DNA of 64,000 nt from Bacteroidota bacterium (GTDB lineage: Bacteria > Bacteroidota > Bacteroidia > Sphingobacteriales > Sphingobacteriaceae), in contig JABDAU010000005.1 of the NCBI GenBank assembly GCA_013289045.1, positions 1 through 64,000 of the forward strand. Reading direction: 5' to 3'. The notes under the pieces were generated by a model, which was not told where the DNA came from, ran no database searches, and was given only the letters and a program-made list of their open reading frames with translations. This document shows positions 1 through 64,000 of the stretch, piece after piece. A program made the translations under genes and the position numbers. Each line of letters starts with the position of its first letter. Positions within the stretch are counted from its first letter, which is position 1.

Positions 1-1
1 T

Positions 2-1411
2 GTTTCGCATGCTTTTTTGTCGTCTACCGGGATATTTATGTACCCGGAAGGGATGTTACACAGTCCTTCAACCATACATATCGTACCCTATAAAGGATGG
101 ACAAAAGTTTCTACCGGGCTGGAGATGGTTAACAATGATCCGTTTATGGTGCATGCCCCAAACTATGATATCCTGTATGATTCGCCCATAGAAGTGGGCG
201 ACCAGGATGTGTTTGGGTTTAAAGCAGCCGGGGTAAATTACGAAGTATGTATGTATGGCGGCGGCAATTACGACCGTGAGAAGTTAAAGGAGGACATGGC
301 TAAAATTGTGTTGCAGGAGACGGCTGTGTATGGCGAGAACCCAAATAAGCATTACGTGTTTATCGTGCATAATTATTCGGTAAGCGGCGGTGGTCTGGAG
401 CATTTGAACTCGTGTGTATTGGGCGCCGTGCGCGACAGGTATAATACACCAGCCGGTTACCAAAACTTTTTAACACTGGTTTCGCATGAGCATTTTCATT
501 TGTGGAATGTAAAACGCCTGCGCCCGATTGCATTGGGCCCGTTTGATTATGACAACGAGAATTACACTACCGACCTTTGGATAGCTGAGGGTTTTACTGC
601 TTATTACGAAGACATTATACTGCGCCATGCAGGTATTTTTGATGCGGATACCTATCTGAATGTTTTGGGTAACGATATTAATTTGGTTGAGAATTCTCTT
701 GGCCGCAAATCCCAATCGGTAGCCGAAGCCAGCTACGATGCCTGGATAAAATACTATCGCCCGAATGAGAACACTGCCAATACCAATATTTCTTATTACA
801 GCAAAGGTTCGGTACTGGCTATGCTGCTTGACCTGGAGATCATTAACGATAGCGGCGCTAAACATTCGCTGGATGATGTGATGCGTTACCTATATATTGA
901 ATATTATAAGAACAAAAAGCGCGGTTATACTGATGCAGAGTTTAAAGCTGGCCTCGAAAAATTCGCCGGAAAAAATCTGGATGCTTTTTACAAAAAGTAT
1001 GTAACCGGCGTGGACGACCTCGATTACAACAAATATCTCGGCTATGCCGGCTATAAAATAACCGATCAGCAGGCTGCAAACAACGACCCGTACCTGGGCT
1101 TTGCTTCCTCAAATAATGGCGGTAAAATTATTGTTACTTCAGTACAGCGAAACAGCCCGGCCTGGGTAGACGGTATTAACGCAGATGACCAGGTAACCGC
1201 CATAGACGGAAAGACCATCAGCACGATGCAGGATGCATTGACCGGTAAAAAGGTTGGCGATAAAATAACTGTTACGGTGTTACGCGACGGTATTTCAATT
1301 GACCTGCCGGTAACATTATTGCGTAACCCGCAGGTAAAATACAAGGTTGATTCGGTGGAGAACCCTACTGCGGAGCAAACCGTGGTAAGGAACAAATGGC
1401 TGAAACTATAA
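2..1411 (+). CDS. M61-family (glycyl aminopeptidase-like) metallopeptidase with C-terminal PDZ domain, 5' truncated by window edge
   Basis: HEHFHLWNVKRLRP zinc-site region and E in AEGFTAYYED; C-terminal PDZ-like GINADDQVTAIDG; frame open to position 2. Confidence 0.85.
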   Translation, partial: VSHAFLSSTGIFMYPEGMLHSPSTIHIVPYKGWTKVSTGLEMVNNDPFMVHAPNYDILYDSPIEVGDQDVFGFKAAGVNYEVCMYGGGNYDREKLKEDMAKIVLQETAVYGENPNKHYVFIVHNYSVSGGGLEHLNSCVLGAVRDRYNTPAGYQNFLTLVSHEHFHLWNVKRLRPIALGPFDYDNENYTTDLWIAEGFTAYYEDIILRHAGIFDADTYLNVLGNDINLVENSLGRKSQSVAEASYDAWIKYYRPNENTANTNISYYSKGSVLAMLLDLEIINDSGAKHSLDDVMRYLYIEYYKNKKRGYTDAEFKAGLEKFAGKNLDAFYKKYVTGVDDLDYNKYLGYAGYKITDQQAANNDPYLGFASSNNGGKIIVTSVQRNSPAWVDGINADDQVTAIDGKTISTMQDALTGKKVGDKITVTVLRDGISIDLPVTLLRNPQVKYKVDSVENPTAEQTVVRNKWLKL

Positions 1412-1493
1412 CCAATGGTTAATTTTTAACCCAAAAATGTAAAAACATTTATATTTTTATTTGTTAGTATAGTATTATATTAAGCGTTACTAT

Positions 1494-1649
1494 ATGAATT
1501 CATTACTTTATATCATTGCCGCAATTTTACTTATCGGCTGGGCCCTGGGCGTATTTATTTACGGTGTAAACGGCATTATACATATTCTGCTTGTTATGGC
1601 AATTATCGCAATTGTATTGGGTATTGTAAGAAAGCCTACGGCGATATGA
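1494..1649 (+). CDS. small membrane protein, Lmo0937-like (51 aa), not in ORF track
   Basis: ATG..TGA translates MNSLLYIIAAILLIGWALGVFIYGVNGIIHILLVMAIIAIVLGIVRKPTAI; two hydrophobic helices and GGIIHILLV-like motif of Lmo0937-type proteins. Confidence 0.7.
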   Translation: MNSLLYIIAAILLIGWALGVFIYGVNGIIHILLVMAIIAIVLGIVRKPTAI

Positions 1650-1683
1650 GGTTAGTTCATGGTTTATGGTTCATAGGTCATGG

Positions 1684-1860
1684 TTATAGTTCACCCTTAG
1701 GGATTGGGTAATACTCATTTTCGTACTTCATTATAAGAATAGTCAGCGAGTTTAATTCTTTAAAATCAGCGGTATTTTCTTTTATATCCTTCTGCATCAG
1801 CTCATAAACACGGGCAAGCGCTAAGTCATATTGATCCCCATTATCTATTGATTTCAACAT
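1684..1860 (-). CDS. short HigA-type antitoxin N-terminal-like protein (58 aa, no HTH)
   Basis: Reverse strand reads MLKSIDNGDQYDLALARVYELMQKDIKENTADFKELNSLTILIMKYENEYYPIPKGEL*, resembling the N-terminal half of HigA-like proteins (compare 56594-56956). Confidence 0.45.
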   Translation of the reverse strand: MLKSIDNGDQYDLALARVYELMQKDIKENTADFKELNSLTILIMKYENEYYPIPKGEL

Positions 1861-1917
1861 AACACGAAAGTAAAAATTCTGCCATTCAAAATTTATCGTT
1901 TTGCTACCTTTGTCCTC

Positions 1918-2583
1918 ATGGATAAGTGCGCCGGACTTGAATTTAACCTATTAGAGCAAAACCTCCTATTACTCCCTCAAAAAGCAATTTATTGGCAGGA
2001 AGAAAAAGCGCTGATCGTTGCTGATGTGCATTTGGGCAAGGTGGGGCATTTTCGTAAAGCAGGTATTGCCGTACCGCGCGATATGGAGCAGGATGACCTG
2101 GCTGTACTATCAGATCTTATCGAAGAATATAACCCGCAAAAGATCTTTTTCCTGGGCGACCTGTTTCACAGCGACATGAATGCCGACTGGGAATGGTTTG
2201 TGCTTTGGCGCAGGCATTTCCCCAAATTAGAGATCATCCTGATAAAAGGTAATCATGATATTATCCACGACGGGCATTACCTGGAGCTGAATGTGAAGCT
2301 GCATAAATCACTTAAAGTTGGTCCGTTTTTAATGCTGCATCATCCTATCGACAGCATTCAGCAATTAATGGTTGATGGTTACGTGCTTTGCGGGCACATT
2401 CACCCGGGGGTGAGCCTTGCAGGACGGGCGCGCCAGCATTTAACATTACCTTGTTTTGCATTTGGCCAAAAACAAGCTATACTGCCTTCATTCGGCAGGT
2501 TTACAGGGCGTGTGGCGATACGCGACCAAAAAACCGATCGTATTTTTGCTGTGCTGAAGGATAAGATAATGGCAATAGCCTGA
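1918..2583 (+). CDS. pdeM: ligase-associated DNA damage response endonuclease PdeM (metallophosphoesterase)
   Basis: VADVHLGKVGHFRKAGIAVP, FLGDLFHS, KGNHD, CGHIHPG motifs. Confidence 0.85.
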   Translation: MDKCAGLEFNLLEQNLLLLPQKAIYWQEEKALIVADVHLGKVGHFRKAGIAVPRDMEQDDLAVLSDLIEEYNPQKIFFLGDLFHSDMNADWEWFVLWRRHFPKLEIILIKGNHDIIHDGHYLELNVKLHKSLKVGPFLMLHHPIDSIQQLMVDGYVLCGHIHPGVSLAGRARQHLTLPCFAFGQKQAILPSFGRFTGRVAIRDQKTDRIFAVLKDKIMAIA

Positions 2584-2586
2584 GGG

Positions 2587-3729
2587 TTATTTAATTTTAT
2601 TCTTATCCATGTAATCCTGTAATTCTTCAGAAAGTACATTGAACCCTATATTACGCTTGATGATCTTCCAGTCACCATCCACCAAAATATAGCTTGGAAT
2701 TTTAGTTGCCTGCCAGTTTTTTTCGTTCGGAGAGTCATCGCCTTTCAAATCCGAAATATTTATCCACGTAAGGCCGCCGCTCGATACTGCATTTTTCCAT
2801 ACTTTAGGATCAGTATCAAGCGACACACTCACCACGGTAAAATTCTGGTATGTTTTTAATGGGCTGAAGGAATCATGCAGCAGCTTTGAATGAACGTCCC
2901 TGCTCAATTCGTTATCGGCTGTCCAAAACTCCACAAGGGTTATCTTTCCCTTTACCATTTGCGGATCGAATGGCTTGCCATCAATTGTAACACCTGCCAG
3001 TTGAGGTGCAACATTTCCCGGTGCAAGCTTTTTCAACCCGTTAAGCTTATCGCCTTCTTCAATACCATCGGCAGTCTTTTTTTGCTCGTCTGTAAATTTT
3101 TGATAGATAGGATAACAATCATCTGCATTGCTTTCATAATCCAGTTGCGATAAAATGTGTGCCGCCACTTTACTCTGCGGATATTGGCCCACATACGTTG
3201 CGAGCGCTCTGATCTTGTTTTTTTCCTGCTGGTTTAACAGGCTATCGCGTAGATTGCGCGCTTTGGCTATATCATCGGTAGATGAACTTTTATCATTAAT
3301 CGCATCGGAATATTGTTGCAGGCCCTTTGCAACCGCTGCATTTTGTGTATTGGCAATGGCATAATATTGCGATAGCTCGGTTTGTGTTTCTGATGATGAA
3401 GTAATGGCCGGATACCGGCGTGCAGTTTCGGGCTCGGCCGCTATGGTGTAAGTACCCGGCTCAAGGTAAATGTCATAACCTGGAATACGGTTTTGCATAG
3501 CGCTGATCTTAATGATGCGCATGGTGTAATATCCTATGGTATCAACCGTAAGATGGAAATCAAATTTCCCGTCTTCAATGTTCCCTGAAAATTTTATGTG
3601 ACCGTCCTGGTCTTTAATAATGAGCGTACCGCTTGTAAATCCGGTGGCAGTGCCGCTTATTTCGGCAAATTTGTTGCGGCGGCAGCTGCTTAAAACCGCA
3701 AGTAAGAGAGCAAGGTATAGGTATTTCAT
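2587..3729 (-). CDS. lipoprotein with N-terminal DUF4369-like domain and C-terminal TlpA/thioredoxin-like fold
   Basis: Lipobox LSSC, GTATGFTSGTLIIKD..., C-terminal GKITLVEFWTADNELSRDVHSKL (CxxC absent). Confidence 0.7.
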   Translation of the reverse strand: MKYLYLALLLAVLSSCRRNKFAEISGTATGFTSGTLIIKDQDGHIKFSGNIEDGKFDFHLTVDTIGYYTMRIIKISAMQNRIPGYDIYLEPGTYTIAAEPETARRYPAITSSSETQTELSQYYAIANTQNAAVAKGLQQYSDAINDKSSSTDDIAKARNLRDSLLNQQEKNKIRALATYVGQYPQSKVAAHILSQLDYESNADDCYPIYQKFTDEQKKTADGIEEGDKLNGLKKLAPGNVAPQLAGVTIDGKPFDPQMVKGKITLVEFWTADNELSRDVHSKLLHDSFSPLKTYQNFTVVSVSLDTDPKVWKNAVSSGGLTWINISDLKGDDSPNEKNWQATKIPSYILVDGDWKIIKRNIGFNVLSEELQDYMDKNKIK

Positions 3730-3864
3730 ATTTTATAAATAGGCGCTCTAAATATAAAGGAAAGGTAATTAACTCCAAATTATCATCACAGCTTAGATTG
3801 TTTCTAAATAATTATTTGTCTGCTAATTAGCCCCCACATTTACAATCTTTTATTATTTAATAAA

Positions 3865-3872
3865 TACTTTTG
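3865..3872 (+). promoter_or_regulatory. candidate Bacteroidota -7 element (TAnnTTTG) upstream of sdh operon
   Basis: TACTTTTG 23 nt before the sdhC ATG. Confidence 0.4.
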
Positions 3873-3894
3873 CGCCAATAAATCTGATTCTGTA

Positions 3895-4671
3895 ATGAGC
3901 GAATTTAAACAAACCTTTAACTCATCGCTGGGCAAAAAGCTCATCATGGCTTTAACGGGCTTGTTCCTGTGCACGTTTTTAATTGTGCACCTGGGCGGCA
4001 ACCTGTTACTGTTCAAAAACGACGATGGTTTTGGCTTTAATGTTTACGCCAATTTTCTTACGCATTTTCCGCCGATAGAAGTTGTGGCGTATCTCCTTTA
4101 CCTGTGCATTGTTGTGCACGCCATTTATGCGCTGGTGCTTACCGTTAAAAACCGACGCGCAAGGCCTGTGGGCTATGCAGTGGTAAACAAATCGCCTGCA
4201 AGCTGGTCGTCAAAAAACATGGGACTTTTGGGTTCAGTGCTGCTGTTGTTCCTTGTTATACACATGGGCAATTTTTGGTATACTTATAAGTATACGCATA
4301 ACGTAGGCTATAAGGAATACCGTACAGACCTGTCATCAGGTATTACTACATCAAGCAACTTTACACCATTATCTCCGGATTTTGAAAACTCGGTACAAAC
4401 TGCAAACAATACCGAAATTGTCCGTGTAAAGGACCTGCATGCTACGGTAGCATTTGTTTTCCATAACATTTGGTATGTGCTGATCTATGTGATCGCAATG
4501 GGTGCGGTATCGTTTCACTTATTGCATGGTTTCCAAAGCGCATTTCGCACACTTGGCTGGGTGCACCGTAAGTACACGCCTATTGTTGAGTTTATCGGCA
4601 CATGGCTTTTTGCCGTGATCATACCTGTAGGTTTCGCTTTGATGCCGATCGTTTATTATTTCTGTAGATAA
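3895..4671 (+). CDS. sdhC: succinate dehydrogenase/fumarate reductase cytochrome b subunit
   Basis: Five hydrophobic segments, [39 protein letters not shown]; operon with sdhA/sdhB. Confidence 0.9.
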
Positions 4672-4696
4672 TTATAACTCACAAAACATAAAGAAC

Positions 4697-6631
4697 ATGA
4701 GTTTAGATGCTAAAATTCCTGAAGGCCCATTAGCCGAAAAATGGAGCAAGCATAAATTTAATTTAAAGCTGGTTAACCCTGCCAACAAGCGTAAGTACGA
4801 CATAATAGTTGTAGGTACCGGTTTGGCCGGTGCATCAGCTGCGGCAACGCTGGCCGAGCTGGGCTACAATGTGAAAGCATTCTGTTTCCAGGATAGCCCG
4901 CGCCGTGCGCACTCAATTGCTGCGCAGGGTGGTATAAACGCTGCTAAAAATTACCAGAACGACGGTGACAGTGTTTACCGCTTATTTTATGATACCATAA
5001 AGGGTGGTGACTTCCGCGCACGTGAGGCCAACGTTTACCGTTTGGCTGAAGTATCGGTGAACATCATCGACCAGTGTGTTGCACAAGGCGTACCATTCGC
5101 ACGCGAATACGGCGGCTTGCTGGATAACCGTTCATTCGGTGGTGCGCAAGTATCGCGTACATTCTACGCCCGCGGCCAAACGGGACAGCAGTTATTACTG
5201 GGTGCATACTCGGCATTGAACCGCCAGATCCACCACGGTAAAGTGAAAATGTACACCCGTACCGAAATGCTTGACGTGGTATTAGTAGACGGCGAAGCAC
5301 GCGGCATAGTAACCCGCAGCTTAACGACCGGCGCCATCGAAACACACAGCGGTCATGCCGTATTGTTGTGTACCGGCGGTTACGGTAACGTATTCTACCT
5401 GTCAACCAACGCAGCAGGATCGAACGTAACTGCTGCATGGCGCGCGCACAAACGCGGAGCTTACTTTGGCAATCCTTGCTACACGCAGATCCATCCTACC
5501 TGTATCCCGGTAACGGGCGATCACCAATCGAAACTGACATTGATGTCGGAATCGCTGCGTAATGATGGTCGTGTTTGGGCACCTAAAACGGTTGAGACCG
5601 CTGAGAAGCTGCGCAAAGGCCAATTGAAAGCCAGCGACATAAAAGACGAAGACAGGGACTACTTCCTGGAAAGAAAATACCCGGCATTTGGTAACCTTGT
5701 TCCGCGCGACGTGGCATCACGTAACGCGAAGGAAATGGTTGACGAGAACCGCGGCGTAGGCGCATCGGGGTTTGCCGTGTTCCTTGACTTTTCGGATGCC
5801 ATAAAACGTTTGGGTAAAGATACAGTGGCTGCCAAATATGGTAACCTGTTTGATATGTATTACCAGATCACCGATGAGGACCCGTATACGCAGCCAATGC
5901 GTATCTATCCTGCGGTGCATTATACAATGGGCGGCCTTTGGGTTGATTATAACCTGATGACCAACGTACCGGGCCTTTACGCTTTAGGCGAATGTAACTT
6001 CTCCGATCACGGCGCGAACCGCCTTGGAGCTTCGGCGCTGATGCAGGGTTTGGCGGATGGTTATTTCGTGATCCCCTATACTATTGGTGATTACCTGGCG
6101 AAGATCGGCCCTAAAGCGGTTGATACCAATCACCCCGCTTTTGAAGAAACCAAGCAGAGTGTGCTTGCATATGTAAATAAACTATTAGCGCTAAAAGGCA
6201 ATAAAACCGTTAACGAATACCACCGTGAACTTGGCCACATTATGTGGGAATATTGCGGCATGGCGCGTACCGAAGAAGGCCTGACCAAAGCACTTGGCCT
6301 GATCCAGGCATTGCGTGCCGATTTCTGGGTGAATGCCAAAGTGGTTGGCGAGAACGAAGAAGTTAACCCGGCGCTTGAAAAAGCAGGTCGCGTAGCTGAC
6401 TTCCTCGAATTAGGCGAGCTAATGGTAAGAGACGCGCTGATGCGTAAGGAATCATGCGGTGGCCACTTCAGGCTGGAATCGCAGACACCTGATGGCGAAG
6501 CGCTGCGTGACGATGAGCACTTTGCTTTCGTTGCTGCCTGGGAGTATAAGGGTGATAACCAGCCGGAGGAGCTACATAAAGAGGCCTTGGAATTCGAATA
6601 TGTTCACCTAACACAAAGAAATTACGCTTAA
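4697..6631 (+). CDS. sdhA: succinate dehydrogenase flavoprotein subunit
   Basis: [67 protein letters not shown]. Confidence 0.96.
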
Positions 6632-6635
6632 GGAA

Positions 6636-7259
6636 ATGCTTAATGATGCTGCGTTGATAAAGCTGTTGAAGCAGGCGTATTCGGCCGAAAAGGCCGCTGC
6701 ATTTGCTTACCAGGGACACGCAGGATCAGTAAGGGATAAAACGGAAAAAGAATCTATCAGGCAAATTGAGATTGATGAGTGGAACCATCGGGAAGAGGTG
6801 CTAAAACTGATGAATATACACCAGGTACCTGTTTCAAAATGGTACGAGGTGAAGAATTATTTTATCGGGAAAACCATCAGCGTAAGCTGTTACCTTATTG
6901 GCTGGTTTATGCCATTTTATTTTGCCGGGAACCTGGAAAGCGGAAATGTATGCGAATACGTACGCATGAAGCGGCTTTTTAATGCGCAGGGAATAACCGA
7001 GCATGATGCCATTTTATACGAAATGAGCCTAAAGGAAAAGGAACATGAAGTATATTTTTATGAGCAGATAGCAGACAGTAAAATGCTTCCATTCTTTGAA
7101 AGGCTATTTTCATGGGGGAAGAACAAAAGAAAAAATGATATCGACCTTGAAAAGGGTTTTTATATTGAGGATACGAATACATATTGCGAAGGCTTTGGAG
7201 AGAAGGGCGAGAAACAGCCACTTAAAAAACTCCAGGATCACAGCGATATAACGAATTAA
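6636..7259 (+). CDS. ferritin-like / COQ7-type diiron protein inserted between sdhA and sdhB
   Basis: QAYSAEKAAAFAYQGHAGSV..EIDEWNHREEVLKLM...EHDAILYEMSLKEKEHEVYFYEQI: two E/ExxH pairs in helical context. Confidence 0.65.
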   Translation: MLNDAALIKLLKQAYSAEKAAAFAYQGHAGSVRDKTEKESIRQIEIDEWNHREEVLKLMNIHQVPVSKWYEVKNYFIGKTISVSCYLIGWFMPFYFAGNLESGNVCEYVRMKRLFNAQGITEHDAILYEMSLKEKEHEVYFYEQIADSKMLPFFERLFSWGKNKRKNDIDLEKGFYIEDTNTYCEGFGEKGEKQPLKKLQDHSDITN

Positions 7260-7309
7260 TAAGATTGACACCTGGTTTGAATTAACCTTCAAACCTAAAA
7301 AATAGAGAT

Positions 7310-8083
7310 ATGGGAAATATGAACCTCACCCTAAAAGTATGGCGCCAGAAAAACGCGCAAACGCCGGGTAAATTTGTAACCTATAAGGCTGAAGGTATTT
7401 CACCGGATATGTCGTTCCTGGAAATGCTGGATGTGGTGAACGAAAGCCTGATCCTGAAAAGCGAGGAACCGATCCATTTCGACCACGATTGTCGCGAAGG
7501 TATTTGCGGGATGTGCTCGCTGTATATCAACGGTCACCCGCATGGGCCAAAAAGGGCTATCACTACCTGCCAGCTACACATGCGCAGCTTTAAGGATGGT
7601 GAAACCATAACCATTGAACCATGGCGCGCAGCACCATTCCCGGTAATAAAGGATTTGGCGGTTGACCGCTCTGCCTTCGACCGTATTCAACAGGCCGGCG
7701 GTTATGTTTCTGTAAACACCGGCGGCGTACCTGATGCCAACGAAATACTGATACCAAAAGTAATTGCCGACGAAGCCTTCAACTCTGCTACCTGCATTGG
7801 TTGCGGCGCTTGTGTGGCTGCTTGTAAAAATGCTTCGGCTATGCTGTTCGTTTCGGCAAAGGTATCACAGTTCGCGATGCTGCCGCAAGGTCAGACCGAA
7901 CGCTGGAGCCGCGTACAAAAAATGGTAGCGCAGATGGACGAAGAAGGTTTCGGTAATTGCACCAATACCGGCGCTTGCGAAGCCGAATGCCCAAAAGAGA
8001 TCCAGCTCACCAACATCAGCCGCATGAACAATGATTATTTCAGTGCCAAGTTGTTCCGTGAGGAGCATGCGCATGAGGAATAG
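7310..8083 (+). CDS. sdhB: succinate dehydrogenase iron-sulfur subunit
   Basis: [51 protein letters not shown]. Confidence 0.96.
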
Positions 8084-8117
8084 TCTGATAGCACGCCTCT
8101 AATTTATTCTTATATAG

Positions 8118-8144
8118 CAAAGGCTCCCGGTTTGGGGGCCTTTT
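8118..8144 (+). terminator. intrinsic terminator after sdhB
   Basis: AAAGGCTCCCGGTTTGGGGGCCTTTT hairpin plus T run. Confidence 0.7.
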
Positions 8145-8232
8145 GCGTTTTGAAACTGTAGTCTTCGACTACCTTTCCAAACTCTATTTATTTTTTATCT
8201 TTAACTGTTTTAACATCCATCATCATTACAAA

Positions 8233-10149
8233 ATGAAGAACCGATCAATTCTTTTACTATTTGTGTTACTTTCGGCTATGGCAGCGAATGCGCAAAATGT
8301 GTTAACCCCTGAATTATTATGGAAGCTTGGTCGTGTAAGCGGCAAGGGCATTTCTAAAGACGGCAAATACGTTATTTACACCGTGGGTACGCCTGATGTG
8401 GCGGCCAACAAGGTAAATAGCAAAACTTACGCTATACCGCTTGTTGGTGGCGTACCTGATATTGTGATGGATGAAAACGCCTGGCTCACCAGCGACCGCA
8501 TCTCACCAGATGGCAAATATAAGATCAGCAGTGTGGATGTAAAGGTGGTGAAGGTTGCAGGTTCTGATTATTATCCTGACCTGAAAAAGAGCAATGTGCT
8601 TATCTATAACAGTCTTAATTACCGCCATTGGGATACCTGGGAAGATGGCAAATTTGGCCATGTGATGGTAGCGCCGTTAGTGGACGGCAAACCCGGCAAG
8701 GCAAAGGATATTATGCCGAATGAACCCTATGACTGTCCGCTGAAACCAGATGGCGGCGATGAGGACTTTGTTTGGAGCGCCGACAGCAAAAAGGTGGTTT
8801 ATGCCTGCAAAAAGAAATTCGGTACCGAGTATGCCATCAGCACCAATACTGATATTTATGCTTATGATGTAGCCACAGGCGAAACCACCAACCTAACTGC
8901 CGACAACCCGGGCTACGACCTGCAGCCTTCCTTCAACAAAAAGAACCAGATGGCCTGGCTGCAAATGAAACGCGACGGCTATGAAAGTGATAAACAGGAC
9001 CTGATCGTAACCAATGGTACTACCAAAATAAACTTAACCGCTCAGAATGACCAGATCCATGTAGAAGGCTACAAATGGGCTGAGGATGGTAAAAGTATCT
9101 TCTTTACTGCGCCTATAAACGGTACGCTGCAATTATTCAGCGTCAATAATCCGCTGGGCAGCAGTGTGCAGCCGGTAATAAAACAAGTTACCAGCGGCGA
9201 TTTTGATGTGGATGGCATTGTGGGCCAGAAAGGTAACATGGTTGTGGTATCCCGCTCTGATTTTAACCATGCTAATGAGCTTTATACCGTGAACATCAGC
9301 AACGGACAAATGGCACAGCTTACGCATGTGAATGATGCCCTGTACAGCAACATAGCTATGTGCAAAACGGAGCGCCGCTTTGTAAAAACGGTTGATGATA
9401 AGCAAATGCTGGTTTGGGTGATCTACCCGCCGAATTTTGATCCTGCAAAGAAATATCCTGCATTGTTGTATTGCCAGGGCGGCCCGCAAAGCGCTTTAAC
9501 ACAGTTCTATTCCTTCAGGTGGAACATGCAGCTGATGGCATCGAACGGGTATATTATCGTAGCGCCAAACCGCCGTGGTATGCCGGGCTATGGTACTGCG
9601 TGGAATGAGGCGATCAGTAAAGACCACGGCGGCCTTGCGATGCAGGATTATTTGAACGCGACCGATAATATTGCAAAAGAGCCTTTTGTGGATAAAACCC
9701 GTTTGGGTTGTGTTGGCGCAAGCTATGGCGGTTATTCGGTTTACATGCTGGCGGGGATACATAAAAAACGTTTCAAAACCTTTATTGCGCATGATGGGAT
9801 CTTCGATTTCCGCAGCATGTATGGCACTACCGAAGAAATGTGGTTCCCGAACTGGGATTATGGCGGCCCTTACTGGGATAAAGACAATGCCGCAGCGCAG
9901 AAATCATACAAAGAATTTTCGCCAAGCAATTTCGTAGCAAACTGGGATACGCCAATGCTGATCTTCCATGGTGAGAAGGATTACCGTGTTCCATTGGAGC
10001 AAGGCATGCAAGCTTTCCAGGCAGCACAATTGCGTGGTATAAAGAGCCGCATGATAGTAATGCAAGATGAGAACCATTGGGTGCTGCATGCGCAAAATGC
10101 GCTGATCTGGCAGCATGAGTTTTTTAAATGGCTACAGGAGACGCTTTAA
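8233..10149 (+). CDS. S9 family prolyl oligopeptidase/DPP-like peptidase, secreted
   Basis: Signal peptide MKNRSILLLFVLLSAMAANAQ; GASYGGYS nucleophile elbow; HGEKDYRVP; start at 8233 preferred over 8143. Confidence 0.9.
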   Translation: MKNRSILLLFVLLSAMAANAQNVLTPELLWKLGRVSGKGISKDGKYVIYTVGTPDVAANKVNSKTYAIPLVGGVPDIVMDENAWLTSDRISPDGKYKISSVDVKVVKVAGSDYYPDLKKSNVLIYNSLNYRHWDTWEDGKFGHVMVAPLVDGKPGKAKDIMPNEPYDCPLKPDGGDEDFVWSADSKKVVYACKKKFGTEYAISTNTDIYAYDVATGETTNLTADNPGYDLQPSFNKKNQMAWLQMKRDGYESDKQDLIVTNGTTKINLTAQNDQIHVEGYKWAEDGKSIFFTAPINGTLQLFSVNNPLGSSVQPVIKQVTSGDFDVDGIVGQKGNMVVVSRSDFNHANELYTVNISNGQMAQLTHVNDALYSNIAMCKTERRFVKTVDDKQMLVWVIYPPNFDPAKKYPALLYCQGGPQSALTQFYSFRWNMQLMASNGYIIVAPNRRGMPGYGTAWNEAISKDHGGLAMQDYLNATDNIAKEPFVDKTRLGCVGASYGGYSVYMLAGIHKKRFKTFIAHDGIFDFRSMYGTTEEMWFPNWDYGGPYWDKDNAAAQKSYKEFSPSNFVANWDTPMLIFHGEKDYRVPLEQGMQAFQAAQLRGIKSRMIVMQDENHWVLHAQNALIWQHEFFKWLQETL

Positions 10150-10258
10150 AAAAGTGGCAGTAGCGATAGCAGTGACAGCCGTAATTGCCACCACGCATTA
10201 ACTTAGTTAGTTTGCAGTTTTGAGTTAGCAGTTGGCAGACTATTTGCAACCACGCATT

Positions 10259-10289
10259 AACTTACGAAGTTTTAAAAACTTCGTAAGTT
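10259..10289. repeat. 31-bp palindrome family A, copy 1
   Basis: AACTTACGAAGTTTT-A-AAAACTTCGTAAGTT, 15-bp perfect arms. Confidence 0.9.
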
Positions 10290-10332
10290 TGGTTTGACCC
10301 AAAGCTTATCTGAATATAACTCGCTCGCATAT

Positions 10333-10375
10333 CCAGACTTACGAAGTTTTTAAAACTTCGTAAGTCAATATCTGG
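10333..10375. repeat. palindrome family A, copy 2 (with extended CCAGA...TCTGG arms)
   Basis: CCAGACTTACGAAGTTTTTAAAACTTCGTAAGTCAATATCTGG. Confidence 0.9.
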
Positions 10376-10393
10376 TCAATATCTATTGGCCTT

Positions 10394-11002
10394 TTACCTT
10401 TCCCCTTCTTCCTCCAACTGTCTGTTCAATTCCTCCAGTTTAGCTATCGTATCGATAAGCGGTTTTTGTTTGCGTTTAACGCCGCGCGGTCTCAGGTAAA
10501 AGCCGGCAAACAATATCCACCCAAAAACTACGGAGTAGGTCAATACGCCATTCCACAGGCCGTGTATAAATTGCATTAGGTAAAGCCCCATCCCTATGCA
10601 AAGCAGCGCGAAGTAGATATTGATCATTACCCGGTTCAGGAAATCCTGCTTGCGCTTTATGGTAATGAGCTGCTCCAGGTACTCATGTGTGCTGATAGCG
10701 AAGTTTGTTTTAAAAAGCACCGGCATCATACGGTTATGAACAACTAAATACATCAGCATGCCCATCACCATAATAGCTATGCCAATTTTGGTGGTAGGCA
10801 GTTCATGCGGGATCGTAGAACCGATGTAAATAATAAATGCGGATACGGCTAACAACAAAAAATTCTGCAGTATTAGTTTAATAAGCGTTTTGCGCTTAAT
10901 ATCATCGGCTTTTTTAAATAGCTGTTTCATATCAGGCATTTCCGTTGCCTCCTGCTTATGCCATAGTGTTTTCAGGTCCATTTCAGTCTTCATATCCTTC
11001 AA
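10394..11002 (-). CDS. membrane protein of unknown function encoded with sigma factor
   Basis: Four hydrophobic segments; overlaps the 3' end of the upstream sigma gene. Confidence 0.6.
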   Translation of the reverse strand: MKDMKTEMDLKTLWHKQEATEMPDMKQLFKKADDIKRKTLIKLILQNFLLLAVSAFIIYIGSTIPHELPTTKIGIAIMVMGMLMYLVVHNRMMPVLFKTNFAISTHEYLEQLITIKRKQDFLNRVMINIYFALLCIGMGLYLMQFIHGLWNGVLTYSVVFGWILFAGFYLRPRGVKRKQKPLIDTIAKLEELNRQLEEEGER

Positions 11003-11453
11003 ATTTTTTGGCCAGTTTTTCTTTTATGCGGAATACTTTTACGCGGATGTTGGTTTCGGACAAGCCTACGATCTTTGCTATCTCTGCCTGTTTTACATCC
11101 TCCAACTCCAGCGAGATAATGATACGGTCGGTTTCAGGCAGCTCAGCTATACATTTGTACAGGAACTGCACCTGCGGTTCCTTGCTGGGCTCGTTATGCT
11201 CGGCCATTTGCTCCGGCATCTCCGAACGAGGCATGCGGTTCTGGCGCTCTATCTGCCGCAGGCAATGGTTCGACGCAATGCGGAAGATCCAGGTACCGAT
11301 GGCTGCTTCATGCCTGAATTTGGGCAGCTGCTGCCATATGGTAACAAAGGTCTCCTGTGCTATGTCCTTCGCCCAGTCGTGGTCGTTCACATAACCCATA
11401 CAGATACGGAAAACCTTGTTCCAGTAAGTCTTATAAATATCGTCGAAACTCAT
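10983..11453 (-). CDS. RNA polymerase sigma-70 family (ECF-type) sigma factor
   Basis: YVNDHDWAKDIAQETFVTIWQQLPKFRHEAAIGTWIFRIASNHCL; region 4 EIAKIVGLSETNIRVKVFRIKEKL. Confidence 0.93.
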   Translation of the reverse strand: MSFDDIYKTYWNKVFRICMGYVNDHDWAKDIAQETFVTIWQQLPKFRHEAAIGTWIFRIASNHCLRQIERQNRMPRSEMPEQMAEHNEPSKEPQVQFLYKCIAELPETDRIIISLELEDVKQAEIAKIVGLSETNIRVKVFRIKEKLAKKFEGYED

Positions 11454-11649
11454 TGGCTTACCGTAAAGGGCGATTTATTGATCATAAGATGGCTGTTAGA
11501 TACGATGACGGGCAAAATGCTACACCTGGAAATTTAAAAAGATAGATATTATTGGTAATATTAAGAACAAGCGATATAAAACGTATATTTAGGGCTGAAA
11601 AATCTGCTAGCAGATATCCGTTGTATTGTCCCGTTTCCCCTATTAACGT

Positions 11650-11841
11650 ATGTCAACAAAATCAACAAAAGTATGCCCGAGATGCCAGAACGGCACTTTG
11701 AGTTCCCGTGTTAAGCGAAGCTTTTTTGTGAAATACATTTTATTCTGGCTACCATATAAGCGGTACAAATGCTCGTACTGCGGCGAGAAAACCTATGTAC
11801 TGTCATCAAGGTCTTCGAAAAACAAGTTGGAAGCTGTTTAG
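11650..11841 (+). CDS. small zinc-ribbon-like protein
   Basis: CPRCQNG...YKCSYCGEK (CxxC x2). Confidence 0.55.
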   Translation: MSTKSTKVCPRCQNGTLSSRVKRSFFVKYILFWLPYKRYKCSYCGEKTYVLSSRSSKNKLEAV

Positions 11842-11859
11842 CCCGGTAGTATCTTAATA

Positions 11860-13173
11860 TTATGATGGTTTAGTGCGTATCCGCTTATACCAGCCGATAA
11901 TGCGCCACAACCTACCGGCGCTCAATAATAGCCCTATAGCAAACAGTGCTGCTGCTACAGCACCTTTGGCAGATGAAAATGCGCCTGCAAGCGCTATTAC
12001 ATAAACCGTTACAGGAAATATCAAGCCAATACACAATCCTGGGATACCTAAAGGGATCTTAAACGGACGGTGCGTTTCCGGTTCTTTTATGCGTAACCGG
12101 ATGAGCGCAATGTATTCCAACGCGAGGCCAGCACCGTAAATGGTTACATCGATGATGAGCAGGTCAGTAAATCCCCATAGCACCATGCCGCTTACCACTA
12201 CCGAGCAAACGATGATGGATATATATGGCGTTTTAAAACGCTTATGCCTTTTGTTGAGTTTAGCTGGCAGTAATTCATCTTCGGCCATAACCATCGGCAC
12301 GCGCGATACCGAAAGCAGTACCGAAGCGTAGATACCTATCGCGCTGGCCATGCCGCCTATGGCTATCAAAGCGCCCAGCCATCGCCCGCTGATCACTTCA
12401 CCCAGCACCGGGAAACCCTCATTTGATAGCTTCGCTGCGTTGATGCCTGATAATTGTGATACCCATATCACCAGGAAATAAACAACGATAACCAGCGCGA
12501 ATGCGCTCAGTGTGGATACGAGGTACGAGCGGATAGGATTTTCTACCTCCTCAGCGTAGGTAGTGGTGTTGTCCCACCCGAGGCAGTTCCACATTACGGT
12601 ATAAAGCGCCATGCCCAGCGATGGCAGTGTGATGCCTTTTAATGATGGTGAAGGCAATGTCAAGCCGCCGGTGTGATGGTAAAAAGCAAGTCCCACTAAA
12701 ATAACGAACGGCGTGAGCACGATGGCGCCAAGGATAAGCGACACCTTGCCCACGGGTACTATCCCCAAAATATTCAGCCCGGCCGACGACCAGATGAACG
12801 CGAGACATATGAAATATCTCTGGTAAGCATTGATATCGGGCACAAAATAACCGAGGTAGGTAACGAAAAGAACGGGATAAATGGCAAGGTCGACAAAGGT
12901 ATAGAGCCACGTCCACCAGCCCTCGTAAAATCCCCAGCGGGTGCCGAGTGCATATTTTACCCACTTGTAATAACCGCCGGTAACGGGCATCATGCTATTT
13001 AGCTCCAATACGGTGAATATGGCGGGGATATCCCAGCACAGCGGCGTAAGTAGCAGCAATAGTAATGCACCATGCTGCCCGGCAAAACCCAGCAACGGCT
13101 CGAGCCCGTAAGGCCCACCGGAAACGGTAAAGAAAACAACAGCAACGAGCTGAATGATACGGATCTTTTTCAA
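11860..13173 (-). CDS. APC family amino acid permease
   Basis: About 12 hydrophobic segments; FTVSGGPYGLEPLLG, MPVTGGYYKWVKYALG. Confidence 0.87.
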   Translation of the reverse strand: MKKIRIIQLVAVVFFTVSGGPYGLEPLLGFAGQHGALLLLLLTPLCWDIPAIFTVLELNSMMPVTGGYYKWVKYALGTRWGFYEGWWTWLYTFVDLAIYPVLFVTYLGYFVPDINAYQRYFICLAFIWSSAGLNILGIVPVGKVSLILGAIVLTPFVILVGLAFYHHTGGLTLPSPSLKGITLPSLGMALYTVMWNCLGWDNTTTYAEEVENPIRSYLVSTLSAFALVIVVYFLVIWVSQLSGINAAKLSNEGFPVLGEVISGRWLGALIAIGGMASAIGIYASVLLSVSRVPMVMAEDELLPAKLNKRHKRFKTPYISIIVCSVVVSGMVLWGFTDLLIIDVTIYGAGLALEYIALIRLRIKEPETHRPFKIPLGIPGLCIGLIFPVTVYVIALAGAFSSAKGAVAAALFAIGLLLSAGRLWRIIGWYKRIRTKPS

Positions 13174-13219
13174 GCGCGGATAATTACGGCCTAAACATAA
13201 TTATTATCCGCAAAAAATA

Positions 13220-14353
13220 TCACATCTGCGGCAGCCAGGCGAGGTTATATCGCATCAAAAGCTTCACAAGCACCGTTGTGGCGATATAACTGATAACAAA
13301 GCTGGCGAAATTGAGCAGCAGGATATTGTACACATTGTAGGAGAAAAAGCTGATGCCAAAGCTGTTGGTTAACCATTGCTCCAGGACACCTACAATGATA
13401 AAAGTAAAAAGACTGTGATAAAGATAAATGCCGTAAGTTTCTTTACGCGGGTTCAAGATGCCAAAATTTGGCGGTTTTTGGCAGCAGCTTACAATGAGCG
13501 CGAAAAATGCCACCGAATACAACTGGTTGGTTACGCGCAGGGTGTTAAGCGTTTCGGTGATATGGGTGTGATAGAACATATACCGGCTTTCGAAACAGCT
13601 GAGGATATAGCAAAAAAGCAATACCCCACCGGTGACCAGCGGACCTGCGCTTTGCATACCGGCAATAAGGTTCTTCTTTTTAAAATACATGCCCAGCCAC
13701 ATGTAAAATATAAACCCGGTGAGGGCGGTGGTGTGCGTATGGGTATTGCCTGCGTAAACATTGTACCAGGTGTTCCATAGCGTGAGGAGGAACAAGATCC
13801 CGCCAAAGTAAACGGACGATGAATATTTGGAAAAGCAAACGATGACCAGCAGGCACAGCAAATAATTAGGGATATACCAAAATGGCGAATACAGCATTAC
13901 GTATTTAAATATCTCGATTATATATGCTAAAGTAATGTGCTGCCCGGATGTAAAATACTTTTGCAGTGCCAGGCCAGCTATAAATATTGCCAGCGCCAGC
14001 ACATAAGGAATGGCAATGACCTTGAGCCGGCGAAGGTAATAGGCAAAAGGCGAGCTTTCGATACTTTTATCGGCCAGTAAAAATCCGGCTATCAGGAAGT
14101 AGCAGATGGTTGAGAATTTGAACAGCTGCTTTACATAAAGGTAGTATTCGGCGTGGTTGACATGATGGAGGAATTCGTTTGTCTCCATTCCCTTCATCGG
14201 TACATAGCTGTGAATGTATACAATGCCGATGGTTGCCAGGAACCTGATCATATCCACAAAAGCATAGCTTACTTTGTCGAATGTTTTTGGCTTATCAACT
14301 ACCGGGTTGGCAATGGCTAACTGGATTGGAGGAGTTGGATCATGAGGGGGCAT
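13220..14353 (-). CDS. acyltransferase family (type 3) membrane protein
   Basis: MIRFLATIGIVYIHSYVP, multiple TM, YGIYLYHSLF. Confidence 0.75.
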   Translation of the reverse strand: MPPHDPTPPIQLAIANPVVDKPKTFDKVSYAFVDMIRFLATIGIVYIHSYVPMKGMETNEFLHHVNHAEYYLYVKQLFKFSTICYFLIAGFLLADKSIESSPFAYYLRRLKVIAIPYVLALAIFIAGLALQKYFTSGQHITLAYIIEIFKYVMLYSPFWYIPNYLLCLLVIVCFSKYSSSVYFGGILFLLTLWNTWYNVYAGNTHTHTTALTGFIFYMWLGMYFKKKNLIAGMQSAGPLVTGGVLLFCYILSCFESRYMFYHTHITETLNTLRVTNQLYSVAFFALIVSCCQKPPNFGILNPRKETYGIYLYHSLFTFIIVGVLEQWLTNSFGISFFSYNVYNILLLNFASFVISYIATTVLVKLLMRYNLAWLPQM

Positions 14354-14553
14354 GTACCGTGTGATATATAAACAATACTACGATTTTTTTATCACTAAAA
14401 GTTGTGATACTGAATATTTTAATGATATTCTAATACTTATAATATGGTGGGTTAATTATTATCGCCCCAATTGTAAAATCCGTCTTACAATCATTAAATT
14501 AATTGTCAATTATACACTTTTATTTATAGCTTTACTTATCCAATTGTAACGCT

Positions 14554-15981
14554 ATGAAGAAATCAATAAACATCAATGCTTATTTGCCTAATGCTGCGCG
14601 TTTATTAGCGTGTGCAATAATGGCTTGCCTGGTAACATTAACTGTTAATGGTCAGGGCCGCAGGTTCCGCAAACCGCCGCCGGCCGGGCAACCTGCCGAG
14701 ATACAGCTAACCCCTTACAAAACTACCATGCTGGGTGATGGCAAAGATACCGCGCTCATCAGCGTAAAGATCATCGACAGGGATGGTAAAGAAGTGGCCG
14801 ATGCCAAAAAGGTGATCACTTTTCATATAAATGGCGATGCGAAGATCATCAACATCCATGGCGTAACGGGAAAAAGCGGCCCGGATACGGCTTTGCAGGT
14901 GCCTGTTACCGGAGGCTGCTGGGTAGTATTGCAGGCAGGCCCTACTCGAGGCATCATCAAACTGGATGTAACAGCAGATACTTTATGGAAAGGGTCGACC
15001 GAGATCCATACCGTACAGCCCGGCACGCCTCACCCGGTTACCACTGCCAATTACACGCCACATAAGGTAAAAGACAAAGTTTTAGGCGCCGATATTTCCC
15101 ACCTGCCTGAATTGGAAGCGCACGGGATGAAATTTTCGGATAATGGTGTTCAGGGCGATGCCATCGCGATCATGAAGGCGCATGGGTTTAATTATATCCG
15201 CCTGCGGATATTTAATGAGCCGGCGAACCCGAAAGGCTATTCACCCAAATTAGGCTTTTGCGACCTGGCGCATACCATGGCTATGGCCAAACGCATAAAG
15301 GCAGCAGGCATGAAATTCCTGCTTGATTTCCATTACAGCGATTACTGGGCCGATCCGCAGCAGCAGAATAAACCGCTGGCATGGGTTGGCGAAGATTTTC
15401 CTTCGCTTAACAAATCGCTTTACGACTGGACGGTCAAGGTAATGACCTCGCTGAAAGACCAGGGCACCACGCCCGATATGGTACAAGTGGGCAACGAAAT
15501 AAACCACGGCATGGACTGGCCCGATGGCGAGATCGGTAACCTCGACAGCCTGGCGCAGCTGATCTATTCGGGGGTAAAAGGAGTACGTGAGGTAAGTCCG
15601 TCGACCATTATTATGCTGCACATAGCGCTTGGCGGTCAGAATGCCGAGGCACGCTTCTTTGTGGATAATATGCTTGCGCGTAAGGTTCCTTTTGATGTGA
15701 TAGGCCTCTCCTATTATCCAAAATGGCACGGCACGCCTGAGGATCTTAAAAATAATATGGCTGATCTCTCAACCCGCTATAAACAACAAGTGATGGTAGC
15801 GGAATACTCGCAACTGAAAAAGGAGGTGAACGATATTGCGTTTACCGCGCCGGGCAAAAAGGGTGTTGGCTCATTCATTTGGGAACCGATAAACAGCTGG
15901 GAAGGTATTTTCGACAGGGACGGGAAAGCTAACCAGTTTATGAATGTGTACGACGGATTGGCGAAGGAATATGTGAAGTAG
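14554..15981 (+). CDS. glycoside hydrolase family 53 (arabinogalactan endo-beta-1,4-galactanase) with N-terminal Ig-like domain
   Basis: GADISHLPELEAHGMKF, FNYIRLRIFNEP, FLLDFHYSDYWADPQQQNKPLAW, VQVGNEINHGMDWP, VAEYS. Confidence 0.9.
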   Translation: MKKSININAYLPNAARLLACAIMACLVTLTVNGQGRRFRKPPPAGQPAEIQLTPYKTTMLGDGKDTALISVKIIDRDGKEVADAKKVITFHINGDAKIINIHGVTGKSGPDTALQVPVTGGCWVVLQAGPTRGIIKLDVTADTLWKGSTEIHTVQPGTPHPVTTANYTPHKVKDKVLGADISHLPELEAHGMKFSDNGVQGDAIAIMKAHGFNYIRLRIFNEPANPKGYSPKLGFCDLAHTMAMAKRIKAAGMKFLLDFHYSDYWADPQQQNKPLAWVGEDFPSLNKSLYDWTVKVMTSLKDQGTTPDMVQVGNEINHGMDWPDGEIGNLDSLAQLIYSGVKGVREVSPSTIIMLHIALGGQNAEARFFVDNMLARKVPFDVIGLSYYPKWHGTPEDLKNNMADLSTRYKQQVMVAEYSQLKKEVNDIAFTAPGKKGVGSFIWEPINSWEGIFDRDGKANQFMNVYDGLAKEYVK

Positions 15982-16136
15982 GTGGGGAGTGATTGGTGGG
16001 TAGTAGAATTACTTTGCGACTACCCGCGTTAGATTCTGTGTTAATATGCAAGTATTGAATTGATTTTTTTATTTTTGAGACTTAAGGCGGCTTTATGTCA
16101 GCCTGTTTAGGGCAGTCCTTCTATGAGGTGACTGCT

Positions 16137-17168
16137 CTAACTATTTTCGACCATTTCCTGTAAATAGCCTTTTTGATAAGGCTTATTGGTTTTGTAAATC
16201 GTGTAGGCCATTTCCAATAGTTTTCTTTGCACAGCTACTGCACCTTTCATTTTTATGCCGTTCCGGGATACCACCCTAACGAATACGGCCTTATACCTTT
16301 CAGAATGTCTTATGGCGGACAATGCAGGCAGGTGCATAGCCTTCCGCAGATGTTTATTCCCCCGTTTTGATATTTTGGGTTTGCCTTTGACCGAAGTGCC
16401 TGATTCTTTTTCCCTGACATCCAACCCGGCATAGCTGGTCAGTTGCTTTTTGCTCCGGATCAGTTCAAACCCGTTGGTCTCTGCCAGGATCACTGCTGCT
16501 GTCAGCAATCCGATACCGGGGATAGTGGTGATCATATCAAGCGCTGCTTTGACCCCCTTATCATTATTTATGGCTCCCCTGATCTCTGTCAATACCTCTT
16601 TGAGCTGGCCATCGACCATCTTTATCCTGTCCTGCATTCTGCGGATGGTATCATCTCCCGGAAAAGCTTCCGATAGTTCAGCATGTAACTGATTCTTGAT
16701 GATGGTTCTCTCCGTAACGAGCTGTGAGCGCTCACGGGTCAGTTGCCGCAGGCTTCTATATACCCGTTTTGGCGGCACCCAGTTATCCAGTTGCTTTTCC
16801 ATCCCGAACATGGCTATGGCCGCCGACATGGATTTGTCCGTTACCGTTTTGATTTCCAGTGTCCTGAAAAAGTTAGATATCTTATTGGGCATAACGATAC
16901 TGACCGAATAGCTTTTATCGAAAAGATAATAAGCCAGTGATTCATGATAAACACCAGTGGCCTCCATGACAAACCGCAACGGATAAGCTTGGTCAGTATG
17001 CTTGCTTATCCAGCTTATAAGCGCCATAAAACCACCTTTAGTATTGGCAAAAGTCTTATTTGCATATACAGTCATTGCTGCCATATCATCCATTTTGCCT
17101 AAGGATACCACTAACTCTTTTTGGGCTACATCGATACCCACTACCTGTTTTAATAACCTGTTTGTCAT
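16137..17168 (-). CDS. IS110-family transposase (DEDD N-terminal + Transposase_20-type C-terminal)
   Basis: VVGIDVAQKELVVSLG, FVMEATGVYHESLAYYL, TTIPGIGLLTAAVILAETN, LTSYAGLDVREKESGTSVKGKPKISKRGNKHLRKAM. Confidence 0.96.
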   Translation of the reverse strand: MTNRLLKQVVGIDVAQKELVVSLGKMDDMAAMTVYANKTFANTKGGFMALISWISKHTDQAYPLRFVMEATGVYHESLAYYLFDKSYSVSIVMPNKISNFFRTLEIKTVTDKSMSAAIAMFGMEKQLDNWVPPKRVYRSLRQLTRERSQLVTERTIIKNQLHAELSEAFPGDDTIRRMQDRIKMVDGQLKEVLTEIRGAINNDKGVKAALDMITTIPGIGLLTAAVILAETNGFELIRSKKQLTSYAGLDVREKESGTSVKGKPKISKRGNKHLRKAMHLPALSAIRHSERYKAVFVRVVSRNGIKMKGAVAVQRKLLEMAYTIYKTNKPYQKGYLQEMVENS

Positions 17169-17199
17169 TGATAAAAGTGTTTGAGCTTTTATAAGTGAA

Positions 17200-17365
17200 A
17201 ACCTTTCTTCGTCGTTCCTCCTGTCTGGTTATCCTGGATATACTGCTTAGCCGTATTCCTTACATTCTGTTCCAACTCAAAAAAGTAAAAGGATGAGGCT
17301 TTATCTAACGCTCAACATGCCTGTAGCTGTTTGGGATTGCTGCGCTCTCATCCTTTTCACTCATA
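17200..17365 (-). ncRNA. candidate bridge RNA of the IS110 element
   Basis: 11-bp stem AAAAGGATGAG/CTCATCCTTTT (17347-17357 / 17287-17297) enclosing GCAATCCC (17333-17340) and GCGTTAGAT (17303-17311), which match the two target halves; downstream ACAGAAT (17264-17270) and AGGAG (17218-17222) match the two element ends; exact RNA ends not determined. Confidence 0.75.
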
Positions 17366-17400
17366 AAATCTATGCAATATTATGCTTTTACAAACATAGG

Positions 17401-17475
17401 AGGGATAGTAGTGGAAAGCCCGGAGCGCAGCGAGGACTTGCAACGGATAGCCCGACCCACAGGGGAACGCCCTAA
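17401..17475 (+). repeat. dispersed repeat family C (possible Flavo-1-like), distal part split from its head by the IS110 insertion
   Basis: GGATAGTAGTGGAAAGCCCGGAGCGCAGCGAGGACTTGCAACGGATAGCCCGACCCACAGGGGAACGCCC; head CCCGCGTTAG at 16023-16032. Confidence 0.7.
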
Positions 17476-17492
17476 ATATTTTACCTTTGTTT

Positions 17493-17516
17493 GTTGCCTG
17501 TGGGGACACAGGCAAC
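17493..17516. repeat. 24-bp hairpin family B, copy 1
   Basis: GTTGCCTGTG-GGGA-CACAGGCAAC. Confidence 0.85.
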
Positions 17517-17544
17517 GGGGATGAAGTGATTTTTTCGATAATCA

Positions 17545-17575
17545 GACTTACGAAGTTTTAAAAACTTCGTAAGTC
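17545..17575. repeat. palindrome family A, copy 3
   Basis: GACTTACGAAGTTTTAAAAACTTCGTAAGTC. Confidence 0.9.
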
Positions 17576-17679
17576 AATGTCTGGTGAAATGTACTCTTCA
17601 CCTAATCTCCAATACCTGATCACCAACTCAAACCCTTTCCCATTTACAGCGTTAATACTTATCCATAAACACATTGACT

Positions 17680-18450
17680 ATGAGATCGATCTGGAAAGGT
17701 TCTATCGGGTTTGGGTTGGTTAGCATTCCCATCAAATTGTTCTCGGCGGTGCAAAGCAGCTCGCTTGACCTGGATATGCTGGATAGCCGCGATCATGCGC
17801 GTATCCGTTACCAGCGGGTGAACGAGCATACGCACAAGGAAGTTCCGTTTGATAAAATTGTAAAGGGCTACAAGCTGGATGATGATTATGTGATCCTTGA
17901 AGAGAAAGACTATGAGCTTGCCGCGCCAGAAAAGAGCAAGGTGATAGAAATTGAAAGCTTTGTGGATATGGACGATGTTGACCCGATGTATTATGAAACC
18001 TCCTATTACACCGAGCCGGATACGAAAAATAACAAAGCTTATGCGCTTTTGACGCAGGCGCTTATCAAGTCTAAAAAGGCTGGGTTAGCTCGCTTTGTGC
18101 TGCGCAGCACGCAGAATTTGTGTATCGTTCACCCGGTGGGCAATGTGCTTACGGTAACGCGTATACGGTATGCACAGCAGATCCGCAGTACTGATGACCT
18201 GAATGTGCCGGGCAATGTGGAGCTTAACAAAAAAGAACTGGATATGGGGATGGCGCTCATCAATCAATACGCCGCCAAATTCGATATCTCTAAGTTTAAG
18301 GATGATTATAATGATGAACTGCTCAAGATCATTCATGATAAAGCGAAGGGGAAACATCCTACTATCAAGAAACTCAAGCCGCATAAAACGGATAATACAG
18401 ACCTGTATGATCAGTTAATGGCGAGTTTGAATGTGAAGAAGGGGGCGTGA
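17680..18450 (+). CDS. ku: non-homologous end-joining protein Ku
   Basis: MRSIWKGSIGFGLVSIPIKLFSAV, RIRYQRVNEHTHKEVPFDKIVKGYKLDDDYVILEEKDYE. Confidence 0.95.
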   Translation: MRSIWKGSIGFGLVSIPIKLFSAVQSSSLDLDMLDSRDHARIRYQRVNEHTHKEVPFDKIVKGYKLDDDYVILEEKDYELAAPEKSKVIEIESFVDMDDVDPMYYETSYYTEPDTKNNKAYALLTQALIKSKKAGLARFVLRSTQNLCIVHPVGNVLTVTRIRYAQQIRSTDDLNVPGNVELNKKELDMGMALINQYAAKFDISKFKDDYNDELLKIIHDKAKGKHPTIKKLKPHKTDNTDLYDQLMASLNVKKGA

Positions 18451-18460
18451 GAACCAGCAC

Positions 18461-18523
18461 CGTCATTGCTGTAAAGGTCAGATAATTCTGTTACCGAATT
18501 ATCTGACCTTTACAGCAATGACG
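18461..18523. terminator. 28-bp perfect hairpin between convergent genes (bidirectional terminator and/or dispersed palindrome)
   Basis: CGTCATTGCTGTAAAGGTCAGATAATTC-TGTTACC-GAATTATCTGACCTTTACAGCAATGACG. Confidence 0.7.
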
Positions 18524-18548
18524 TAGTAGTATATGCTAATCGAAATAC

Positions 18549-19859
18549 CTACCCGATCAACTCCTTCGGAAACACCAGTTTAAACACACTCCCCACTCCT
18601 TTTTCCGATTTTACATCGATCTTGATGTGATGGAAATCAGCAATGGAATGTACGATGGGCAAACCCAGGCCGAAGCTTTCTTGCTGTAATGACTGGCGCA
18701 GTTTTTTGAAGCGGTTGAAGATGTAGGGCAGGTCTTCGGGACTAATGCCTATGCCGGTATCAGTTATTTTTACGGAGTAAGTATTGTTTTCGCGAAGTGC
18801 TTCGATGTTTATTTCGCCGCCTTCTTTGTTGTATTTTATGGCGTTGTTGATGAGGTTGAAGAACAGGTTGTATAACAGGAATTTGTTGATCTTTACCAGC
18901 GTCCAGTCTTCTGCAATTGAAATATTGAGGGTGATGTTCTTGTCCTGCAGGCGGATGGATATTTCTTCATTTATCTCGTGTAACAGTGCACAAAGGGTGA
19001 TACTGTCTTCCCGCAGGAACTGGTCGTTCTCGATCTGCGAGATCAACAACAATGTTTTGGTAATGCTTTTAAGGCGGTACAGTATTTTTTGCAATTCGAG
19101 CAAGCGAAGTTTTACCTCGTCTGAGATTTCTTCAGACTCAAACATATTCTCGATCTTCGATTGCAGGATGGAGATCGGGGTCATCAGCTCGTGCGAGGCA
19201 TTGGAGATAAACTCACGCTCCTTTTGAAACGTACTTTCGATGGTGCGGATCATTTTATGGATGCTGATATCAAGATATTGAAAATCTTCCGTAGAGGTTT
19301 CCACCTGTTTATAGCTGCCAAAATTAGGGAACTTTTGCCCGATAAGCTTGGTTTTAATGATACGCCCCAACGGCCGGAGCACATAGTCGGAATATAACTG
19401 GTCTGCAGCTATGGTCAGGATGATCATTCCCACCAAAATCACAAACGCCACACTTTGCAACGGGGCAGATCGTTCATTTACCGTATCCTGGCTGATACCG
19501 ATCTCGAGCAAATAATTCTTCTTCGCCACCAAAAAATTATAGCTCAATATACGGTACTGGATGGTATCGCCCTCTATCCTGCGCGGCTCGGTTTTGATCG
19601 TATTTAGATGATCGGTGATCGTATCTTCCTCAAGGTTATAATACTCCTCTTTCAAGGGCGAGTAAGCTGCATACGCATAATCCTTTACCCCGTATGTCCG
19701 GATGATTTTCAGCAATTTAGTCTTCTGCTTTTGCAGTTTATTATCGGTAAAATTCTGGTTAATGTTGCGGATGAGTACCGGCAGCAACAAAACAAACAGG
19801 GTTACAATTACCAGTTTTGATATGGTATTGAACAGCGTGAGTTTTGTTTTGAGCTTCAA
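18549..19859 (-). CDS. sensor histidine kinase
   Basis: SNASHELMTPISILQSKIE H box, NLINNAIKYNKEGG, DTGIGISPEDLPYIFNRF. Confidence 0.93.
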   Translation of the reverse strand: MKLKTKLTLFNTISKLVIVTLFVLLLPVLIRNINQNFTDNKLQKQKTKLLKIIRTYGVKDYAYAAYSPLKEEYYNLEEDTITDHLNTIKTEPRRIEGDTIQYRILSYNFLVAKKNYLLEIGISQDTVNERSAPLQSVAFVILVGMIILTIAADQLYSDYVLRPLGRIIKTKLIGQKFPNFGSYKQVETSTEDFQYLDISIHKMIRTIESTFQKEREFISNASHELMTPISILQSKIENMFESEEISDEVKLRLLELQKILYRLKSITKTLLLISQIENDQFLREDSITLCALLHEINEEISIRLQDKNITLNISIAEDWTLVKINKFLLYNLFFNLINNAIKYNKEGGEINIEALRENNTYSVKITDTGIGISPEDLPYIFNRFKKLRQSLQQESFGLGLPIVHSIADFHHIKIDVKSEKGVGSVFKLVFPKELIG

Positions 19860-19863
19860 TGCG

Positions 19864-20547
19864 CTAAGCGTTAATTTTAACTTTATAACCTAAGCCGCGC
19901 ACGGTTTCCAGCCAATCGGTTGTGGCGTAAGCGTTTAGTTTTTTGCGGATATTTTTGATGTGGGCGTCGATGTAGTTCGAGTCATAATCGTCGTTCACCA
20001 CGCTTCCCCAAATATGTTCGCTTAGCTGGTTACGGGTTACCGTACGGTTTTTGTGCAGGATGAGGTAGGCCACCAGGTCGAACTCTTTTTTGGTAATGCC
20101 CGGTATGGGTTCGCTGCCGAATGATATGGTGCGTTCGGTCAGGTTCACCAAAAAATCGCCTAATTGTATCACGTTGTTCTTTAGCCCGTACTTGCGCCTG
20201 GTGATGGCCTGCATACGACTTTGCAGCTCGAGCAATGAAAACGGTTTGGCGAGGTAATCGTCGGCGCCCATGTCGAGACCTGTGATACGGTCGTTTATTT
20301 CGGCGCGCGCGGTGAGGATGATATAAGCGGAATCGGGGTTATTCTTTTTGGCTTCTTTAAGCAGGTCGAGGCCGTCATAATCCGGCAGACCGAGGTCAAT
20401 CAGGATGAAATCGTACAGGTTTACCGCCACCTTTTCGGATGCCGAGGTACCGTCGAAACATATATCACAGATGTAGTTATAGTTGGTAAGGAAAATTTCC
20501 AGCTCACGGGCAAGCGCCTTTTCATCCTCTATAATTAAAACATTCAT
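19864..20547 (-). CDS. OmpR/PhoB-family response regulator
   Basis: IIEDEKALA, LIDLGLPDYDGLDLL, MGADDYLAKPF, C-terminal winged helix. Confidence 0.95.
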   Translation of the reverse strand: MNVLIIEDEKALARELEIFLTNYNYICDICFDGTSASEKVAVNLYDFILIDLGLPDYDGLDLLKEAKKNNPDSAYIILTARAEINDRITGLDMGADDYLAKPFSLLELQSRMQAITRRKYGLKNNVIQLGDFLVNLTERTISFGSEPIPGITKKEFDLVAYLILHKNRTVTRNQLSEHIWGSVVNDDYDSNYIDAHIKNIRKKLNAYATTDWLETVRGLGYKVKINA

Positions 20548-20554
20548 GGGCTAG

Positions 20555-21445
20555 CTAATAAAACACGTAAAAAAACGTCAGGGAATAAAAAGATTCGTGG
20601 TGGTTTTTCAGCAATCCCTCCACATTTACCGGTATTGAATATTTGTACGCAAACTCAAGCGTATAATGCGGCCGGTTATAGGCTATCGGTATCTTGATGC
20701 TGTAATTGAGCATATTGAACTGGCTATTGTCCTGCGAAAACTTCGGCTCGGTAGGGTTATCGACGTAAATGTCGTCAATATCCAATCGATAAGCATGATC
20801 TGTCGCGTAACGCTGTACAAAGTTTTGCGTGCCCATAATAGCGCTTACGGTAGGGTCGAGCGTGAGGTAATCTTTATCATTAAAAACGCTGAATTTGCTT
20901 TCGAAATGCTTGGTGGCGTTTACGGTTACAAAAATGTCGTTCTCATCGCCAAAAAGATAATCGCCAATGGCATTGAACTTTAGAAATTTAAGGTCGAACG
21001 TATTTTTCCAATTGATATCGTTTGACGATGCCGACTTGATCACCTGCGCGGCATCACGGTTAAAGAAAAAGTGCGTATAGCTGATGGTACCGGTAAAGCG
21101 CTTAGAGTAATGAAACAGGTAACCGCCGCCAAAGTCTATCTCATCAAACAAAGGATTATAGCCCAAGATCTTCAAACCATAGGTATACAGTAAAAATCCG
21201 TTTTTGGTATTGTAGATCACATCCGAAGAAACATAAGGATACTTTATTGGCCCGGTACGGCCAAAGAACTGCACATCGCTGCCATAGGAAACGCCCGCTG
21301 ATATCGATGCCTTTTTCACAATGGTATCGGTTGTATCGGGTTTGGCCGTCAATGTGAATTCACTCGAAGGGGGGCATAGCTTCGCCGGCGCAGCATAAAG
21401 TGCGTTGCAGGTAAATAAAGCTATCAGCAGGCAAAAATATTTCAT
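20555..21445 (-). CDS. secreted beta-barrel-like protein of unknown function
   Basis: Signal peptide MKYFCLLIALFTCNALYAAPA; alternating strands; terminal aromatic FFYVFY; co-oriented with the TCS. Confidence 0.5.
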   Translation of the reverse strand: MKYFCLLIALFTCNALYAAPAKLCPPSSEFTLTAKPDTTDTIVKKASISAGVSYGSDVQFFGRTGPIKYPYVSSDVIYNTKNGFLLYTYGLKILGYNPLFDEIDFGGGYLFHYSKRFTGTISYTHFFFNRDAAQVIKSASSNDINWKNTFDLKFLKFNAIGDYLFGDENDIFVTVNATKHFESKFSVFNDKDYLTLDPTVSAIMGTQNFVQRYATDHAYRLDIDDIYVDNPTEPKFSQDNSQFNMLNYSIKIPIAYNRPHYTLEFAYKYSIPVNVEGLLKNHHESFYSLTFFYVFY

Positions 21446-21469
21446 CAATTTACAATTGTGCGTTAACAA

Positions 21470-21802
21470 TTAGCCTCCTCCGTTCCTTCTTGGTATTTCC
21501 GGCGGTCGCTCAAGCCCTTCAGGCCTGCGCTGCCGCTTAGGTTTCGGTTTTTGCCCCGAAGCATCAACAGGCGTTTCCTCCACCTTTTCGGGTTTTGGCT
21601 GCCGCTTTGCTTTGGAAATCTCTTTTATTTTCTTCTTGTCATCGCCCTGGTGTTTTTTGGAAGTATCGGGCAGGATGGTATATAATTCGGTTGGATTGAG
21701 CTTGTACCTGCTGAAGATGCTTCGTTTTTCTTTCGCCAGTGCAAATGACAAAACGGGCATAAAAGCCAATAAAATGACAATATACGCAATCCGCTTAATC
21801 AT
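21470..21802 (-). CDS. small exported Pro/Lys/Arg-rich protein
   Basis: Signal sequence then PKPKRQRRPEGLERPPEIPRRNGGG. Confidence 0.45.
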   Translation of the reverse strand: MIKRIAYIVILLAFMPVLSFALAKEKRSIFSRYKLNPTELYTILPDTSKKHQGDDKKKIKEISKAKRQPKPEKVEETPVDASGQKPKPKRQRRPEGLERPPEIPRRNGGG

Positions 21803-21986
21803 TGAGAAGAGGAGAAGACTTAAAATATGTTAAATATAACATTGCTCAAAAATAATATAAGCATGCCGATTACTAAGTATTTATAACAAATATTAGCAGG
21901 CATGCAAAAGCACGTTAAAAATAACGTACGCATGGTACTCCGCAGGAAAACTTTTGGTGAATAAGGGACAGGCTGCAAAACCCGGG

Positions 21987-22922
21987 TTATTTTATGCCTT
22001 TTGAAGCATAAACACGGTTATGGTCGTCAATAATAACGCATGCAATCTGGTTCAGTTTGTTTACCAGGTACAGGCTGGCGTTAACCCCCATTGCTATAAC
22101 CGGCGCCGTTAAAGCGCCCGAGAGCTCGGCAGTAGGGCTGATAACGCTGGCGCTCATGATACCACTAACCGGGAAACCGTTTTTAGTGTTAATAGATTGC
22201 TTTTTATTTACGGCCAGTTGTTTATCAGCATCAACAGCGGTTGAAATACTCATGTTGCTGATATCGGCATTTGCATATGGATGATTTTGCTGTAGCGGAT
22301 CGGCAGTGGCGATGGTCCACGGCTCATGGTTGGGCTGCAAACCCCAGGTAAGCAAGCTGCCATCCGCATTGATAACGCCGCTGCTAACGCCTGCCAGCTG
22401 CAATGCATATTTCGCCCTGTCGGTAGCGTAGCCTTTGCTTAACGAAGCAAGACTGATACGCATATTTTTGTCCTTCAGGAAAACCGTAACGTTTACCTCA
22501 TCGAGGATAACGTTTTTATAGTTGTTATGGGTCGAGCGGCTTTCGGTGCTTTTATCGGCAACGTAAGTGATGTCGAAAGTGCCATGCATCAGTTCAGATA
22601 TCTGCAAAGCACGGTCGATGAGTCTGAAGATCTCGGCATCAACCTTTACCGGTTTAATGCCTGCATTGCGGTTTATTTCGTTTACCTGGCTGTTGTCGGT
22701 AAGGCCGCTTAACAGGCGCTCTACCCTGTTTATTTCGGCTATGGCGGCGTTGATCTGTTCCCCGGCACGCACGGCATCATCGGCAACAACACTTATCTCA
22801 AACTGGGTACCCATCAGCCACGCATCATGTCCGAAGATGTTCGAATCGCTTTTTAAATTTTTAACAGCCAGCATAGTATTCCGAATTAAATTTTCTATAA
22901 ACTGCTTATCATACGGGCACAT
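21987..22922 (-). CDS. apbE: FAD:protein FMN transferase (ApbE family)
   Basis: MGTQFEISVVADD, GTFDITY, SLASLSKGYATDRA, GVINADGSLLTWG, AVDADKQ. Confidence 0.85.
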   Translation of the reverse strand: MCPYDKQFIENLIRNTMLAVKNLKSDSNIFGHDAWLMGTQFEISVVADDAVRAGEQINAAIAEINRVERLLSGLTDNSQVNEINRNAGIKPVKVDAEIFRLIDRALQISELMHGTFDITYVADKSTESRSTHNNYKNVILDEVNVTVFLKDKNMRISLASLSKGYATDRAKYALQLAGVSSGVINADGSLLTWGLQPNHEPWTIATADPLQQNHPYANADISNMSISTAVDADKQLAVNKKQSINTKNGFPVSGIMSASVISPTAELSGALTAPVIAMGVNASLYLVNKLNQIACVIIDDHNRVYASKGIK

Positions 22923-23132
22923 TTGTTGCCAATGTGATATTCGAAAGTAGCCGGGCTTTATGAAATTGAGATGAAAACCAACAAGTTGATGAAATAATTA
23001 GGAAAATTTACAATTGGAGGAGGATGGGAGGTAAAAGGTGAAAGGTGAAAGTGGCAGGATTTAGTATTCCGTCCGTCCGCTATCAGTGCGGACACTTGCG
23101 AACATGTACCGGACAGAAATATATTACGCCCC

Positions 23133-23156
23133 GCTGTCTGTGTCCTCACAGACAGC
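23133..23156. repeat. 24-bp hairpin family B, inverted copy
   Basis: GCTGTCTGTG-TCCT-CACAGACAGC. Confidence 0.8.
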
Positions 23157-23163
23157 TTACTGT

Positions 23164-23187
23164 GTTGTCTGTGGGGACACAGACAAC
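23164..23187. repeat. 24-bp hairpin family B, copy 2
   Basis: GTTGTCTGTG-GGGA-CACAGACAAC. Confidence 0.85.
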
Positions 23188-23212
23188 GGGTATTATGAGT
23201 GCTTTTATAGCA

Positions 23213-23243
23213 AACTTACGAAGTCTCAAAGACTTCGTAAGTT
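23213..23243. repeat. palindrome family A, copy 4 (compensatory change)
   Basis: AACTTACGAAGTCT-CAA-AGACTTCGTAAGTT. Confidence 0.9.
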
Positions 23244-23312
23244 AATAGCATGTCTTATAAATGTATGTGAAGGTATATTTCAAAACCTTTTATCTTTAAC
23301 CTTTAACCCTAC

Positions 23313-24386
23313 TTAAGCTACAGTGCCTTCTTTTAGCTTCTCAGCATTCTCGGCGAATTGCAGGGCTTCCATTATCTCGAGGATATCGCCGTTCATTACG
23401 CCCGGGAGGTTGTAGATGGTGAGGCCGATGCGGTGCTCGGTTAAACGTCCCTGCGGATAGTTGTAGGTACGTACTTTTGCTGAGCGGTCGCCGGTTGATA
23501 CCATGGTTTTGCGCTTTTTGGAGGTTTCTTCCAAATGCTTTTGCAGCTCCATTTCGTAAACCCTTGAGCGTAGTACCTGAAGGGCCTTATCGTAGTTCTT
23601 TAGCTGCGATTTCTGATCCTGGCATTGTGCTACTATGCCTGTTGGGATGTGGGTAAGCCTAACGGCCGAGTAGGTGGTATTTACCGATTGCCCGCCTGGT
23701 CCTGAAGCACAGAATAAGTCCTTGCGGATATCGCTTACCTGCAGATCTATATCAAACTCATCTACCTCAGGCAATACTACCACGGTAGCTGCCGATGTAT
23801 GTACACGACCCTGGGTTTCAGTATCCGGCACACGCTGTACACGGTGCACGCCCGATTCATATTTCAGGGTGCCGTAAGCATCTTCGGCCAATACGTTAAA
23901 CACAATTTCCTTGTAACCGCCTGATGTACCTTCGGTATAATCGACCAATTCGGTACGCCAGCCGCGTTTTTCACAGAAGCGCATGTACATCCGGTAAAGG
24001 TCGCCGGCAAATAATGCAGCTTCGTCGCCGCCTGTGCCGCCACGGATCTCTATTATGGCATTCTTGGTATCTTCAGGGTCTTTCGGGATCAGCATTACGC
24101 GGATCTCTTCTTCCTTTACATCGCGCTGCTCCAGCAATTCATCCAGTTCCATTTTAGCCATTTCACGGAATTCTTCGTCCTTTTCGGTAGCTAAAATTTC
24201 CTTGTTGCTGTCGATATTGCTCAGGATGTTGCGGTAGATCTTATACTCCTCAACAATCTTGGCCAAATCCTTATATTCTTTGTTCAATTGGGCAAAGCGT
24301 TTCATATCAGCCATGGCGTCAGGGCTGCTCAACTCGTTTTCAACGTCTTTCCAGCGTTGATATATCGCTTCTAATTTATCTAACAT
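23313..24386 (-). CDS. prfA: peptide chain release factor 1
   Basis: GGQ motif [37 protein letters not shown] start. Confidence 0.96.
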
Positions 24387-24550
24387 AATCTTATCGGAAG
24401 TATCCGGAAAGCCCTTCACAGGCCATCCAAAAAGTGTACAAAAGTACGAAATTCCGGGTAGTTTTTAATTCATTGCATTGTAAATTGATATTCCGCATGT
24501 TAACATCAATACCGGAGTTAAAAGGTAAGTGTTTATCATTAAATTGCAGC

Positions 24551-24925
24551 ATGAAAATAACATTCATCCACCACATTGTCCTGATCGTAAAAAATATAGC
24601 CGAAACCGAAAAGTATTATACCGGCTTTTTAGGTCAGCCTGCCATACAGAATGAAGGTATGCTGATCTATACTATTGGGGAAACCAAGGTTTTCTTTGTG
24701 TTGCCTAAAGGCGAATATGAGGTAAAAGATAAAGACAAAGGCGGACTTAACCATATTGCCTTTGGCGTTCACTCACTTGATGAGCTTAAACATTTTGAAG
24801 GCTTGCTTACACAGGCATCCATCCGCCACAGCGGGATAAAAACGGGCAAGCAGGGTGGTACAGAATATATCTGGATGGATGACCCTGATAATATCAGGAT
24901 CGAAATATACTATAGCCCTTCATAA
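24551..24925 (+). CDS. VOC-family protein, methylmalonyl-CoA epimerase-like
   Basis: FIHHIVLIVKNI, GLNHIAFGVHS, EYIWMDDPDNIRIEIYY. Confidence 0.65.
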   Translation: MKITFIHHIVLIVKNIAETEKYYTGFLGQPAIQNEGMLIYTIGETKVFFVLPKGEYEVKDKDKGGLNHIAFGVHSLDELKHFEGLLTQASIRHSGIKTGKQGGTEYIWMDDPDNIRIEIYYSPS

Positions 24926-24933
24926 CAGGTGGG

Positions 24934-25689
24934 CTAATCTTTTTGCTCAAAATATTTCAGGTGCACATCCTGCCCGTCGAACTCGGCGTATGAGCAATGG
25001 TTTATCCACTCACCCAGGTTAATGTAGCGGCTGTTTGTCCCAACAGGTAAATCCAGCGGTAAATGTCGGTGACCGAAGATCATGTAATCGTAATGCGTGG
25101 TTTTGAGCACTTCGTTGCAATAGGTAACCAGCCATTCCTGCTCGCCCGGCTTGCCTTCTTCGCGCTTGCTGTTAATGGAGCGGCTTCTGCCCGACCAATA
25201 ATTGGCTATGCCGATACCTAAGTTTGGGTGGATCCTTGCAAATAGCCATTGGCAAAGCTTACTGCGGAAGATGTTTTTCAGCACCTTGTACATATTGTCG
25301 CCCGGGCCTAAGCCGTCGCCGTGGTGGAGGAAGAATTTCTTGCCGCTGCGTTCTATCACCAGTTCGTTGGAGATCACCGAGGCGTTCAACTCCTTTTCAA
25401 AGTAGTTGAACATCCACATATCGTGGTTGCCTTTAAAGAAATAGATCTTTACCCCGGCATCACTCAACTCGGCCAGTTTGCCCAGCAGGCGGATGTAGCC
25501 GCGCGGCACTACGGTAGCATACTCGAACCAGAAATCGAACAGGTCGCCCATCAGGAAAACTTCGGCGGCATCGGTCTTGATCATGTCCAGCCAGCGCACC
25601 AGTTTTGCTTCGCGGTTGCGGGTAATGGCATAGCCGCCTGCGCCAAGGTGTACGTCTGAAGCAAAATAGAGTTTGTTGCGGATTGGCAT
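24934..25689 (-). CDS. lpxH: UDP-2,3-diacylglucosamine diphosphatase-like metallophosphoesterase
   Basis: FASDVHLG, LMGDLFDFWFEY, FKGNHDMW, FLHHGDGLG, IFGHRHLP. Confidence 0.82.
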   Translation of the reverse strand: MPIRNKLYFASDVHLGAGGYAITRNREAKLVRWLDMIKTDAAEVFLMGDLFDFWFEYATVVPRGYIRLLGKLAELSDAGVKIYFFKGNHDMWMFNYFEKELNASVISNELVIERSGKKFFLHHGDGLGPGDNMYKVLKNIFRSKLCQWLFARIHPNLGIGIANYWSGRSRSINSKREEGKPGEQEWLVTYCNEVLKTTHYDYMIFGHRHLPLDLPVGTNSRYINLGEWINHCSYAEFDGQDVHLKYFEQKD

Positions 25690-25736
25690 CGGGTAAAAAT
25701 ACGCTTTAAGGCTGAAAGGTTAAAATCTGCCGCAAG

Positions 25737-26182
25737 TCAGAAGCTCATACCGTAACTCTGCATCGCAAATAGTATAAACACGGTGACGGCCAATGGCCAA
25801 AGGATACTGCGCGGGTAATAGTCCTTTTCGGGAAGCTCTTTTTATAGAAATAGAATGCCAGCGCCAGTCCGCCGAGGATTTGCAGCGCCTTGAATATGCC
25901 AAGGTACAACAAGTCGTTTAGCGAAAGCACATTGGCGGTGAGTTTGTAATTATTGGTGAACCAGTATTCGCCATAGGTTTCAACGCCTTCAAAAGCCAGC
26001 AGGAAGATAACCACCGGCGCAATGGCTTTTTTATAACCGGCCACCCACAGGTTAATGATGAGCAATATACCGCCGATAAGCGGATCGGCCAGTATGGAGA
26101 ACCATAACACAGCATTGCGCGAGTAGATCTCTACAAAATCGCCGTTATGTTGGTCAAGGTTATCGTTATCATCAAATTCCAT
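25737..26182 (-). pseudogene. small multi-pass membrane protein with apparent frameshift near 25825-25828
   Basis: Annotated frame ends in a basic tail; one-nt shift at the AAAA(GG) run gives YYPRSILWPLAVTVFILFAMQSYGMSF*, a plausible final TM helix. Confidence 0.5.
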
Positions 26183-26294
26183 GCGGCAAATATACGTTTC
26201 AACCCGGTTTTAGTGGGTTGCGGTAAGTAAAATATCTGTGTATTAGCAAGAAATAAAAAGAGCCCGGGATGTGCGATTCCTTCCCTCTGCCCTT

Positions 26295-26329
26295 CTGGTT
26301 TAAGAGTTAGCGCAGCGCTCTTAAACCAG
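26295..26329. repeat. 12-bp inverted repeat hairpin
   Basis: CTGGTTTAAGAG-TTAGCGCAGCG-CTCTTAAACCAG. Confidence 0.75.
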
Positions 26330-26520
26330 TAATGTTTGTGAAATTGAAAGCTTCTGCACAACATTCCTCTCACATTTCAACCAAATTCAATTTTATTTTC
26401 GTTGGTAACTTTAATGTCATATTAATAACACATTTTCACAAAAAATACGTTTTTATTACTCACCCCTATAAAAATTCAATGCGCGCACAACCGTTCCGTA
26501 GCCCGAGGCGTTCTTATTAT

Positions 26521-27135
26521 ATGAAGAGCCTGTTATTCGCATTTGCCGCCCTGTTTATACTTAGCACCACTGCAAACGCCCAGCAAGCCTGGGAGCTGCG
26601 CCGCGACGAGGATGGCATAAAAATATATTCGCGCCGCGTTAGCGGCAGCAAAACCATCGAGCTGCGCCTGCTTACCCAATACAACGCCACCTCGCAGCAG
26701 CTCATCAATACGCTGCTTGATATCAGCAACTATTCCAACTGGATCTACGGCAACAGGAAAGCCGGCGTCATAAAAAAAGTAAGCGACCACGACATCATTT
26801 ACTTTACCGAAGCGCACCTGCCATGGCCCATTGCCGACCGCGACCTGGTAACCGAGCTCATCATTAACCAGGCCACGCAAACCGCGCCGCTCACCATACA
26901 AGCCAAAAGCGTACAAGGCATATTGCCGCCCAAACCCCATTTCATCCGCGTGCCCTACTCCATGGCCACCTGGCACGTAATGCCCGATGGCGCCAACAAA
27001 ATAAACGTCGACTACACCTTCGCCATCGACCCGGGCGGCAGCATCCCCAACTGGCTCGTCAACATGACCATCGCCAGCGGCCCGTATAAATCGTTTGTGA
27101 AGTTGAGGGACATATTGAAGACGGCGAAAGGGTGA
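26521..27135 (+). CDS. START-domain (lipid-binding) secreted protein
   Basis: MKSLLFAFAALFILSTTANAQQ; WELRRDEDGIKIYSRRVSGSKTIELR; WPIADRDLVTE. Confidence 0.8.
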   Translation: MKSLLFAFAALFILSTTANAQQAWELRRDEDGIKIYSRRVSGSKTIELRLLTQYNATSQQLINTLLDISNYSNWIYGNRKAGVIKKVSDHDIIYFTEAHLPWPIADRDLVTELIINQATQTAPLTIQAKSVQGILPPKPHFIRVPYSMATWHVMPDGANKINVDYTFAIDPGGSIPNWLVNMTIASGPYKSFVKLRDILKTAKG

Positions 27136-27175
27136 GGGGGCAGTTTATCAAACTTTACAACTAATCTCTAATCAT

Positions 27176-27285
27176 GGGCGTTGCCACAGCCTGCGCTGAG
27201 GCCCTCGAAGCGGCCCGCGCTATCCGTTCATACTGCACGAGGCCTTAGCCGCGAGGCCGGTATCCACTACTATCGCTAACGCGGG
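27176..27285 (-). repeat. dispersed repeat family C, inverted copy with intact head CTATCGCTAACGCGGG
   Basis: Reverse complement begins CCCGCGTTAGCGATAGTAGTGGATACCGGCC and ends GGCAACGCCC. Confidence 0.75.
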
Positions 27286-27296
27286 CTGAAGAAGTG

Positions 27297-27341
27297 TTCG
27301 TTCGGTACCTGACCGAACACTTCCGAACAGTGCCGAACACT
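27297..27341. repeat. GTGTTCG-type repeat, copy 1
   Basis: GTGTTCGTTCGGTACCTGACCGAACACTTCCGAACAGTGCCGAACAC. Confidence 0.75.
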
Positions 27342-27774
27342 AATCCTCCTCGTCCATTTCCCATGGGTCGGTAACCAGCTTTATTACGATAACGCTTGGG
27401 TCATCCTTAAGCGGGTTTAAGTCTTTGGTTTTAGTGCAATATACTGCATTAGCTTCGTCCGCCCATACCTGAAGTTCAAACTCGCCGGGGACTTCACAGG
27501 TGAGTTTGGTGTTGGGTTGTATCTCAAAATATTCCAGTACTCTTAGTATAGTGCCTGCGGTTTTCTGCATCGCTGCTTTACCGTCTTCGGCTTCATCGCG
27601 GGCTTTTTGTATCTCGCGGTTACAGCGGATAATGGCATCCAGCTCGTTCACATTGGTTTGTCCGGTGTAGGGCAAAGCATCAGCAAGCAGGCGATGAAAT
27701 CGCTTTTCCAGTTTACGGTGCCAGTGTGTTTGGTTGTAATATTTGTGGCACAGGTTGGTTAATTCTCCGTCCAT
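27340..27774 (-). CDS. hypothetical islet protein
   Basis: Start overlaps the end of 27759-28748 on the same strand. Confidence 0.55.
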   Translation of the reverse strand: MDGELTNLCHKYYNQTHWHRKLEKRFHRLLADALPYTGQTNVNELDAIIRCNREIQKARDEAEDGKAAMQKTAGTILRVLEYFEIQPNTKLTCEVPGEFELQVWADEANAVYCTKTKDLNPLKDDPSVIVIKLVTDPWEMDEED

Positions 27775-28748
27775 TTTTTCATTTGTTTAATTTGTTCAAT
27801 CCATAGGTCGGCAAGGTCAATGCCTTGCGCATGTTCTTCGGGTGTGGCGTTTCGTTGCAATATCTGGTCGACAGCAAAGGTTGCGGTCGGGATACGCAGG
27901 TTCAGTTCACGGGCTTTTTGTATCCATTTTTCATAGCCATTGGTATCAGGGAATAAGATCACCCGCCTGCCTTTTAATACTTTGCACTTCTCCAGGCTTA
28001 GCCCTTCCAAACTCCCGGCGGCCAGCCAGATATGGTCGGGCTGAAAAAAGCTGCATATTACAGCAGTCTTTTCACTTTCGGCTATCGCTACTATTTTGTT
28101 GGGATGTGCTTTGAGCAGGTGCTCGCCGAAAAAGCATTGCTGAAGAGTGAAGTTTGCAGTTGCCTGTTTGCAGTTTGCTTTATTACTGCCAACTGATAAC
28201 TGCTTACTGCTAACTAAACTATGCGCCCACGCAATATGATTATACGGCTGCTTTACCCGGTGTCCGTCCGCTGGATTGTACAGCATTATTTTTCCGGTGC
28301 GCAGTTTGTCGTTCACATCCACCTGCCAAAATATAGTTGCGCCCGGCCAGTGTTTTGATGTGCCGATATGGTATTGATAAGCCAGGCGATAAGCCGTATC
28401 CTCGCCAAAGCAACGCACCAAAAAAGCCACGAAGTTATTGCGCTTAAATGCCCTTTCGGTTTCGCGCAGGTATTCAAAGGGCAGGGTATCGAAATAGTTG
28501 ATGGGTTGTGGTTCATGGTTAATGGTGTTTGGATAGCCCTGAACCGAGCCGCCGCTGGCGAAATAATCGCGTGGCGGGTAATGGTAGCCGCAATGGTCTA
28601 TGCGGTCGCATTTACCTACGTGGTCGGCTAAGTAAGCGTTGGTTTGGGTGTCGATATACCGTTTAAAAGTGCGGCGGTTATCGCAGCATTCGGGGCACAC
28701 AAAGCGGCTGCCCCTGCCCTGGTAAGGTTGTAGGATGTAGCGGTGCAT
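27759..28748 (-). CDS. zinc-binding/TOPRIM-like (DUF6371-like, primase-related) protein
   Basis: YQGRGSRFVCPECCDNRRTFKRY, KCDRIDHCGYHYPP, IVAIAESEKTAVICSF, VILFPDTNGYEKW; start at 28748 preferred. Confidence 0.65.
   Translation of the reverse strand: MHRYILQPYQGRGSRFVCPECCDNRRTFKRYIDTQTNAYLADHVGKCDRIDHCGYHYPPRDYFASGGSVQGYPNTINHEPQPINYFDTLPFEYLRETERAFKRNNFVAFLVRCFGEDTAYRLAYQYHIGTSKHWPGATIFWQVDVNDKLRTGKIMLYNPADGHRVKQPYNHIAWAHSLVSSKQLSVGSNKANCKQATANFTLQQCFFGEHLLKAHPNKIVAIAESEKTAVICSFFQPDHIWLAAGSLEGLSLEKCKVLKGRRVILFPDTNGYEKWIQKARELNLRIPTATFAVDQILQRNATPEEHAQGIDLADLWIEQIKQMKKWTEN
28151..28220. repeat. period-7 palindromic array located inside a CDS
   Basis: AGTTTGC AGTTGCC TGTTTGC AGTTTGC TTTATTA CTGCCAA CTGATAA CTGCTTA CTGCTAA CTAAACT. 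Confidence 0.8.
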
Positions 28749-28789
28749 TTTGAGGTGAAAGGCAAAAGGGTAAAGGCGAATGATTTTCA

Positions 28790-28912
28790 ATTCCCTCCCA
28801 CGGGGAGGGGCGCGCGGGGTAGTGAAGTGGCAGGGAGGGGTTTGGCGAACAATGCCTAACAAGCAATGCATGGCGCATAAACCCCTCCCTTCCCCTCCCA
28901 CGGGAGGGAATC
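28790..28912. repeat. CCCTCCCACGGGGAGGG-type composite inverted repeat
   Basis: ATTCCCTCCCACGGGGAGGGG ... AGGGAGGGGTTT ... AAACCCCTCCCT ... CCCCTCCCACGGGAGGGAAT. Confidence 0.75.
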
Positions 28913-28954
28913 GCACGGGGCTTTGCTTTTATCGCATTTTCATACTGGCGATAA

Positions 28955-28999
28955 GTGTTCGTTCGTTCGGTATCTGTATCATTCCGAACGAACGAACAC
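28955..28999. repeat. GTGTTCG-type repeat, copy 2 (16-bp perfect hairpin)
   Basis: GTGTTCGTTCGTTCGG-TATCTGTATCATT-CCGAACGAACGAACAC. Confidence 0.85.
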
Positions 29000-29049
29000 C
29001 TGAGGCTTATAGGCGAAAGGAAAAGGGCGAAAGTAAAAAACCTTTAACC

Positions 29050-30093
29050 TTATAAGTTGGCTTTAGCGGCTTTTATCATGCGGTCAACCTGCGAATGGTT
29101 TTTGCCCATTTTGGCAGCTATCTCGCGCAGGCTCATGCCTTCTTCACGCAGGCGCAGGGCTTCTTCGGCCTGGTCAGGGTCTATGCCACGGCCTTGCTGT
29201 TTACGCAGGTGATCTGCTTCGGTACCGTAACCTTCAAAATCGTACAGCAGGAAGTTGGCCGGTTTTTCAACTCTGCAAATGCATACATTGTTACTGCCAT
29301 ATTCCTGCCCGGTATTGCGTTGCTTTATCTGCTTCAGGTAACGCAGGTTTTTGTCTATAGTGCTTTCGCCAATGGCAAAGGCGCTGTCGCAAAAGTTCAT
29401 CAACATCTTGCTGCCCTGCAAATCGTTGCGGGTAATGGGCAGGCTCATGTCCCGCTTTGGGGTATGCGCCAGTGCCAGTATGCTCAGGCCATAGCGGTTT
29501 TTCAATGCCTTCAGGTGCTTCATCAGCGGTAAGGCATCTTTGGCTTTTTCATTTTCGCTACGCAGGTAAGTGAGGTTATCTATCACCACTATTTTACTGC
29601 CGGTTTGCACTATGCTGCGTTCAAGGCAGGCACTCAGGTATTCGTCGAAATCCTTAAAGCCGGGCGGCATTTCGCTATTGGGGTTCAGTTCGGCACGGTA
29701 AAAATTGTCGTTAAACCGGTAATGGTCTTGGTAATCGATGGAATACCTTGCCTCGAATTGCTTTTCGGTGAGCTCGAAATCGCAATAAAGTACCGGCTGG
29801 ATATTCGCTTCGCAATCGAACGGATTAACAGAATCGCCCATACTGATGGCATTGGCAATTTGCACTGCCAGTATGGATTTGCCCAAATTGCTATCGGCAA
29901 ACAAAATACACAGTTCGCCTTCGTACCAAAATTTGCCGAAAAGCATTTTGGGTATGGCACGCTGGTTAGCCTGTTTGAGCCAGGTATTGGCAGTGCGAAC
30001 GGTAAACAGTTCATCCTCGTTAACGAGGAAAACGCTTTGGTCGGGCGTTGGATGGATGCCGTCGAAGGCATTGGCAAGGTTGTTGGTTTGCAT
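29050..30093 (-). CDS. AAA family (RepA/RecA-like) ATPase with C-terminal helix-turn-helix
   Basis: Walker A FADSNLGKSILAVQIA, VLYCDFELTEKQFEAR, IVVIDNLTYLRSE; C-term GMSLREIAAKMGKNHSQVDRMIK. Confidence 0.8.
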   Translation of the reverse strand: MQTNNLANAFDGIHPTPDQSVFLVNEDELFTVRTANTWLKQANQRAIPKMLFGKFWYEGELCILFADSNLGKSILAVQIANAISMGDSVNPFDCEANIQPVLYCDFELTEKQFEARYSIDYQDHYRFNDNFYRAELNPNSEMPPGFKDFDEYLSACLERSIVQTGSKIVVIDNLTYLRSENEKAKDALPLMKHLKALKNRYGLSILALAHTPKRDMSLPITRNDLQGSKMLMNFCDSAFAIGESTIDKNLRYLKQIKQRNTGQEYGSNNVCICRVEKPANFLLYDFEGYGTEADHLRKQQGRGIDPDQAEEALRLREEGMSLREIAAKMGKNHSQVDRMIKAAKANL

Positions 30094-30325
30094 GGTGGTT
30101 TGGTTTGGTGAGTGGTTGATTGAGTTGATTAGGCGAATGGTTGATTGAGTGAGTGTTGATTGTTGGGTTAGGCGTAGTTCAACTACTTAACTACTCACCT
30201 AATGAACCACTCACCATTTTTGCGCAGCAAAAAGAAAAAATACCCCTCTTATAGCCACTTATAGTAGTAGATGGCTTTTGTCGTGCTGTTAAAGGCAGAC
30301 CTGTTTAGACTATGTTTTTGCTGGG

Positions 30326-30381
30326 GTGTTCGTTCGGTACCTTACCGAACACTTCTGTTACACTTCCGAACGAACGAACAC
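30326..30381. repeat. GTGTTCG-type repeat, copy 3
   Basis: GTGTTCGTTCGGTACCTTACCGAACACTTCTGTTACACTTCCGAACGAACGAACAC. Confidence 0.8.
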
Positions 30382-30712
30382 TTTGTAAAGACTTGAATGA
30401 ACAATTAGAGGGTGATGTTCATTACAAATATAAAGAAATATCTTTTATATTACATAATATTCTTTAAAATAGTTTGTAATTGATTGAGGATGAGGCAGGA
30501 AAAGTTTGGTGGGATTTGTGGTATTCGTTCTTTAGGGATGTTCAGTTGTGGAGCGAACAGGGTGATTAATCCCAAGCGGGATGATTGCGAGAGCTGTGGG
30601 TATCTATAGGAGATGGACAAGTGTAAAGAATACTGACAAAGTGGTGTCACTTGATATTTAATTTTTGTGTGTATATTAGCGGTATTAAACTATTGAACCT
30701 GAAACATAAAAT

Positions 30713-31312
30713 ATGACTTGGTCTGCTGTTTGGAATGCATTCCTCAACGGGGTTGTCCCTGGCGTTGTAGCATCTGCAATTTTTCTTTTTATATTATTCA
30801 TGTTAAAGCCTAAAATTGTCATTAGTGATAAAATAGCTTCGCATTACAGAATAATTAACGGAACCAAACATCATGTTTATCTATTCAAAATAATAAACAA
30901 ATCTCTTTTCTTTAAGGTATATGACTTAAAGGCAAATGCGTTTGTTTGTGAAAACATTCAAAATGTAAACGGAGTAGACACGAAATACACTGATATTACT
31001 CTTAAAGGCGTAGATCAGTGGGTGTTAAACTCATTAAACTTTAGGCATATTTTACAAAATTTTTTAAGGAAGGACAAAACCTTACAGTCAAGGTGTGATT
31101 ATGCTGCTCAATTTGTAACATTTGATAATGTTGCAACTTTATTACAAAATAACTCGTACATTAGCTTACAAATATTAGCAAAGCACTCTTTAACTGGTTT
31201 TTCAAGAGTAAAAATAATGAAGTATCAGCACCACTCTAAAATCGAAAAAGGTGCATTTTTGAGTGGAAACTCATGTAAAATAGTCCAAATATCAGAACCA
31301 ATAAAACAATAA
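30713..31312 (+). CDS. hypothetical protein with single N-terminal TM helix
   Basis: GVVPGVVASAIFLFILFMLKPK then soluble domain; AT-rich relative to the surroundings. Confidence 0.55.
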   Translation: MTWSAVWNAFLNGVVPGVVASAIFLFILFMLKPKIVISDKIASHYRIINGTKHHVYLFKIINKSLFFKVYDLKANAFVCENIQNVNGVDTKYTDITLKGVDQWVLNSLNFRHILQNFLRKDKTLQSRCDYAAQFVTFDNVATLLQNNSYISLQILAKHSLTGFSRVKIMKYQHHSKIEKGAFLSGNSCKIVQISEPIKQ

Positions 31313-31407
31313 TGAAAACCTCACGTTAAAATAAAAAGTATGAAAGCCATGGACATCATTGTGATTAAAATGTAAGCATCCCGAGGGGAAACTTACTTTA
31401 AAATACT

Positions 31408-31434
31408 AAGCCACCAGATTTTGGTGGCTTTTTT
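31408..31434 (+). terminator. intrinsic terminator
   Basis: AAGCCACCAGATTTTGGTGGCTTTTTT. Confidence 0.75.
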
Positions 31435-31487
31435 ATTGATAATTATTTTTCTACGCTGGTACACTCGCGCCGTTTGTACTTAGTAAA

Positions 31488-31535
31488 GTGTTCGGTAACC
31501 GTTCGGAAGTGTTCGGTCAGATACCGAACGAACAC
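31488..31535. repeat. GTGTTCG-type repeat, copy 4
   Basis: GTGTTCGGTAACCGTTCGGAAGTGTTCGGTCAGATACCGAACGAACAC. Confidence 0.8.
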
Positions 31536-31557
31536 CCCACAAAGTATCAAACCATAC

Positions 31558-31651
31558 CGTCATGCTGAACTTGTTTCAGCACCTCATCATGCATGTGGAC
31601 TATGCATGTTGGCTACCTGTCTGTGGGTGCCGAAACAAGTTCGGCATGACG
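31558..31651. repeat. CGTCATGCTGAAC inverted repeat element
   Basis: CGTCATGCTGAACTTGTTTCAGCACC...GGTGCCGAAACAAGTTCGGCATGACG. Confidence 0.85.
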
Positions 31652-31734
31652 GGCTGAGTGGCTATCAGGGTAATCCTAAAATCCTGCGAATCATGGTTCA
31701 GACAATGGGCGTATACCTGTAAACGCAGAGATTG

Positions 31735-31777
31735 CGTCGTTGCGCCCGCGCTGCCCTGCTCACTCCGCGCAATGACG
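31735..31777. repeat. CGTCNTTGCGC hairpin
   Basis: CGTCGTTGCGC...GCGCAATGACG. Confidence 0.65.
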
Positions 31778-31789
31778 TGGGGGTGATTT

Positions 31790-31873
31790 GCGTTAGGGGT
31801 AGTAGCGGGTACCGGCCTCGCGCTTAATGCCTGAAGGCGTATGAGCGGATAACCCGGGCCGCAGGCAACGCCC
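31790..31873 (+). repeat. dispersed repeat family C copy
   Basis: GCGTTAGGGGTAGTAGCGGGTACCGGCC...GCGTATGAGCGGATAACCCGGGCCGCAGGCAACGCCC. Confidence 0.75.
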
Positions 31874-32038
31874 TGTGTTAGAGATTGGAAATGAGTGATT
31901 AGAGATTAGTTGCATGGCGTACAATACATTTCTAATTGACAACTAAGCAGGCAACGCCCCAATACTTTACCATCTTCTCGCCCGTTATTTTAATTTAATA
32001 CGGATTATTTATATTTAGGTGCCCTAATTGACCCTTAG

Positions 32039-34156
32039 ATGAAGAATACCTGTTGCCTTTGCGCTTTTGCTTTTTTACTTTGCGGCGTTACGTATGCACA
32101 GCAAATGAATTTGAAAACCCTCCCATACCCGAAAACCAAAAAGGTTGATACCGTTAACACTTATTTCGACACGCAGGTGCCCGACCCGTACCGCTGGCTG
32201 GAGGACGACCGCGCCGATGATACCCGCGATTGGGTGAAGGCCGAGAATGCGGTGACCGAAAATTATCTTAGCCAGATCCCTTACCGCGAGGCGATCCGCA
32301 AGGAGCTGGAAACGTTGTGGAACTACGAGAAGTACAGTGCGCCGTTTAAGGAAGGGCAATACCTGTATTTCTACAAGAACGATGGGCTGCAAAGCCAGGC
32401 CGTGTTATACCGTCAGCAGGGCGATGGCAAGCCGGAGGTTTTTTTAGACCCGAACAAGTTTTCTGCAGATGGCACTACCTCTATGCAGGGCATCGATTTT
32501 ACCAAAGACGGTAGCATGGCCGCCTACCAGCTGTCGGAAGGCGGGTCGGACTGGCGCAAGGTGATCGTGATCAGTACTGCCGATAAAAAGCAGGTTGGCG
32601 ATACGCTGACGGATATTAAATTCAGCGGGATTGCCTGGCACGGCAACGACGGCTTTTACTACAGCAGCTACGACAAGCCGAAGGAAGGCAGCCAGCTGAG
32701 CGGCATGACACAGCACCACAAGCTTTACTATCATAAACTGGGCACCCCGCAAAGCAGCGACAAGCTGATATTCGGCGGTGAGGAAACACCCAGGCGATAC
32801 ATAGGCGCTTACCTTACGGAGGATGAACGCTTTTTGGTGATCTCGGCAGCCAATACTACTACAGGCAATGAACTTTATATACAGGACTTCAGCATTCCCG
32901 GCAGCGGTATTGTTAAGGTGGTGGATAATTTCGATAATGAGCATAGTTTGATTGACAACGCGGGCAGCAAGCTGTACATCCTCACCAACTTGTATTCGCC
33001 CAATTTTAAACTGGTTACGGTTGATGCCGCCAACCCCGATCTTACGCATTGGAAGGACGTGATCCCGCAAACCAAGGACGTACTTTCGGTATCCACCGGC
33101 GGCGGTAAAATCTTCGCCGAATATTTGAAAGACGCTACTTCGCTGGTGCAGCAATATGATATGGACGGCAAACTGGAGCGTACCATTACGCTGCCTTCGG
33201 TGGGTTCGGCGGCAGGCTTTGGCGCGAAGAAGGAAGAGAAGCAGGTTTATTACACCTTCACCAATTACGTTTACCCTACCACGATCTTTAAGTATGATAT
33301 CGCCAGCGGGGAGTCGGTTGTGTGGAAGAAATCGGGTGTAAAATTTGATCCCGAGCAGTACCAATCCGACCAGGTATTTTATACATCCAAAGACGGCACC
33401 AAAGTACCGATGCTCATCACTTACAAAAAAGGCACGGTGATGAATGGCCGGAACCCGCTGCTGCTTTACGGCTATGGCGGTTTCGGGGTGCGCCTTACGC
33501 CTGCTTTCAGTACGTCGAATATCATCCTGCTGGAGCATGGCGGTATTTTCGCGGTACCTAACCTGCGCGGCGGCGGCGAGTATGGCGAGAAATGGCACAA
33601 AGAAGGCATCAAGCTAAAAAAGCAGAATGTATTTGACGACTTTATCGCTGCGGCGGAATACCTCATCAAGCATAAATACACGTCGAAGGATTACCTGGCG
33701 GTTTCAGGCGGCTCGAATGGCGGTTTGCTTGTGGGGGCGATGATCACCCAGCGGCCAGACCTGTTTAAAGTTGCCTTCCCGGCGGTTGGCGTGCTGGATA
33801 TGCTGCGCTACAACCAGTTTACCGCAGGCGCGGGCTGGAGCTATGATTATGGTACTGCCGAAGATTCGAAAAAGATGTTTGATTACCTGTACAAGTATTC
33901 GCCCTACCATGCGCTGAAGCCGGAGGCTTACCCGGCCACGCTGATCACTACCGGCGATCATGACGACAGGGTGGTTCCGGCGCATTCGTTTAAATTCGCC
34001 GCGAGATTGCAGGAGTACCAGCAAGGGACGGCGCCGGTATTGATCAGGATAGAGACGAAGGCTGGCCACGGTGCCGGGAAATCGACCCAGCAGGTGATTG
34101 ACGAGCAGGCGGATAAATGGGTCTTTATGTTTGCAAATATGGGTTTGCAATGGTAA
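32039..34156 (+). CDS. S9A prolyl oligopeptidase, secreted
   Basis: YPKTKKVDTVNTYFDTQVPDPYRWLEDD; SGGSNGGLLVGAMITQRPDLF; GDHDDRVVPAHSFKFAA. Confidence 0.95.
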   Translation: MKNTCCLCAFAFLLCGVTYAQQMNLKTLPYPKTKKVDTVNTYFDTQVPDPYRWLEDDRADDTRDWVKAENAVTENYLSQIPYREAIRKELETLWNYEKYSAPFKEGQYLYFYKNDGLQSQAVLYRQQGDGKPEVFLDPNKFSADGTTSMQGIDFTKDGSMAAYQLSEGGSDWRKVIVISTADKKQVGDTLTDIKFSGIAWHGNDGFYYSSYDKPKEGSQLSGMTQHHKLYYHKLGTPQSSDKLIFGGEETPRRYIGAYLTEDERFLVISAANTTTGNELYIQDFSIPGSGIVKVVDNFDNEHSLIDNAGSKLYILTNLYSPNFKLVTVDAANPDLTHWKDVIPQTKDVLSVSTGGGKIFAEYLKDATSLVQQYDMDGKLERTITLPSVGSAAGFGAKKEEKQVYYTFTNYVYPTTIFKYDIASGESVVWKKSGVKFDPEQYQSDQVFYTSKDGTKVPMLITYKKGTVMNGRNPLLLYGYGGFGVRLTPAFSTSNIILLEHGGIFAVPNLRGGGEYGEKWHKEGIKLKKQNVFDDFIAAAEYLIKHKYTSKDYLAVSGGSNGGLLVGAMITQRPDLFKVAFPAVGVLDMLRYNQFTAGAGWSYDYGTAEDSKKMFDYLYKYSPYHALKPEAYPATLITTGDHDDRVVPAHSFKFAARLQEYQQGTAPVLIRIETKAGHGAGKSTQQVIDEQADKWVFMFANMGLQW

Positions 34157-34170
34157 ATTGAACCAAACAA

Positions 34171-34201
34171 AAATGGGCCGTAAAATTACAGCCCATTTTG
34201 T
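34171..34201. terminator. bidirectional terminator between convergent genes
   Basis: AAAATGGGC...GCCCATTTT. Confidence 0.65.
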
Positions 34202-34221
34202 TGAATAATATTGACGGGATA

Positions 34222-34632
34222 TTAACCGCGCCAGTGGTGACGATAATGCTCGTCATGGCTATCACGGATAACCTGTTGATCACGGTGGCCACGGAACTGT
34301 GAATATTTAGCCCTAACCTGGTCGGCATGTAACCATGGATCTGGTTGGTTAATTACTACTTTATAACCGTGGTATAAATCGTAATTTGCATATTCGTGTG
34401 GTAAATTGTTTACGCTTACCCAGCTGCCGCGATAGTTAACAATAAACTTGTGGCTGTGTATAGAGTAATAGGCGTCTACATCCGGCAGATAATAGTACTC
34501 TGCGTGTTCATACCCTACGGGTCCCCATTCAGGTTGCGAACCGATGTTTACGTTCAAACGGATCTGTGCACCGGCAAATTTTACCGATAAGCAGCCAACT
34601 AATAATAAAGCTGCGAAAACTAGTTTTTTCAT
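34222..34632 (-). CDS. small secreted protein
   Basis: Signal peptide MKKLVFAALLLVGCLSVKFAGAQ. Confidence 0.6.
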   Translation of the reverse strand: MKKLVFAALLLVGCLSVKFAGAQIRLNVNIGSQPEWGPVGYEHAEYYYLPDVDAYYSIHSHKFIVNYRGSWVSVNNLPHEYANYDLYHGYKVVINQPDPWLHADQVRAKYSQFRGHRDQQVIRDSHDEHYRHHWRG

Positions 34633-34725
34633 GATTTGTGTGAATTTGTATAAGTATGACAACTAAATATTAAAAAGGTTTATATTTAATAAATAAATAA
34701 CTACAGGGAAAATAAGTTAATTCAT

Positions 34726-35286
34726 ATGTCAATTTACACCTATCTCCAGCTTATTTTTTTCGCCAGCGAACTGGGTCTGCTTATTTTTAAGCGGGCGAAA
34801 TCCGGCAAAGTAAAGAACGAACGCGACAGGCGGTCGCTACTCATCTTATGGGTAGTGATAGCGTTAAGCTCGTGCGCAGGGCCATGGACAGCCGCATACC
34901 ACATATGGGGATTAGATAATTACCAGGCGGTGGAAATAGCCGGCATAGCCATTTTCGCTCTTGGCTTCATCATCCGTTGGACAGCCATTTACCAATTGGG
35001 CCGCATGTTTACAGTTAACGTGGTGATATCAGATTCGCACACCTTAAAAACCAGCGGATTGTATCAGATAGTTCGCCATCCGAGTTATTTGGGATTACTG
35101 TTAATTATAGCTGGTTTAGGCATAAGCCTGGATAGTTTGGTGAGTTTATTGGTGATGCTGGTACCATGCTTTATTGCTTTAAATTACCGCATTGCTATTG
35201 AGGAAAAAGCGCTGACCGAAGAATTCGGCAAGCAATACACGGATTATAAAAGCAGGGTAAAAAGACTAGTACCGGGGATATATTGA
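34726..35286 (+). CDS. isoprenylcysteine carboxyl methyltransferase (ICMT)-family membrane protein
   Basis: KTSGLYQIVRHPSYLGLLLIIAGL, RIAIEEKALTEEFGKQYTDYKSRVKRLVPGIY. Confidence 0.8.
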   Translation: MSIYTYLQLIFFASELGLLIFKRAKSGKVKNERDRRSLLILWVVIALSSCAGPWTAAYHIWGLDNYQAVEIAGIAIFALGFIIRWTAIYQLGRMFTVNVVISDSHTLKTSGLYQIVRHPSYLGLLLIIAGLGISLDSLVSLLVMLVPCFIALNYRIAIEEKALTEEFGKQYTDYKSRVKRLVPGIY

Positions 35287-35287
35287 A

Positions 35288-36418
35288 TCAGGCAATTTTT
35301 GCTTCCGGTGCTAAGGGGGATGGTCGTTTACGGGTAAAGTAATTTACTTTTCGCTCCACATATCTATAGCCTAATTCGGCAACGATGATCATCAGTATCA
35401 GCACAATATAAGGCGCTAACGTTATCCATTTACCCATGTAAGGGCCATATAGCCTCATGAGCAAGATCCCGATCTCTTCGTGTATTAAATAGATCCCATA
35501 TGATATTACGCCGATCCGCCTCAATAACTTATTATTCAGAAATTGCAAATATTGCTTTTTATATATGAGCAATAAAAATAAAACCAGCATAACGACAGTG
35601 CCTGCCAGCATCCCCCAAAGCAGGCTATTGAAATAGGTATGAATGTCATAATACAGCAGATACAGGATGGCGATGCTACCCGCTATCCGGAAAATATTTC
35701 CTTTAAAAACGATTCCCTTATACAACTGATAAAAGATGACCCCGCACATAAACCATGTTATGTAAAAAGTAAGATTGAATAGTTCGCTGCAATATTGCCA
35801 GCTTTTGAAAAACTGTATAAGGCCGTACTTTGATACCAGCTCATTATGATCATTGATAAGGATGCCAGGCACGTCTTTAACAATGCTTATGATAATGCCA
35901 GCCAGCAGCATATTGGTAAAAAAACGCTTCTTGTTTAAAAAATACACGCAGGCGCTGATAAAATAAAACTGTACCTCGGTCCATAACGACCAGTAGCTGC
36001 CGTTGATCCAATGGAAATCAATACCTGTAAGGTTCGACCATATGGCAGGGTTGATAAAAGTAAAGCCGGGCAACAGGTTACGGGAATAGTGGGCATTCCT
36101 GAAAAAATGAGCTATATCGAGCCAGCAAACAACCGCAAACGTGATAAGCGAGTAAAGCAGCATTGCCGGGAAAAGCCGCTTAAAGCGGTGGAGAAAGAAG
36201 ACTCCTATAGTAGCCGTATTTTCCAGGCTGTAACTGATCACAAAGCCCGATATGATAAAGAAGAACTCTACACCCAAATATCCGTACCGGAATACCGGGA
36301 AAGTTAATCCTGCATCATGGCTTCCAATAGTTAGCGGATTGGTAAGATGATAAAGCACAACAATGGTAACGGCGATAAACCTAAAGCTATCCAATAAGCC
36401 TATCCTGTGCTTTTCCAT
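35288..36418 (-). CDS. acyltransferase 3 family membrane protein
   Basis: LLDSFRFIAVTIVVLYHL, GYLGVEFFFIISGFVISYSLE. Confidence 0.87.
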   Translation of the reverse strand: MEKHRIGLLDSFRFIAVTIVVLYHLTNPLTIGSHDAGLTFPVFRYGYLGVEFFFIISGFVISYSLENTATIGVFFLHRFKRLFPAMLLYSLITFAVVCWLDIAHFFRNAHYSRNLLPGFTFINPAIWSNLTGIDFHWINGSYWSLWTEVQFYFISACVYFLNKKRFFTNMLLAGIIISIVKDVPGILINDHNELVSKYGLIQFFKSWQYCSELFNLTFYITWFMCGVIFYQLYKGIVFKGNIFRIAGSIAILYLLYYDIHTYFNSLLWGMLAGTVVMLVLFLLLIYKKQYLQFLNNKLLRRIGVISYGIYLIHEEIGILLMRLYGPYMGKWITLAPYIVLILMIIVAELGYRYVERKVNYFTRKRPSPLAPEAKIA

Positions 36419-36495
36419 TAACAGGATTACGCGCCTGCTGTAGCTGCGGGTTGCCTCTGCTTACGGATTAATAGAATTATATTTTGAATGTTTAA

Positions 36496-38241
36496 TTATT
36501 GATCGCCATTGGTAATAGTGGTATCAGCGGCTTTTTTAGTGGTAACGGCCGAAGCCAGCATCGGTTTACCGATCACTTTGTAATTGCCTTCGCCTTTCAG
36601 TATGGCATCCAGTTCGGTTTTGTCCTGTATGGTTTTGATTGCTGCTGCAAGTTCCTTATCATGCTTAAAGTTGGACTGGTAACGCCCTTTTTCAAAGTAA
36701 TAACGCGATACGATCTCGTTTTCCAGCAATTGCTTTATCTCATCCTTGTGCAGTTGCAGGTCATTCTTCTTGGTCTCTGCCAGTTTGGCTTTCAAAGCAT
36801 CATATTCAGACTGCACCTGGTCGAACTGCTTTTCTTTTGTGGATTCAGTTTTCACCTGGTCGAGCAGTTTTTCAGCCGGACTGCTATAGCTGTAATTTTT
36901 ATCGGAAAGGTATTTAACAAAGTCGTTATACTCACCGTCAGACAGGCTGAAAGTTGCCGGATCAGCAATCTTTGGATGCTTGTCACGGTACAGGTTAGCA
37001 TAATCAAATATCAGCAGCTTGCTTACCAGGCTGGCGGTAATACTGGCAAAGCGGTCCTGCTTTACAAAAACATCAGGGTAAATGCCGCTGCCATCATACA
37101 CCGAGCGGCCATCTTTGGTTTTAAATTCATGCATCAGCGAATCAGCTACTTTTACCACGCTGCCATCATCCTTACGGTGAGTATAATCCAGCGCCTGTAT
37201 ACACCTTCCCGATGGCACATAATATTTAGCGATGGTAATTTTCACCAAACTGTTGTACGGTAACGGGAAAGTCTGCTGTACCAAACCTTTGCCATAACTG
37301 CGCTGGCCGACGATCACCGCACGATCCAGGTCCTGCAACGAACCGGCAACGATCTCCGAAGCTGAGGCCGAGCGGCTGTTCACCAAAACTACCAATGGCA
37401 GATCGGCTGCTAAAGGGTTATTGATTGTATTATAAGTAAAGTTCTTCTCCTTTATTTTACCACGCTGCGATACGATTTCTACGCCTTTCGGCACAAACAG
37501 GTTCACTATCTTTACGGCTTCCTGCAATATACCGCCGCCATTTGAGCGAAGGTCGAGGATAATCCCGTTGGGGTTTTGCTTTTTCAGTTCGGTAAGCGCA
37601 TTGGTCACCTCATCGCCCGAGTTCTCTAAAAACCTGTCGAGCTTGATATAGCCCATGTTGCCGCCAACCATGCCATAGTAGGATACGTTTGGCTGCCGGA
37701 TCTCATCACGCGTAAGCGCTATTTCCTTTGGCTGCGCATCTCCCCTTTTCACCAGCAATTTTATCTCTGCGCCTTTTGATCCTTTAAGCAGCTGGCTCAC
37801 ATCGTCGCTGTTCTTACTGTTCAGGTCGATGCCGTTTATCTTCATGATCTGGTCGCCGGGGCGGATATCCGCTTTTTGCGCCGGGAAGCCTTCAAATACT
37901 TCAGATACATACACATTACCATTCCTGGAGAAAATGGTTGTGCCGATACCACCGTATTGCGTGCTTACATAATGAAGCTTATAATCTTCAATTTCCGATT
38001 CCGGAACAAACTCAGTGTAGGGATCAAGGCCGTCAAGCATGGCATCTGCGCCGGTTTTGAGAAATTTGGCGGAGTTGATATCATCCACATAGTTGATGTT
38101 CACCTCCTTGTATAAGGCGGTAAATACCTCCAGGTTCTTAGCGATCTGGAACATGTCGTCACTAAACCCAAATAAAAGGCATGCCACCAGTATTACACTT
38201 GCAGGCAGCCATATCTTCCTGTACTTCTTCACCCTGAACAT
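36496..38241 (-). CDS. S41 family C-terminal processing peptidase with PDZ
   Basis: YGGIGTTIFSRNGNVYVSEVFEGFPAQKADIRPGDQIMKING; LRSNGGGILQEAV; SRSASASEIVAGSLQDLDRAVIVGQRSYGKGLVQ. Confidence 0.95.
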   Translation of the reverse strand: MFRVKKYRKIWLPASVILVACLLFGFSDDMFQIAKNLEVFTALYKEVNINYVDDINSAKFLKTGADAMLDGLDPYTEFVPESEIEDYKLHYVSTQYGGIGTTIFSRNGNVYVSEVFEGFPAQKADIRPGDQIMKINGIDLNSKNSDDVSQLLKGSKGAEIKLLVKRGDAQPKEIALTRDEIRQPNVSYYGMVGGNMGYIKLDRFLENSGDEVTNALTELKKQNPNGIILDLRSNGGGILQEAVKIVNLFVPKGVEIVSQRGKIKEKNFTYNTINNPLAADLPLVVLVNSRSASASEIVAGSLQDLDRAVIVGQRSYGKGLVQQTFPLPYNSLVKITIAKYYVPSGRCIQALDYTHRKDDGSVVKVADSLMHEFKTKDGRSVYDGSGIYPDVFVKQDRFASITASLVSKLLIFDYANLYRDKHPKIADPATFSLSDGEYNDFVKYLSDKNYSYSSPAEKLLDQVKTESTKEKQFDQVQSEYDALKAKLAETKKNDLQLHKDEIKQLLENEIVSRYYFEKGRYQSNFKHDKELAAAIKTIQDKTELDAILKGEGNYKVIGKPMLASAVTTKKAADTTITNGDQ

Positions 38242-38269
38242 GAGATTAGAGATTAAAGATTAGAGATTA
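38242..38269. repeat. period-7 array (GAGATTA)4
   Basis: GAGATTA GAGATTA AAGATTA GAGATTA. Confidence 0.85.
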
Positions 38270-38434
38270 GAAAAAAATGCCAATCCCAACCTACAACACA
38301 TTAACGGTTAATTTATAAATATAATATTTATATGGCACAAGGTAGTTATATAAAAAGAAAAGACCAGCACAATAGCCTGATCTATCAATATTATGAGAAA
38401 AAACTGAAATGAAATAGAGATTCTAAATGTTTTT

Positions 38435-38475
38435 CTAATCTCTAATCTTTAATCTCTAATCTCTAATCTCTAACT
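38435..38475. repeat. period-7 array (CTAATCT)5, inverted relative to 38242-38269
   Basis: CTAATCT CTAATCT TTAATCT CTAATCT CTAATCT CTAACT. Confidence 0.85.
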
Positions 38476-38689
38476 ACAGCCTGTTATTGTCAATGTTCAC
38501 CAAAGCCTTTTTCAGCGTGAACACCACATATTCCCTGTTGCGGTTAACCAGTTGCATCAGGTTGGTGATCAGGCTTTCTTCCTGGCCCTCGGTGTATTGC
38601 AATTGCTCGTCGCTAAGGTTGTTATACTTTCTTTGGATCTTGATCTTTACGCGCTGCCAGTCTTTATTTGATATGCTGATCTCTGCCAT
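38474..38689 (-). CDS. small CsbD-like protein
   Basis: DWQRVKIKIQRKYNNLSDEQLQYTEGQEESLITNLM spacing resembles CsbD-like proteins. Confidence 0.4.
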   Translation of the reverse strand: MAEISISNKDWQRVKIKIQRKYNNLSDEQLQYTEGQEESLITNLMQLVNRNREYVVFTLKKALVNIDNNRL

Positions 38690-38818
38690 TATTTAAAAAT
38701 TTTCTCCAAAAATATAAAATTAACAGGTTGCTGCATGCAATTTTTTTGGCACGGGAATAGTTAATTCAAATATTAATAGTTTATAACCAACCCCATTATT
38801 AACTAAAATTAAAAACCG

Positions 38819-39400
38819 ATGAAAAAGTATCTATTAAGCGTAGTGCTGCTGGTTGCCGTAAGCATCAGTGCAAAGGCGCAATTCGACGTTGGCGTAAAGG
38901 GCGGCGTCAATTTTTCCAACATCAATGCCGATCAGCTCAACAAATCCACCAAAACCGGCTACCAGGCAGGCGTGTTCCTGCGTGTGGGCAGCGCGTTCTA
39001 TATACAGCCCGAAGCATATGTAGCCAGTACAGGCGGCGATTTCAATTCGAGCAATAACGGCGCCGATTACAGCGCCAGTGTACGTTTTACCACACTGAAT
39101 GTACCCTTATTATTAGGCCACGAGTTTGGCACATCAAGCACTAACTTCAGGGTGATGGTAGGCCCGGTGTATTCTTATAACCTCAGCAAGAACGAAAGCT
39201 TCTCGCAGAATTTCAACAATGCATACCATGATTTTGGCAACTATAACAACAGCACACTCGGCTACCAGGTAGGAGCTGGTGTCGACTTCGCCGGCCTAAC
39301 CGCCGACCTGCGTTACGAAGGCGGCCTCTCCAAACTGAACCCCAATTACGGGCAGCGGGCCAATATATGGTCGGTGAGTATCGGGTTTAAGATATTGTAG
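38819..39400 (+). CDS. outer membrane beta-barrel (PorT-like) protein
   Basis: Signal peptide; FDVGVKGGVNFSNINADQLNKSTKTGYQAGVFLRVG...WSVSIGFKIL. Confidence 0.8.
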   Translation: MKKYLLSVVLLVAVSISAKAQFDVGVKGGVNFSNINADQLNKSTKTGYQAGVFLRVGSAFYIQPEAYVASTGGDFNSSNNGADYSASVRFTTLNVPLLLGHEFGTSSTNFRVMVGPVYSYNLSKNESFSQNFNNAYHDFGNYNNSTLGYQVGAGVDFAGLTADLRYEGGLSKLNPNYGQRANIWSVSIGFKIL

Positions 39401-39582
39401 GATTCGGTATTTAACTGCAGAGGACGCGGAGTTTGAGTTTCGTGACTTTCTTTGTCTGAACCATGATTAAACGGATTAAAGGATTGCCTTTATGTAAATT
39501 CAATTTTAGAGACAAGATTTTGCATGCTAAAAGAGCAAAAAATCCTCTAATCCTAAAATCAAGCGAATCATGGTTCAGATCC

Positions 39583-39665
39583 GCGTTAGGGATTGCAGCG
39601 GATACCGGCCAAGCGCCTAAGGCCTGTGCAGTATGAGCGTAAAGCCCGGCCGCAGGCAACGCCCT
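39583..39665 (+). repeat. dispersed repeat family C copy; head GCGTTAGGGATTGC is the unoccupied best match to the IS110 guides
   Basis: GCGTTAGGGATTGCAGCGGATACCGGCC...GTATGAGCGTAAAGCCCGGCCGCAGGCAACGCCC. Confidence 0.8.
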
Positions 39666-39734
39666 GAATTAGAGATTAGTGATTGGTGATCAGAGATTAG
39701 GAATGAAAGTTATTGATGAAATATTGAATTTTCG

Positions 39735-39811
39735 TTATTCATCACTGGACATTCGATGTTCATTATTCAAAAAATAATATCGGACACCGAATGCTGAATA
39801 TCGAATAATGA
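39735..39811. repeat. period-7 palindromic array
   Basis: TTATTCA TCACTGG ACATTCG ATGTTCA TTATTCA AAAAATA ATATCGG ACACCGA ATGCTGA ATATCGA ATAATGA. Confidence 0.8.
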
Positions 39812-39848
39812 AGTTTGAAAGTTTTAATCTAAAAACCTATAAAAACAG

Positions 39849-39880
39849 TAAAGCCCCTGATGGGCAGGGGCCTTTACTAA
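39849..39880 (-). terminator. terminator downstream of the two tRNA-like genes
   Basis: Reverse strand GTAAAGGCCCCTGCCCATCAGGGGCTTTACTGTTTTT. Confidence 0.7.
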
Positions 39881-39909
39881 CCAATTATAAACCTAAATTA
39901 TGAGAAGAG

Positions 39910-40025
39910 CTGTAGGAGAAGGAATCGAACCTCCACAGAGTGGTTATTCTCATTGCTGAGAGTTTCCCATAGTCTCCGCCACCGCGACAAGGAGGTGTGT
40001 CTGCCAAAAATTTCACCATCCTACA
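39910..40025 (-). tRNA. tRNA-like gene 2 (Leu-like D arm, anticodon-loop TTGTCGC, giant variable arm)
   Basis: Acceptor TGTAGGA/TCCTACA; D arm GTG-AAATTTTTGGCAGA-CAC; T arm GGAGG-TTCGATT-CCTTC; discriminator G; no encoded CCA. Confidence 0.65.
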
Positions 40026-40088
40026 TTTTAATAATTCTAAACCCGGTTTTCCCGCACTGTCTTTCAAATGCGGTCGGCTTAGAAATTG

Positions 40089-40201
40089 CTGTTGGGGAAG
40101 GATTCGAACCTCCACAGAGTAGTTAGCCCGCTTCGGGTTTCCTATGCTCTCCGCCACCGGGACAAGGAGGTGTGTCTGCCAAAAAATTTCACCACCCAAC
40201 A
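40089..40201 (-). tRNA. tRNA-like gene 1 (Leu-like D arm, anticodon-loop TTGTCCC, giant variable arm)
   Basis: Acceptor TGTTGGG/CCCAACA; D arm GTG-AAATTTTTTGGCAGA-CAC; T arm GGAGG-TTCGAAT-CCTTC; discriminator G; no encoded CCA. Confidence 0.65.
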
Positions 40202-40353
40202 TTGTTTTTTTCTTTAAAGAACGCTCAGCAATTGTCATTTGCTTAATACAAATCTAAAGCACTATTCATTTTCTTGCAAATATTTCAACGAAATAATTTT
40301 ATTTTTAGTTTTATTTTAATTAAACTTGTATATTAGTATAGAATTTAAAATTT

Positions 40354-40830
40354 ATGTCCCACAGAAAAGCCCAAAATTTAGAAATTGATAATCTTGATAT
40401 ACAGATTTTATCGATTTTAATGAAAAATGCAACTACGCCGTATACGGAAATTGCAAAAGAACTGATCGTTTCGGGCGGAACCATACACGTGAGGATGAAA
40501 AAGCTGGAGGAGATGGGTGTAATTAAAGGTGCCACACTGGAAGTTGATCCTCAGAAGTTAGGTTATGATATTACTGCTTTCCTTGGGATCTATCTCGAAA
40601 AAGGTTCGCAGTATATTGAGGCCGTGAAACAATTAAAAAATGTAAAAGAAATTGTTGAGTTGCATTACACCACCGGCAGCTGGAGCATTTTCGCCAAAAT
40701 TGTGTGCCATGACACGAGTCATCTGCGCGAGATTTTGAACGAACAGATCCAGGGAATTCCCGGCGTACAACGCACAGAAACATTTATTTCGCTTGAAGAA
40801 AGCATCCGCAGGCAAATCACGCTGGAATAA
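40354..40830 (+). CDS. Lrp/AsnC family transcriptional regulator
   Basis: NLDIQILSILMKNATTPYTEIAKELIVSGGTIHVRMKKLEEMGVIKGATLEVDPQKLGYD. Confidence 0.95.
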   Translation: MSHRKAQNLEIDNLDIQILSILMKNATTPYTEIAKELIVSGGTIHVRMKKLEEMGVIKGATLEVDPQKLGYDITAFLGIYLEKGSQYIEAVKQLKNVKEIVELHYTTGSWSIFAKIVCHDTSHLREILNEQIQGIPGVQRTETFISLEESIRRQITLE

Positions 40831-40862
40831 ACTTTTACATTTTACCGACCCGTTCCGTTTAC

Positions 40863-40894
40863 AAAAACCGCTTCATGACATGAGGCGGTTTTTA
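40863..40894 (+). terminator. intrinsic terminator after lrp-like gene
   Basis: AAAAACCGCTTCATGACATGAGGCGGTTTTTAT. Confidence 0.75.
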
Positions 40895-40922
40895 TGTTTT
40901 ATACTTATATTTAACTATAGAA

Positions 40923-41639
40923 ATGAAATTCCATTTACCGCTATCGCCAATGCAAAATGATTTTTATGGTTCGATTATCGAAACGATAAAAAAATATTAC
41001 CCGATTGGGATTAAAAGTAGCGAGGATGCATATTTTAAATATCCGGGCCAGATTGAATTAGGTGAACTTGTTATTGACAATATCCATAAAGCAAAAAATT
41101 TTAAATCTAGATGGAGGGATTTTGAAAAGCAGCTCCGTACTGATCTGCATAAAAAGATATGGGGCGAGACTTATGCTAGCAAACCAAGCTTTAGCTCCAG
41201 TGTAGTTATAAGGAAATCAAAACGTTTTGACCTGATACACATTAAAAAATTGCATTTCTCAGTTAGCCTTTTAGGGCCTTATTATACTATATACGGCATG
41301 GACGAAACTGCAGTTGTAGATCAAAGAGACGGGCGCGATCTTTTTTACACGGCTTTAAATACTGTAACAGTTTCACCTTATAAAGAATATGAATCCAGTT
41401 TCATTGCTTTGAGAGAGTCAATTGAAAAGCGATTCACTGGTTATAAGTTCATCCCTTTTAAACTGCATTCAATGCTACTTGATAAGCTATGCGATCCCTA
41501 TGATTCTGAAAAAGAGATGACCATATATAGTGCATTGTTTGATGATTTCCTGGATGGCTATAACACAAACAGGAGGCGAGGAGATGATAGTTATGGAACT
41601 GAAGTATGGATTAAACCTAATCAGGGAAATCGCTTTTAA
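40923..41639 (+). CDS. hypothetical protein
   Basis: 238-aa ORF, AT-rich, no recognised motif. Confidence 0.55.
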   Translation: MKFHLPLSPMQNDFYGSIIETIKKYYPIGIKSSEDAYFKYPGQIELGELVIDNIHKAKNFKSRWRDFEKQLRTDLHKKIWGETYASKPSFSSSVVIRKSKRFDLIHIKKLHFSVSLLGPYYTIYGMDETAVVDQRDGRDLFYTALNTVTVSPYKEYESSFIALRESIEKRFTGYKFIPFKLHSMLLDKLCDPYDSEKEMTIYSALFDDFLDGYNTNRRRGDDSYGTEVWIKPNQGNRF

Positions 41640-41668
41640 GATTTTAAATGATTGATGCTTAATATTTA

Positions 41669-41792
41669 GGCTAAAGCCCGAATCGGCTGATAAACCTAAC
41701 CGTTGGCTAAAGCCAAACGGCAATTAAATTATAATTGCCGTCCCATTTATGGGACGGATAACTATTAAAGGATGCATTGGCTTTAGCCGAAT
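41669..41792. repeat. cluster of GGCTAAAGCC elements and three adjacent hairpins
   Basis: CCGTTGGCTAAAGCCAAACGG, GGCAATTAAATTATAATTGCC, CCGTCCCATTTATGGGACGG, TTGGCTTTAGCC. Confidence 0.75.
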
Positions 41793-41881
41793 ATTCTACG
41801 AAATATTTTTAATCGATTTGATTTCTCTGTTCCTTATCTTACGGCTGGAAATAAGTAATTATATTTATAGTAATTGGTTAT

Positions 41882-42109
41882 ATGGACATCCAGACCGAAA
41901 AACTCCAGCTTGTTAAACGTTTACTTGATACGGATGACGAGTTGATCATTAAGCAGGTAAAAGACATTTTTGAAAATCATGAAAAGGATTTTTGGAACGA
42001 GTTACCTGAATTTGTAAAGCAAGGCATTGAGCGCTCGCGCGAACAGGCTGCCCAAGATTTGCTTACCCCGCATGATGAGGTAATGAAAAAATACGAAAAG
42101 TATTTATGA
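41882..42109 (+). CDS. putative type II antitoxin
   Basis: 75-aa acidic helical protein directly overlapping (ATGA) a RelE/ParE-like ORF. Confidence 0.6.
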   Translation: MDIQTEKLQLVKRLLDTDDELIIKQVKDIFENHEKDFWNELPEFVKQGIERSREQAAQDLLTPHDEVMKKYEKYL

Positions 42110-42385
42110 GATTAGCCATTGCCTGGACCGATGAGGCAAAAGAAACCTTTGACTATTTTACAAATTGAAGCTAAGTGGGGCGCAACCATAGCCGGGCGAT
42201 TCGTTAAAGAAACCAATAGAGTTATAGACGCAATTAGCTTGCAGCCATACCTATTTAAATCTTCATTACAAGAAAACGTAAGGCAGGCTTTTATAAGCAA
42301 GCAAACTTCCATGTTTTACGAAGTGCACAGCGCCCATATCACTATTCTATTTTTTTGGGATAACAGGCAAGAGCCGATTGCTTAA
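42106..42385 (+). pseudogene. RelE/ParE-like toxin disrupted by a frameshift
   Basis: MRLAIAWTDEAKETFDYFTN* in one frame continues as IEAKWGATIAGRFVKETNRVIDAISLQPYLFKSS...VRQAFISKQTSMFYEV in another. Confidence 0.65.
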
Positions 42386-42386
42386 T

Positions 42387-44669
42387 TTACAGCTTAAACT
42401 TCCCCTTTAAAGCCGCCAATTTTATCTGCATATCTGTCTCCGGTTCCGGTTCGCGCTTCTTATTCTGGAAATTATTATTCCCACTCTGTTGCTGAACCGG
42501 CTTTTGTGCAGGTTTATAATTATTGTTCGCAGCCGGCTTCGGCTCATTTTCCTTCATGGATAAAGAGATCCGCTTCCGGCCCTCATCCACACCGGTAACC
42601 GTTACTTCCACTTTCTGCGCAACCTTTAACACTTCGTTCGGGTCTTTAATAAAACGGTTAGTGATCTGGCTCAAATGCACCAGTCCATCCTGGTGAACGC
42701 CGATGTCCACAAACGCCCCGAACGCCGTGATATTAGTCACGATGCCCGGTAGTTTCATACCGATTTTCAGGTCGTTAATGGAATTTACGCCATCGGTAAA
42801 GCTGAATTTCTCGAACTGCTCGCGTGGGTCGCGACCGGGTTTGGCCAGCTCGGCCATAATGTCGTTCAGCGTTGGTAGACCCACCGTTTCCGAAGTATAT
42901 TTTTGCAGCGGGACGCTTTTGCGCAGCTTTTCATCGCGTATCAGGTCGTTCACGGTGCATTTCATGTCCAATGCCATTTTCTCCACCAGCTCATAACGCT
43001 CGGGGTGAACGGCGCTTGTATCCAGCGGGTTACCGGCATTATGGATGCGCAAAAATCCTGCGGCCTGCTCAAATGCCTTATCGCCAAGTCGCGGTACTTT
43101 TTTCAGTTGCTCACGTTTCTTGAAAGCGCCGTTTTGGTTACGGTAATCCACAATGTTCTGTGCCAGCTGCGGGCCAAGTCCCGAAACATATGCCAGTATT
43201 TGCTTGGATGCCGTGTTAAGCTCTACGCCTACAGCGTTCACGCAATTGATAACGGTATCATCCAGGGAGGTTTGCAGTTTATTTTGATCAACGTCATGCT
43301 GATATTGCCCTACCCCTATCGATTTTGGATCGATCTTTACCAGCTCGGCCAGTGGATCCATCAAACGGCGACCAATCGACACCGCTCCCCTAACGGTAAT
43401 ATCCTTATCCGGGAATTCGTCCCTTGCCACTTCGGAGGCGGAATAGATGGACGCGCCGCTTTCATTTACCATCACGATGATCGCATCAGGCAAATTCAGG
43501 TCGCGGATAAATACTTCCGTTTCTCTGCCGGCAGTACCGTTGCCGATAGCAATGGCTTCTATCTTATGCTTTTCAAATAAATGGCGCACAGTTTTCTCTG
43601 CCTGTTGCGCCTGACCCGCACCTGTGTGCGGATACACGGCCGTATCTTCCAGCAATTTACCCTGCTCATCCAAACAAGCCACTTTGCAGCCCGTACGGAA
43701 ACCCGGGTCGACAGCCATTACGCGTTTTTGGCCGAGCGGTGCGCCTAACAATAACTGGCGTGCATTTTCGGCGAATACTTTAATGGCTTCTTCATCAGCA
43801 CGTTTTTTGGTGAACAGGCGCACCTCTGTTTCCATAGATGGTTTCAGTAAGCGCTTATAGCCATCCTGTATGGCCAACTGCACCTGCTGCGATGCGGGAT
43901 TATTTCCTTTTACAAACTGGCCTTCCAATATCGCGATAGCATCATCTTCCTGCGGTTTGATATCCAGCCAAAGGATCTCCTCCTTCTCACCGCGGCGCAT
44001 AGCCAGCACGCGATGCGACGGCGCAGTTTTCACCGACTCGGTCCACTCAAAATAGTCTTTATATTTTATCCCGGCTTCTTCCTTACCGGCAATTACTTTC
44101 GATTCAAAAGTACCCTTCTCAATAAACAATTCCCTGATCTTTGTACGGGCTTCTGCATTCTCGCTTATCTGTTCGGCGATGATATCCCGCGCACCTGCCA
44201 ACGCTTCTTCAACAGATGCCACGCCTTTTTCCTCATCTATAAATCCGGCCGCCTCGGCTTCCACATCAAAGCGGCTTTGCTCCCATAGTTTATCAGCCAA
44301 TGGCTGCAGGCCTTTTTCGCGGGCAGCGGTGGCGCGGGTTTTCCTTTTGGGGCGATACGGCAGATAGATATCTTCCAGCGCGACCATGGTTTCGGCTTCA
44401 TTGAGTTGCTTCTCCAGTTCAGGGGTTAGCTTGCCCAGCTCGGTAAGCGACTTGAAGATAGCTTCTCGGCGTTTATCCAGGTCGCGGAGTTGTTGCAGGC
44501 GGTCGCGGATGGCGGTCACCTGTACTTCGTCCAACGTACCGGTCACCTCTTTACGGTAACGGGAAATAAAGGGAACGGTTGCCCCTTCGTCGAGCAATCC
44601 GGCGGTGGCGCTTACCTGTTTCTCACTGATCGAAAGCTCGGCGGCTATTTTTTTGTAATGCGTGGTCAT
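42387..44669 (-). CDS. tex: Tex-like RNA-binding transcriptional accessory protein (S1 domain)
   Basis: VPFISRYRKEVTGTLDEVQV, DPGFRTGCKVACLD, GNGTAGRETEVF, ISIGRRLMDPLAELVKIDPKSIGVGQYQHDV, C-terminal S1. Confidence 0.95.
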   Translation of the reverse strand: MTTHYKKIAAELSISEKQVSATAGLLDEGATVPFISRYRKEVTGTLDEVQVTAIRDRLQQLRDLDKRREAIFKSLTELGKLTPELEKQLNEAETMVALEDIYLPYRPKRKTRATAAREKGLQPLADKLWEQSRFDVEAEAAGFIDEEKGVASVEEALAGARDIIAEQISENAEARTKIRELFIEKGTFESKVIAGKEEAGIKYKDYFEWTESVKTAPSHRVLAMRRGEKEEILWLDIKPQEDDAIAILEGQFVKGNNPASQQVQLAIQDGYKRLLKPSMETEVRLFTKKRADEEAIKVFAENARQLLLGAPLGQKRVMAVDPGFRTGCKVACLDEQGKLLEDTAVYPHTGAGQAQQAEKTVRHLFEKHKIEAIAIGNGTAGRETEVFIRDLNLPDAIIVMVNESGASIYSASEVARDEFPDKDITVRGAVSIGRRLMDPLAELVKIDPKSIGVGQYQHDVDQNKLQTSLDDTVINCVNAVGVELNTASKQILAYVSGLGPQLAQNIVDYRNQNGAFKKREQLKKVPRLGDKAFEQAAGFLRIHNAGNPLDTSAVHPERYELVEKMALDMKCTVNDLIRDEKLRKSVPLQKYTSETVGLPTLNDIMAELAKPGRDPREQFEKFSFTDGVNSINDLKIGMKLPGIVTNITAFGAFVDIGVHQDGLVHLSQITNRFIKDPNEVLKVAQKVEVTVTGVDEGRKRISLSMKENEPKPAANNNYKPAQKPVQQQSGNNNFQNKKREPEPETDMQIKLAALKGKFKL

Positions 44670-44746
44670 ATTTTAAAAACGGACTGCGAAGTTGGCATAC
44701 TTCGGCTAAATATCAAAAAGGAGTTTTTAACAATTGTGGTTATTGC

Positions 44747-45166
44747 TTACGGGCACCGACTTATCCCGGCTTCAATGCCTGCGGCTATCATCCGGCCATA
44801 GCCGTCATCGGCTAAATAAGCTACATAGTTTTTTGCTAAGAGATAATTTTTCTTGGCTGCGGCATGATCACCCAGATCTTCGTACGATTTACCCACATTG
44901 AGGTACAAAGAAGGGTAATAAGGTTTTACAGTATCATCCCCCATAGCCATTGCATGCATTAATGAAATTTCGTTCCACTTCAGGTTTTCGGACTTATCCT
45001 GCTGATGGCGCGCCATGTAATGCGCCGCAACAAATTTCTCAAAATCACTGGAAGCAGTCACCCAGGCCTTTTCAAATAAATCTTTCGCAGCATCATTTTC
45101 CTCCGCCTCGGCCATCATGCCTTCGGCACAAAGTTTTACCACGGGGTTTTCATGATCAAATTGCAT
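44747..45166 (-). CDS. TPR-like hypothetical protein
   Basis: KDLFEKAWVTASSDFEKFVAAHYMAR..., SYEDLGDHAAAKKNYLLAKNYV. Confidence 0.55.
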   Translation of the reverse strand: MQFDHENPVVKLCAEGMMAEAEENDAAKDLFEKAWVTASSDFEKFVAAHYMARHQQDKSENLKWNEISLMHAMAMGDDTVKPYYPSLYLNVGKSYEDLGDHAAAKKNYLLAKNYVAYLADDGYGRMIAAGIEAGISRCP

Positions 45167-45174
45167 TGGCTGAT

Positions 45175-46080
45175 CTATTTGTTCAGCCAGCCATTAGCAT
45201 CCATCCACTCCTGCAGCCTGTCGAACCAGTAATCTTTAGTTGTGGCATTATGCAAACCAAACCCGTGCCCACCTGCTGTATAAATATGCATTTCGGCTTT
45301 CACTTTATTTTGCAGCAGCGCATCATAAAACATCAGCGAATTTTGTACCGGTACGGTGTTATCATCTTCGGCGTGCACTAAAAAGGTGGGCGGCGTTTCG
45401 GCGGTAATTTGCTTTTCATTACTATACAGGTCGATCGATTGCTGCGAAGGACTTGTTCCGATCAAATTCTCGCGCGAGCCTATATGCGCAAAGCCCCCAA
45501 AAGTGATCACGGGATAAATCAGCGCCATAAAATCAGGGCGCAGGCTGATATTTTCCTTATCTTCTATAGCGGGTTTATCAAAATGTGTCCCTAATGTAGA
45601 AGCCAAATGGCCGCCGGCAGAGAAGCCGATCACGCCAACCTTCATTGGGTCAACGTTCCACTCCTTCGCATTTTTGCGGATCATCACCAATGCCGATTGC
45701 GCATCCTGCAGCGGACCGATAGTTTTATCAACCATAATACTGTCGCTGGGCAGGCGGTATTTCAATACAAAAGCTGCAACGCCAATTTTATTAAATGCGC
45801 GGGCTATGGAATCACCCTCGTGCCCCATTGCCACGCCGGAATACCCGCCGCCGGGAATAACCAGCACAGCAGTATGCGCCGAACCACCCTTCAATAAATA
45901 AGGCGTTAATGTTGGGATGGATACCTTTGTAACGCCGCCCCACTCGTTAAGGTTTTCTTTGTAGGTTGAAGGTGCGGGCTTTGAATTCGGGATACCGTTT
46001 GGGTATAGCGGAGTTGGGGTTTGGGCGGATAGTCCGCCTGCAATTATTGATAACATTAGTAACAGGGCTGCAAACTTCAT
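45175..46080 (-). CDS. alpha/beta hydrolase (acetyl-xylan-esterase-like), secreted
   Basis: VLVIPGGGYSGVAMGHEGDSIA, GVIGFSAGGHLAST, VHAEDDNTVP. Confidence 0.87.
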   Translation of the reverse strand: MKFAALLLMLSIIAGGLSAQTPTPLYPNGIPNSKPAPSTYKENLNEWGGVTKVSIPTLTPYLLKGGSAHTAVLVIPGGGYSGVAMGHEGDSIARAFNKIGVAAFVLKYRLPSDSIMVDKTIGPLQDAQSALVMIRKNAKEWNVDPMKVGVIGFSAGGHLASTLGTHFDKPAIEDKENISLRPDFMALIYPVITFGGFAHIGSRENLIGTSPSQQSIDLYSNEKQITAETPPTFLVHAEDDNTVPVQNSLMFYDALLQNKVKAEMHIYTAGGHGFGLHNATTKDYWFDRLQEWMDANGWLNK

Positions 46081-46085
46081 GGTTA

Positions 46086-46772
46086 TTAAGACTTTATCGA
46101 TCGGTAAAAATTGTCCTTGTAAGTATCCGATACCGGGATAAGCTGGTCGTTGATCCTTATCCTGTCCTTTTCGATACTGTTTATTTTACCCAAAGCTATA
46201 ATAAATGATTTATGTACCCTGCAAAAATTTTCCTTTGGCAGCTCATTTTCCAGGTCGCCGAAGGTTTCAGGGGTCATGATCCTTTTGCCGGGCAGGTGCA
46301 GGCAGCGGTAATCGCGCATACCTTCTATAAACAGGATGTCGTCCAGGTTTACTTTCTCCAGCCTGTACTCGGTTTTCACAAATATGAAGGTCTTGCGGCT
46401 GTTCTTTGGGGTCGAAATATGCTTGTCGTAAACCTTGGTTACTGCCTGCATAAAACGCTCGAACGTGTAGGGCTTCAGCAGATAGTCGGCCACGTTTAGG
46501 TCGAAACCTTTTAGTGCATATTGATCAAAAGCGGTTGTGATGATCACATCCGGGCGGTTATTGATGGATTCGAGCAATTGGATGCCGGTGAAACCATCCA
46601 TCTGGATGTCCAGGAACAATAAGTCGACCTTTTCCGACTTCAAAAACCCGATGGCCTCGATAGCATTATCAAAACAATGCAGCAATTTCAGGAACGGCGC
46701 CTTCAGCACAAATTCTTTTATGCGTTCCATTGCCAGGGGCTCATCCTCAATTATTACACAGTTAATTATCAT
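46086..46772 (-). CDS. LytTR-family response regulator
   Basis: VIIEDEPLAMERI, LLFLDIQMDGFTGIQLL, LytTR region ILFIEGMRDYRCLHL...NFCRVHKSFIIAL. Confidence 0.93.
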   Translation of the reverse strand: MIINCVIIEDEPLAMERIKEFVLKAPFLKLLHCFDNAIEAIGFLKSEKVDLLFLDIQMDGFTGIQLLESINNRPDVIITTAFDQYALKGFDLNVADYLLKPYTFERFMQAVTKVYDKHISTPKNSRKTFIFVKTEYRLEKVNLDDILFIEGMRDYRCLHLPGKRIMTPETFGDLENELPKENFCRVHKSFIIALGKINSIEKDRIRINDQLIPVSDTYKDNFYRSIKS

Positions 46773-47814
46773 GCAGGTTAACGGCTAAAGTTACGGTAAA
46801 CCTGTCGTTACTTTTATTAATATCCATTTCATATTTATTAGGATATAACAAGCTTAACCGGCTTTTTATCAACTCCAACCCAAGTCCACTGTTCGGCTGC
46901 AGTAGTTTATCCCCAGCATCAAACGCATTGCTGCAGTAGAAATTTACTTGTTTATCATCTTTAATAACAATGCGGACTTCAATAGCATTGCTGATCTTTT
47001 TATTGATGGCATGCTTAAATGCGTTTTCTATAAAAGGGATAAACAGCATCGGCGCTATGCGTAAATTACCGGTGTCGCCTTCAACAGTAAAACTAACAAA
47101 ATCGGCATTGGAGGTGCGGATCTTTTGAAGTTCGATATACTGGCCTATATATTTGATCTCTTCGCTAAGCGCCACTGTTTCAGCAGGACTTTCATACAAG
47201 GTAAATCTTAATATATCCGAAAGCTTTTTCAGATAGGTTGAAGCGGCTGCCGCGTCCTTTTCTATCAGCACATCGATGTTATTCAGCGTATTAAATAAAA
47301 AGTGTGGGTTTATTTGTGCTTTCAGCAATGCGAGATTAGTTTCAAGATTGATCTTTTCCATTTGCTGCCGCTGATGGCGTTCAGTCACCCATGAAGTTAT
47401 GGCAGCTATGCCACATGCGTACAAGGGGTTCATGATTATTAATATCGAGACATTTGCAAGCTGTACGCTAAAAGATTTATTTACATACCCCATAAAAGGG
47501 TGTATTTTTATGAGTAATGCTGCAAAACCAATAGTTACTAACGTAGCCAACAGGCTCAAAAACACAAACAATCCTAAGCGTTGCGTCTTTACAAACCGTG
47601 GGAATAACAGCAGGTAAAATGTATAAAAGTTTGCTATGAGCAACAGTTCATAGGTACAGTTAAACTTTAGCTCCCCCATAAACACCGATGGAGGATGGGA
47701 GAATAAATATGGATGAAAAATTATGTATACGATAGATACCAGGGCAGGCGTAGTTATAAGTAATAAATAAAACGCCTGCAATAAAATAGCCAATAATGAT
47801 GATTTCTTTTTCAT
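46762..47814 (-). CDS. LytS/YehU-type membrane sensor histidine kinase
   Basis: LLKAQINPHFLFNTLNNIDVLI, YIGQYIELQKIR, PMLFIPFIENAFKHAI, NSGLGLELIKSRL. Confidence 0.92.
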   Translation of the reverse strand: MKKKSSLLAILLQAFYLLLITTPALVSIVYIIFHPYLFSHPPSVFMGELKFNCTYELLLIANFYTFYLLLFPRFVKTQRLGLFVFLSLLATLVTIGFAALLIKIHPFMGYVNKSFSVQLANVSILIIMNPLYACGIAAITSWVTERHQRQQMEKINLETNLALLKAQINPHFLFNTLNNIDVLIEKDAAAASTYLKKLSDILRFTLYESPAETVALSEEIKYIGQYIELQKIRTSNADFVSFTVEGDTGNLRIAPMLFIPFIENAFKHAINKKISNAIEVRIVIKDDKQVNFYCSNAFDAGDKLLQPNSGLGLELIKSRLSLLYPNKYEMDINKSNDRFTVTLAVNLHDN

Positions 47815-47925
47815 GTTTTGTTAGTTAAGATTAAACATGTTTCAAAAATCATTTTTGCTCGTGGTGATGTAAAAAATATTCTGCCAGTTGGCGGTTTCTG
47901 CCTGCAAAGTATTAAAATTCAAGAA

Positions 47926-47957
47926 AAAAGGTGTTACCCGCTAAGGCAACACCTTCA
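47926..47957 (-). terminator. terminator after prfB
   Basis: Reverse strand AAGGTGTTGCCTTAGCGGGTAACACCTTTTTTC. Confidence 0.7.
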
Positions 47958-47978
47958 AATATTTTCATATTACGGTCT

Positions 47979-49068
47979 TTACTTATCACCGCCAAACTCC
48001 ATCAGATAAGCTTTCAGGAAATCATCCAGATCTCCGTCTAAAACAGCGGCCGCGTTTGAGGTTTCGTAATCGGTACGCAGATCTTTCACCAGTTTATACG
48101 GGTGGAGTACATAATTCCTGATCTGCGACCCCCATTCTATCTTCTTTTTGTTGCCCTCTATGGCATTGCTGGTTTCCTGCCGTTTGCGCATCTCTATCTC
48201 GTATAACTGCGATTTCAGCAAACGGATAGCGTTATCTTTATTCTGCAACTGCGACCGCGATTCCTGGTTTTTGATGATAATGCCCGATGGCTTGTGGTAC
48301 AACCGAACGGCAGTTTCCACCTTATTTACGTTCTGACCGCCTGCACCTCCCGAACGGAAAGTTTCAAACTCTATATCTGCCGGGTTAATGTCTATCTCAA
48401 TGGTATCATCAACCAGCGGGTACACGTATACAGATGCAAATGAAGTGTGCCTTTTTGCGTTCGAATCGAACGGCGAGATCCGCACCAAACGGTGAACGCC
48501 ATTCTCTCCTTTTAAATAGCCATAAGCAAACTCGCCTTCAATTTGCAAGGTAACGGTTTTAACCCCGGCCACGTCACCTTCCTGGAAATCCTGCTCGGTA
48601 ACTTTATAGCCGCTTTTTTCGCCCCACATAATATACATGCGCATCAGCATGCCTGCCCAGTCGCAGCTTTCGGTACCACCTGCACCGGCAGTGATCTGCA
48701 ATACGGCGTTCAGCTGGTCTTCTTCGGCTGACAGCATGTTTTTAAATTCCAGCTCTTCCACCGCTTTAGTGGCTGCGTCAAACTGCTCCTTCATTTCGGC
48801 TTCAGTTGCATCGCCGCCCTGGTAAAATTCATACATTACGCCGGCGTCTTCCACAACAGCTTCAACCTTCTGGAAGGCGTCTGTCCATACTTTTTTGGTT
48901 TTGATGGAAGCGAGTACCTTTTCGGCCTCTTTGGGGTGGTCCCAAAAATGCGGGCCGATGGTTATTTCCTGTTCTTTTTGTAGTGCATCGAGTTTAGTAT
49001 CGATGTCAAAGATGCCTCCTCAGGGAAGTTACTCTATCCCTTAAATCCTGGATCTGTTCTTTAGTCAT
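47979..49068 (-). CDS. prfB: peptide chain release factor 2 with programmed +1 frameshift
   Basis: Reverse strand [84 protein letters not shown] then CTT-TGA-C shift site (49005-49011) with upstream AGGAGG; GGQ in [21 protein letters not shown]. Confidence 0.95.
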
Positions 49069-49082
49069 TCGGCAAAGATATA

Positions 49083-49159
49083 TTGGATTTTGGATTTCGA
49101 ATGGGGGATTTCGGATTTTTTCCAACTAATTCCGAAATCGAACATCCGAAATCCGAAAT
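49083..49159. repeat. period-7 palindromic array
   Basis: TTGGATT TTGGATT TCGAATG GGGGATT TCGGATT TTTTCCA ACTAATT CCGAAAT CGAACAT CCGAAAT CCGAAAT. Confidence 0.85.
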
Positions 49160-49163
49160 AAAA

Positions 49164-49193
49164 AAGGCCTGCCATACGGCAAGCCTTTATAAA
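49164..49193 (-). terminator. terminator of 49209-49640
   Basis: Reverse strand AAAGGCTTGCCGTATGGCAGGCCTTTTTTAT. Confidence 0.75.
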
Positions 49194-49208
49194 GTAGTTA
49201 AAATATTG

Positions 49209-49640
49209 TTATGCTACGGCAAGTTGCTTTAACAAAGCATCTGCGCGGTTTCCGCTTAGTTTTTGGATGAGTGAGCTTAAGGCAAACTCTTTATTCTGCT
49301 CGCTTTTTGATTCTTTGATGATCTCCTGCATTACCGGCGGGATCAATGCTTTTGCTATTTTCGCCGCTTCTGCCGGTGCTATCTGGTAATAGTTATTCAG
49401 TTTGTTGGCAAATTTTCGCTCCGCGTTTGATATAAGCGGGTTATTGAATACACCGGTAAACTGAAAATAATTTACGAGGTCTTTCAATTTACCACCTTCA
49501 ACCTGGCCTTTCAGCACCTCGATAATTGAGCTTGAAGCGTCATTTATCACAGCTTCACGGTTTTTTTCCGGTATCGCCGGATTGTCAATAACAGCCGTCC
49601 CGGCGTTATTTTTTACAAGCAGATAGAGTTTTTCAAACAT
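49209..49640 (-). CDS. conserved hypothetical protein
   Basis: MFEKLYLLVKNNAGTAVIDNPAIPEKNREAVINDASSSIIEVLKGQ... Confidence 0.6.
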   Translation of the reverse strand: MFEKLYLLVKNNAGTAVIDNPAIPEKNREAVINDASSSIIEVLKGQVEGGKLKDLVNYFQFTGVFNNPLISNAERKFANKLNNYYQIAPAEAAKIAKALIPPVMQEIIKESKSEQNKEFALSSLIQKLSGNRADALLKQLAVA

Positions 49641-49871
49641 AGCAGATAAATTTTTCAATTGAATTAAGAAAATGGTGATAAAATCATATTTTCTTTATCA
49701 TATGGACAAATATAGTAAATAAAAGTTTTTAATTTGTAAAGAAAATGCAATAATTTTTCAAAAAATCGCAATTTACTAAGTGTAAAACAAACACTAAGAG
49801 GGGTGTGTTAATTATACACGATTATATACAAATTGTAAACTTTCAGATTAATACTTCTCCTCGGTTTATAA

Positions 49872-51548
<1,677 letters not shown>

Positions 51549-51550
51549 AA

Positions 51551-51613
51551 AGTTTGCAGTTTACAGTTGGCTGTTCGCTTAGTTCAGCCAACTGCAAACT
51601 CTTAACTGCAAAC
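51551..51613. repeat. period-7 palindromic array
   Basis: AGTTTGC AGTTTAC AGTTGGC TGTTCGC TTAGTTC AGCCAAC TGCAAAC TCTTAAC TGCAAAC. Confidence 0.85.
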
Positions 51614-51618
51614 TCCTC

Positions 51619-52710
51619 TTACTTCTTCACAAACTCTACCTGGTACAAATGCGGCCATTTTTTACCGGTGATAAATATCCTCTTACCAACAGCATCATAA
51701 GCAATACCATTCAGCACATCAGCATTTGGCGCACGCTGGTCTTCAGGGTAAAGTTTGGTAAGATCTATCCTTTGCTGTATTGCACCGGTTTTGGGGTCGA
51801 TAACTAAAATCTCGTTGGTTTGGTAATGGTTAGCGTATATTTTACCATCAATGTATTCCAGCTCGTTGATCGAGTCGACCGCTTGTTTATCGTTGTAAAC
51901 ATCAATATAGCCCGTGGTTCTCCAGGCATCTTTACTAATGAACCAGATGCGGTTGGTGCTGTCGTCCATGTAAAGCTTGCTGCCGTCAAAACACATGCCC
52001 CAGCCTTCGGCACCTATGTTATTAGCAAAGGTATTTAACAGTTTAAAAGTGTTTTTATCGTACACGTATCCGATCCGCGATTTCCAGCTCAGCTGGATGA
52101 TCTTATCGCCGACAATGGATATGCCTTCGCCAAATATCGTTGGGTCTACCATTACCTTTTGCAGCACCTTGCCGGTGTTCAGATCCGTCTTTCGCAAGCT
52201 CGACTGGCCGATAGAAAGATCAGCCTTTTCACCCGGAGGGGACTGTGACTGACCGCCGCCGCTTTCGTACAAAAATCCATCCTGGTACAGCAAGCCCTCA
52301 GTGTAGCAACTGGTGTCGTGCGGAAATACTTTTACTACTTTATAAGTAAGTTCCTCTGGCGCTTTGGCAGCCATTAATACAATGTTGGTTGACACTTCCT
52401 GCGCTTGCCCGCCGACATAAACTTTGGCGGTGATGAGCTTATTGCCTAACCGCATAGTATCAGTTTTCAGGGTAAGCGCTGATGAATCCTTACGGGAAGT
52501 AAACCTTGCCGAATCAAGCAGGTAAACCACAGAATCAATTTTTGCACCGGATAGGTTCAAACTCACCTTTACCGGGTCGCCGGCCTTGTAGGAAGTTCCG
52601 GCATCAGGCGACATGGTGATATTGGTGGGTGGCGTATTATGTTTGCAACCGTAATAACCGAAAGTTATTAATACAGCAGCAGCGACAAACAGCTTTATTC
52701 TTTTATTCAT
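51619..52710 (-). CDS. glutaminyl-peptide cyclotransferase-like lipoprotein
   Basis: VKVFPHDTSCYTEGLLYQDGFLYESGG, QLSWKSRIGYVYD, GEGWGMCFDGSKLYMDDS, NELEYIDGKIYANHYQTNEILVIDP, LNGIAYD. Confidence 0.85.
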   Translation of the reverse strand: MNKRIKLFVAAAVLITFGYYGCKHNTPPTNITMSPDAGTSYKAGDPVKVSLNLSGAKIDSVVYLLDSARFTSRKDSSALTLKTDTMRLGNKLITAKVYVGGQAQEVSTNIVLMAAKAPEELTYKVVKVFPHDTSCYTEGLLYQDGFLYESGGGQSQSPPGEKADLSIGQSSLRKTDLNTGKVLQKVMVDPTIFGEGISIVGDKIIQLSWKSRIGYVYDKNTFKLLNTFANNIGAEGWGMCFDGSKLYMDDSTNRIWFISKDAWRTTGYIDVYNDKQAVDSINELEYIDGKIYANHYQTNEILVIDPKTGAIQQRIDLTKLYPEDQRAPNADVLNGIAYDAVGKRIFITGKKWPHLYQVEFVKK

Positions 52711-52718
52711 GATTCAAT

Positions 52719-53084
52719 TTAAGTATGAGGCCAAAACGCGTCTTCAATATGCTTTATTTTATAGTTCCCGTTTTTATCAAACAACAGCGAAATAATATCA
52801 AAACGTACCTCGCCTTCATGGTTCATCAGGTAAATGTATTCGTCGGCGGCTTCCACCAGCAGGCGTTGCTTGCGGGCATCCACAAAATCTTCCGGTTCGC
52901 CAAAACCGTTGCCTGTGCGTGCTTTCACCTCGGCAAATATAATAACCTTGTCTTTATAAGCTATTAAATCTACCTCGGCTTTGCCATGCGTCCAATTTTC
53001 GTCCAGTATTTCATAACCGGTATTTTCCAGTAAAGTTTTTGCAAGCTGTTCGCCTTTACGGCCCAGTTCCAGGTGTTGGGCCAT
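52719..53084 (-). CDS. YraN family endonuclease-like protein
   Basis: LGRKGEQLAKTLLENTGYEILDENWTHGKAEVDLIAYKDKVIIFAEVKAR. Confidence 0.92.
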   Translation of the reverse strand: MAQHLELGRKGEQLAKTLLENTGYEILDENWTHGKAEVDLIAYKDKVIIFAEVKARTGNGFGEPEDFVDARKQRLLVEAADEYIYLMNHEGEVRFDIISLLFDKNGNYKIKHIEDAFWPHT

Positions 53085-55018
53085 TATTTGAGGATTACGG
53101 AACCTAAATAATCGGATATGTTTTTCTCCACCTTTTTCATATGCACATACTGGTTGAGCAATATTTCCTGGTCATTCTCACTTTCGGTGGTCTGCAATTC
53201 GCTGCGCAGCCTGTCGAGTATTTTGCCAACTTTTTGCTTTTTTAGATGGAAGATAGCGCCGAGAATGGTCGCCTTCATGTTCACCTGCTCATCGGGCACC
53301 GTGATCTTATGCATCTCGTACCAGTTCTCGCTAAGCGTATATTTTGATGCGATGAGCGTTACGGTAATGTCCACAATTTCCTTTTCAGGATAATGGATAA
53401 AGAACTGTTCTTCGGGCAAAACTCCATTTTCCACCTCCTGCCGGTAAATTTCCATAAAGCGCTTTACAGGCGGATAGTCGAACTCTACATCGCTCAATTC
53501 AGCTACCATAAATGGCCCGATATACGTATTGGCAATACCATCCCAATCGATCATGCGGCTGCCGTATAACAAAAGCAGGCGGATGATCTCCTTTTCCTGG
53601 GTCGAGTCGTCTTTAGGTTTCGATTCCTCAATTTCCTGCGCGTAAAGTTCATCCGGCGGCGGCAGTTCTTCCGGTTGATAGCGTTGTGCTTGCTGCTGCG
53701 AGTTTTTTTTCGCTTTAGCCATTCGCATCTTATTCAGCTCGGTTAACAGCGCGCGCTCATCTATTTTCAGTTGGTAACTGCACTCTTTAATAAATACGGA
53801 GGCTTTGATGGAATCAGGTATCTTAGCAATACTTTCCACGATCTCGCGGATAACTTCCGCCCTCTTTATCGGGTCATTACCCGCATCTTTTAGCAGGATA
53901 TCAGTTTTATAAAGTATGAAATCCTTACGGGTATCGGTTATATATTTTTTAAAGGCGGCGGTACCTACACTGCGTACATAGCTATCCGGATCGTGTCCGT
54001 CAGGAAACAGCACTACCTTCACATTCAGACCCTCCTCCAAAATCATATCCAACCCACGCAGCGAAGCTTTGATACCTGCAGCATCGCCATCATAAAGAAT
54101 AGTGATATTTTTAGTGAGGCGACCGATCAGCCTGATCTGCTCCACCGTAAGCGATGTGCCTGACGAGGCCACTACGTTCTCTATCCCGGCCTGGTGAACA
54201 GAGATCACATCGGCATAACCCTCCACCAAAAGGCAATTATCCTCTTCGCGGATAGCCTTTTTGGCAAAGTAAAGGCCATACAAAACGCTTGACTTATGGT
54301 AGATCTCCGACTCCGGCGAGTTGACATATTTAGGCGAGTTCTTGTCATTCTTTAGCGTACGTCCGCCAAAGGCGATCACCCTACCCGTAAAGCTGTGGAT
54401 GGGGAACATCACCCTCCCGCGCCAGCGGTCATATAATGAGCCGTTGTCGCGTTTAATGGATAACCCTGTTTCTTCTAAATATTGCGGCAAGTAACCATCC
54501 TTTATCGCTTGCCCGCTGAATGCCTCCCATTGATCGGGCGAGTAACCCAACTCAAATTTCTTGATGGTATCGTTATTAAAACCCCGCTCTTTAAAATAGC
54601 TCAGGCCGATGTTCCGGCCTTCTTCAGTTTCCAATAAGGTATCGTGGAAAAATTTGGTGGCGTAAGTGGTAACAATCATCAGGGCCTCGCGACGGTTCTC
54701 GGCTTCGCGATTCTCTGGTGATGTAATTGTTTCTTCGACCTCAATCCCGTACTTTTTCGCCAGCCATTTCAACGCTTCGGGATAGGTGAACTTTTCCAAT
54801 TCCATTAAAAAGGTTACGACCGTGCCACCTTTTCCTGAAGAGAAATCATGAAAAATACCTTTAACAGGAGAAACCGTAAATGATGGCGTCCGCTCATTAC
54901 TGAACGGCGAAAGGCCCACGTAATTAGCGCCGCGCTTCTTTAATTGCACAAATTCCCCTATCACCTCCACAATATCTGTGGCTTCCATAATGCGGTCGAT
55001 AGTGGGTTTCGTGATCAT
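53084..55018 (-). CDS. dnaG: DNA primase
   Basis: MITKPTIDRIMEATDIVEVIGEFVQLKKRGANYVGLSPFSNERTPSFTVSPVKGIFHDFSSGKGG; LLVEGYADVISVHQAGIENVVASSGT. Confidence 0.96.
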   Translation of the reverse strand: MITKPTIDRIMEATDIVEVIGEFVQLKKRGANYVGLSPFSNERTPSFTVSPVKGIFHDFSSGKGGTVVTFLMELEKFTYPEALKWLAKKYGIEVEETITSPENREAENRREALMIVTTYATKFFHDTLLETEEGRNIGLSYFKERGFNNDTIKKFELGYSPDQWEAFSGQAIKDGYLPQYLEETGLSIKRDNGSLYDRWRGRVMFPIHSFTGRVIAFGGRTLKNDKNSPKYVNSPESEIYHKSSVLYGLYFAKKAIREEDNCLLVEGYADVISVHQAGIENVVASSGTSLTVEQIRLIGRLTKNITILYDGDAAGIKASLRGLDMILEEGLNVKVVLFPDGHDPDSYVRSVGTAAFKKYITDTRKDFILYKTDILLKDAGNDPIKRAEVIREIVESIAKIPDSIKASVFIKECSYQLKIDERALLTELNKMRMAKAKKNSQQQAQRYQPEELPPPDELYAQEIEESKPKDDSTQEKEIIRLLLLYGSRMIDWDGIANTYIGPFMVAELSDVEFDYPPVKRFMEIYRQEVENGVLPEEQFFIHYPEKEIVDITVTLIASKYTLSENWYEMHKITVPDEQVNMKATILGAIFHLKKQKVGKILDRLRSELQTTESENDQEILLNQYVHMKKVEKNISDYLGSVILK

Positions 55019-55079
55019 TGCCGGGTTGCAAATGTAGGGCAAAAGCCCGTTGTATTTTAACAAAGGTTAAGATACAATT

Positions 55080-55937
55080 TTATTTTATTGATTGCCGGGG
55101 ATTTAAAAATGTTATGGCTATGCCGGCGAGCATGATCACGCTGCCGATGATCTCGTTCAGCACCAAACGTTCGCTCAAAAGCAACGCGGCCAGCAGCCCG
55201 GCAAATACGGTTTGACTAAGTAGTGAGATAGAAACGCGGGTAGGCTCCATGTGATGGATGGAATAGTTTATGGTTAGCCAGCCCAATAACTGGCAAACTA
55301 CGCCCATTCCGATAAAGCAGAGCCACACTTTTGAGGAAAATCCCACGACCGGGTTGCCTGTACAAAGGCAGGTGATCAACAGAAACACGCTCGCGCCAAG
55401 CATGCTGTAAAACATAAACGGAAACACGTCCAGTTTGGAGCGGGATTTTTTAGTGATGAGGATATACGCGGCGTAAAATATACTGGCAAGCACGGCCAAT
55501 AAAATGCCAGCATTCAATTCGAGGTGCAGGATGTGCCCTGCGCCAACCAGCAATATCATACCTGCAATGGCGATCAGCGTACCGATCCAGAACGACCTGC
55601 CAACTTTCTTTTTCAGGAAGAAAAAAGTGAATAATCCTACCCAAAGCGGCGCCAGGTTAGCAATAAGCGTTGAGACCGTTGCGCTGATCTTCAATAAAGA
55701 AATATTCCAAACTGCAATGTCCATTGCAAAAGTAAAGCCCGCCAACAAGGCTACCCACATGTGCCGCCTGTCTATCCTGATATGTTTTTTGATAATGCAG
55801 TATGGCAGCAAACAGATCCAAGCAATAAAAACCCTGTAAAATGCCCCGCTAATGGGCGCAACGCCAGCCAGTTTTACAAATATGGGCGAAAAGGAGATGC
55901 ACAAAATGCCTATGCCGAGGCTTAATCTGGGGTTCAT
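55080..55937 (-). CDS. DMT/EamA family transporter
   Basis: About 10 hydrophobic segments, two EamA-like halves. Confidence 0.88.
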   Translation of the reverse strand: MNPRLSLGIGILCISFSPIFVKLAGVAPISGAFYRVFIAWICLLPYCIIKKHIRIDRRHMWVALLAGFTFAMDIAVWNISLLKISATVSTLIANLAPLWVGLFTFFFLKKKVGRSFWIGTLIAIAGMILLVGAGHILHLELNAGILLAVLASIFYAAYILITKKSRSKLDVFPFMFYSMLGASVFLLITCLCTGNPVVGFSSKVWLCFIGMGVVCQLLGWLTINYSIHHMEPTRVSISLLSQTVFAGLLAALLLSERLVLNEIIGSVIMLAGIAITFLNPRQSIK

Positions 55938-56056
55938 GATAAATGCAAACTTACATAACCACCGGGCTAATTACTGTTAGCTTAGGACAATAAAAAGATC
56001 GATAATTGTAGCAACCGGCGCTTGATTTTCGTAATTCCTTGTATATTTAAATTACG

Positions 56057-56575
56057 ATGAAAAAATCTATTTACCTTATCACAACAATAGCCCTGTTATG
56101 CTCAGCCTGCGGGCATGGTTATATTCGCCCATGCTGTGTAGCCAACGTAGGAGCACGCACAACCCAGCTATTGGCTCAACGCGACAGTTCGGCATATATG
56201 ACCAGGCACATCACGGCGGTTTTAAAAAACGACTCTATAACCCTTAGTGGCAGTGGGCAACCGGGTTCAGTAGGAAACAATGTTTTACTCGATTCGATCT
56301 ACATCCGGTTTAAATTTACCGATACCGGCACATATGACCTGAGCAATGCAAAGATCGCTTATGCAACTATTTTGGGGCCCGATGCCAATATAGAGCCGAA
56401 TAGCGTGATCACGTGGTACAAATTAGATAATTCGGCGACAAATACTTTAAAGGTGGCCCAATACGACAAGGGTAATAACTGGGTGGTGGGCTACTTCAAT
56501 CTGCATTTTTTAGCCAACGGACAACCGGACGTAAGCTTTTCAAACGGGGTTTTTTACGCATCGCTAAAGAAATAA
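56057..56575 (+). CDS. putative lipoprotein
   Basis: MKKSIYLITTIALLCSAC lipobox. Confidence 0.6.
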   Translation: MKKSIYLITTIALLCSACGHGYIRPCCVANVGARTTQLLAQRDSSAYMTRHITAVLKNDSITLSGSGQPGSVGNNVLLDSIYIRFKFTDTGTYDLSNAKIAYATILGPDANIEPNSVITWYKLDNSATNTLKVAQYDKGNNWVVGYFNLHFLANGQPDVSFSNGVFYASLKK

Positions 56576-56593
56576 GGTTGTTATAATCAGAGA

Positions 56594-56956
56594 TCAAAGC
56601 TCTGCCAGAAATATTTCGGCGGGTATGTCCAAAAAGCGATGCAGGCCTTTAGCCATTTTCAAAGTCAGTTCTTTTTTTCCCGCCAAAACCAGCGAAACGT
56701 AGCTTTTGGAACCTATGATAGGCTCCAGGTCTTTGTGCTTCAGGCCTTTTTCTTTCAATTTTAGTTTAACAACATCAATGGGATCGGGGTCAGGCAATGT
56801 ATAATTTCTATCCTCATAATCCTTCACAAGCAGTAATAATATATCCAGTTCATCGCTTTCAGGAGTTCCTTCTTCTGCGTGAAATATCTCAATTGTGCGC
56901 CTGAGAGCTTCTTTATATTCTTTTTCGGTTTTTAATATTTTCAAAGTATTGATCAT
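56594..56956 (-). CDS. HigA-type antitoxin/transcriptional regulator without adjacent toxin
   Basis: EYKEALRRTIEIFHAEEGTPESDELDILLLLVKDYEDRNYTLPDPDPIDVVKLKLKEKGLKHKDLEPIIGSKSYVSLVLAGKKELTLKMAKGLHRFLDIPAEIF. Confidence 0.8.
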   Translation of the reverse strand: MINTLKILKTEKEYKEALRRTIEIFHAEEGTPESDELDILLLLVKDYEDRNYTLPDPDPIDVVKLKLKEKGLKHKDLEPIIGSKSYVSLVLAGKKELTLKMAKGLHRFLDIPAEIFLAEL

Positions 56957-57020
56957 ATAAACAAATCTATTTAAAAGTTACGCGTAGTAAAGAATAGAAT
57001 CTGCTTTACATTATAAATTG

Positions 57021-57028
57021 TATTTTTG
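57021..57028 (+). promoter_or_regulatory. candidate Bacteroidota -7 element upstream of asnS
   Basis: TATTTTTG 25 nt before ATG. Confidence 0.4.
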
Positions 57029-57052
57029 CCGTTCAAAAATTAAAATTCATAT

Positions 57053-58591
57053 ATGAGCCAGCGGGTAAAAATTAAAGAAATTTTAGATAAAGTAGCACCT
57101 TTTGGTATTTTCATTACTCCTCTTACTGTTGATACAACTCTTATAGATGACCTATATCCAAAATCTAATATTGACGAAATAAAAATTGGTAACAATATTA
57201 CCATCAAGGGCTGGATCCGATCTTTCCGTAACAACCAGTTTATTGCTTTAAATGATGGCTCAACCAATAATAACCTGCAGGTGGTTGTCGATTTTGAAAA
57301 CACCGACGCCGCCCTGCTGAAACGGCTTACCACCGGCGCTGCCATCAGCGTTACCGGGCAGTTGGTAGCTTCTTTAGGCAAAGGACAAAAGGTCGAGGTA
57401 AAAGCCACCAGTATTGAGATATTGGGCGATTGCGATCCGGAGAAATACCCGCTGCAATTAAAAAACCGCCCAAGTTTGGAATACCTGCGCGAGATTGCAC
57501 ACCTGCGTTTCCGTACCAATACGTTCGGCGCGGTGTTTCGCGTGCGTAACAGCCTGTCATTTGCGGTGCACCAGTTTTTCCAGGAACGTGGTTTTGTTTA
57601 CCTGCATACGCCAATCATTACCGCATCGGATGCGGAGGGTGCCGGCGAAACTTTCCACGTAACCAACTTCGATTTGCTGAACCCGCCAAAGACAGAGAAC
57701 GGTGAAATCAACTACAAGGAAGATTTCTTTGGCCGTGCCACCAACCTTACCGTTTCCGGTCAGCTGGAAGGCGAGTTGGGCGCAATGGCTTTGAGTGATA
57801 TTTACACTTTCGGCCCAACTTTCAGGGCGGAAAATTCGAATACTACACGCCACCTGGCGGAGTTCTGGATGATAGAGCCTGAAATGGCTTTCTATGACCT
57901 GAACGACAACATGGACCTGGCTGAAGCATTGCTGAAATATGTGATCCGTTACGCTTTAGACAAAAACCTTGACGATCTTGAATTTTTAAGTCAGCGTTTG
58001 TCCGAAGAGGAAAAACAGAAGCCACAAAACGAGCGCTCGGAAATGAGTTTGCTGGATAAGCTGCAGTTTTGTTTGGACAACAGCTTTGAGCGCCTTACTT
58101 ATACCGAAGCTATCGATATCCTGAAGGATTCGACCCCGAACAAGAAGAAAAAATTCCAATACCTGGTTGAAGGCTGGGGTACCGACCTGCAATCTGAGCA
58201 TGAACGCTATTTGGTAGAAAAACATTTCAAAAAGCCGGTGATCCTGACTGATTATCCCAAAGAGATCAAAGCATTCTACATGCGCCAAAACGAACCTGAT
58301 GCACAAGGCCGCGAAACTGTACGCGCCATGGATATCCTGTTCCCGGGTATCGGCGAGATCGTGGGCGGCTCGCAGCGCGAGGAGCGCTTGGACAAGCTGG
58401 AGCAACGCATGGATGAAATGGGCATACCAAAAGAAGAGCTGTGGTGGTATTTGGATACCCGCCGTTTCGGCTCATGCCCGCATGCCGGTTTTGGTTTGGG
58501 CTTTGAGCGTTTAGTATTGTTTGTTACCGGCATGGGTAACATCCGGGATGTGATCCCATTCCCAAGGTTCCCGAAAAATGCGGAATTTTAG
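57053..58591 (+). CDS. asnS: asparaginyl-tRNA synthetase
   Basis: [77 protein letters not shown]. Confidence 0.96.
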
Positions 58592-58640
58592 TTGGGATTT
58601 CACCGATTTGGGTTTGGGATTACACTGATTGAAGATTTTA

Positions 58641-58895
58641 ATGATCACACTTGAAAAAGTTAAAATATATGCCAGCTTTAATGGTGATGGTGACTTATAT
58701 TTTCAGTCTAAGCATTCACAGCCTTTGATATTTGGTGGAAACGAATGGGGATTGATCGATGATTTGATTCAGGATTATATTATTGCAAAAAATGGTCATG
58801 CTTCAACTTCATTTATTGAAGCACTGAATGAAAAGGCTTTGGTAATTTGTGATAGCCCTGAAACGATTGATTTTCTTAAATCAATTGCATACTAA
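58641..58895 (+). CDS. hypothetical protein
   Basis: 84-aa ORF MITLEKVKIYASFNGDGDLYF... Confidence 0.5.
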   Translation: MITLEKVKIYASFNGDGDLYFQSKHSQPLIFGGNEWGLIDDLIQDYIIAKNGHASTSFIEALNEKALVICDSPETIDFLKSIAY

Positions 58896-58897
58896 CG

Positions 58898-59347
58898 ATG
58901 CCCGCAATCGAGCTCCATACCCATATCAACGCCCCCATCGAAAAAGTTTTTGATCTTGCCCGGAGTATTGATCTGCACATACAATCCACCAAACAAACCG
59001 GCGAGCAGGCTATTGCAGGTCGCACGAGTGGACTGATCGGTTTAGGCGAAACCGTTACCTGGCGGGCGAAGCATTTCGGCATTTGGCAGGGACTGACCTC
59101 AAAGATCACTGTTTATAACTACCCAACTTTTTTTGCGGATGAAATGGTAAAAGGCGCTTTCAAAAGCTTCCGGCATGAACATTATTTTTCAGTTGAAGGT
59201 AAAGGCACTTTGATGCGGGACGTGTTTGTTTTTGAATCGCCGTTTGGGATAGTTGGCCGGTTATTTAATTGGCTGATTTTGAAAAGGTATATGACGAGGT
59301 TTTTGTTGGAGCGGAATAGGGTGATAAAGGAGACCGCTGAATTTTAA
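58898..59347 (+). CDS. SRPBCC family (cell-fusion/cyclase-like) protein
   Basis: IELHTHINAPIEKVFDLARSIDLHIQST...GLIGLGETVTWRAKHFG. Confidence 0.75.
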   Translation: MPAIELHTHINAPIEKVFDLARSIDLHIQSTKQTGEQAIAGRTSGLIGLGETVTWRAKHFGIWQGLTSKITVYNYPTFFADEMVKGAFKSFRHEHYFSVEGKGTLMRDVFVFESPFGIVGRLFNWLILKRYMTRFLLERNRVIKETAEF

Positions 59348-59442
59348 TGTTTTTTTTGATTGCGTTGATTATAGGAGGTGTATTAATGGCCACGACGGAT
59401 TATGAACTTGACATCGGTGTAATCCTTCCCAAATCGGTGTAA

Positions 59443-60375
59443 TCACCTCGTATACGCCTTTTGCACGATCAAGAAACTCGCATGCTCCGTTTTATGCAAT
59501 GGTATGTCCCAATAACCCTGGTAAGTGATCTTCGTCGGCACTAATTCCCCGTTCACATTGTTAAGCTCCATGTTCATTTTCACATCCAGGTCGATAAACA
59601 GGTTGTGATATTGGAGATTGACGTAACGCCCTAATATCTGGAAGGTGTTGATATCGAAAATGGTGGTCAGCTCTTTGATCACCACGTCATTGCCCTCCGT
59701 ACTTTGCTTTTGCACTACGCGGAAACGGTACACGGGTATCGTATCCAGATATGTTCCGCGCGCGAACTGGTAATCGTAAAACTGCCGCATGTCGGGCGAG
59801 AAGATCTCTGTTTTATCGCTGATGAAAGGAATGCCGTTCACCCGGTGGCCCGGAGCGAAGATGAGCGTTTTCATCTTGTCCTTATAGGATTGATCTTTGC
59901 TATCGCCGGCAGGTTTTATACTGCCTCCGGTATTGTAGGTGGCGTTATAAGCTGCGGTAAATATATAATCGAACATATTCAGCGTGTATAGCTGGTATTT
60001 GCCGTCTTTTTTATAGAGTGTGCCGCTGTCGCGCTTCGCCAGGTATTCAATAACAGGCCTGCCTCCGGGACTGTAGGTGCGCTTTATTTTCCGGTAGATC
60101 TTACCGTTAATTTTATTCTTTTTATCGTAGGTGTAGATGTAATTCTCAGCAATAAAGGAATATTTCTTCATGTTTCGAAAGGCCTGGTAAAAGCCGGTAT
60201 CTGCTAATACAGCATTGATAAAATCCTGTGCATTGAGATGATGGGCGTGGATGTTTACGATAGGTGTATCGATCACTATCGTACGGATGGTATCAGGATT
60301 GAAAGGTTTGTTTTGTGCTTTGAGGCTGAGTGCGAAAAACAGTAGGCTGAAGGAAAGAACGATGGTTTTTTTCAT
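59443..60375 (-). CDS. secreted hypothetical protein
   Basis: Signal peptide MKKTIVLSFSLLFFALSLKAQ. Confidence 0.6.
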   Translation of the reverse strand: MKKTIVLSFSLLFFALSLKAQNKPFNPDTIRTIVIDTPIVNIHAHHLNAQDFINAVLADTGFYQAFRNMKKYSFIAENYIYTYDKKNKINGKIYRKIKRTYSPGGRPVIEYLAKRDSGTLYKKDGKYQLYTLNMFDYIFTAAYNATYNTGGSIKPAGDSKDQSYKDKMKTLIFAPGHRVNGIPFISDKTEIFSPDMRQFYDYQFARGTYLDTIPVYRFRVVQKQSTEGNDVVIKELTTIFDINTFQILGRYVNLQYHNLFIDLDVKMNMELNNVNGELVPTKITYQGYWDIPLHKTEHASFLIVQKAYTR

Positions 60376-60421
60376 AAGAAAAGTGGCTATGAACTATGAA
60401 CCATCAACTATGAACTATTAA

Positions 60422-61606
60422 TTAATTCCCCAATTGCTTCACCGCCAGATACGCCATCAATCCCGTACTCAAATTCAGTGCAGATTCTTCCACATCAAAA
60501 GTTGGGGTATGTACGGATGATGTTATCCCACGGCTTTCATTACGCGTGCCTAAACGGTAAAAGCATGAATCTGCTACCTGCGTATAATAAGCAAAATCCT
60601 CAGCTGCCATCCAGATATCCAGGTCGAGCACGTTTTCTTTCCCTAAGTAATCCTCGGCGTGGCTGCGTGTTATTGCGGTCAGCTTTTCTTCGTTGATAAG
60701 AAAAGGATAACCATGCATAATATTGAACTCGCAGCTGCCGCCCATGCTTTCGGCAATGCCTTCGGCCATCTTTTTCATTTTGATGTGGGCATCGGCACGC
60801 CATTTTTCGTCCATGGTACGGAAGGTACCTTCAAGGTAGACTTCGTTAGGGATCACATTGGTGGCACCGTTAGCGATCACTTTGCCAAACGATAATACTG
60901 ATGGATTTTTCGGGTCAGCAAAGCGGCTTACCACTTGCTGTAGCGCAGTAAGGATGTGCGCGGTGATAATCACAGGGTCGACATTTTGCTGCGGTTGTGC
61001 CCCGTGGCCGCCTTTACCGCGAACCGTAACATATAATTCATCAGCCGAAGCCATGTATTTACCGGCACGGAAACCGACTTTACCGGCATCGATCAAAGGC
61101 ATCACATGCTGACCGATCACTGCCGCAGGTTTCGGGTTTTCCAGTACGCCTTCTTTTATCATCAGGCTGGCGCCACCGGGCAGTTTTTCCTCGGCAGGCT
61201 GAAAGATCAGTTTTACCGTACCGCCAAACTGGCTTTTTAATTTTGTTAATATACTGGCAGTGCCCAATAGGGATGAAGTATGCACGTCATGACCGCAGGC
61301 ATGCATTACGCCGTTATTCTGCGATTTGTAGGGAACGTCATTGGCTTCAAGAATAGGCAACGCGTCCATATCGGCGCGCAGGGCAACTACCTGGCTGGAT
61401 GGCCTGTCGCCTTTTATCAGGGCAACCAAACCGGTGTCGGCCATTTTGTGGTATTCGAGGCCCATTTCTTCCAGCTTACGGGCTACGAAAGCCGAAGTTT
61501 CTGTTTCATGAAAAGACAGCTCAGGATGCGAATGCAGGTGGCGGCGGTTAGCTACTACTCCGTCAAAAATATTCGACGCTAAATCCTGTATCTGTTCCTT
61601 TATCAT
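60422..61606 (-). CDS. M20 family amidohydrolase (IAA-amino-acid hydrolase-like)
   Basis: RRHLHSHPELSFHETETS, ALRADMDALPI, HACGHDVHTSSLLG, GHGAQPQQNVDPVI, MAAEDFAYY. Confidence 0.93.
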   Translation of the reverse strand: MIKEQIQDLASNIFDGVVANRRHLHSHPELSFHETETSAFVARKLEEMGLEYHKMADTGLVALIKGDRPSSQVVALRADMDALPILEANDVPYKSQNNGVMHACGHDVHTSSLLGTASILTKLKSQFGGTVKLIFQPAEEKLPGGASLMIKEGVLENPKPAAVIGQHVMPLIDAGKVGFRAGKYMASADELYVTVRGKGGHGAQPQQNVDPVIITAHILTALQQVVSRFADPKNPSVLSFGKVIANGATNVIPNEVYLEGTFRTMDEKWRADAHIKMKKMAEGIAESMGGSCEFNIMHGYPFLINEEKLTAITRSHAEDYLGKENVLDLDIWMAAEDFAYYTQVADSCFYRLGTRNESRGITSSVHTPTFDVEESALNLSTGLMAYLAVKQLGN

Positions 61607-62085
61607 TCTGTATTGAGTTTTGGGGTTACTTTTTCTGACACGATGAACAATCCGCTGAACCAGGGTTTCAGGTCATGCGCCATCTTCTCTGCCTCCAACC
61701 TTGTCCTGTAATCACCTACGTGCACTTTAAAATAGGGCTCACTATAGCTGATGTACGTACGCTGATCAGGGAAACGCTCCTGGAATTTCGCCTGTGCATC
61801 ATAAGCAGCCTGCCTTTGCGCCCCGCTGTAGATCTGCACCCGGTAACCTTCAGTCGAAACTGAAATAACACCGGTTGAACCTGGCGCTACGTTTGCCGGC
61901 GTACCTGTCTTCTTCTCAACCAGGTAATCCTGCACCAGCGAATCTACTTTAGGGTCTTTAATTACTTCAACCTTGCCCCGCTCCTGCGCAAACAGTAAGG
62001 AGGGCAATACTAACAAGCTGCAGCATGCAGCAAATTTCAGCGATCTCGCAATTAAAGACCTTGAAAATGACAGCCCATCTCTCAT
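61603..62085 (-). CDS. SPOR-domain protein
   Basis: GYRVQIYSGAQRQAAYDAQAKFQERFPDQRTYISYSEPYFKVHVGDYRTRLEAEKM. Confidence 0.8.
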   Translation of the reverse strand: MRDGLSFSRSLIARSLKFAACCSLLVLPSLLFAQERGKVEVIKDPKVDSLVQDYLVEKKTGTPANVAPGSTGVISVSTEGYRVQIYSGAQRQAAYDAQAKFQERFPDQRTYISYSEPYFKVHVGDYRTRLEAEKMAHDLKPWFSGLFIVSEKVTPKLNTE

Positions 62086-62111
62086 CTTCTTGCCTTTTTA
62101 GTTTATGTACT

Positions 62112-64000
62112 TTATACCTGGCCCTGGCCGTGGCAATTTTTATATTTTTTGCCGCTTCCACAAGGGCAAGGATCGTTTCTTCCAACCTTTTGCTCTACGC
62201 GTACCGGTGTCGGCTTCTGTGGCTCGCGGGTATCATCCAGCATCGGGATACCGCTTGGCTGCACCAATTCCGGTTTCGAGGTACGCATTTGCTTCATATC
62301 TGTACGCGGCTGCGGGCGTGCTTCACGCACTTGCTCCGGCTCCTGCTGTACAGGTATGCCGCCCCTGAACAGGAAGCTTACCATTTCCTTGTTCACGGCT
62401 GCAAGCATGTTCCTGAATAATTCAAAGGCCTCAAACTTATAAACCAGCAAAGGATCTTTTTGTTCGTAAACAGCATTTTGTACCGATTGCTTCAGTTCGT
62501 CCATCTCGCGCAGGTGTTCTTTCCAGGCATCATCGATCTCAGCAAGCGTAACCGTCTTCTCAAAAGATTTGAACACTTCAAAACCTTTGTTCTGTACAGC
62601 TTTCTTTAACGGAACAGCTACCTGCAAGCCATTAACACCATCCGTAAACGGCACCACAATGTTTTCAACCATCTCGCCGCGGGTATCATACACATCCTTT
62701 AATACAGGATATGCCTGCGCCGCGATTGCCTCGCTCTTACGTTTGTAAAAGTCCATTGCCGCATCAAAAACCAGCTCGGTAAGTTGATTGGCATTGGTAT
62801 CGGCAAATTTTTGTTCGTCGATTTCTGTATCTACCGAGAAAGTGCGGATAATCTCCAGTTGGAAGCCTTCGAAGTTGTTCTCTTCCTTATATTGGGTAAC
62901 AATGTCGGCGACAACATCATAAATGGTATTGTTCAGATCCACTTCCAAACGATCGCCGAACAGCGCATTCTTTCTTTTTGAGTAGATAACAGAACGTTGT
63001 GAGTTCATCACGTCGTCATATTCCAGCAAACGCTTACGGATACCGAAGTTATTTTCTTCTACCTTTTTCTGTGCACGCTCGATAGATTTTGAGATCATCG
63101 AGTGCTGGATCACTTCGCCTTCTTCAACGCCCATGCGCACCATCAGGCTGGAGATCCGCTCCGAGCCGAACAAACGCATCAGGTTATCTTCAAGCGATAC
63201 AAAGAACTGTGACGAACCCGGGTCGCCCTGGCGTCCTGCACGGCCGCGCAACTGGCGGTCAACACGGCGCGATTCATGCCTTTCGGTACCTACAATGGCC
63301 AAACCACCAGATGCCTGCACACCCTCGCCCAGCTTAATATCCGTACCACGACCAGCCATGTTGGTAGCAATGGTAACAGTGCTAGCCTTACCCGCTTCGG
63401 CCACAATATCGGCCTCACGCTGGTGCTGTTTAGCGTTCAGTACGTTATGTTTAATGCCGCGCAATTTTAGCATACGGCTCAGTAATTCCGAAATTTCAAC
63501 AGAGGTAGTACCTACCAGTACCGGGCGCCCTGCCTGTGTCAGTTTTACGATCTCGTCGGCAACGGCATTGTATTTTTCGCGAATGGTACGATAAACCAAA
63601 TCTTCGCGGTCGGCACGGCTGGTTGGGGTGTTGGTTGGTATCTCTACCACATCCAGTTTATAGATCTGCCAAAACTCGCCTGCTTCAGTTATCGCAGTAC
63701 CGGTCATGCCCGCAAGCTTGTGGTACATACGGAAATAATTTTGCAGCGTAATGGTAGCGAAGGTTTGGGTAGCATCCTCAACCTTTACATTTTCCTTAGC
63801 TTCTATAGCCTGGTGCAAACCGTCCGAGTAACGGCGGCCATCCAAAATACGGCCGGTCTGCTCGTCAACTATTTTTACTTTGCCTTCGTCAAGAATATAT
63901 TCGGTGTCTTTTTCAAACAGTGTATAAGCCTTCAACAATTGGTTTACCGAGTGGATACGTTCTGATTTGATAGAGAAATCGCGCATCAGCTCATCCTTTT
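62112..64000 (-). CDS. secA: preprotein translocase subunit SecA, C-terminal part (N-terminus beyond window)
   Basis: [79 protein letters not shown]-terminal Zn motif [14 protein letters not shown]; open to window end. Confidence 0.97.

What the first reader, a model, noticed from the sequence alone, without database searches (positions are those of the whole stretch)
16023..17475. IS insertion splits a dispersed repeat; the pre-insertion repeat can be reconstructed
Joining CCCGCGTT-AG (16023-16032) to GGATAGTAGTGGAAAGCCC (17403 on) gives CCCGCGTTAGGGATAGTAGTGG. Intact copies read CCCGCGTTAGCGATAGTAGTGG (27176-27285, reverse strand), CCGCGTTAGGGATTGCAGCGG (39581 on) and GCGTTAGGGGTAGTAGCGG (31790 on). 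The IS therefore targets a repetitive extragenic element, paralleling the known targeting of REP sequences by IS621 and some other IS110/IS1111 members.
Basis: partly seen in the sequence, partly recalled or inferred. Interest (0 to 1): 0.7.

Follow-up and report, generated by a model that had tools for sequence, protein, structure and literature searches.

The report
RNA-guided IS110 element splitting Flavo-1-like repeat
A jumping gene in a Mucilaginibacter genome has inserted into one copy of a short repeat scattered through that genome, almost certainly because it carries a guide RNA matching the repeat; this is a known mechanism, but the enzyme belongs to a large Bacteroidota branch that lacks a catalytic residue shown to be essential in the best-studied relative.

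Summary
Confirmed and extended. The element is an IS110-group IS, 16033-17402 (1370 bp), present once in a Mucilaginibacter MAG. It splits an ~80-bp extragenic repeat (GCGTTAG^GGATAG...GGGAACGCCC) that scores just under threshold for Rfam Flavo-1. An intact copy elsewhere in the genome matches the rejoined site across the junction (98% over 81 bp). The repeat core occurs 46 times in the MAG against 0 for a reversed control. The IS encodes a bridge RNA upstream of its transposase (96.5% paired over 35 relatives, 32 of 42 pairs covarying). Its target loop carries AGCAATCCC and GAGCGTTAG, which match the repeat. Across 34 distinct guides, guide and target covary strongly (right guide 90-97% match to own target, about 30% to others). 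A 71%-identical relative in M. lappiensis, where this repeat core is absent, carries another guide and sits in another abundant repeat. So RNA-guided repeat targeting is strongly inferred, not assayed. Not shown: an orthologous empty allele, transcription or recombination. The window site is imperfect for the guide (5/8). Unexpected: the 45-sequence clade uniformly lacks the fourth DEDD acid (IS621 D105, essential there), although its members are multicopy.

The parts
16023..16032 (+). Left half of the split repeat with flank (CCCGCGTTAG); the repeat proper starts at 16026; the AG at 16031-16032 is the core (CT on the minus strand)
   Evidence: same junction in relatives
16033..17402 (-). IS110-group insertion sequence, 1370 bp, single copy in the MAG; minus-strand ends CTCCTATGTTT...ACACAGAAT
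16137..17168 (-). Recombinase/transposase, 343 aa; RuvC-like and Tnp domains; D13, E69, D111 present, fourth DEDD acid replaced by M114; Ser-Gly of the Tnp domain conserved
17185..17360 (-). Predicted bridge RNA in the left end (two internal-loop stems)
17333..17341 (-). Left target guide AGCAATCCC (target-binding loop, 5' side)
17305..17313 (-). Right target guide GAGCGTTAG (target-binding loop, 3' side), complementary to CTAACGC
17262..17271 (-). Left donor guide AACAGAATGT (donor-binding loop), invariant in relatives, matches the right-end terminus ACAGAAT
   Evidence: plus sequence
17218..17223 (-). Right donor guide CAGGAG, complementary to the left-end start CTCCT; AGGAG invariant in relatives
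   Evidence: plus sequence
17403..17471 (+). Right part of the split Flavo-1-related repeat, ending GGGAACGCCC
27176..27285 (-). Intact repeat copy (GGATACCGG sub-type)
31790..31872 (+). Intact repeat copy
39583..39663 (+). Intact repeat copy carrying GCGTTAGGGATTGC, identical to the guide over the core-proximal positions (GCAATCC|CTAACGC on the other strand), unoccupied

Best explanation
The element is an IS110-group insertion sequence that inserted by bridge-RNA-guided recombination into one copy of a dispersed, extragenic Flavo-1-related repeat. Its upstream non-coding end encodes a bridge RNA. The target loop (AGCAATCCC / GAGCGTTAG) pairs with the two strands of the repeat around a CT core, and the donor loop pairs with the element's own joined ends (ACAGAAT-CT-CCTATG). 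The recombinase then exchanges strands at CT, leaving the repeat cut as GCGTTAG^GGATAG. Shown here: gene, ends, core, reconstructed site, RNA covariation, guide-target covariation. Inferred from IS621: RNA expression, circular intermediate, strand exchange. Relatives carry guides for other dispersed repeats, so the strategy appears to be landing in high-copy non-coding repeats.
For: Pfam PF01548 and PF02371 above cut-off. ISCro4 and IS621 are the best PDB matches by sequence (1.4e-36, 3e-34) and by predicted fold. Intact paralogous site 98% identical across the junction. Repeat 46 vs 0 control, found in 130 of 150 genus genomes. Guide-target covariation: right guide 4.89 of 6 own vs 1.85 permuted, 0 of 20000 permutations; left guide 5.85 of 8 vs 3.34, permuted maximum 3.97. 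Bridge RNA fold: 96.5% of cells paired, 32 of 42 pairs with double changes, 0 of 500 shuffles. Same-orientation junctions ending in |CTAACGC in seven loci. A 71%-identical relative in M. lappiensis, which has 0 copies of this repeat core, carries another guide and sits in GTTYCTCCTCGCAATGAC, found 26 times vs 0 control.
Against: The left guide matches the window's own site at only 5 of 8 positions, while sites with a better match (GCGTTAGGGATTGC) are vacant in the same MAG. The M. gossypii relative with the same guide has 7 of 8. The recombinase lacks the fourth DEDD acid (M114). Only one copy in the MAG, and no orthologous empty allele, so movement of this copy was not seen.
Confidence: 0.93

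Rival explanations
1. Chance landing: the IS inserts with little specificity and fell in a repeat by accident.
For: Only one copy in this MAG, and the left guide is imperfect at this site.
Against: Other species have the same repeat cut at the same dinucleotide in the same orientation. Guides covary with targets in relatives.
Confidence: 0.02
2. The recombinase protein, not an RNA, recognises the repeat (as proposed for IS1397-type elements of other families).
For: Targets look consistent within close relatives.
Against: Elements with closely related recombinases (71-77% identity) use different targets and differ in the guide loops accordingly. The right guide tracks the target at 90-97% per position.
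Confidence: 0.03
3. The junctions are a product of recombination between repeat copies or of misassembly in the MAG, not of IS insertion.
For: It is a 63% complete MAG with 172 contigs.
Against: The flanking genes (GH53-like enzyme and Ku) are neighbours in three other species, so the flanks belong together; both halves make one repeat with a duplicated CT core.
Confidence: 0.02

Closest known systems
IS621 (IS110 group, E. coli) with bridge RNA (PMC11208160, PMC11208158)
   Same: RuvC-like plus Tnp protein, CT core, bridge RNA in the left end with target loop before donor loop, guides for both strands, target is a dispersed extragenic repeat
   Different: About 25-28% identical over the fold alignment; different repeat; the fourth DEDD acid (D105), essential in IS621, is Met here and absent in the whole clade; right guide here covaries over 5 positions beyond the core
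ISCro4 (IS110 group, solved structure 9t56)
   Same: Best sequence and fold match in the PDB
   Different: Has D at +3 after the third acid; this element has M
REP-targeting ISs ISPpu9, ISPpu10, ISPa11, ISRm19 (PMC1525189) and seekRNA elements (PMC11187229)
   Same: IS110/IS1111 elements splitting genomic repeats, recognised by rejoining flanks; natural re-programming described
   Different: Proteobacterial REPs; ISPa11 is treated as IS1111 with the RNA downstream of the gene
Flavo-1 RNA, Rfam RF01705 (PMC2864571)
   Same: The split repeat aligns end to end with the model, 38.6 bits, E 1.1e-4 in the window search; another MAG copy reaches 42.0 bits
   Different: Below the gathering score of 42 at the window locus; most copies of the repeat belong to other sub-types the model does not find

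Membership tests
IS110 family, IS110 group | PF01548 (RuvC-like) and PF02371 (Tnp) domains | tested here: met
   85.8 and 90 bits, both above curated cut-offs
IS110 family, IS110 group | DEDD acidic tetrad | tested here: not met
   D13, E69, D111 present; fourth position is M114; 0 of 45 clade members have D there. Filed as a variant clade by homology and fold, not as a canonical DEDD member
IS110 family, IS110 group | Conserved catalytic serine in the Tnp domain | tested here: met
   S256-G257 invariant in 16 relatives; Ser-Gly also in the distant members
IS110 family, IS110 group | Long left end carrying a bridge RNA with two internal loops | tested here: met
   234-nt LE vs 107-nt RE; covarying fold
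IS110 family, IS110 group | Guide loops match target and donor around a core dinucleotide | tested here: met
   Target loop: covariation. Donor loop: sequence match only, both sides invariant
IS110 family, IS110 group | Circular intermediate and RNA bound by the recombinase | not testable with these tools
   Needs bench work
IS1111 group | Guide RNA downstream of the gene, long subterminal inverted repeats | tested here: not met
   RNA is upstream; right end only 107 nt; subterminal inverted repeats were not searched for separately
Flavo-1 RNA (RF01705) | Score at or above the curated gathering score | tested here: not met
   38.6 against 42 at this locus; one other MAG copy at 42.0: related, not a certified member
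REP element in the RAYT sense | Short palindrome flanking or tied to a RAYT (Y1_Tnp) gene | tested here: inconclusive
   Y1_Tnp genes exist in 7 of 9 genomes, but no copy of the repeat's 5' core flanks any of the 12 loci read; isolated short fragments resembling its 3' part only

The most novel reading that the evidence does not exclude
A whole Bacteroidota clade of bridge-RNA recombinases works without the fourth RuvC acid that is essential in IS621, possibly using a relocated acid six residues before the third one (E/D in 44 of 45 clade members, window E105; mostly G, N, L or S outside), while its guides are repeatedly re-aimed at whichever extragenic repeat is abundant in the host.
Probability: 0.6. 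Interest if true: 0.7.

Novelty: new variant of a known kind. Interest (0 to 1): 0.5.

Why it matters
It gives a clean natural example of RNA-guided transposition into a dispersed repeat in Bacteroidota, and shows one way Flavo-1-like repeats get disrupted. The set of elements, with near-identical architecture but different guides each matching a different target, allows a direct test of how IS110 elements switch targets. The clade-wide loss of a catalytic acid reported as essential in IS621, in elements that are evidently still moving, challenges the current picture of the composite active site and could supply structurally different bridge recombinases.

Tried and rejected
Orthologous empty allele: flanking genes are syntenic in three other species, but their intergenic DNA lacks both IS and repeat, so only the paralogous empty site is available. 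Rfam: no family matched the bridge RNA region at E up to 1, only Flavo-1 and a chance microRNA hit. RAYT link: not found. Left-guide test in a fixed register gave a weaker signal (3.93 vs 2.19 of 8) because the loop register shifts by one nucleotide in many members; a test with free register, applied equally to permutations, was used. IS1111 membership considered and rejected. Literature: no paper in the held library names IS110 with Mucilaginibacter or with DEDD and Bacteroid*; this is a limited library and does not prove absence.

Full report
WHAT IS THERE. The window is the first 64 kb of an 83-kb contig of a 3.75-Mb, 63.5% complete MAG. Named genomes in the same genus group include Mucilaginibacter gossypii and M. 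lappiensis, so I call it Mucilaginibacter. Between a GH53-like glycosidase gene (14554-15981) and a Ku gene (from 17674; both named from the sequence and own knowledge) lies a 343-aa transposase gene on the minus strand, 16137-17168. It has the two IS110 domains, PF01548 and PF02371, above curated cut-offs. DNA relatives at 71-77% identity fix the ends exactly: read on the transposase strand the element is CTCCTATGTTT...ACACAGAAT and is followed by CT. The element is therefore 16033-17402, with the CT core (AG on +) duplicated at its edges. It is present once in the MAG.

THE SPLIT REPEAT. An intact copy on another contig matches the rejoined site at 98% over 81 bp, through the junction; its core is identical. 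Reading 30-odd copies shows the full unit: GCGTTAGSGATWG..., a variable middle of three sub-types, then ...CCGCAGGCAACGCCC, about 75-130 bp, with GCGTT and AACGC at the two ends. In the window it ends at 17471. The core GCGTTAGSGATWG occurs 46 times in the MAG against 0 for the reversed pattern and in 130 of 150 genomes of the genus, with very different copy numbers. All window copies lie outside ORFs of 100 aa or more. The sub-type that was hit aligns end to end with Rfam Flavo-1 (38.6 bits, gathering score 42), and one MAG copy reaches 42.0. It is thus a Flavo-1-related dispersed repeat. A link to RAYT genes was looked for and not found, so I avoid calling it a REP in the strict sense.

THE GUIDE RNA. 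The left end of the element, upstream of the gene, is 234 nt and the right end 107 nt. Aligning this region from 35 relatives gives a consensus of two stems with internal loops: 42 pairs, 96.5% of cells paired, 32 pairs with changes on both sides, 0 of 500 shuffles reaching any measure, and sliding the partners by 1-3 columns drops pairing to 45-51%. This is the layout of an IS621-type bridge RNA (PMC11208160): first loop for the target, second for the donor. In the first loop the window element has AGCAATCCC and GAGCGTTAG. The second is the complement of CTAACGC, the right half of the repeat. The first matches the repeat variant TGCAATCC|CT. The second loop has invariant ACAGAAT and AGGAG, matching the element's own joined ends ACAGAAT-CT-CCTATG (and sequence).

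COVARIATION. For 34 distinct guides with their own insertion sites, the right guide matches its own target at 90-97% per position for five positions beyond the core, against 28-37% for other elements' targets (mean 4.89 of 6 vs 1.85 permuted, 0 of 20000). The left guide, with register free in both real and permuted pairs, gives 5.85 of 8 against 3.34 (permuted maximum 3.97 in 1000). These are counts over related elements, not independent events, but the contrast is large and the permutation keeps base composition.

RETARGETING. Seven loci end in |CTAACGC in the same orientation. Elements 74-77% identical to the window one, in M. gossypii and G107, sit in the same repeat with left guides AGCAATCC and ACCTATCC, each matching its own copy at 7 of 8. 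The M. lappiensis relative (71%) has guides for another sequence (left GTTACTCC, right TTTGCG) and sits in another repeat. In that genome the window's repeat core is absent (0 copies), while the repeat it does use occurs 26 times against 0 control. In G043 the target CGACCCTCTCT of another relative occurs 35 times against 0; in G126 it occurs 10 times against 2, and in G054, which also carries such a relative, this exact 11-mer is absent. A more distant relative (L033, 56% protein identity, placed elsewhere in the tree) also carries a CTAACGC guide, and a deeply diverged canonical clade (G122, three copies) inserts in the same repeat family at another point, GCGGATAG^CCCGGGCC. Inference: these elements repeatedly acquire guides for extragenic repeats common in the host, which is safe for the host and offers many landing sites.

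WEAK POINTS. At the window site the left guide matches only 5 of 8 positions, although better-matching copies (GCGTTAGGGATTGC, for example 39583) are vacant in the same MAG. Either mismatches are tolerated, or the guide or the site drifted after insertion. No allele of this very locus without the IS was found; three other species keep the two flanking genes as neighbours but have unrelated intergenic DNA, which at least shows that the flanks belong together and are not an assembly chimera.

AN UNEXPECTED FEATURE. Aligned without gaps to ISCro4, the third acid of the DEDD tetrad is D111, but the fourth (IS621 D105) is M114. In 45 distinct recombinases at least 49% identical to it, none has D there: A 26, C 11, M 6, S 2; the 12 more distant IS110 proteins that can be scored all have D. 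The 45 form one group in the tree when rooted on the Deinococcus sequence (support 0.60 at its base, long branch). They come from Sphingobacteriaceae, Chitinophagaceae and Maribacter assemblies. In IS621, mutation of D11, E60, D102, D105 or S241 abolished recombination (PMC11208158). Yet clade members are multicopy with different flanks, for example five in G009 and five in G164, so they move. Six residues before the third acid the clade has E or D in 44 of 45 (window E105), where outside proteins mostly have G, N, L or S; whether this replaces the lost acid is a guess.

VERDICT. As an IS110 element in a repeat it is a new member of a known kind; the altered catalytic set makes the clade a variant worth testing.

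Noticed in passing
16827-16838 (codons D111 to M114, minus strand): Clade-wide absence of the fourth DEDD acid (0 of 45) with E/D six residues before the third acid in 44 of 45; elements still multicopy.
   Followed up: partly
17539-17575: A near-perfect palindrome (CTTACGAAGTTTTAAAAACTTCGTAAG) next to the split repeat; identical or near-identical 35-37 bp stretches turn up in dozens of genomes of the genus, so it is a second, unrelated dispersed palindromic repeat.
   Followed up: no
L083, L086, L104 (G000:C8, C9, C40): The repeat sometimes occurs as back-to-back inverted pairs about 115 bp apart, sharing an upstream GGTTCAGACAAA-like stretch, one copy each of two sub-types: a composite element.
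   Followed up: partly
L137, L138, L139 (G122): A deeply diverged canonical DEDD IS110 has three copies in the same repeat family at a different internal site (GCGGATAG^CCCGGGCC).
   Followed up: partly
L033 / L147 (G105:C42): A 56%-identical element on another branch also targets CTAACGC: apparently independent acquisition of a guide for the same repeat.
   Followed up: partly
L004, L005, L110 (M. lappiensis): Another dispersed repeat, GTTYCTCCTCGCAATGAC, 26 copies, is the target of a 71%-identical element.
   Followed up: yes
L062 (G377:C13): The left end carries a second CTCCTATGTTT about 100 bp upstream with part of a bridge-RNA loop, perhaps a remnant of a nested or tandem copy.
   Followed up: no

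What the first reader, a model, noticed from the sequence alone, without database searches (positions are those of the whole stretch)
39583..39596. Empty target site that fits the IS110 guides better than the occupied one
Read on the bridge-RNA strand, 39583-39596 is 5'-GCAATCC-CT-AACGC. The RNA loop reads GCAATCCC ... GCGTTAG, so the left half matches through GCAATCCC and the right half matches perfectly including the core. The occupied site has CTATCC. This suggests the element was programmed for this repeat class and predicts where it would insert next (core at 39588-39589).
Basis: partly seen in the sequence, partly recalled or inferred. Interest (0 to 1): 0.75.

Follow-up and report, generated by a model that had tools for sequence, protein, structure and literature searches.

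The report
RNA-guided jumping gene aimed at repeats
A soil bacterium (Mucilaginibacter) carries an RNA-guided jumping gene whose guide matches a short sequence repeated about 50 times in its genome; the flagged empty site is one of at least ten equally good landing places, and the jumping gene's enzyme, like all its close relatives, lacks one of four acid residues thought essential for cutting DNA.

Summary
39583-39596 (- strand) is GCAATCC-CT-AACGC, an exact match to the two target guides (GCAATCC, GCGTTAG) of the IS110 element at 16031-17402. The occupied site (ACTATCC-CT-AACGC) has two left-side mismatches.

The site is not special. It is the end of one copy of an ~80-110 bp mosaic intergenic repeat (GGGCGTT...ATCCCTAACGC). 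Of 47 copies collected, 10 carry the exact 14-mer, and the occupied site is another copy.

"Programmed for this repeat class" is supported. Sister elements with the same guide (M. gossypii, M. rubeus) sit in exact GCAATCC-CT-AACGC. A Mucilaginibacter genome with at least five copies has each in a different copy of the repeat. Over 20 distinct guides, right guides match their own flanks at 96/100 positions (swapped mean 33) and left guides at 107/140 (68).

"Predicts where it inserts next" is not supported: left positions 1 and 3 are loosely obeyed, and at least ten exact sites exist.

Programmed targeting of repeats by IS110 is known (IS621, ISPpu9). What is unusual is that the recombinase and all ~40 clade members examined lack the fourth acid of DEDD (IS621 D105, essential there), yet elements of this clade occur as multiple identical copies in guide-matched sites.

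The parts
39583..39596 (-). Empty target site GCAATCC-CT-AACGC, exact match to both target guides; core CT at 39589-39588
39583..39664 (-). Intact copy of the intergenic mosaic repeat GGGCGTTGCC...GGTATCCGCTGCAATCCCTAACGC that contains the empty site
16031..17402 (-). IS110 element, 1368 bp between the two CT cores (left core 17402-17401, right core 16032-16031); left end CCTATGTTTG, right end ACACAGAAT
16137..17168 (-). IS110-family recombinase, 343 aa; RuvC acids D13, E69, D111 present, fourth acid replaced by M114
   Evidence: Pfam PF01548/PF02371, NF033542 above cut-off, IS621 8wt6 E=3e-34, AlphaFold model to 8wt6/9t56 TM 0.77-0.79, residue alignment
17193..17361 (-). Predicted bridge RNA, two-loop fold (target loop, then donor loop)
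   Evidence: 27 of 43 consensus pairs with compensatory changes
17334..17340 (-). Left target guide GCAATCC (followed by C at 17333)
17305..17311 (-). Right target guide GCGTTAG (reverse complement CTAACGC)
17258..17272 (-). Conserved GAACAGAATGTAAGG of the donor loop; ACAGAAT is the left donor guide, matching the right end ACACAGAAT
   Evidence: assignment by comparison with IS621 architecture (inference)
17218..17224 (-). ACAGGAG, probable right donor guide, roughly complementary to CTCCTATG of the left end
   Evidence: sequence; inference
17401..17472 (-). Left part of the occupied repeat copy (GGGCGTTCCCC...ACTACTATCCCT)
   Evidence: near-identical uninterrupted twin at G000:C43 (L125)
16026..16030 (-). 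Right part of the occupied repeat copy (AACGC)
27176..27282 (+). Another copy of the repeat, variant end ATCGCTAACGC
31790..31873 (-). Another copy of the repeat, variant end ACCCCTAACGC

Best explanation
The site is an unoccupied copy of a dispersed intergenic repeat which the bridge RNA of the neighbouring IS110 element is programmed to recognise. The left guide GCAATCC pairs with the bottom strand and the right guide GCGTTAG with the top strand, so that the recombinase joins the circularised element at the CT core with no net target duplication beyond the core. The repeat gives the element many intergenic, probably harmless landing sites. Left positions 1-3 are loosely enforced and the right half is strict, so the element samples the whole repeat family. 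Shown: guides, flanks, repeat family, and guide-flank covariation across relatives. Inferred from IS621: strand pairing, circular intermediate and strand-exchange chemistry. The recombinase belongs to a Bacteroidota clade in which the fourth acid of the DEDD site is uniformly lost.
For: Exact site and guides. Ten exact 14-mers in the assembly and 47 repeat copies collected. The occupied site is itself an interrupted repeat, with an uninterrupted twin elsewhere. Same-guide elements in M. gossypii and M. rubeus sit in exact GCAATCC-CT-AACGC, and G108 has both a changed guide (CCTATCC) and a matching site CCTATCC. G077 has five left junctions in five different repeat copies, plus four right junctions. 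Over 20 distinct guides: right half 96/100 against 33 +/- 6.6 when swapped (0 of 20,000 as high); left half 107/140 against 68 +/- 4.9 (0 of 100,000 as high). Two-loop RNA with 27 compensatory pairs. Protein family and fold.
Against: No expression, circle or transposition data. Only one full copy of this element is in the assembly, which is 63.5% complete, so recent activity of this particular copy is not shown. The occupied site has a true A:A mismatch at position 3. Guide-flank statistics treat related elements as separate, and the left-half test picks the best of four offsets (the swapped null does the same).
Confidence: 0.9

Rival explanations
1. Chance resemblance: GCAATCCCTAACGC in the window happens to match the guide and has nothing to do with the element.
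For: The half-match GCGTTAG occurs at chance frequency in the window; with two mismatches allowed, one hit in 64 kb is not unusual (0.43 expected).
Against: Ten exact 14-mers in the genome where about 0.03 are expected; the site is in the same repeat class, at the same position, as the occupied site and as sister insertions; guides covary with flanks across the clade.
Confidence: 0.02
2. The perfect fit marks 39588-39589 as the preferred next insertion site, and the occupied site is an off-target or ageing insertion.
For: 14/14 against 12/14 guide match; in M. gossypii and M. rubeus the same guide sits in a perfect site.
Against: Ten equal sites and dozens of near-equal ones. In G077 (guide GCTATCC) the five sites are TCAATCC, GCCATCC, ACCATCC, CCAATCC and ACCATCC, so position 3 is always mismatched and position 1 is free. 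IS621 inserts mostly at sites with a guide mismatch: 129 of 173 sites, against 2 exact (PMC11208160).
Confidence: 0.12
3. The site was once occupied and has been vacated by scarless excision.
For: IS110 elements are described as excising scarlessly via a circle (PMC11208160), which would restore exactly this sequence.
Against: No trace distinguishes a vacated from a never-used copy; most repeat copies are empty, so parsimony favours never used.
Confidence: 0.04

Closest known systems
IS621 (IS110 group, E. coli) with its bridge RNA
   Same: Recombinase fold (TM 0.77-0.79), upstream bridge RNA with target loop then donor loop, CT core, 7+2+5 target layout, repeat (REP) target, natural target with a left-guide mismatch tolerated
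   Different: About 26-28% protein identity; other repeat; DEDD fourth acid D105 replaced by M/A/S/C/V throughout the clade; guide sequences unrelated
ISPpu9 / ISPpu10 / ISPa11 (IS110 family in Pseudomonas REPs; PMC1525189)
   Same: IS110 elements lodged at a fixed position in a dispersed extragenic repeat
   Different: Different phylum and repeat; guide-flank link here read directly and shown to change along the tree
REP / RAYT systems
   Same: Dispersed, extragenic, multi-copy short repeat
   Different: The Y1 transposase genes of this assembly are flanked by other repeats, not this one; tested single copies do not fold better than shuffles
TIGR-Tas nucleases
   Same: Distant relatives by profile and fold
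   Different: No TIGR array; a mobile element with recombinase ends

Membership tests
IS110 family (IS110 group) | RuvC-like (PF01548) plus Transposase_20 (PF02371) recombinase above curated cut-offs | tested here: met
IS110 family (IS110 group) | DEDD catalytic tetrad | tested here: not met
   D13, E69, D111 kept; fourth position is M114, and A/M/S/V/C in all clade members examined, D in all outgroup members
IS110 family (IS110 group) | Conserved SG serine of the Tnp domain | tested here: met
   S256-G257 invariant in alignment A3
IS110 family (IS110 group) | Long noncoding left end upstream of the gene with a two-loop bridge RNA | tested here: met
IS110 family (IS110 group) | Target guides match and covary with insertion-site flanks | tested here: met
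IS110 family (IS110 group) | Insertion without terminal inverted repeats or target duplication beyond a 2-bp core | tested here: met
   joined flanks equal an uninterrupted repeat copy
IS110 family (IS110 group) | Circular intermediate and RNA-guided recombination activity | not testable with these tools
   needs a bench assay
REP element (RAYT-linked palindrome) | Stable palindromic stem-loop | tested here: not met
   four copies fold no better than shuffles
REP element (RAYT-linked palindrome) | Flanks a Y1 (RAYT) transposase gene in the same genome | tested here: inconclusive
   not next to the three Y1 hits found, but the assembly is 63.5% complete

The most novel reading that the evidence does not exclude
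This element represents a Bacteroidota clade of bridge-RNA recombinases that transpose with a three-acid RuvC centre: the fourth acid of DEDD, whose mutation abolishes IS621 recombination, is absent from every member, and the second-shell role of that residue is carried by another group or dispensed with.
Probability: 0.6. Interest if true: 0.6.

Novelty: new variant of a known kind. Interest (0 to 1): 0.45.

Why it matters
As a target-site finding it is a clean natural example of programmed targeting: one genus contains related elements whose guides have been re-aimed at different dispersed repeats, giving ready-made guide-target pairs and in-genome evidence on which guide positions matter. 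The missing DEDD acid matters more. If these recombinases are active, as identical multi-copy elements in guide-matched sites suggest, the accepted catalytic tetrad is not universal for bridge-RNA recombinases, and the clade offers a direct test of what D105 does. It could also supply bridge-editing enzymes with a different active site.

Tried and rejected
(1) Chance match: rejected by genome-wide counts and sister insertions. (2) The backwards-read pattern control cannot be used, because the 14-mer is almost a mirror palindrome. (3) REP/RAYT origin of the repeat: Y1 transposases found, but beside other repeats; no stable fold. (4) attC-like site: end boxes have the opposite order to attC (by eye, from my own knowledge); dropped. 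(5) First left-guide alignment with three offsets missed the correct register for several loops; repeated with four offsets and the same null. (6) A relocated carboxylate at residue 105 (E/D in 34 of 34 clade members, G in most outgroup) as replacement for the lost acid: weakened, because L169 has S there and an outgroup member (L174) has D; kept only as a lead. (7) Rfam and ARAGORN on the whole window gave nothing. (8) A papers search for IS110 together with Mucilaginibacter found none.

Full report
What was checked. The finding names 14 bases at 39583-39596. Read on the - strand they are GCAATCCCTAACGC, exactly once in the window. The IS110 element it refers to lies at 16031-17402 on the - strand: recombinase gene 16137-17168 (Pfam, NCBIfam and PDB matches), left end CT-CCTATGTTTG, right end ACACAGAAT-CT, 1368 bp between cores. 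In its 230-base leader the target loop reads GCAATCCC (17340-17333) and GCGTTAG (17311-17305). Joining the flanks gives the pre-insertion site ACTATCC-CT-AACGC.

What the site is. The window lies in a Mucilaginibacter assembly (172 contigs, 63.5% complete; named relatives). The 14-mer occurs exactly ten times in it and in 64 of 151 genomes of the genus. Nearly every copy I collected (one clear exception, L127, lacks the repeat and looks like coding sequence) is the end of a mosaic intergenic repeat: head GGGCGTT[G/C]CC...GGGCT, several alternative middles, tail ATCCCTAACGC. Of 47 repeat copies, ten have GCA before ATCC; position 2 is always C, while positions 1 and 3 vary (copies were gathered within two mismatches of the 14-mer, so this census is biased towards the guide). 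The occupied site is also a copy, with a near-identical uninterrupted twin on contig C43 (L125). The window holds four copies, and five of its seven GCGTTAG hits are repeat ends or the guide itself.

Do relatives obey the guide? Elements 56-78% identical in protein were read with their flanks. M. gossypii (L059) and M. rubeus (L065) carry the same guide and sit in exact GCAATCC-CT-AACGC; their outer flanks are near-identical, so this is one event. G108 has guide CCTATCC and site CCTATCC. G077 has guide GCTATCC and five readable left junctions in five different copies of the repeat (TCAATCC, GCCATCC, ACCATCC, CCAATCC, ACCATCC) and four right junctions, three CTAACGC and one CTAATGC. G106 (L088), a distant branch, is at the same place in the repeat. 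Relatives elsewhere have other guides: GTTACTC/TTGCGAG in the TCGTTCCTCGCAATGAC repeat, TTGGTTA/CACAAAG in a third repeat, and so on. Over 20 distinct guides the right half matches its own flank at 96 of 100 positions, against 33 when swapped (0 of 20,000 as high), and the left half at 107 of 140 against 68 (0 of 100,000). On a protein tree the AACGC-directed lineages do not group; strongly supported branches force three changes, which may be gains or losses.

The element is programmed for this repeat class: supported. That the perfect match predicts the next insertion: not supported, because ten equal sites exist and G077 shows positions 1 and 3 to be nearly free. The paper on IS621 reports the same kind of behaviour: natural sites differ from the guide at position 4, and in an insertion assay 129 of 173 sites had that mismatch while two were exact (PMC11208160). 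Targeting of extragenic repeats by IS110 elements was already documented in 2006 (PMC1525189).

How it works. By analogy with IS621, and supported here by the two-loop consensus fold with 27 compensatory pairs, the left guide pairs with the bottom target strand, the right guide with the top strand, and the donor loop (ACAGAAT; ACAGGAG) with the ends of the circular element, with exchange at the CT cores. The pairing roles are inferred from the published system; the guide-target match is shown.

An unexpected feature. IS110 recombinases are defined by a DEDD tetrad; in IS621 mutation of any of D11, E60, D102, D105 or S241 abolishes recombination, and D105 acts through water molecules at the metal (PMC11208158). 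In the window protein D13, E69, D111 and the SG serine (S256-G257) are kept, but the fourth position is M114. All 34 distinct clade sequences have A, M, S, V or C there, and six more from other genera of the class have A, S or C (L167-L171, L176), while all 12 plus 7 outgroup sequences (28-40% identical) keep D. The register is fixed by shared residues on both sides (TD...I/L at +7, G at +11, E at +13). Members of the clade are present as identical copies in single-contig genomes, e.g. five in G009, five in G190 and three in G031, with flanks that fit their guides, so loss of the acid does not look like decay. An AlphaFold model (mean pLDDT 86) matches IS621 and ISCro4, but the tools give no coordinates, so I could not ask what fills the D105 position.

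Verdict. As a target site it is a further member of a known kind; the element itself is a new variant because of the three-acid active site. It works like an IS110 bridge-RNA element; strict membership fails on one naming feature, the fourth acid. Whether that variant has been described before was searched only in the held open-access library, where the papers read describe DEDD without mentioning an exception for IS110.

Noticed in passing
window 39909-40026 and 40089-40203, - strand: Two tandem tRNA-like sequences, about 7-bp acceptor ends and a GGTTCGA T-arm, in which the anticodon-arm position is a 4-bp CACC/GGTG stem with a 10-nt loop. The stem and loop together read ACACCUCCUUGUC, containing the anti-Shine-Dalgarno sequence CACCUCCUU. 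Present in 58 of 61 Mucilaginibacter genomes sampled (49 of 49 complete ones), usually as a tandem pair. Rfam tRNA 32.3 bits for one copy when searched alone; ARAGORN finds no tRNA in the window. Consensus fold. No description found in two paper searches. Possibly an RNA that binds Shine-Dalgarno sequences in a phylum whose ribosomes hide theirs; deserves its own study.
   Followed up: partly
window 16137-17168 (residue 114) and clade members L011-L028, L045-L055, L167-L171, L176: Loss of the fourth DEDD acid throughout a clade of mobile IS110 elements; described in the report.
   Followed up: yes
L147, L148, L149 (own assembly, contigs C133, C5:80308-80517, C66): Three Y1 (RAYT-type) transposase genes flanked by other palindromic repeats (GTGTTCCGATGGAACAC; GGTCAAGTGTCCACACTTGACC; GCGCAGGGTCCTCTGC), apparently separate REP families.
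   Followed up: partly
L083-L085 (G031), L077-L081 (G009), L063-L064 (G034), L068-L076 (G055, G043, G127): Related IS110 elements aimed at other dispersed palindromic repeats; flanks are shared beyond the 14-bp target, so each guide appears to be set to a repeat of its own genome.
   Followed up: partly
L080 (G009:C1:6014800-6017800): A copy whose right end is cut off by another sequence after ATTATTTGG, probably a later insertion.
   Followed up: no

Follow-up and report, generated by a model that had tools for sequence, protein, structure and literature searches.

Two tandem tRNA-like (TL) elements, TL-B and TL-A, lie 63 bp apart on the minus strand of the window, the 64,000-nucleotide stretch of Bacteroidota DNA analyzed here. 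An AsnC-type regulator is encoded divergently from them (Table 1). The first-pass annotation of the window had proposed two tandem tRNA-like genes at this site. Both are present and match covariance model R1 at 124 and 121 bits, scores from a model whose 21 source sequences include these two.

Table 1. Features of the TL locus, in window positions
Feature	Position	Strand	Remarks
TL-B (5′ tandem member, TGTTGGG...CCCAACAG)	40089..40201	-	cmsearch R1 121.4 bits (in R1 build set)
TL-A (3′ tandem member, TGTAGGA...TCCTACAG)	39910..40025	-	cmsearch R1 124.2 bits (in R1 build set)
TL-B anticodon loop UUGUCCC (GUC 34-36, C37, C38)	40159..40165	-	
TL-A anticodon loop UUGUCGC (GUC 34-36, G37, C38)	39984..39990	-	
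TL-B giant variable arm	40114..40153	-	outer and middle helices covary
TL-A giant variable arm	39935..39978	-	covariation
Candidate Bacteroidota-type promoter TTG-N20-TAGATTTG	40249..40279	-	47 nt before TL-B; pattern scan
Terminator-like hairpin AGUAAAGGCCCCUG...CAGGGGCUUUACU, 3′ of TL-A	39846..39879	-	fold -19.1 kcal/mol, z -2.07
AsnC-type regulator, divergent from TL pair	40354..40830	+	Pfam AsnC_trans_reg; start codon about 153 bp from TL-B

Perfect 7-bp acceptor stems differ between the copies by compensatory changes (TGTAGGA/TCCTACA in TL-A, TGTTGGG/CCCAACA in TL-B). Both copies have a 3-bp D stem (GTG/CAC), a canonical T arm with a 5-bp stem, and a 5-bp anticodon stem (CCTCC/GGTGG) with a central U.U. 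The mismatch marks the window's lineage, the site being paired in most other families. The variable arms, put at about 40 nt with an inner hairpin, are 40–44 nt long. The TL-B arm comprises a CGGAG/CTCTG outer helix, a bulge, UAG/CUA pairs, a GAAA/CUAA internal loop and a CCCG-AAG-CGGG hairpin. The TL-A arm has the same outer helix, followed by UGG/CCA pairs, a GAAA/AUAA internal loop and a TCTCA-GCAA-TGAGA hairpin. The discriminator is G. CCA is not encoded, and its absence is ordinary because nearly all tRNAs of a complete genome from the same genus also lack an encoded CCA. The first-pass annotation had correctly read the acceptor, D, T and anticodon stems, the inner hairpins, the TGG/CCA versus TAG/CTA pairs of the outer helix, the discriminator and the lack of CCA, and had rightly described a Leu-like body with a non-matching anticodon.

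Standard tRNA models assign no conventional isotype to the pair. ARAGORN calls nothing in the window TLs, and Rfam RF00005 (tRNA) matches neither with default filters and the curated threshold. With lax filters, RF00005 marginally matches TL-A (32.3 bits; cut-off, 29) and does not match TL-B.

A candidate promoter precedes TL-B and a terminator-like hairpin follows TL-A. The candidate promoter fits the Bacteroidota-type consensus, and a pattern scan with that consensus finds it upstream of 32/73 TLs (raw count). Together, the promoter and hairpin would make the TL pair a stand-alone RNA transcription unit. Single-sequence folding is uninformative, with z of about 0. At window positions 39560–39680, the GC-rich GTTAGGGATTGCAGCGGATACCGGCC...GCAACGCCCT looks like a dispersed intergenic repeat.

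Distribution and structure of the TL class

A DNA search recovered TL elements, mostly as tandem pairs, from 35/36 same-genus genomes other than the one that holds the window. A class-wide search with R1 returned TL matches of 105–200 nt with E values of about 1e-13 or better, distinct from tRNA-Leu-type matches of 72–86 nt. The 220 distinct relatives collected span many Bacteroidia families. Carriers among the matches listed are Mucilaginibacter, Chitinophaga, Niabella, Algoriphagus, Cyclobacterium, Echinicola, Pontibacter, and Neolewinella, together with many Saprospiraceae and Chitinophagaceae records. Multi-copy arrays account for 48/183.

Lewinella sp. W8 carries a five-TL array (L242:6960-7857) in which TLs of a 119-nt and a 177-nt class alternate. 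Three tandem TLs each are found at G654 C84:4976-5406 and G662 C68:4172-4623; both genomes lack GlnRS, and their family (f114) is listed in the window's phylum and in another class. Typical TLs also occur in bins labelled Ignavibacteriales (L165) and Bacteroides (L252), which are probably mislabelled or contaminated. No viral contig contains an exact match to the TL 3′ motif, and a phage or mobile origin was rejected on that basis.

Homologues were collected and a covariance model was built, as the first-pass annotation had suggested. Across 72 distinct natural sequences the paired structure is conserved with compensatory change: 97.8% of cells are paired and 18/28 pairs changed on both sides. 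Both-side changes number 254 cells versus 65 in shuffles; 0/500 shuffles match and no slid control comes close. Alignment A3 was fitted to a model of the same structure and is biased towards it; alignment A2, made without structure, yields the same covariation result. One A2 sequence (G050) had its variable-arm insert trimmed manually ahead of modelling; A3–A5 contain natural sequences only.

Compensatory changes support every TL stem, those of the anticodon and the giant variable arm among them, and covariation backs the RF00005-type cloverleaf with its 7-bp acceptor stem and its D, anticodon, and T stems. Stems in relatives covary rather than degenerate. Anticodon-stem variants are CCCTC/GGGGG, CCCGC/GCGGG, CCGCC/GGCGG, CCAGC/GCTGG, and CCTCC/GGTGG; D-stem variants are GTG/CAC, ATG/CAT, TTG/CAA, and ACG/CGT. 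A degenerate tRNA-Leu pseudogene was rejected since TL stems covary across families. In Mucilaginibacter TLs (window 39986–39998, CACACCUCCUUGU), the stretch ACACACCUCCUU resembles the anti-Shine-Dalgarno 3′ end of 16S rRNA. An anti-Shine-Dalgarno mimic was rejected because the anticodon stem differs elsewhere and the sequence itself is not conserved.

The variable arm is 37–131 nt long (median, 68.5) across the class. Its base also covaries, and its 3′ end is nearly always (C/A)UAA(C), facing a GA-rich strand. Longer arms (L108, L113, L144, L156, and others) contain a conserved module around GGGUUGACCAC, and GUUGACCAC occurs in 45/220 sequences. The TL of genome G094 (L305:1501-1576) has a short variable loop only and is called tRNA-Asp(atc) by ARAGORN; this genome also has AsnA. 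It would be a TL that has naturally lost its giant arm and retained its identity elements.

Identity nucleotides and decoding features

Among distinct TLs, G73 is present in 220/220, G2-C71 in 219/219, and U1-A72 in 218/219. U35 and C36 occur in 219/219, C38 in 216/219, and G34 in 209/219 (95%), and the consensus of positions 34–38 over 219 loops is GUCUC. The other 10/219 TLs have C, U, or A at position 34; these exceptions include the loops of L114, L118, L146, L139, L173, L177, L189, L208, and L235. Bacterial Asp identity rests on G73, G10, G34, U35, C36, and C38, and G1-C72 and G2-C71 are conserved in tRNA-Asp (PMC9976931). U1-A72 is used by bacterial amidotransferases (PMC4206432). TLs carry most of the AspRS identity set plus the GatCAB pair U1-A72, without G1-C72 and without G10 as a conserved element. 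G10 was rejected as a TL identity element, as position 10 varies among A, G, and U in covariation with position 25. A tRNA-Leu assignment does not fit, with G73 in place of A73 and a NUC triplet in place of a Leu anticodon. Judged from its sequence, the TL is meaningfully read as an Asp anticodon with G73 and U1-A72, which goes beyond the earlier description of a Leu-like body with a mismatched anticodon.

The pyrimidine at position 37 that the first-pass annotation ascribed to both window copies is found in TL-B (C37) and not in TL-A (G37). Across the class, 200/219 TLs (91%) have a pyrimidine at position 37 and 19/219 a purine, with A37 once. U33 is kept in 179/219 (82%), and G33 or C33 replaces it in 18%. 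The combination of U33 and purine 37 seen in decoding elongators does not hold across the TL class. The ordinary tRNA-Asp of a same-genus complete genome (G011) has G1-C72, U33, A37, and the loop CUGUCAC; tRNA-Asn(GUU) of this genome has U1-A72.

With U33 lost in some TLs and pyrimidine 37 in most, decoding looks abandoned. The Asp identity elements, canonical T arm, and elbow are kept, and the TL is therefore probably charged with an amino acid. The first-pass annotation had left a choice between aminoacylation and a non-translational mimic; the evidence suggests both together and not one or the other. It is highly improbable that the TL takes part in translation, delivering Asp or Asn to GAC/GAU codons either like any other isoacceptor or as a regulated mistranslator. 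Such a role would account for the frequent GUC anticodon and the U33 that most TLs keep, but not for the substitutions at positions 33 and 37 or the anticodon-stem U.U of one lineage. Canonical tRNA-Asp is also present, and Asn at Asp codons would be harmful.

The divergent regulator, co-occurring genes and a proposed function

The best NCBIfam match of the window regulator is AsnC NF008384 (174 bits; Lrp, 63). AsnC is the best family for 6/6 TL-linked regulators tested, at 150–187 bits versus 61–93 for the next best, all below the NF008384 equivalog cut-off of 227 bits. An Lrp/AsnC-family gene lies divergently upstream at 37/60 TL loci. The next-largest neighbor cluster has 5, and the AsnC-type regulator is the sole conserved TL neighbor. 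In a larger set of partly redundant loci, an AsnC-type gene lies within 600 bp of 108/164 evaluable arrays, always divergent and at a median of 153 bp; about a third of TL arrays are not beside AsnC. No other AsnC/Lrp-like open reading frames were found in 1.35 Mb of TL flanks. In E. coli, a gap of 151 bp separates the divergently oriented genes asnC and asnA, and asnA is activated by AsnC in the absence of asparagine (PMC4482635; PMC8707732). A locus swap with asnA or asnB was rejected, as these loci in relatives without TLs have no AsnC neighbor.

Eighty genomes, 50 with TLs (TL+) and 30 without (TL-), were picked for completeness and family spread before these genes were viewed, and GatCAB presence was scored by GatB. 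GatB was found in 50/50 TL+ and 14/30 TL- genomes, AsnRS in 50/50 and 29/30, and GlnRS in 35/50 and 18/30. Where AsnRS and GlnRS are both present, GatCAB is not needed for translation. Among such genomes, GatB was found in 35/35 TL+ versus 2/18 TL- (p=1e-11, overstating independence because genomes are related). AsnB over cut-off was found in 0/50 TL+ versus 10/30 TL- (p=2e-5, with the same overstatement) and AsnA in 3/50 and 3/30. Both AsnA and AsnB over cut-off are lacking in 47/50 TL+ genomes; many TL+ genomes hold weaker, below-cut-off AsnB-like amidotransferases, which might make asparagine.

The cleanest contrasts are within families, as related genomes are not independent. In family f1, TL+ genera have GatB and neither AsnA nor AsnB, while GatB is missing and AsnB present in all three TL- genomes, two of them with AsnA as well. 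In family f36, TL- genomes lack GatB. Genome G421 is an exception to the TL-GatB pattern, having GatB, GlnRS, and AsnRS and no TL. TL absence was rechecked with a better model, R2, and laxer filters; only G094 moved to TL+, and the co-occurrence conclusions were unchanged.

These data quite probably reflect a non-decoding carrier RNA devoted to tRNA-dependent asparagine synthesis, acting through AspRS and then GatCAB under AsnC regulation. AspRS would read G34-U35-C36, C38, G73, and G2-C71 and charge the TL with aspartate. GatCAB would read U1-A72 and amidate Asp-TL to Asn-TL, and hydrolysis of Asn-TL would free asparagine for AsnRS and metabolism. Having lost U33 and purine 37 and bearing the giant arm, Asn-TL would stay off the ribosome and away from Asp codons, and the arm may also scaffold an AspRS-GatCAB complex. 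The divergent regulator would tune TL transcription to asparagine supply, as E. coli AsnC does for asnA. Several findings weigh against this reading: the missing G1-C72 and G10, the variation at position 34, the arrays that are not beside AsnC, genome G421, the three TL+ genomes with AsnA, the weaker AsnB-like amidotransferases, and the asnA and asnB loci of TL- relatives with no AsnC neighbor. With moderate confidence, the class as a whole may be placed out of translation altogether, as a dedicated RNA cofactor of asparagine biosynthesis that has a hybrid identity, is under an asparagine-responsive transcriptional regulator, and replaces asparagine synthetase in much of Bacteroidota.

It is unlikely that the TL is instead an asparagine-controlled regulatory RNA or decoy that binds or reports AspRS and/or GatCAB, its charging being no route to asparagine. 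AsnC linkage, identity nucleotides, and GatB co-occurrence would also fit such an RNA, but it leaves unexplained the TL+ genomes without AsnA and AsnB that keep AsnRS, GlnRS, and GatCAB, and multi-copy arrays suit a carrier better. Donation of Asp or Asn to other products, as in lipid, cell-wall, or peptide aminoacylation, is improbable. The non-decoding features and a Leu-like body that can adopt a tRNA fold would be compatible with it; no transferase or other enzyme is a conserved neighbor, however, and the dependence on GatB indicates amidation.

All 36/36 TL+ genomes tested have a single AspRS above cut-off (read in two pieces in G049); Deinococcus and Thermus differ in AspRS number. Read from single residues such as His31, a marker of the discriminating type, the AspRS sequences are compatible with either specificity. 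If the TL+ AspRS also accepts tRNA-Asn, another RNA with U1-A72, asparagine synthesis could dispense with the TL. Synthesis by a non-discriminating AspRS on tRNA-Asn has been proposed for 18 genera (PMC4206432). That such an enzyme makes asparagine on ordinary tRNA-Asn, with the TL serving an unrelated function, is doubtful. The single AspRS and U1-A72 of tRNA-Asn(GUU) agree with that proposal, yet TL-GatB co-occurrence and C36 (not U36) in TLs are left unexplained, and within the window's family AspRS shows no apparent difference between TL+ and TL- genomes.

In G047, one of two TL- GatB+ exceptions among genomes with AsnRS and GlnRS, GatB is fused to a bacterial-type AspRS directly after GatA (L302:3004-6318). 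The fusion contains GatB_N, GatB_Yqey, OB fold, tRNA-synt_2, and GAD domains, and the genome also holds a second, ordinary AspRS. The fusion is apparently a one-polypeptide Asp-to-Asn transamidosome, and it again ties GatCAB to aspartate.

Relation to known systems

Bacterial tRNA-Asp(GUC) shares G73, G2-C71, G34-U35-C36, and C38 with the TL and has G1-C72, whereas the TL has U1-A72, a class II Leu-like body, pyrimidine 37, and a giant arm. Class II tRNA-Leu shares the D-arm AAATTGGCAGA, A15-U48, and a long variable arm, and R1 cross-matches it; it differs in A73, as against G73, an Asp triplet, and the 37–131-nt variable arm of the TL. Dedicated non-translational tRNAs are exemplified by the Staphylococcus non-proteinogenic tRNA-Gly that serves cell-wall peptides, which differs from the TL in amino acid, product, and structure. 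Allo-tRNA and selC* tRNA are likewise non-canonical bacterial tRNAs with long variable arms (PMC7609411). They have 8/4 and 9/3 acceptor/T stems and translate, whereas the TL is 7/5 (rows segmented); their review makes no mention of Bacteroidota (PMC7609411).

tRNA-dependent asparagine synthesis and non-translational tRNAs are each already known. No earlier description of a dedicated, non-decoding, regulator-linked tRNA class of hybrid identity was found in the open-access literature searched. TLs are a new, easily recognized RNA family missed by standard annotation, and they offer a natural setting in which to study identity-element recognition by AspRS and GatCAB. If the proposal is true, a protein amino acid is made on an RNA that exists solely for that purpose, and RNA-bound metabolism is detached from the ribosome.

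The E. coli asnC-asnA locus resembles the TL locus in its AsnC-type regulator divergent from an asparagine-making gene and in its spacing (151 versus about 153 bp). The regulated gene is a synthetase in E. coli and an RNA here. The tRNA-Asn route of Deinococcus, Thermus, and Bdellovibrio (non-discriminating AspRS and GatCAB) shares GatCAB, U1-A72, and a setting of genomes with AsnRS and GlnRS and no asparagine synthetase (PMC4206432). Its carrier is an ordinary decoding tRNA-Asn and it needs a non-discriminating AspRS, whereas the TL appears unable to decode and, given its Asp triplet, could be served by a discriminating AspRS. A survey noted some Bacteroidetes without asparagine synthetase that keep GatCAB even though they possess AsnRS and GlnRS (PMC4206432); the TL, if it acts as proposed, would explain them.
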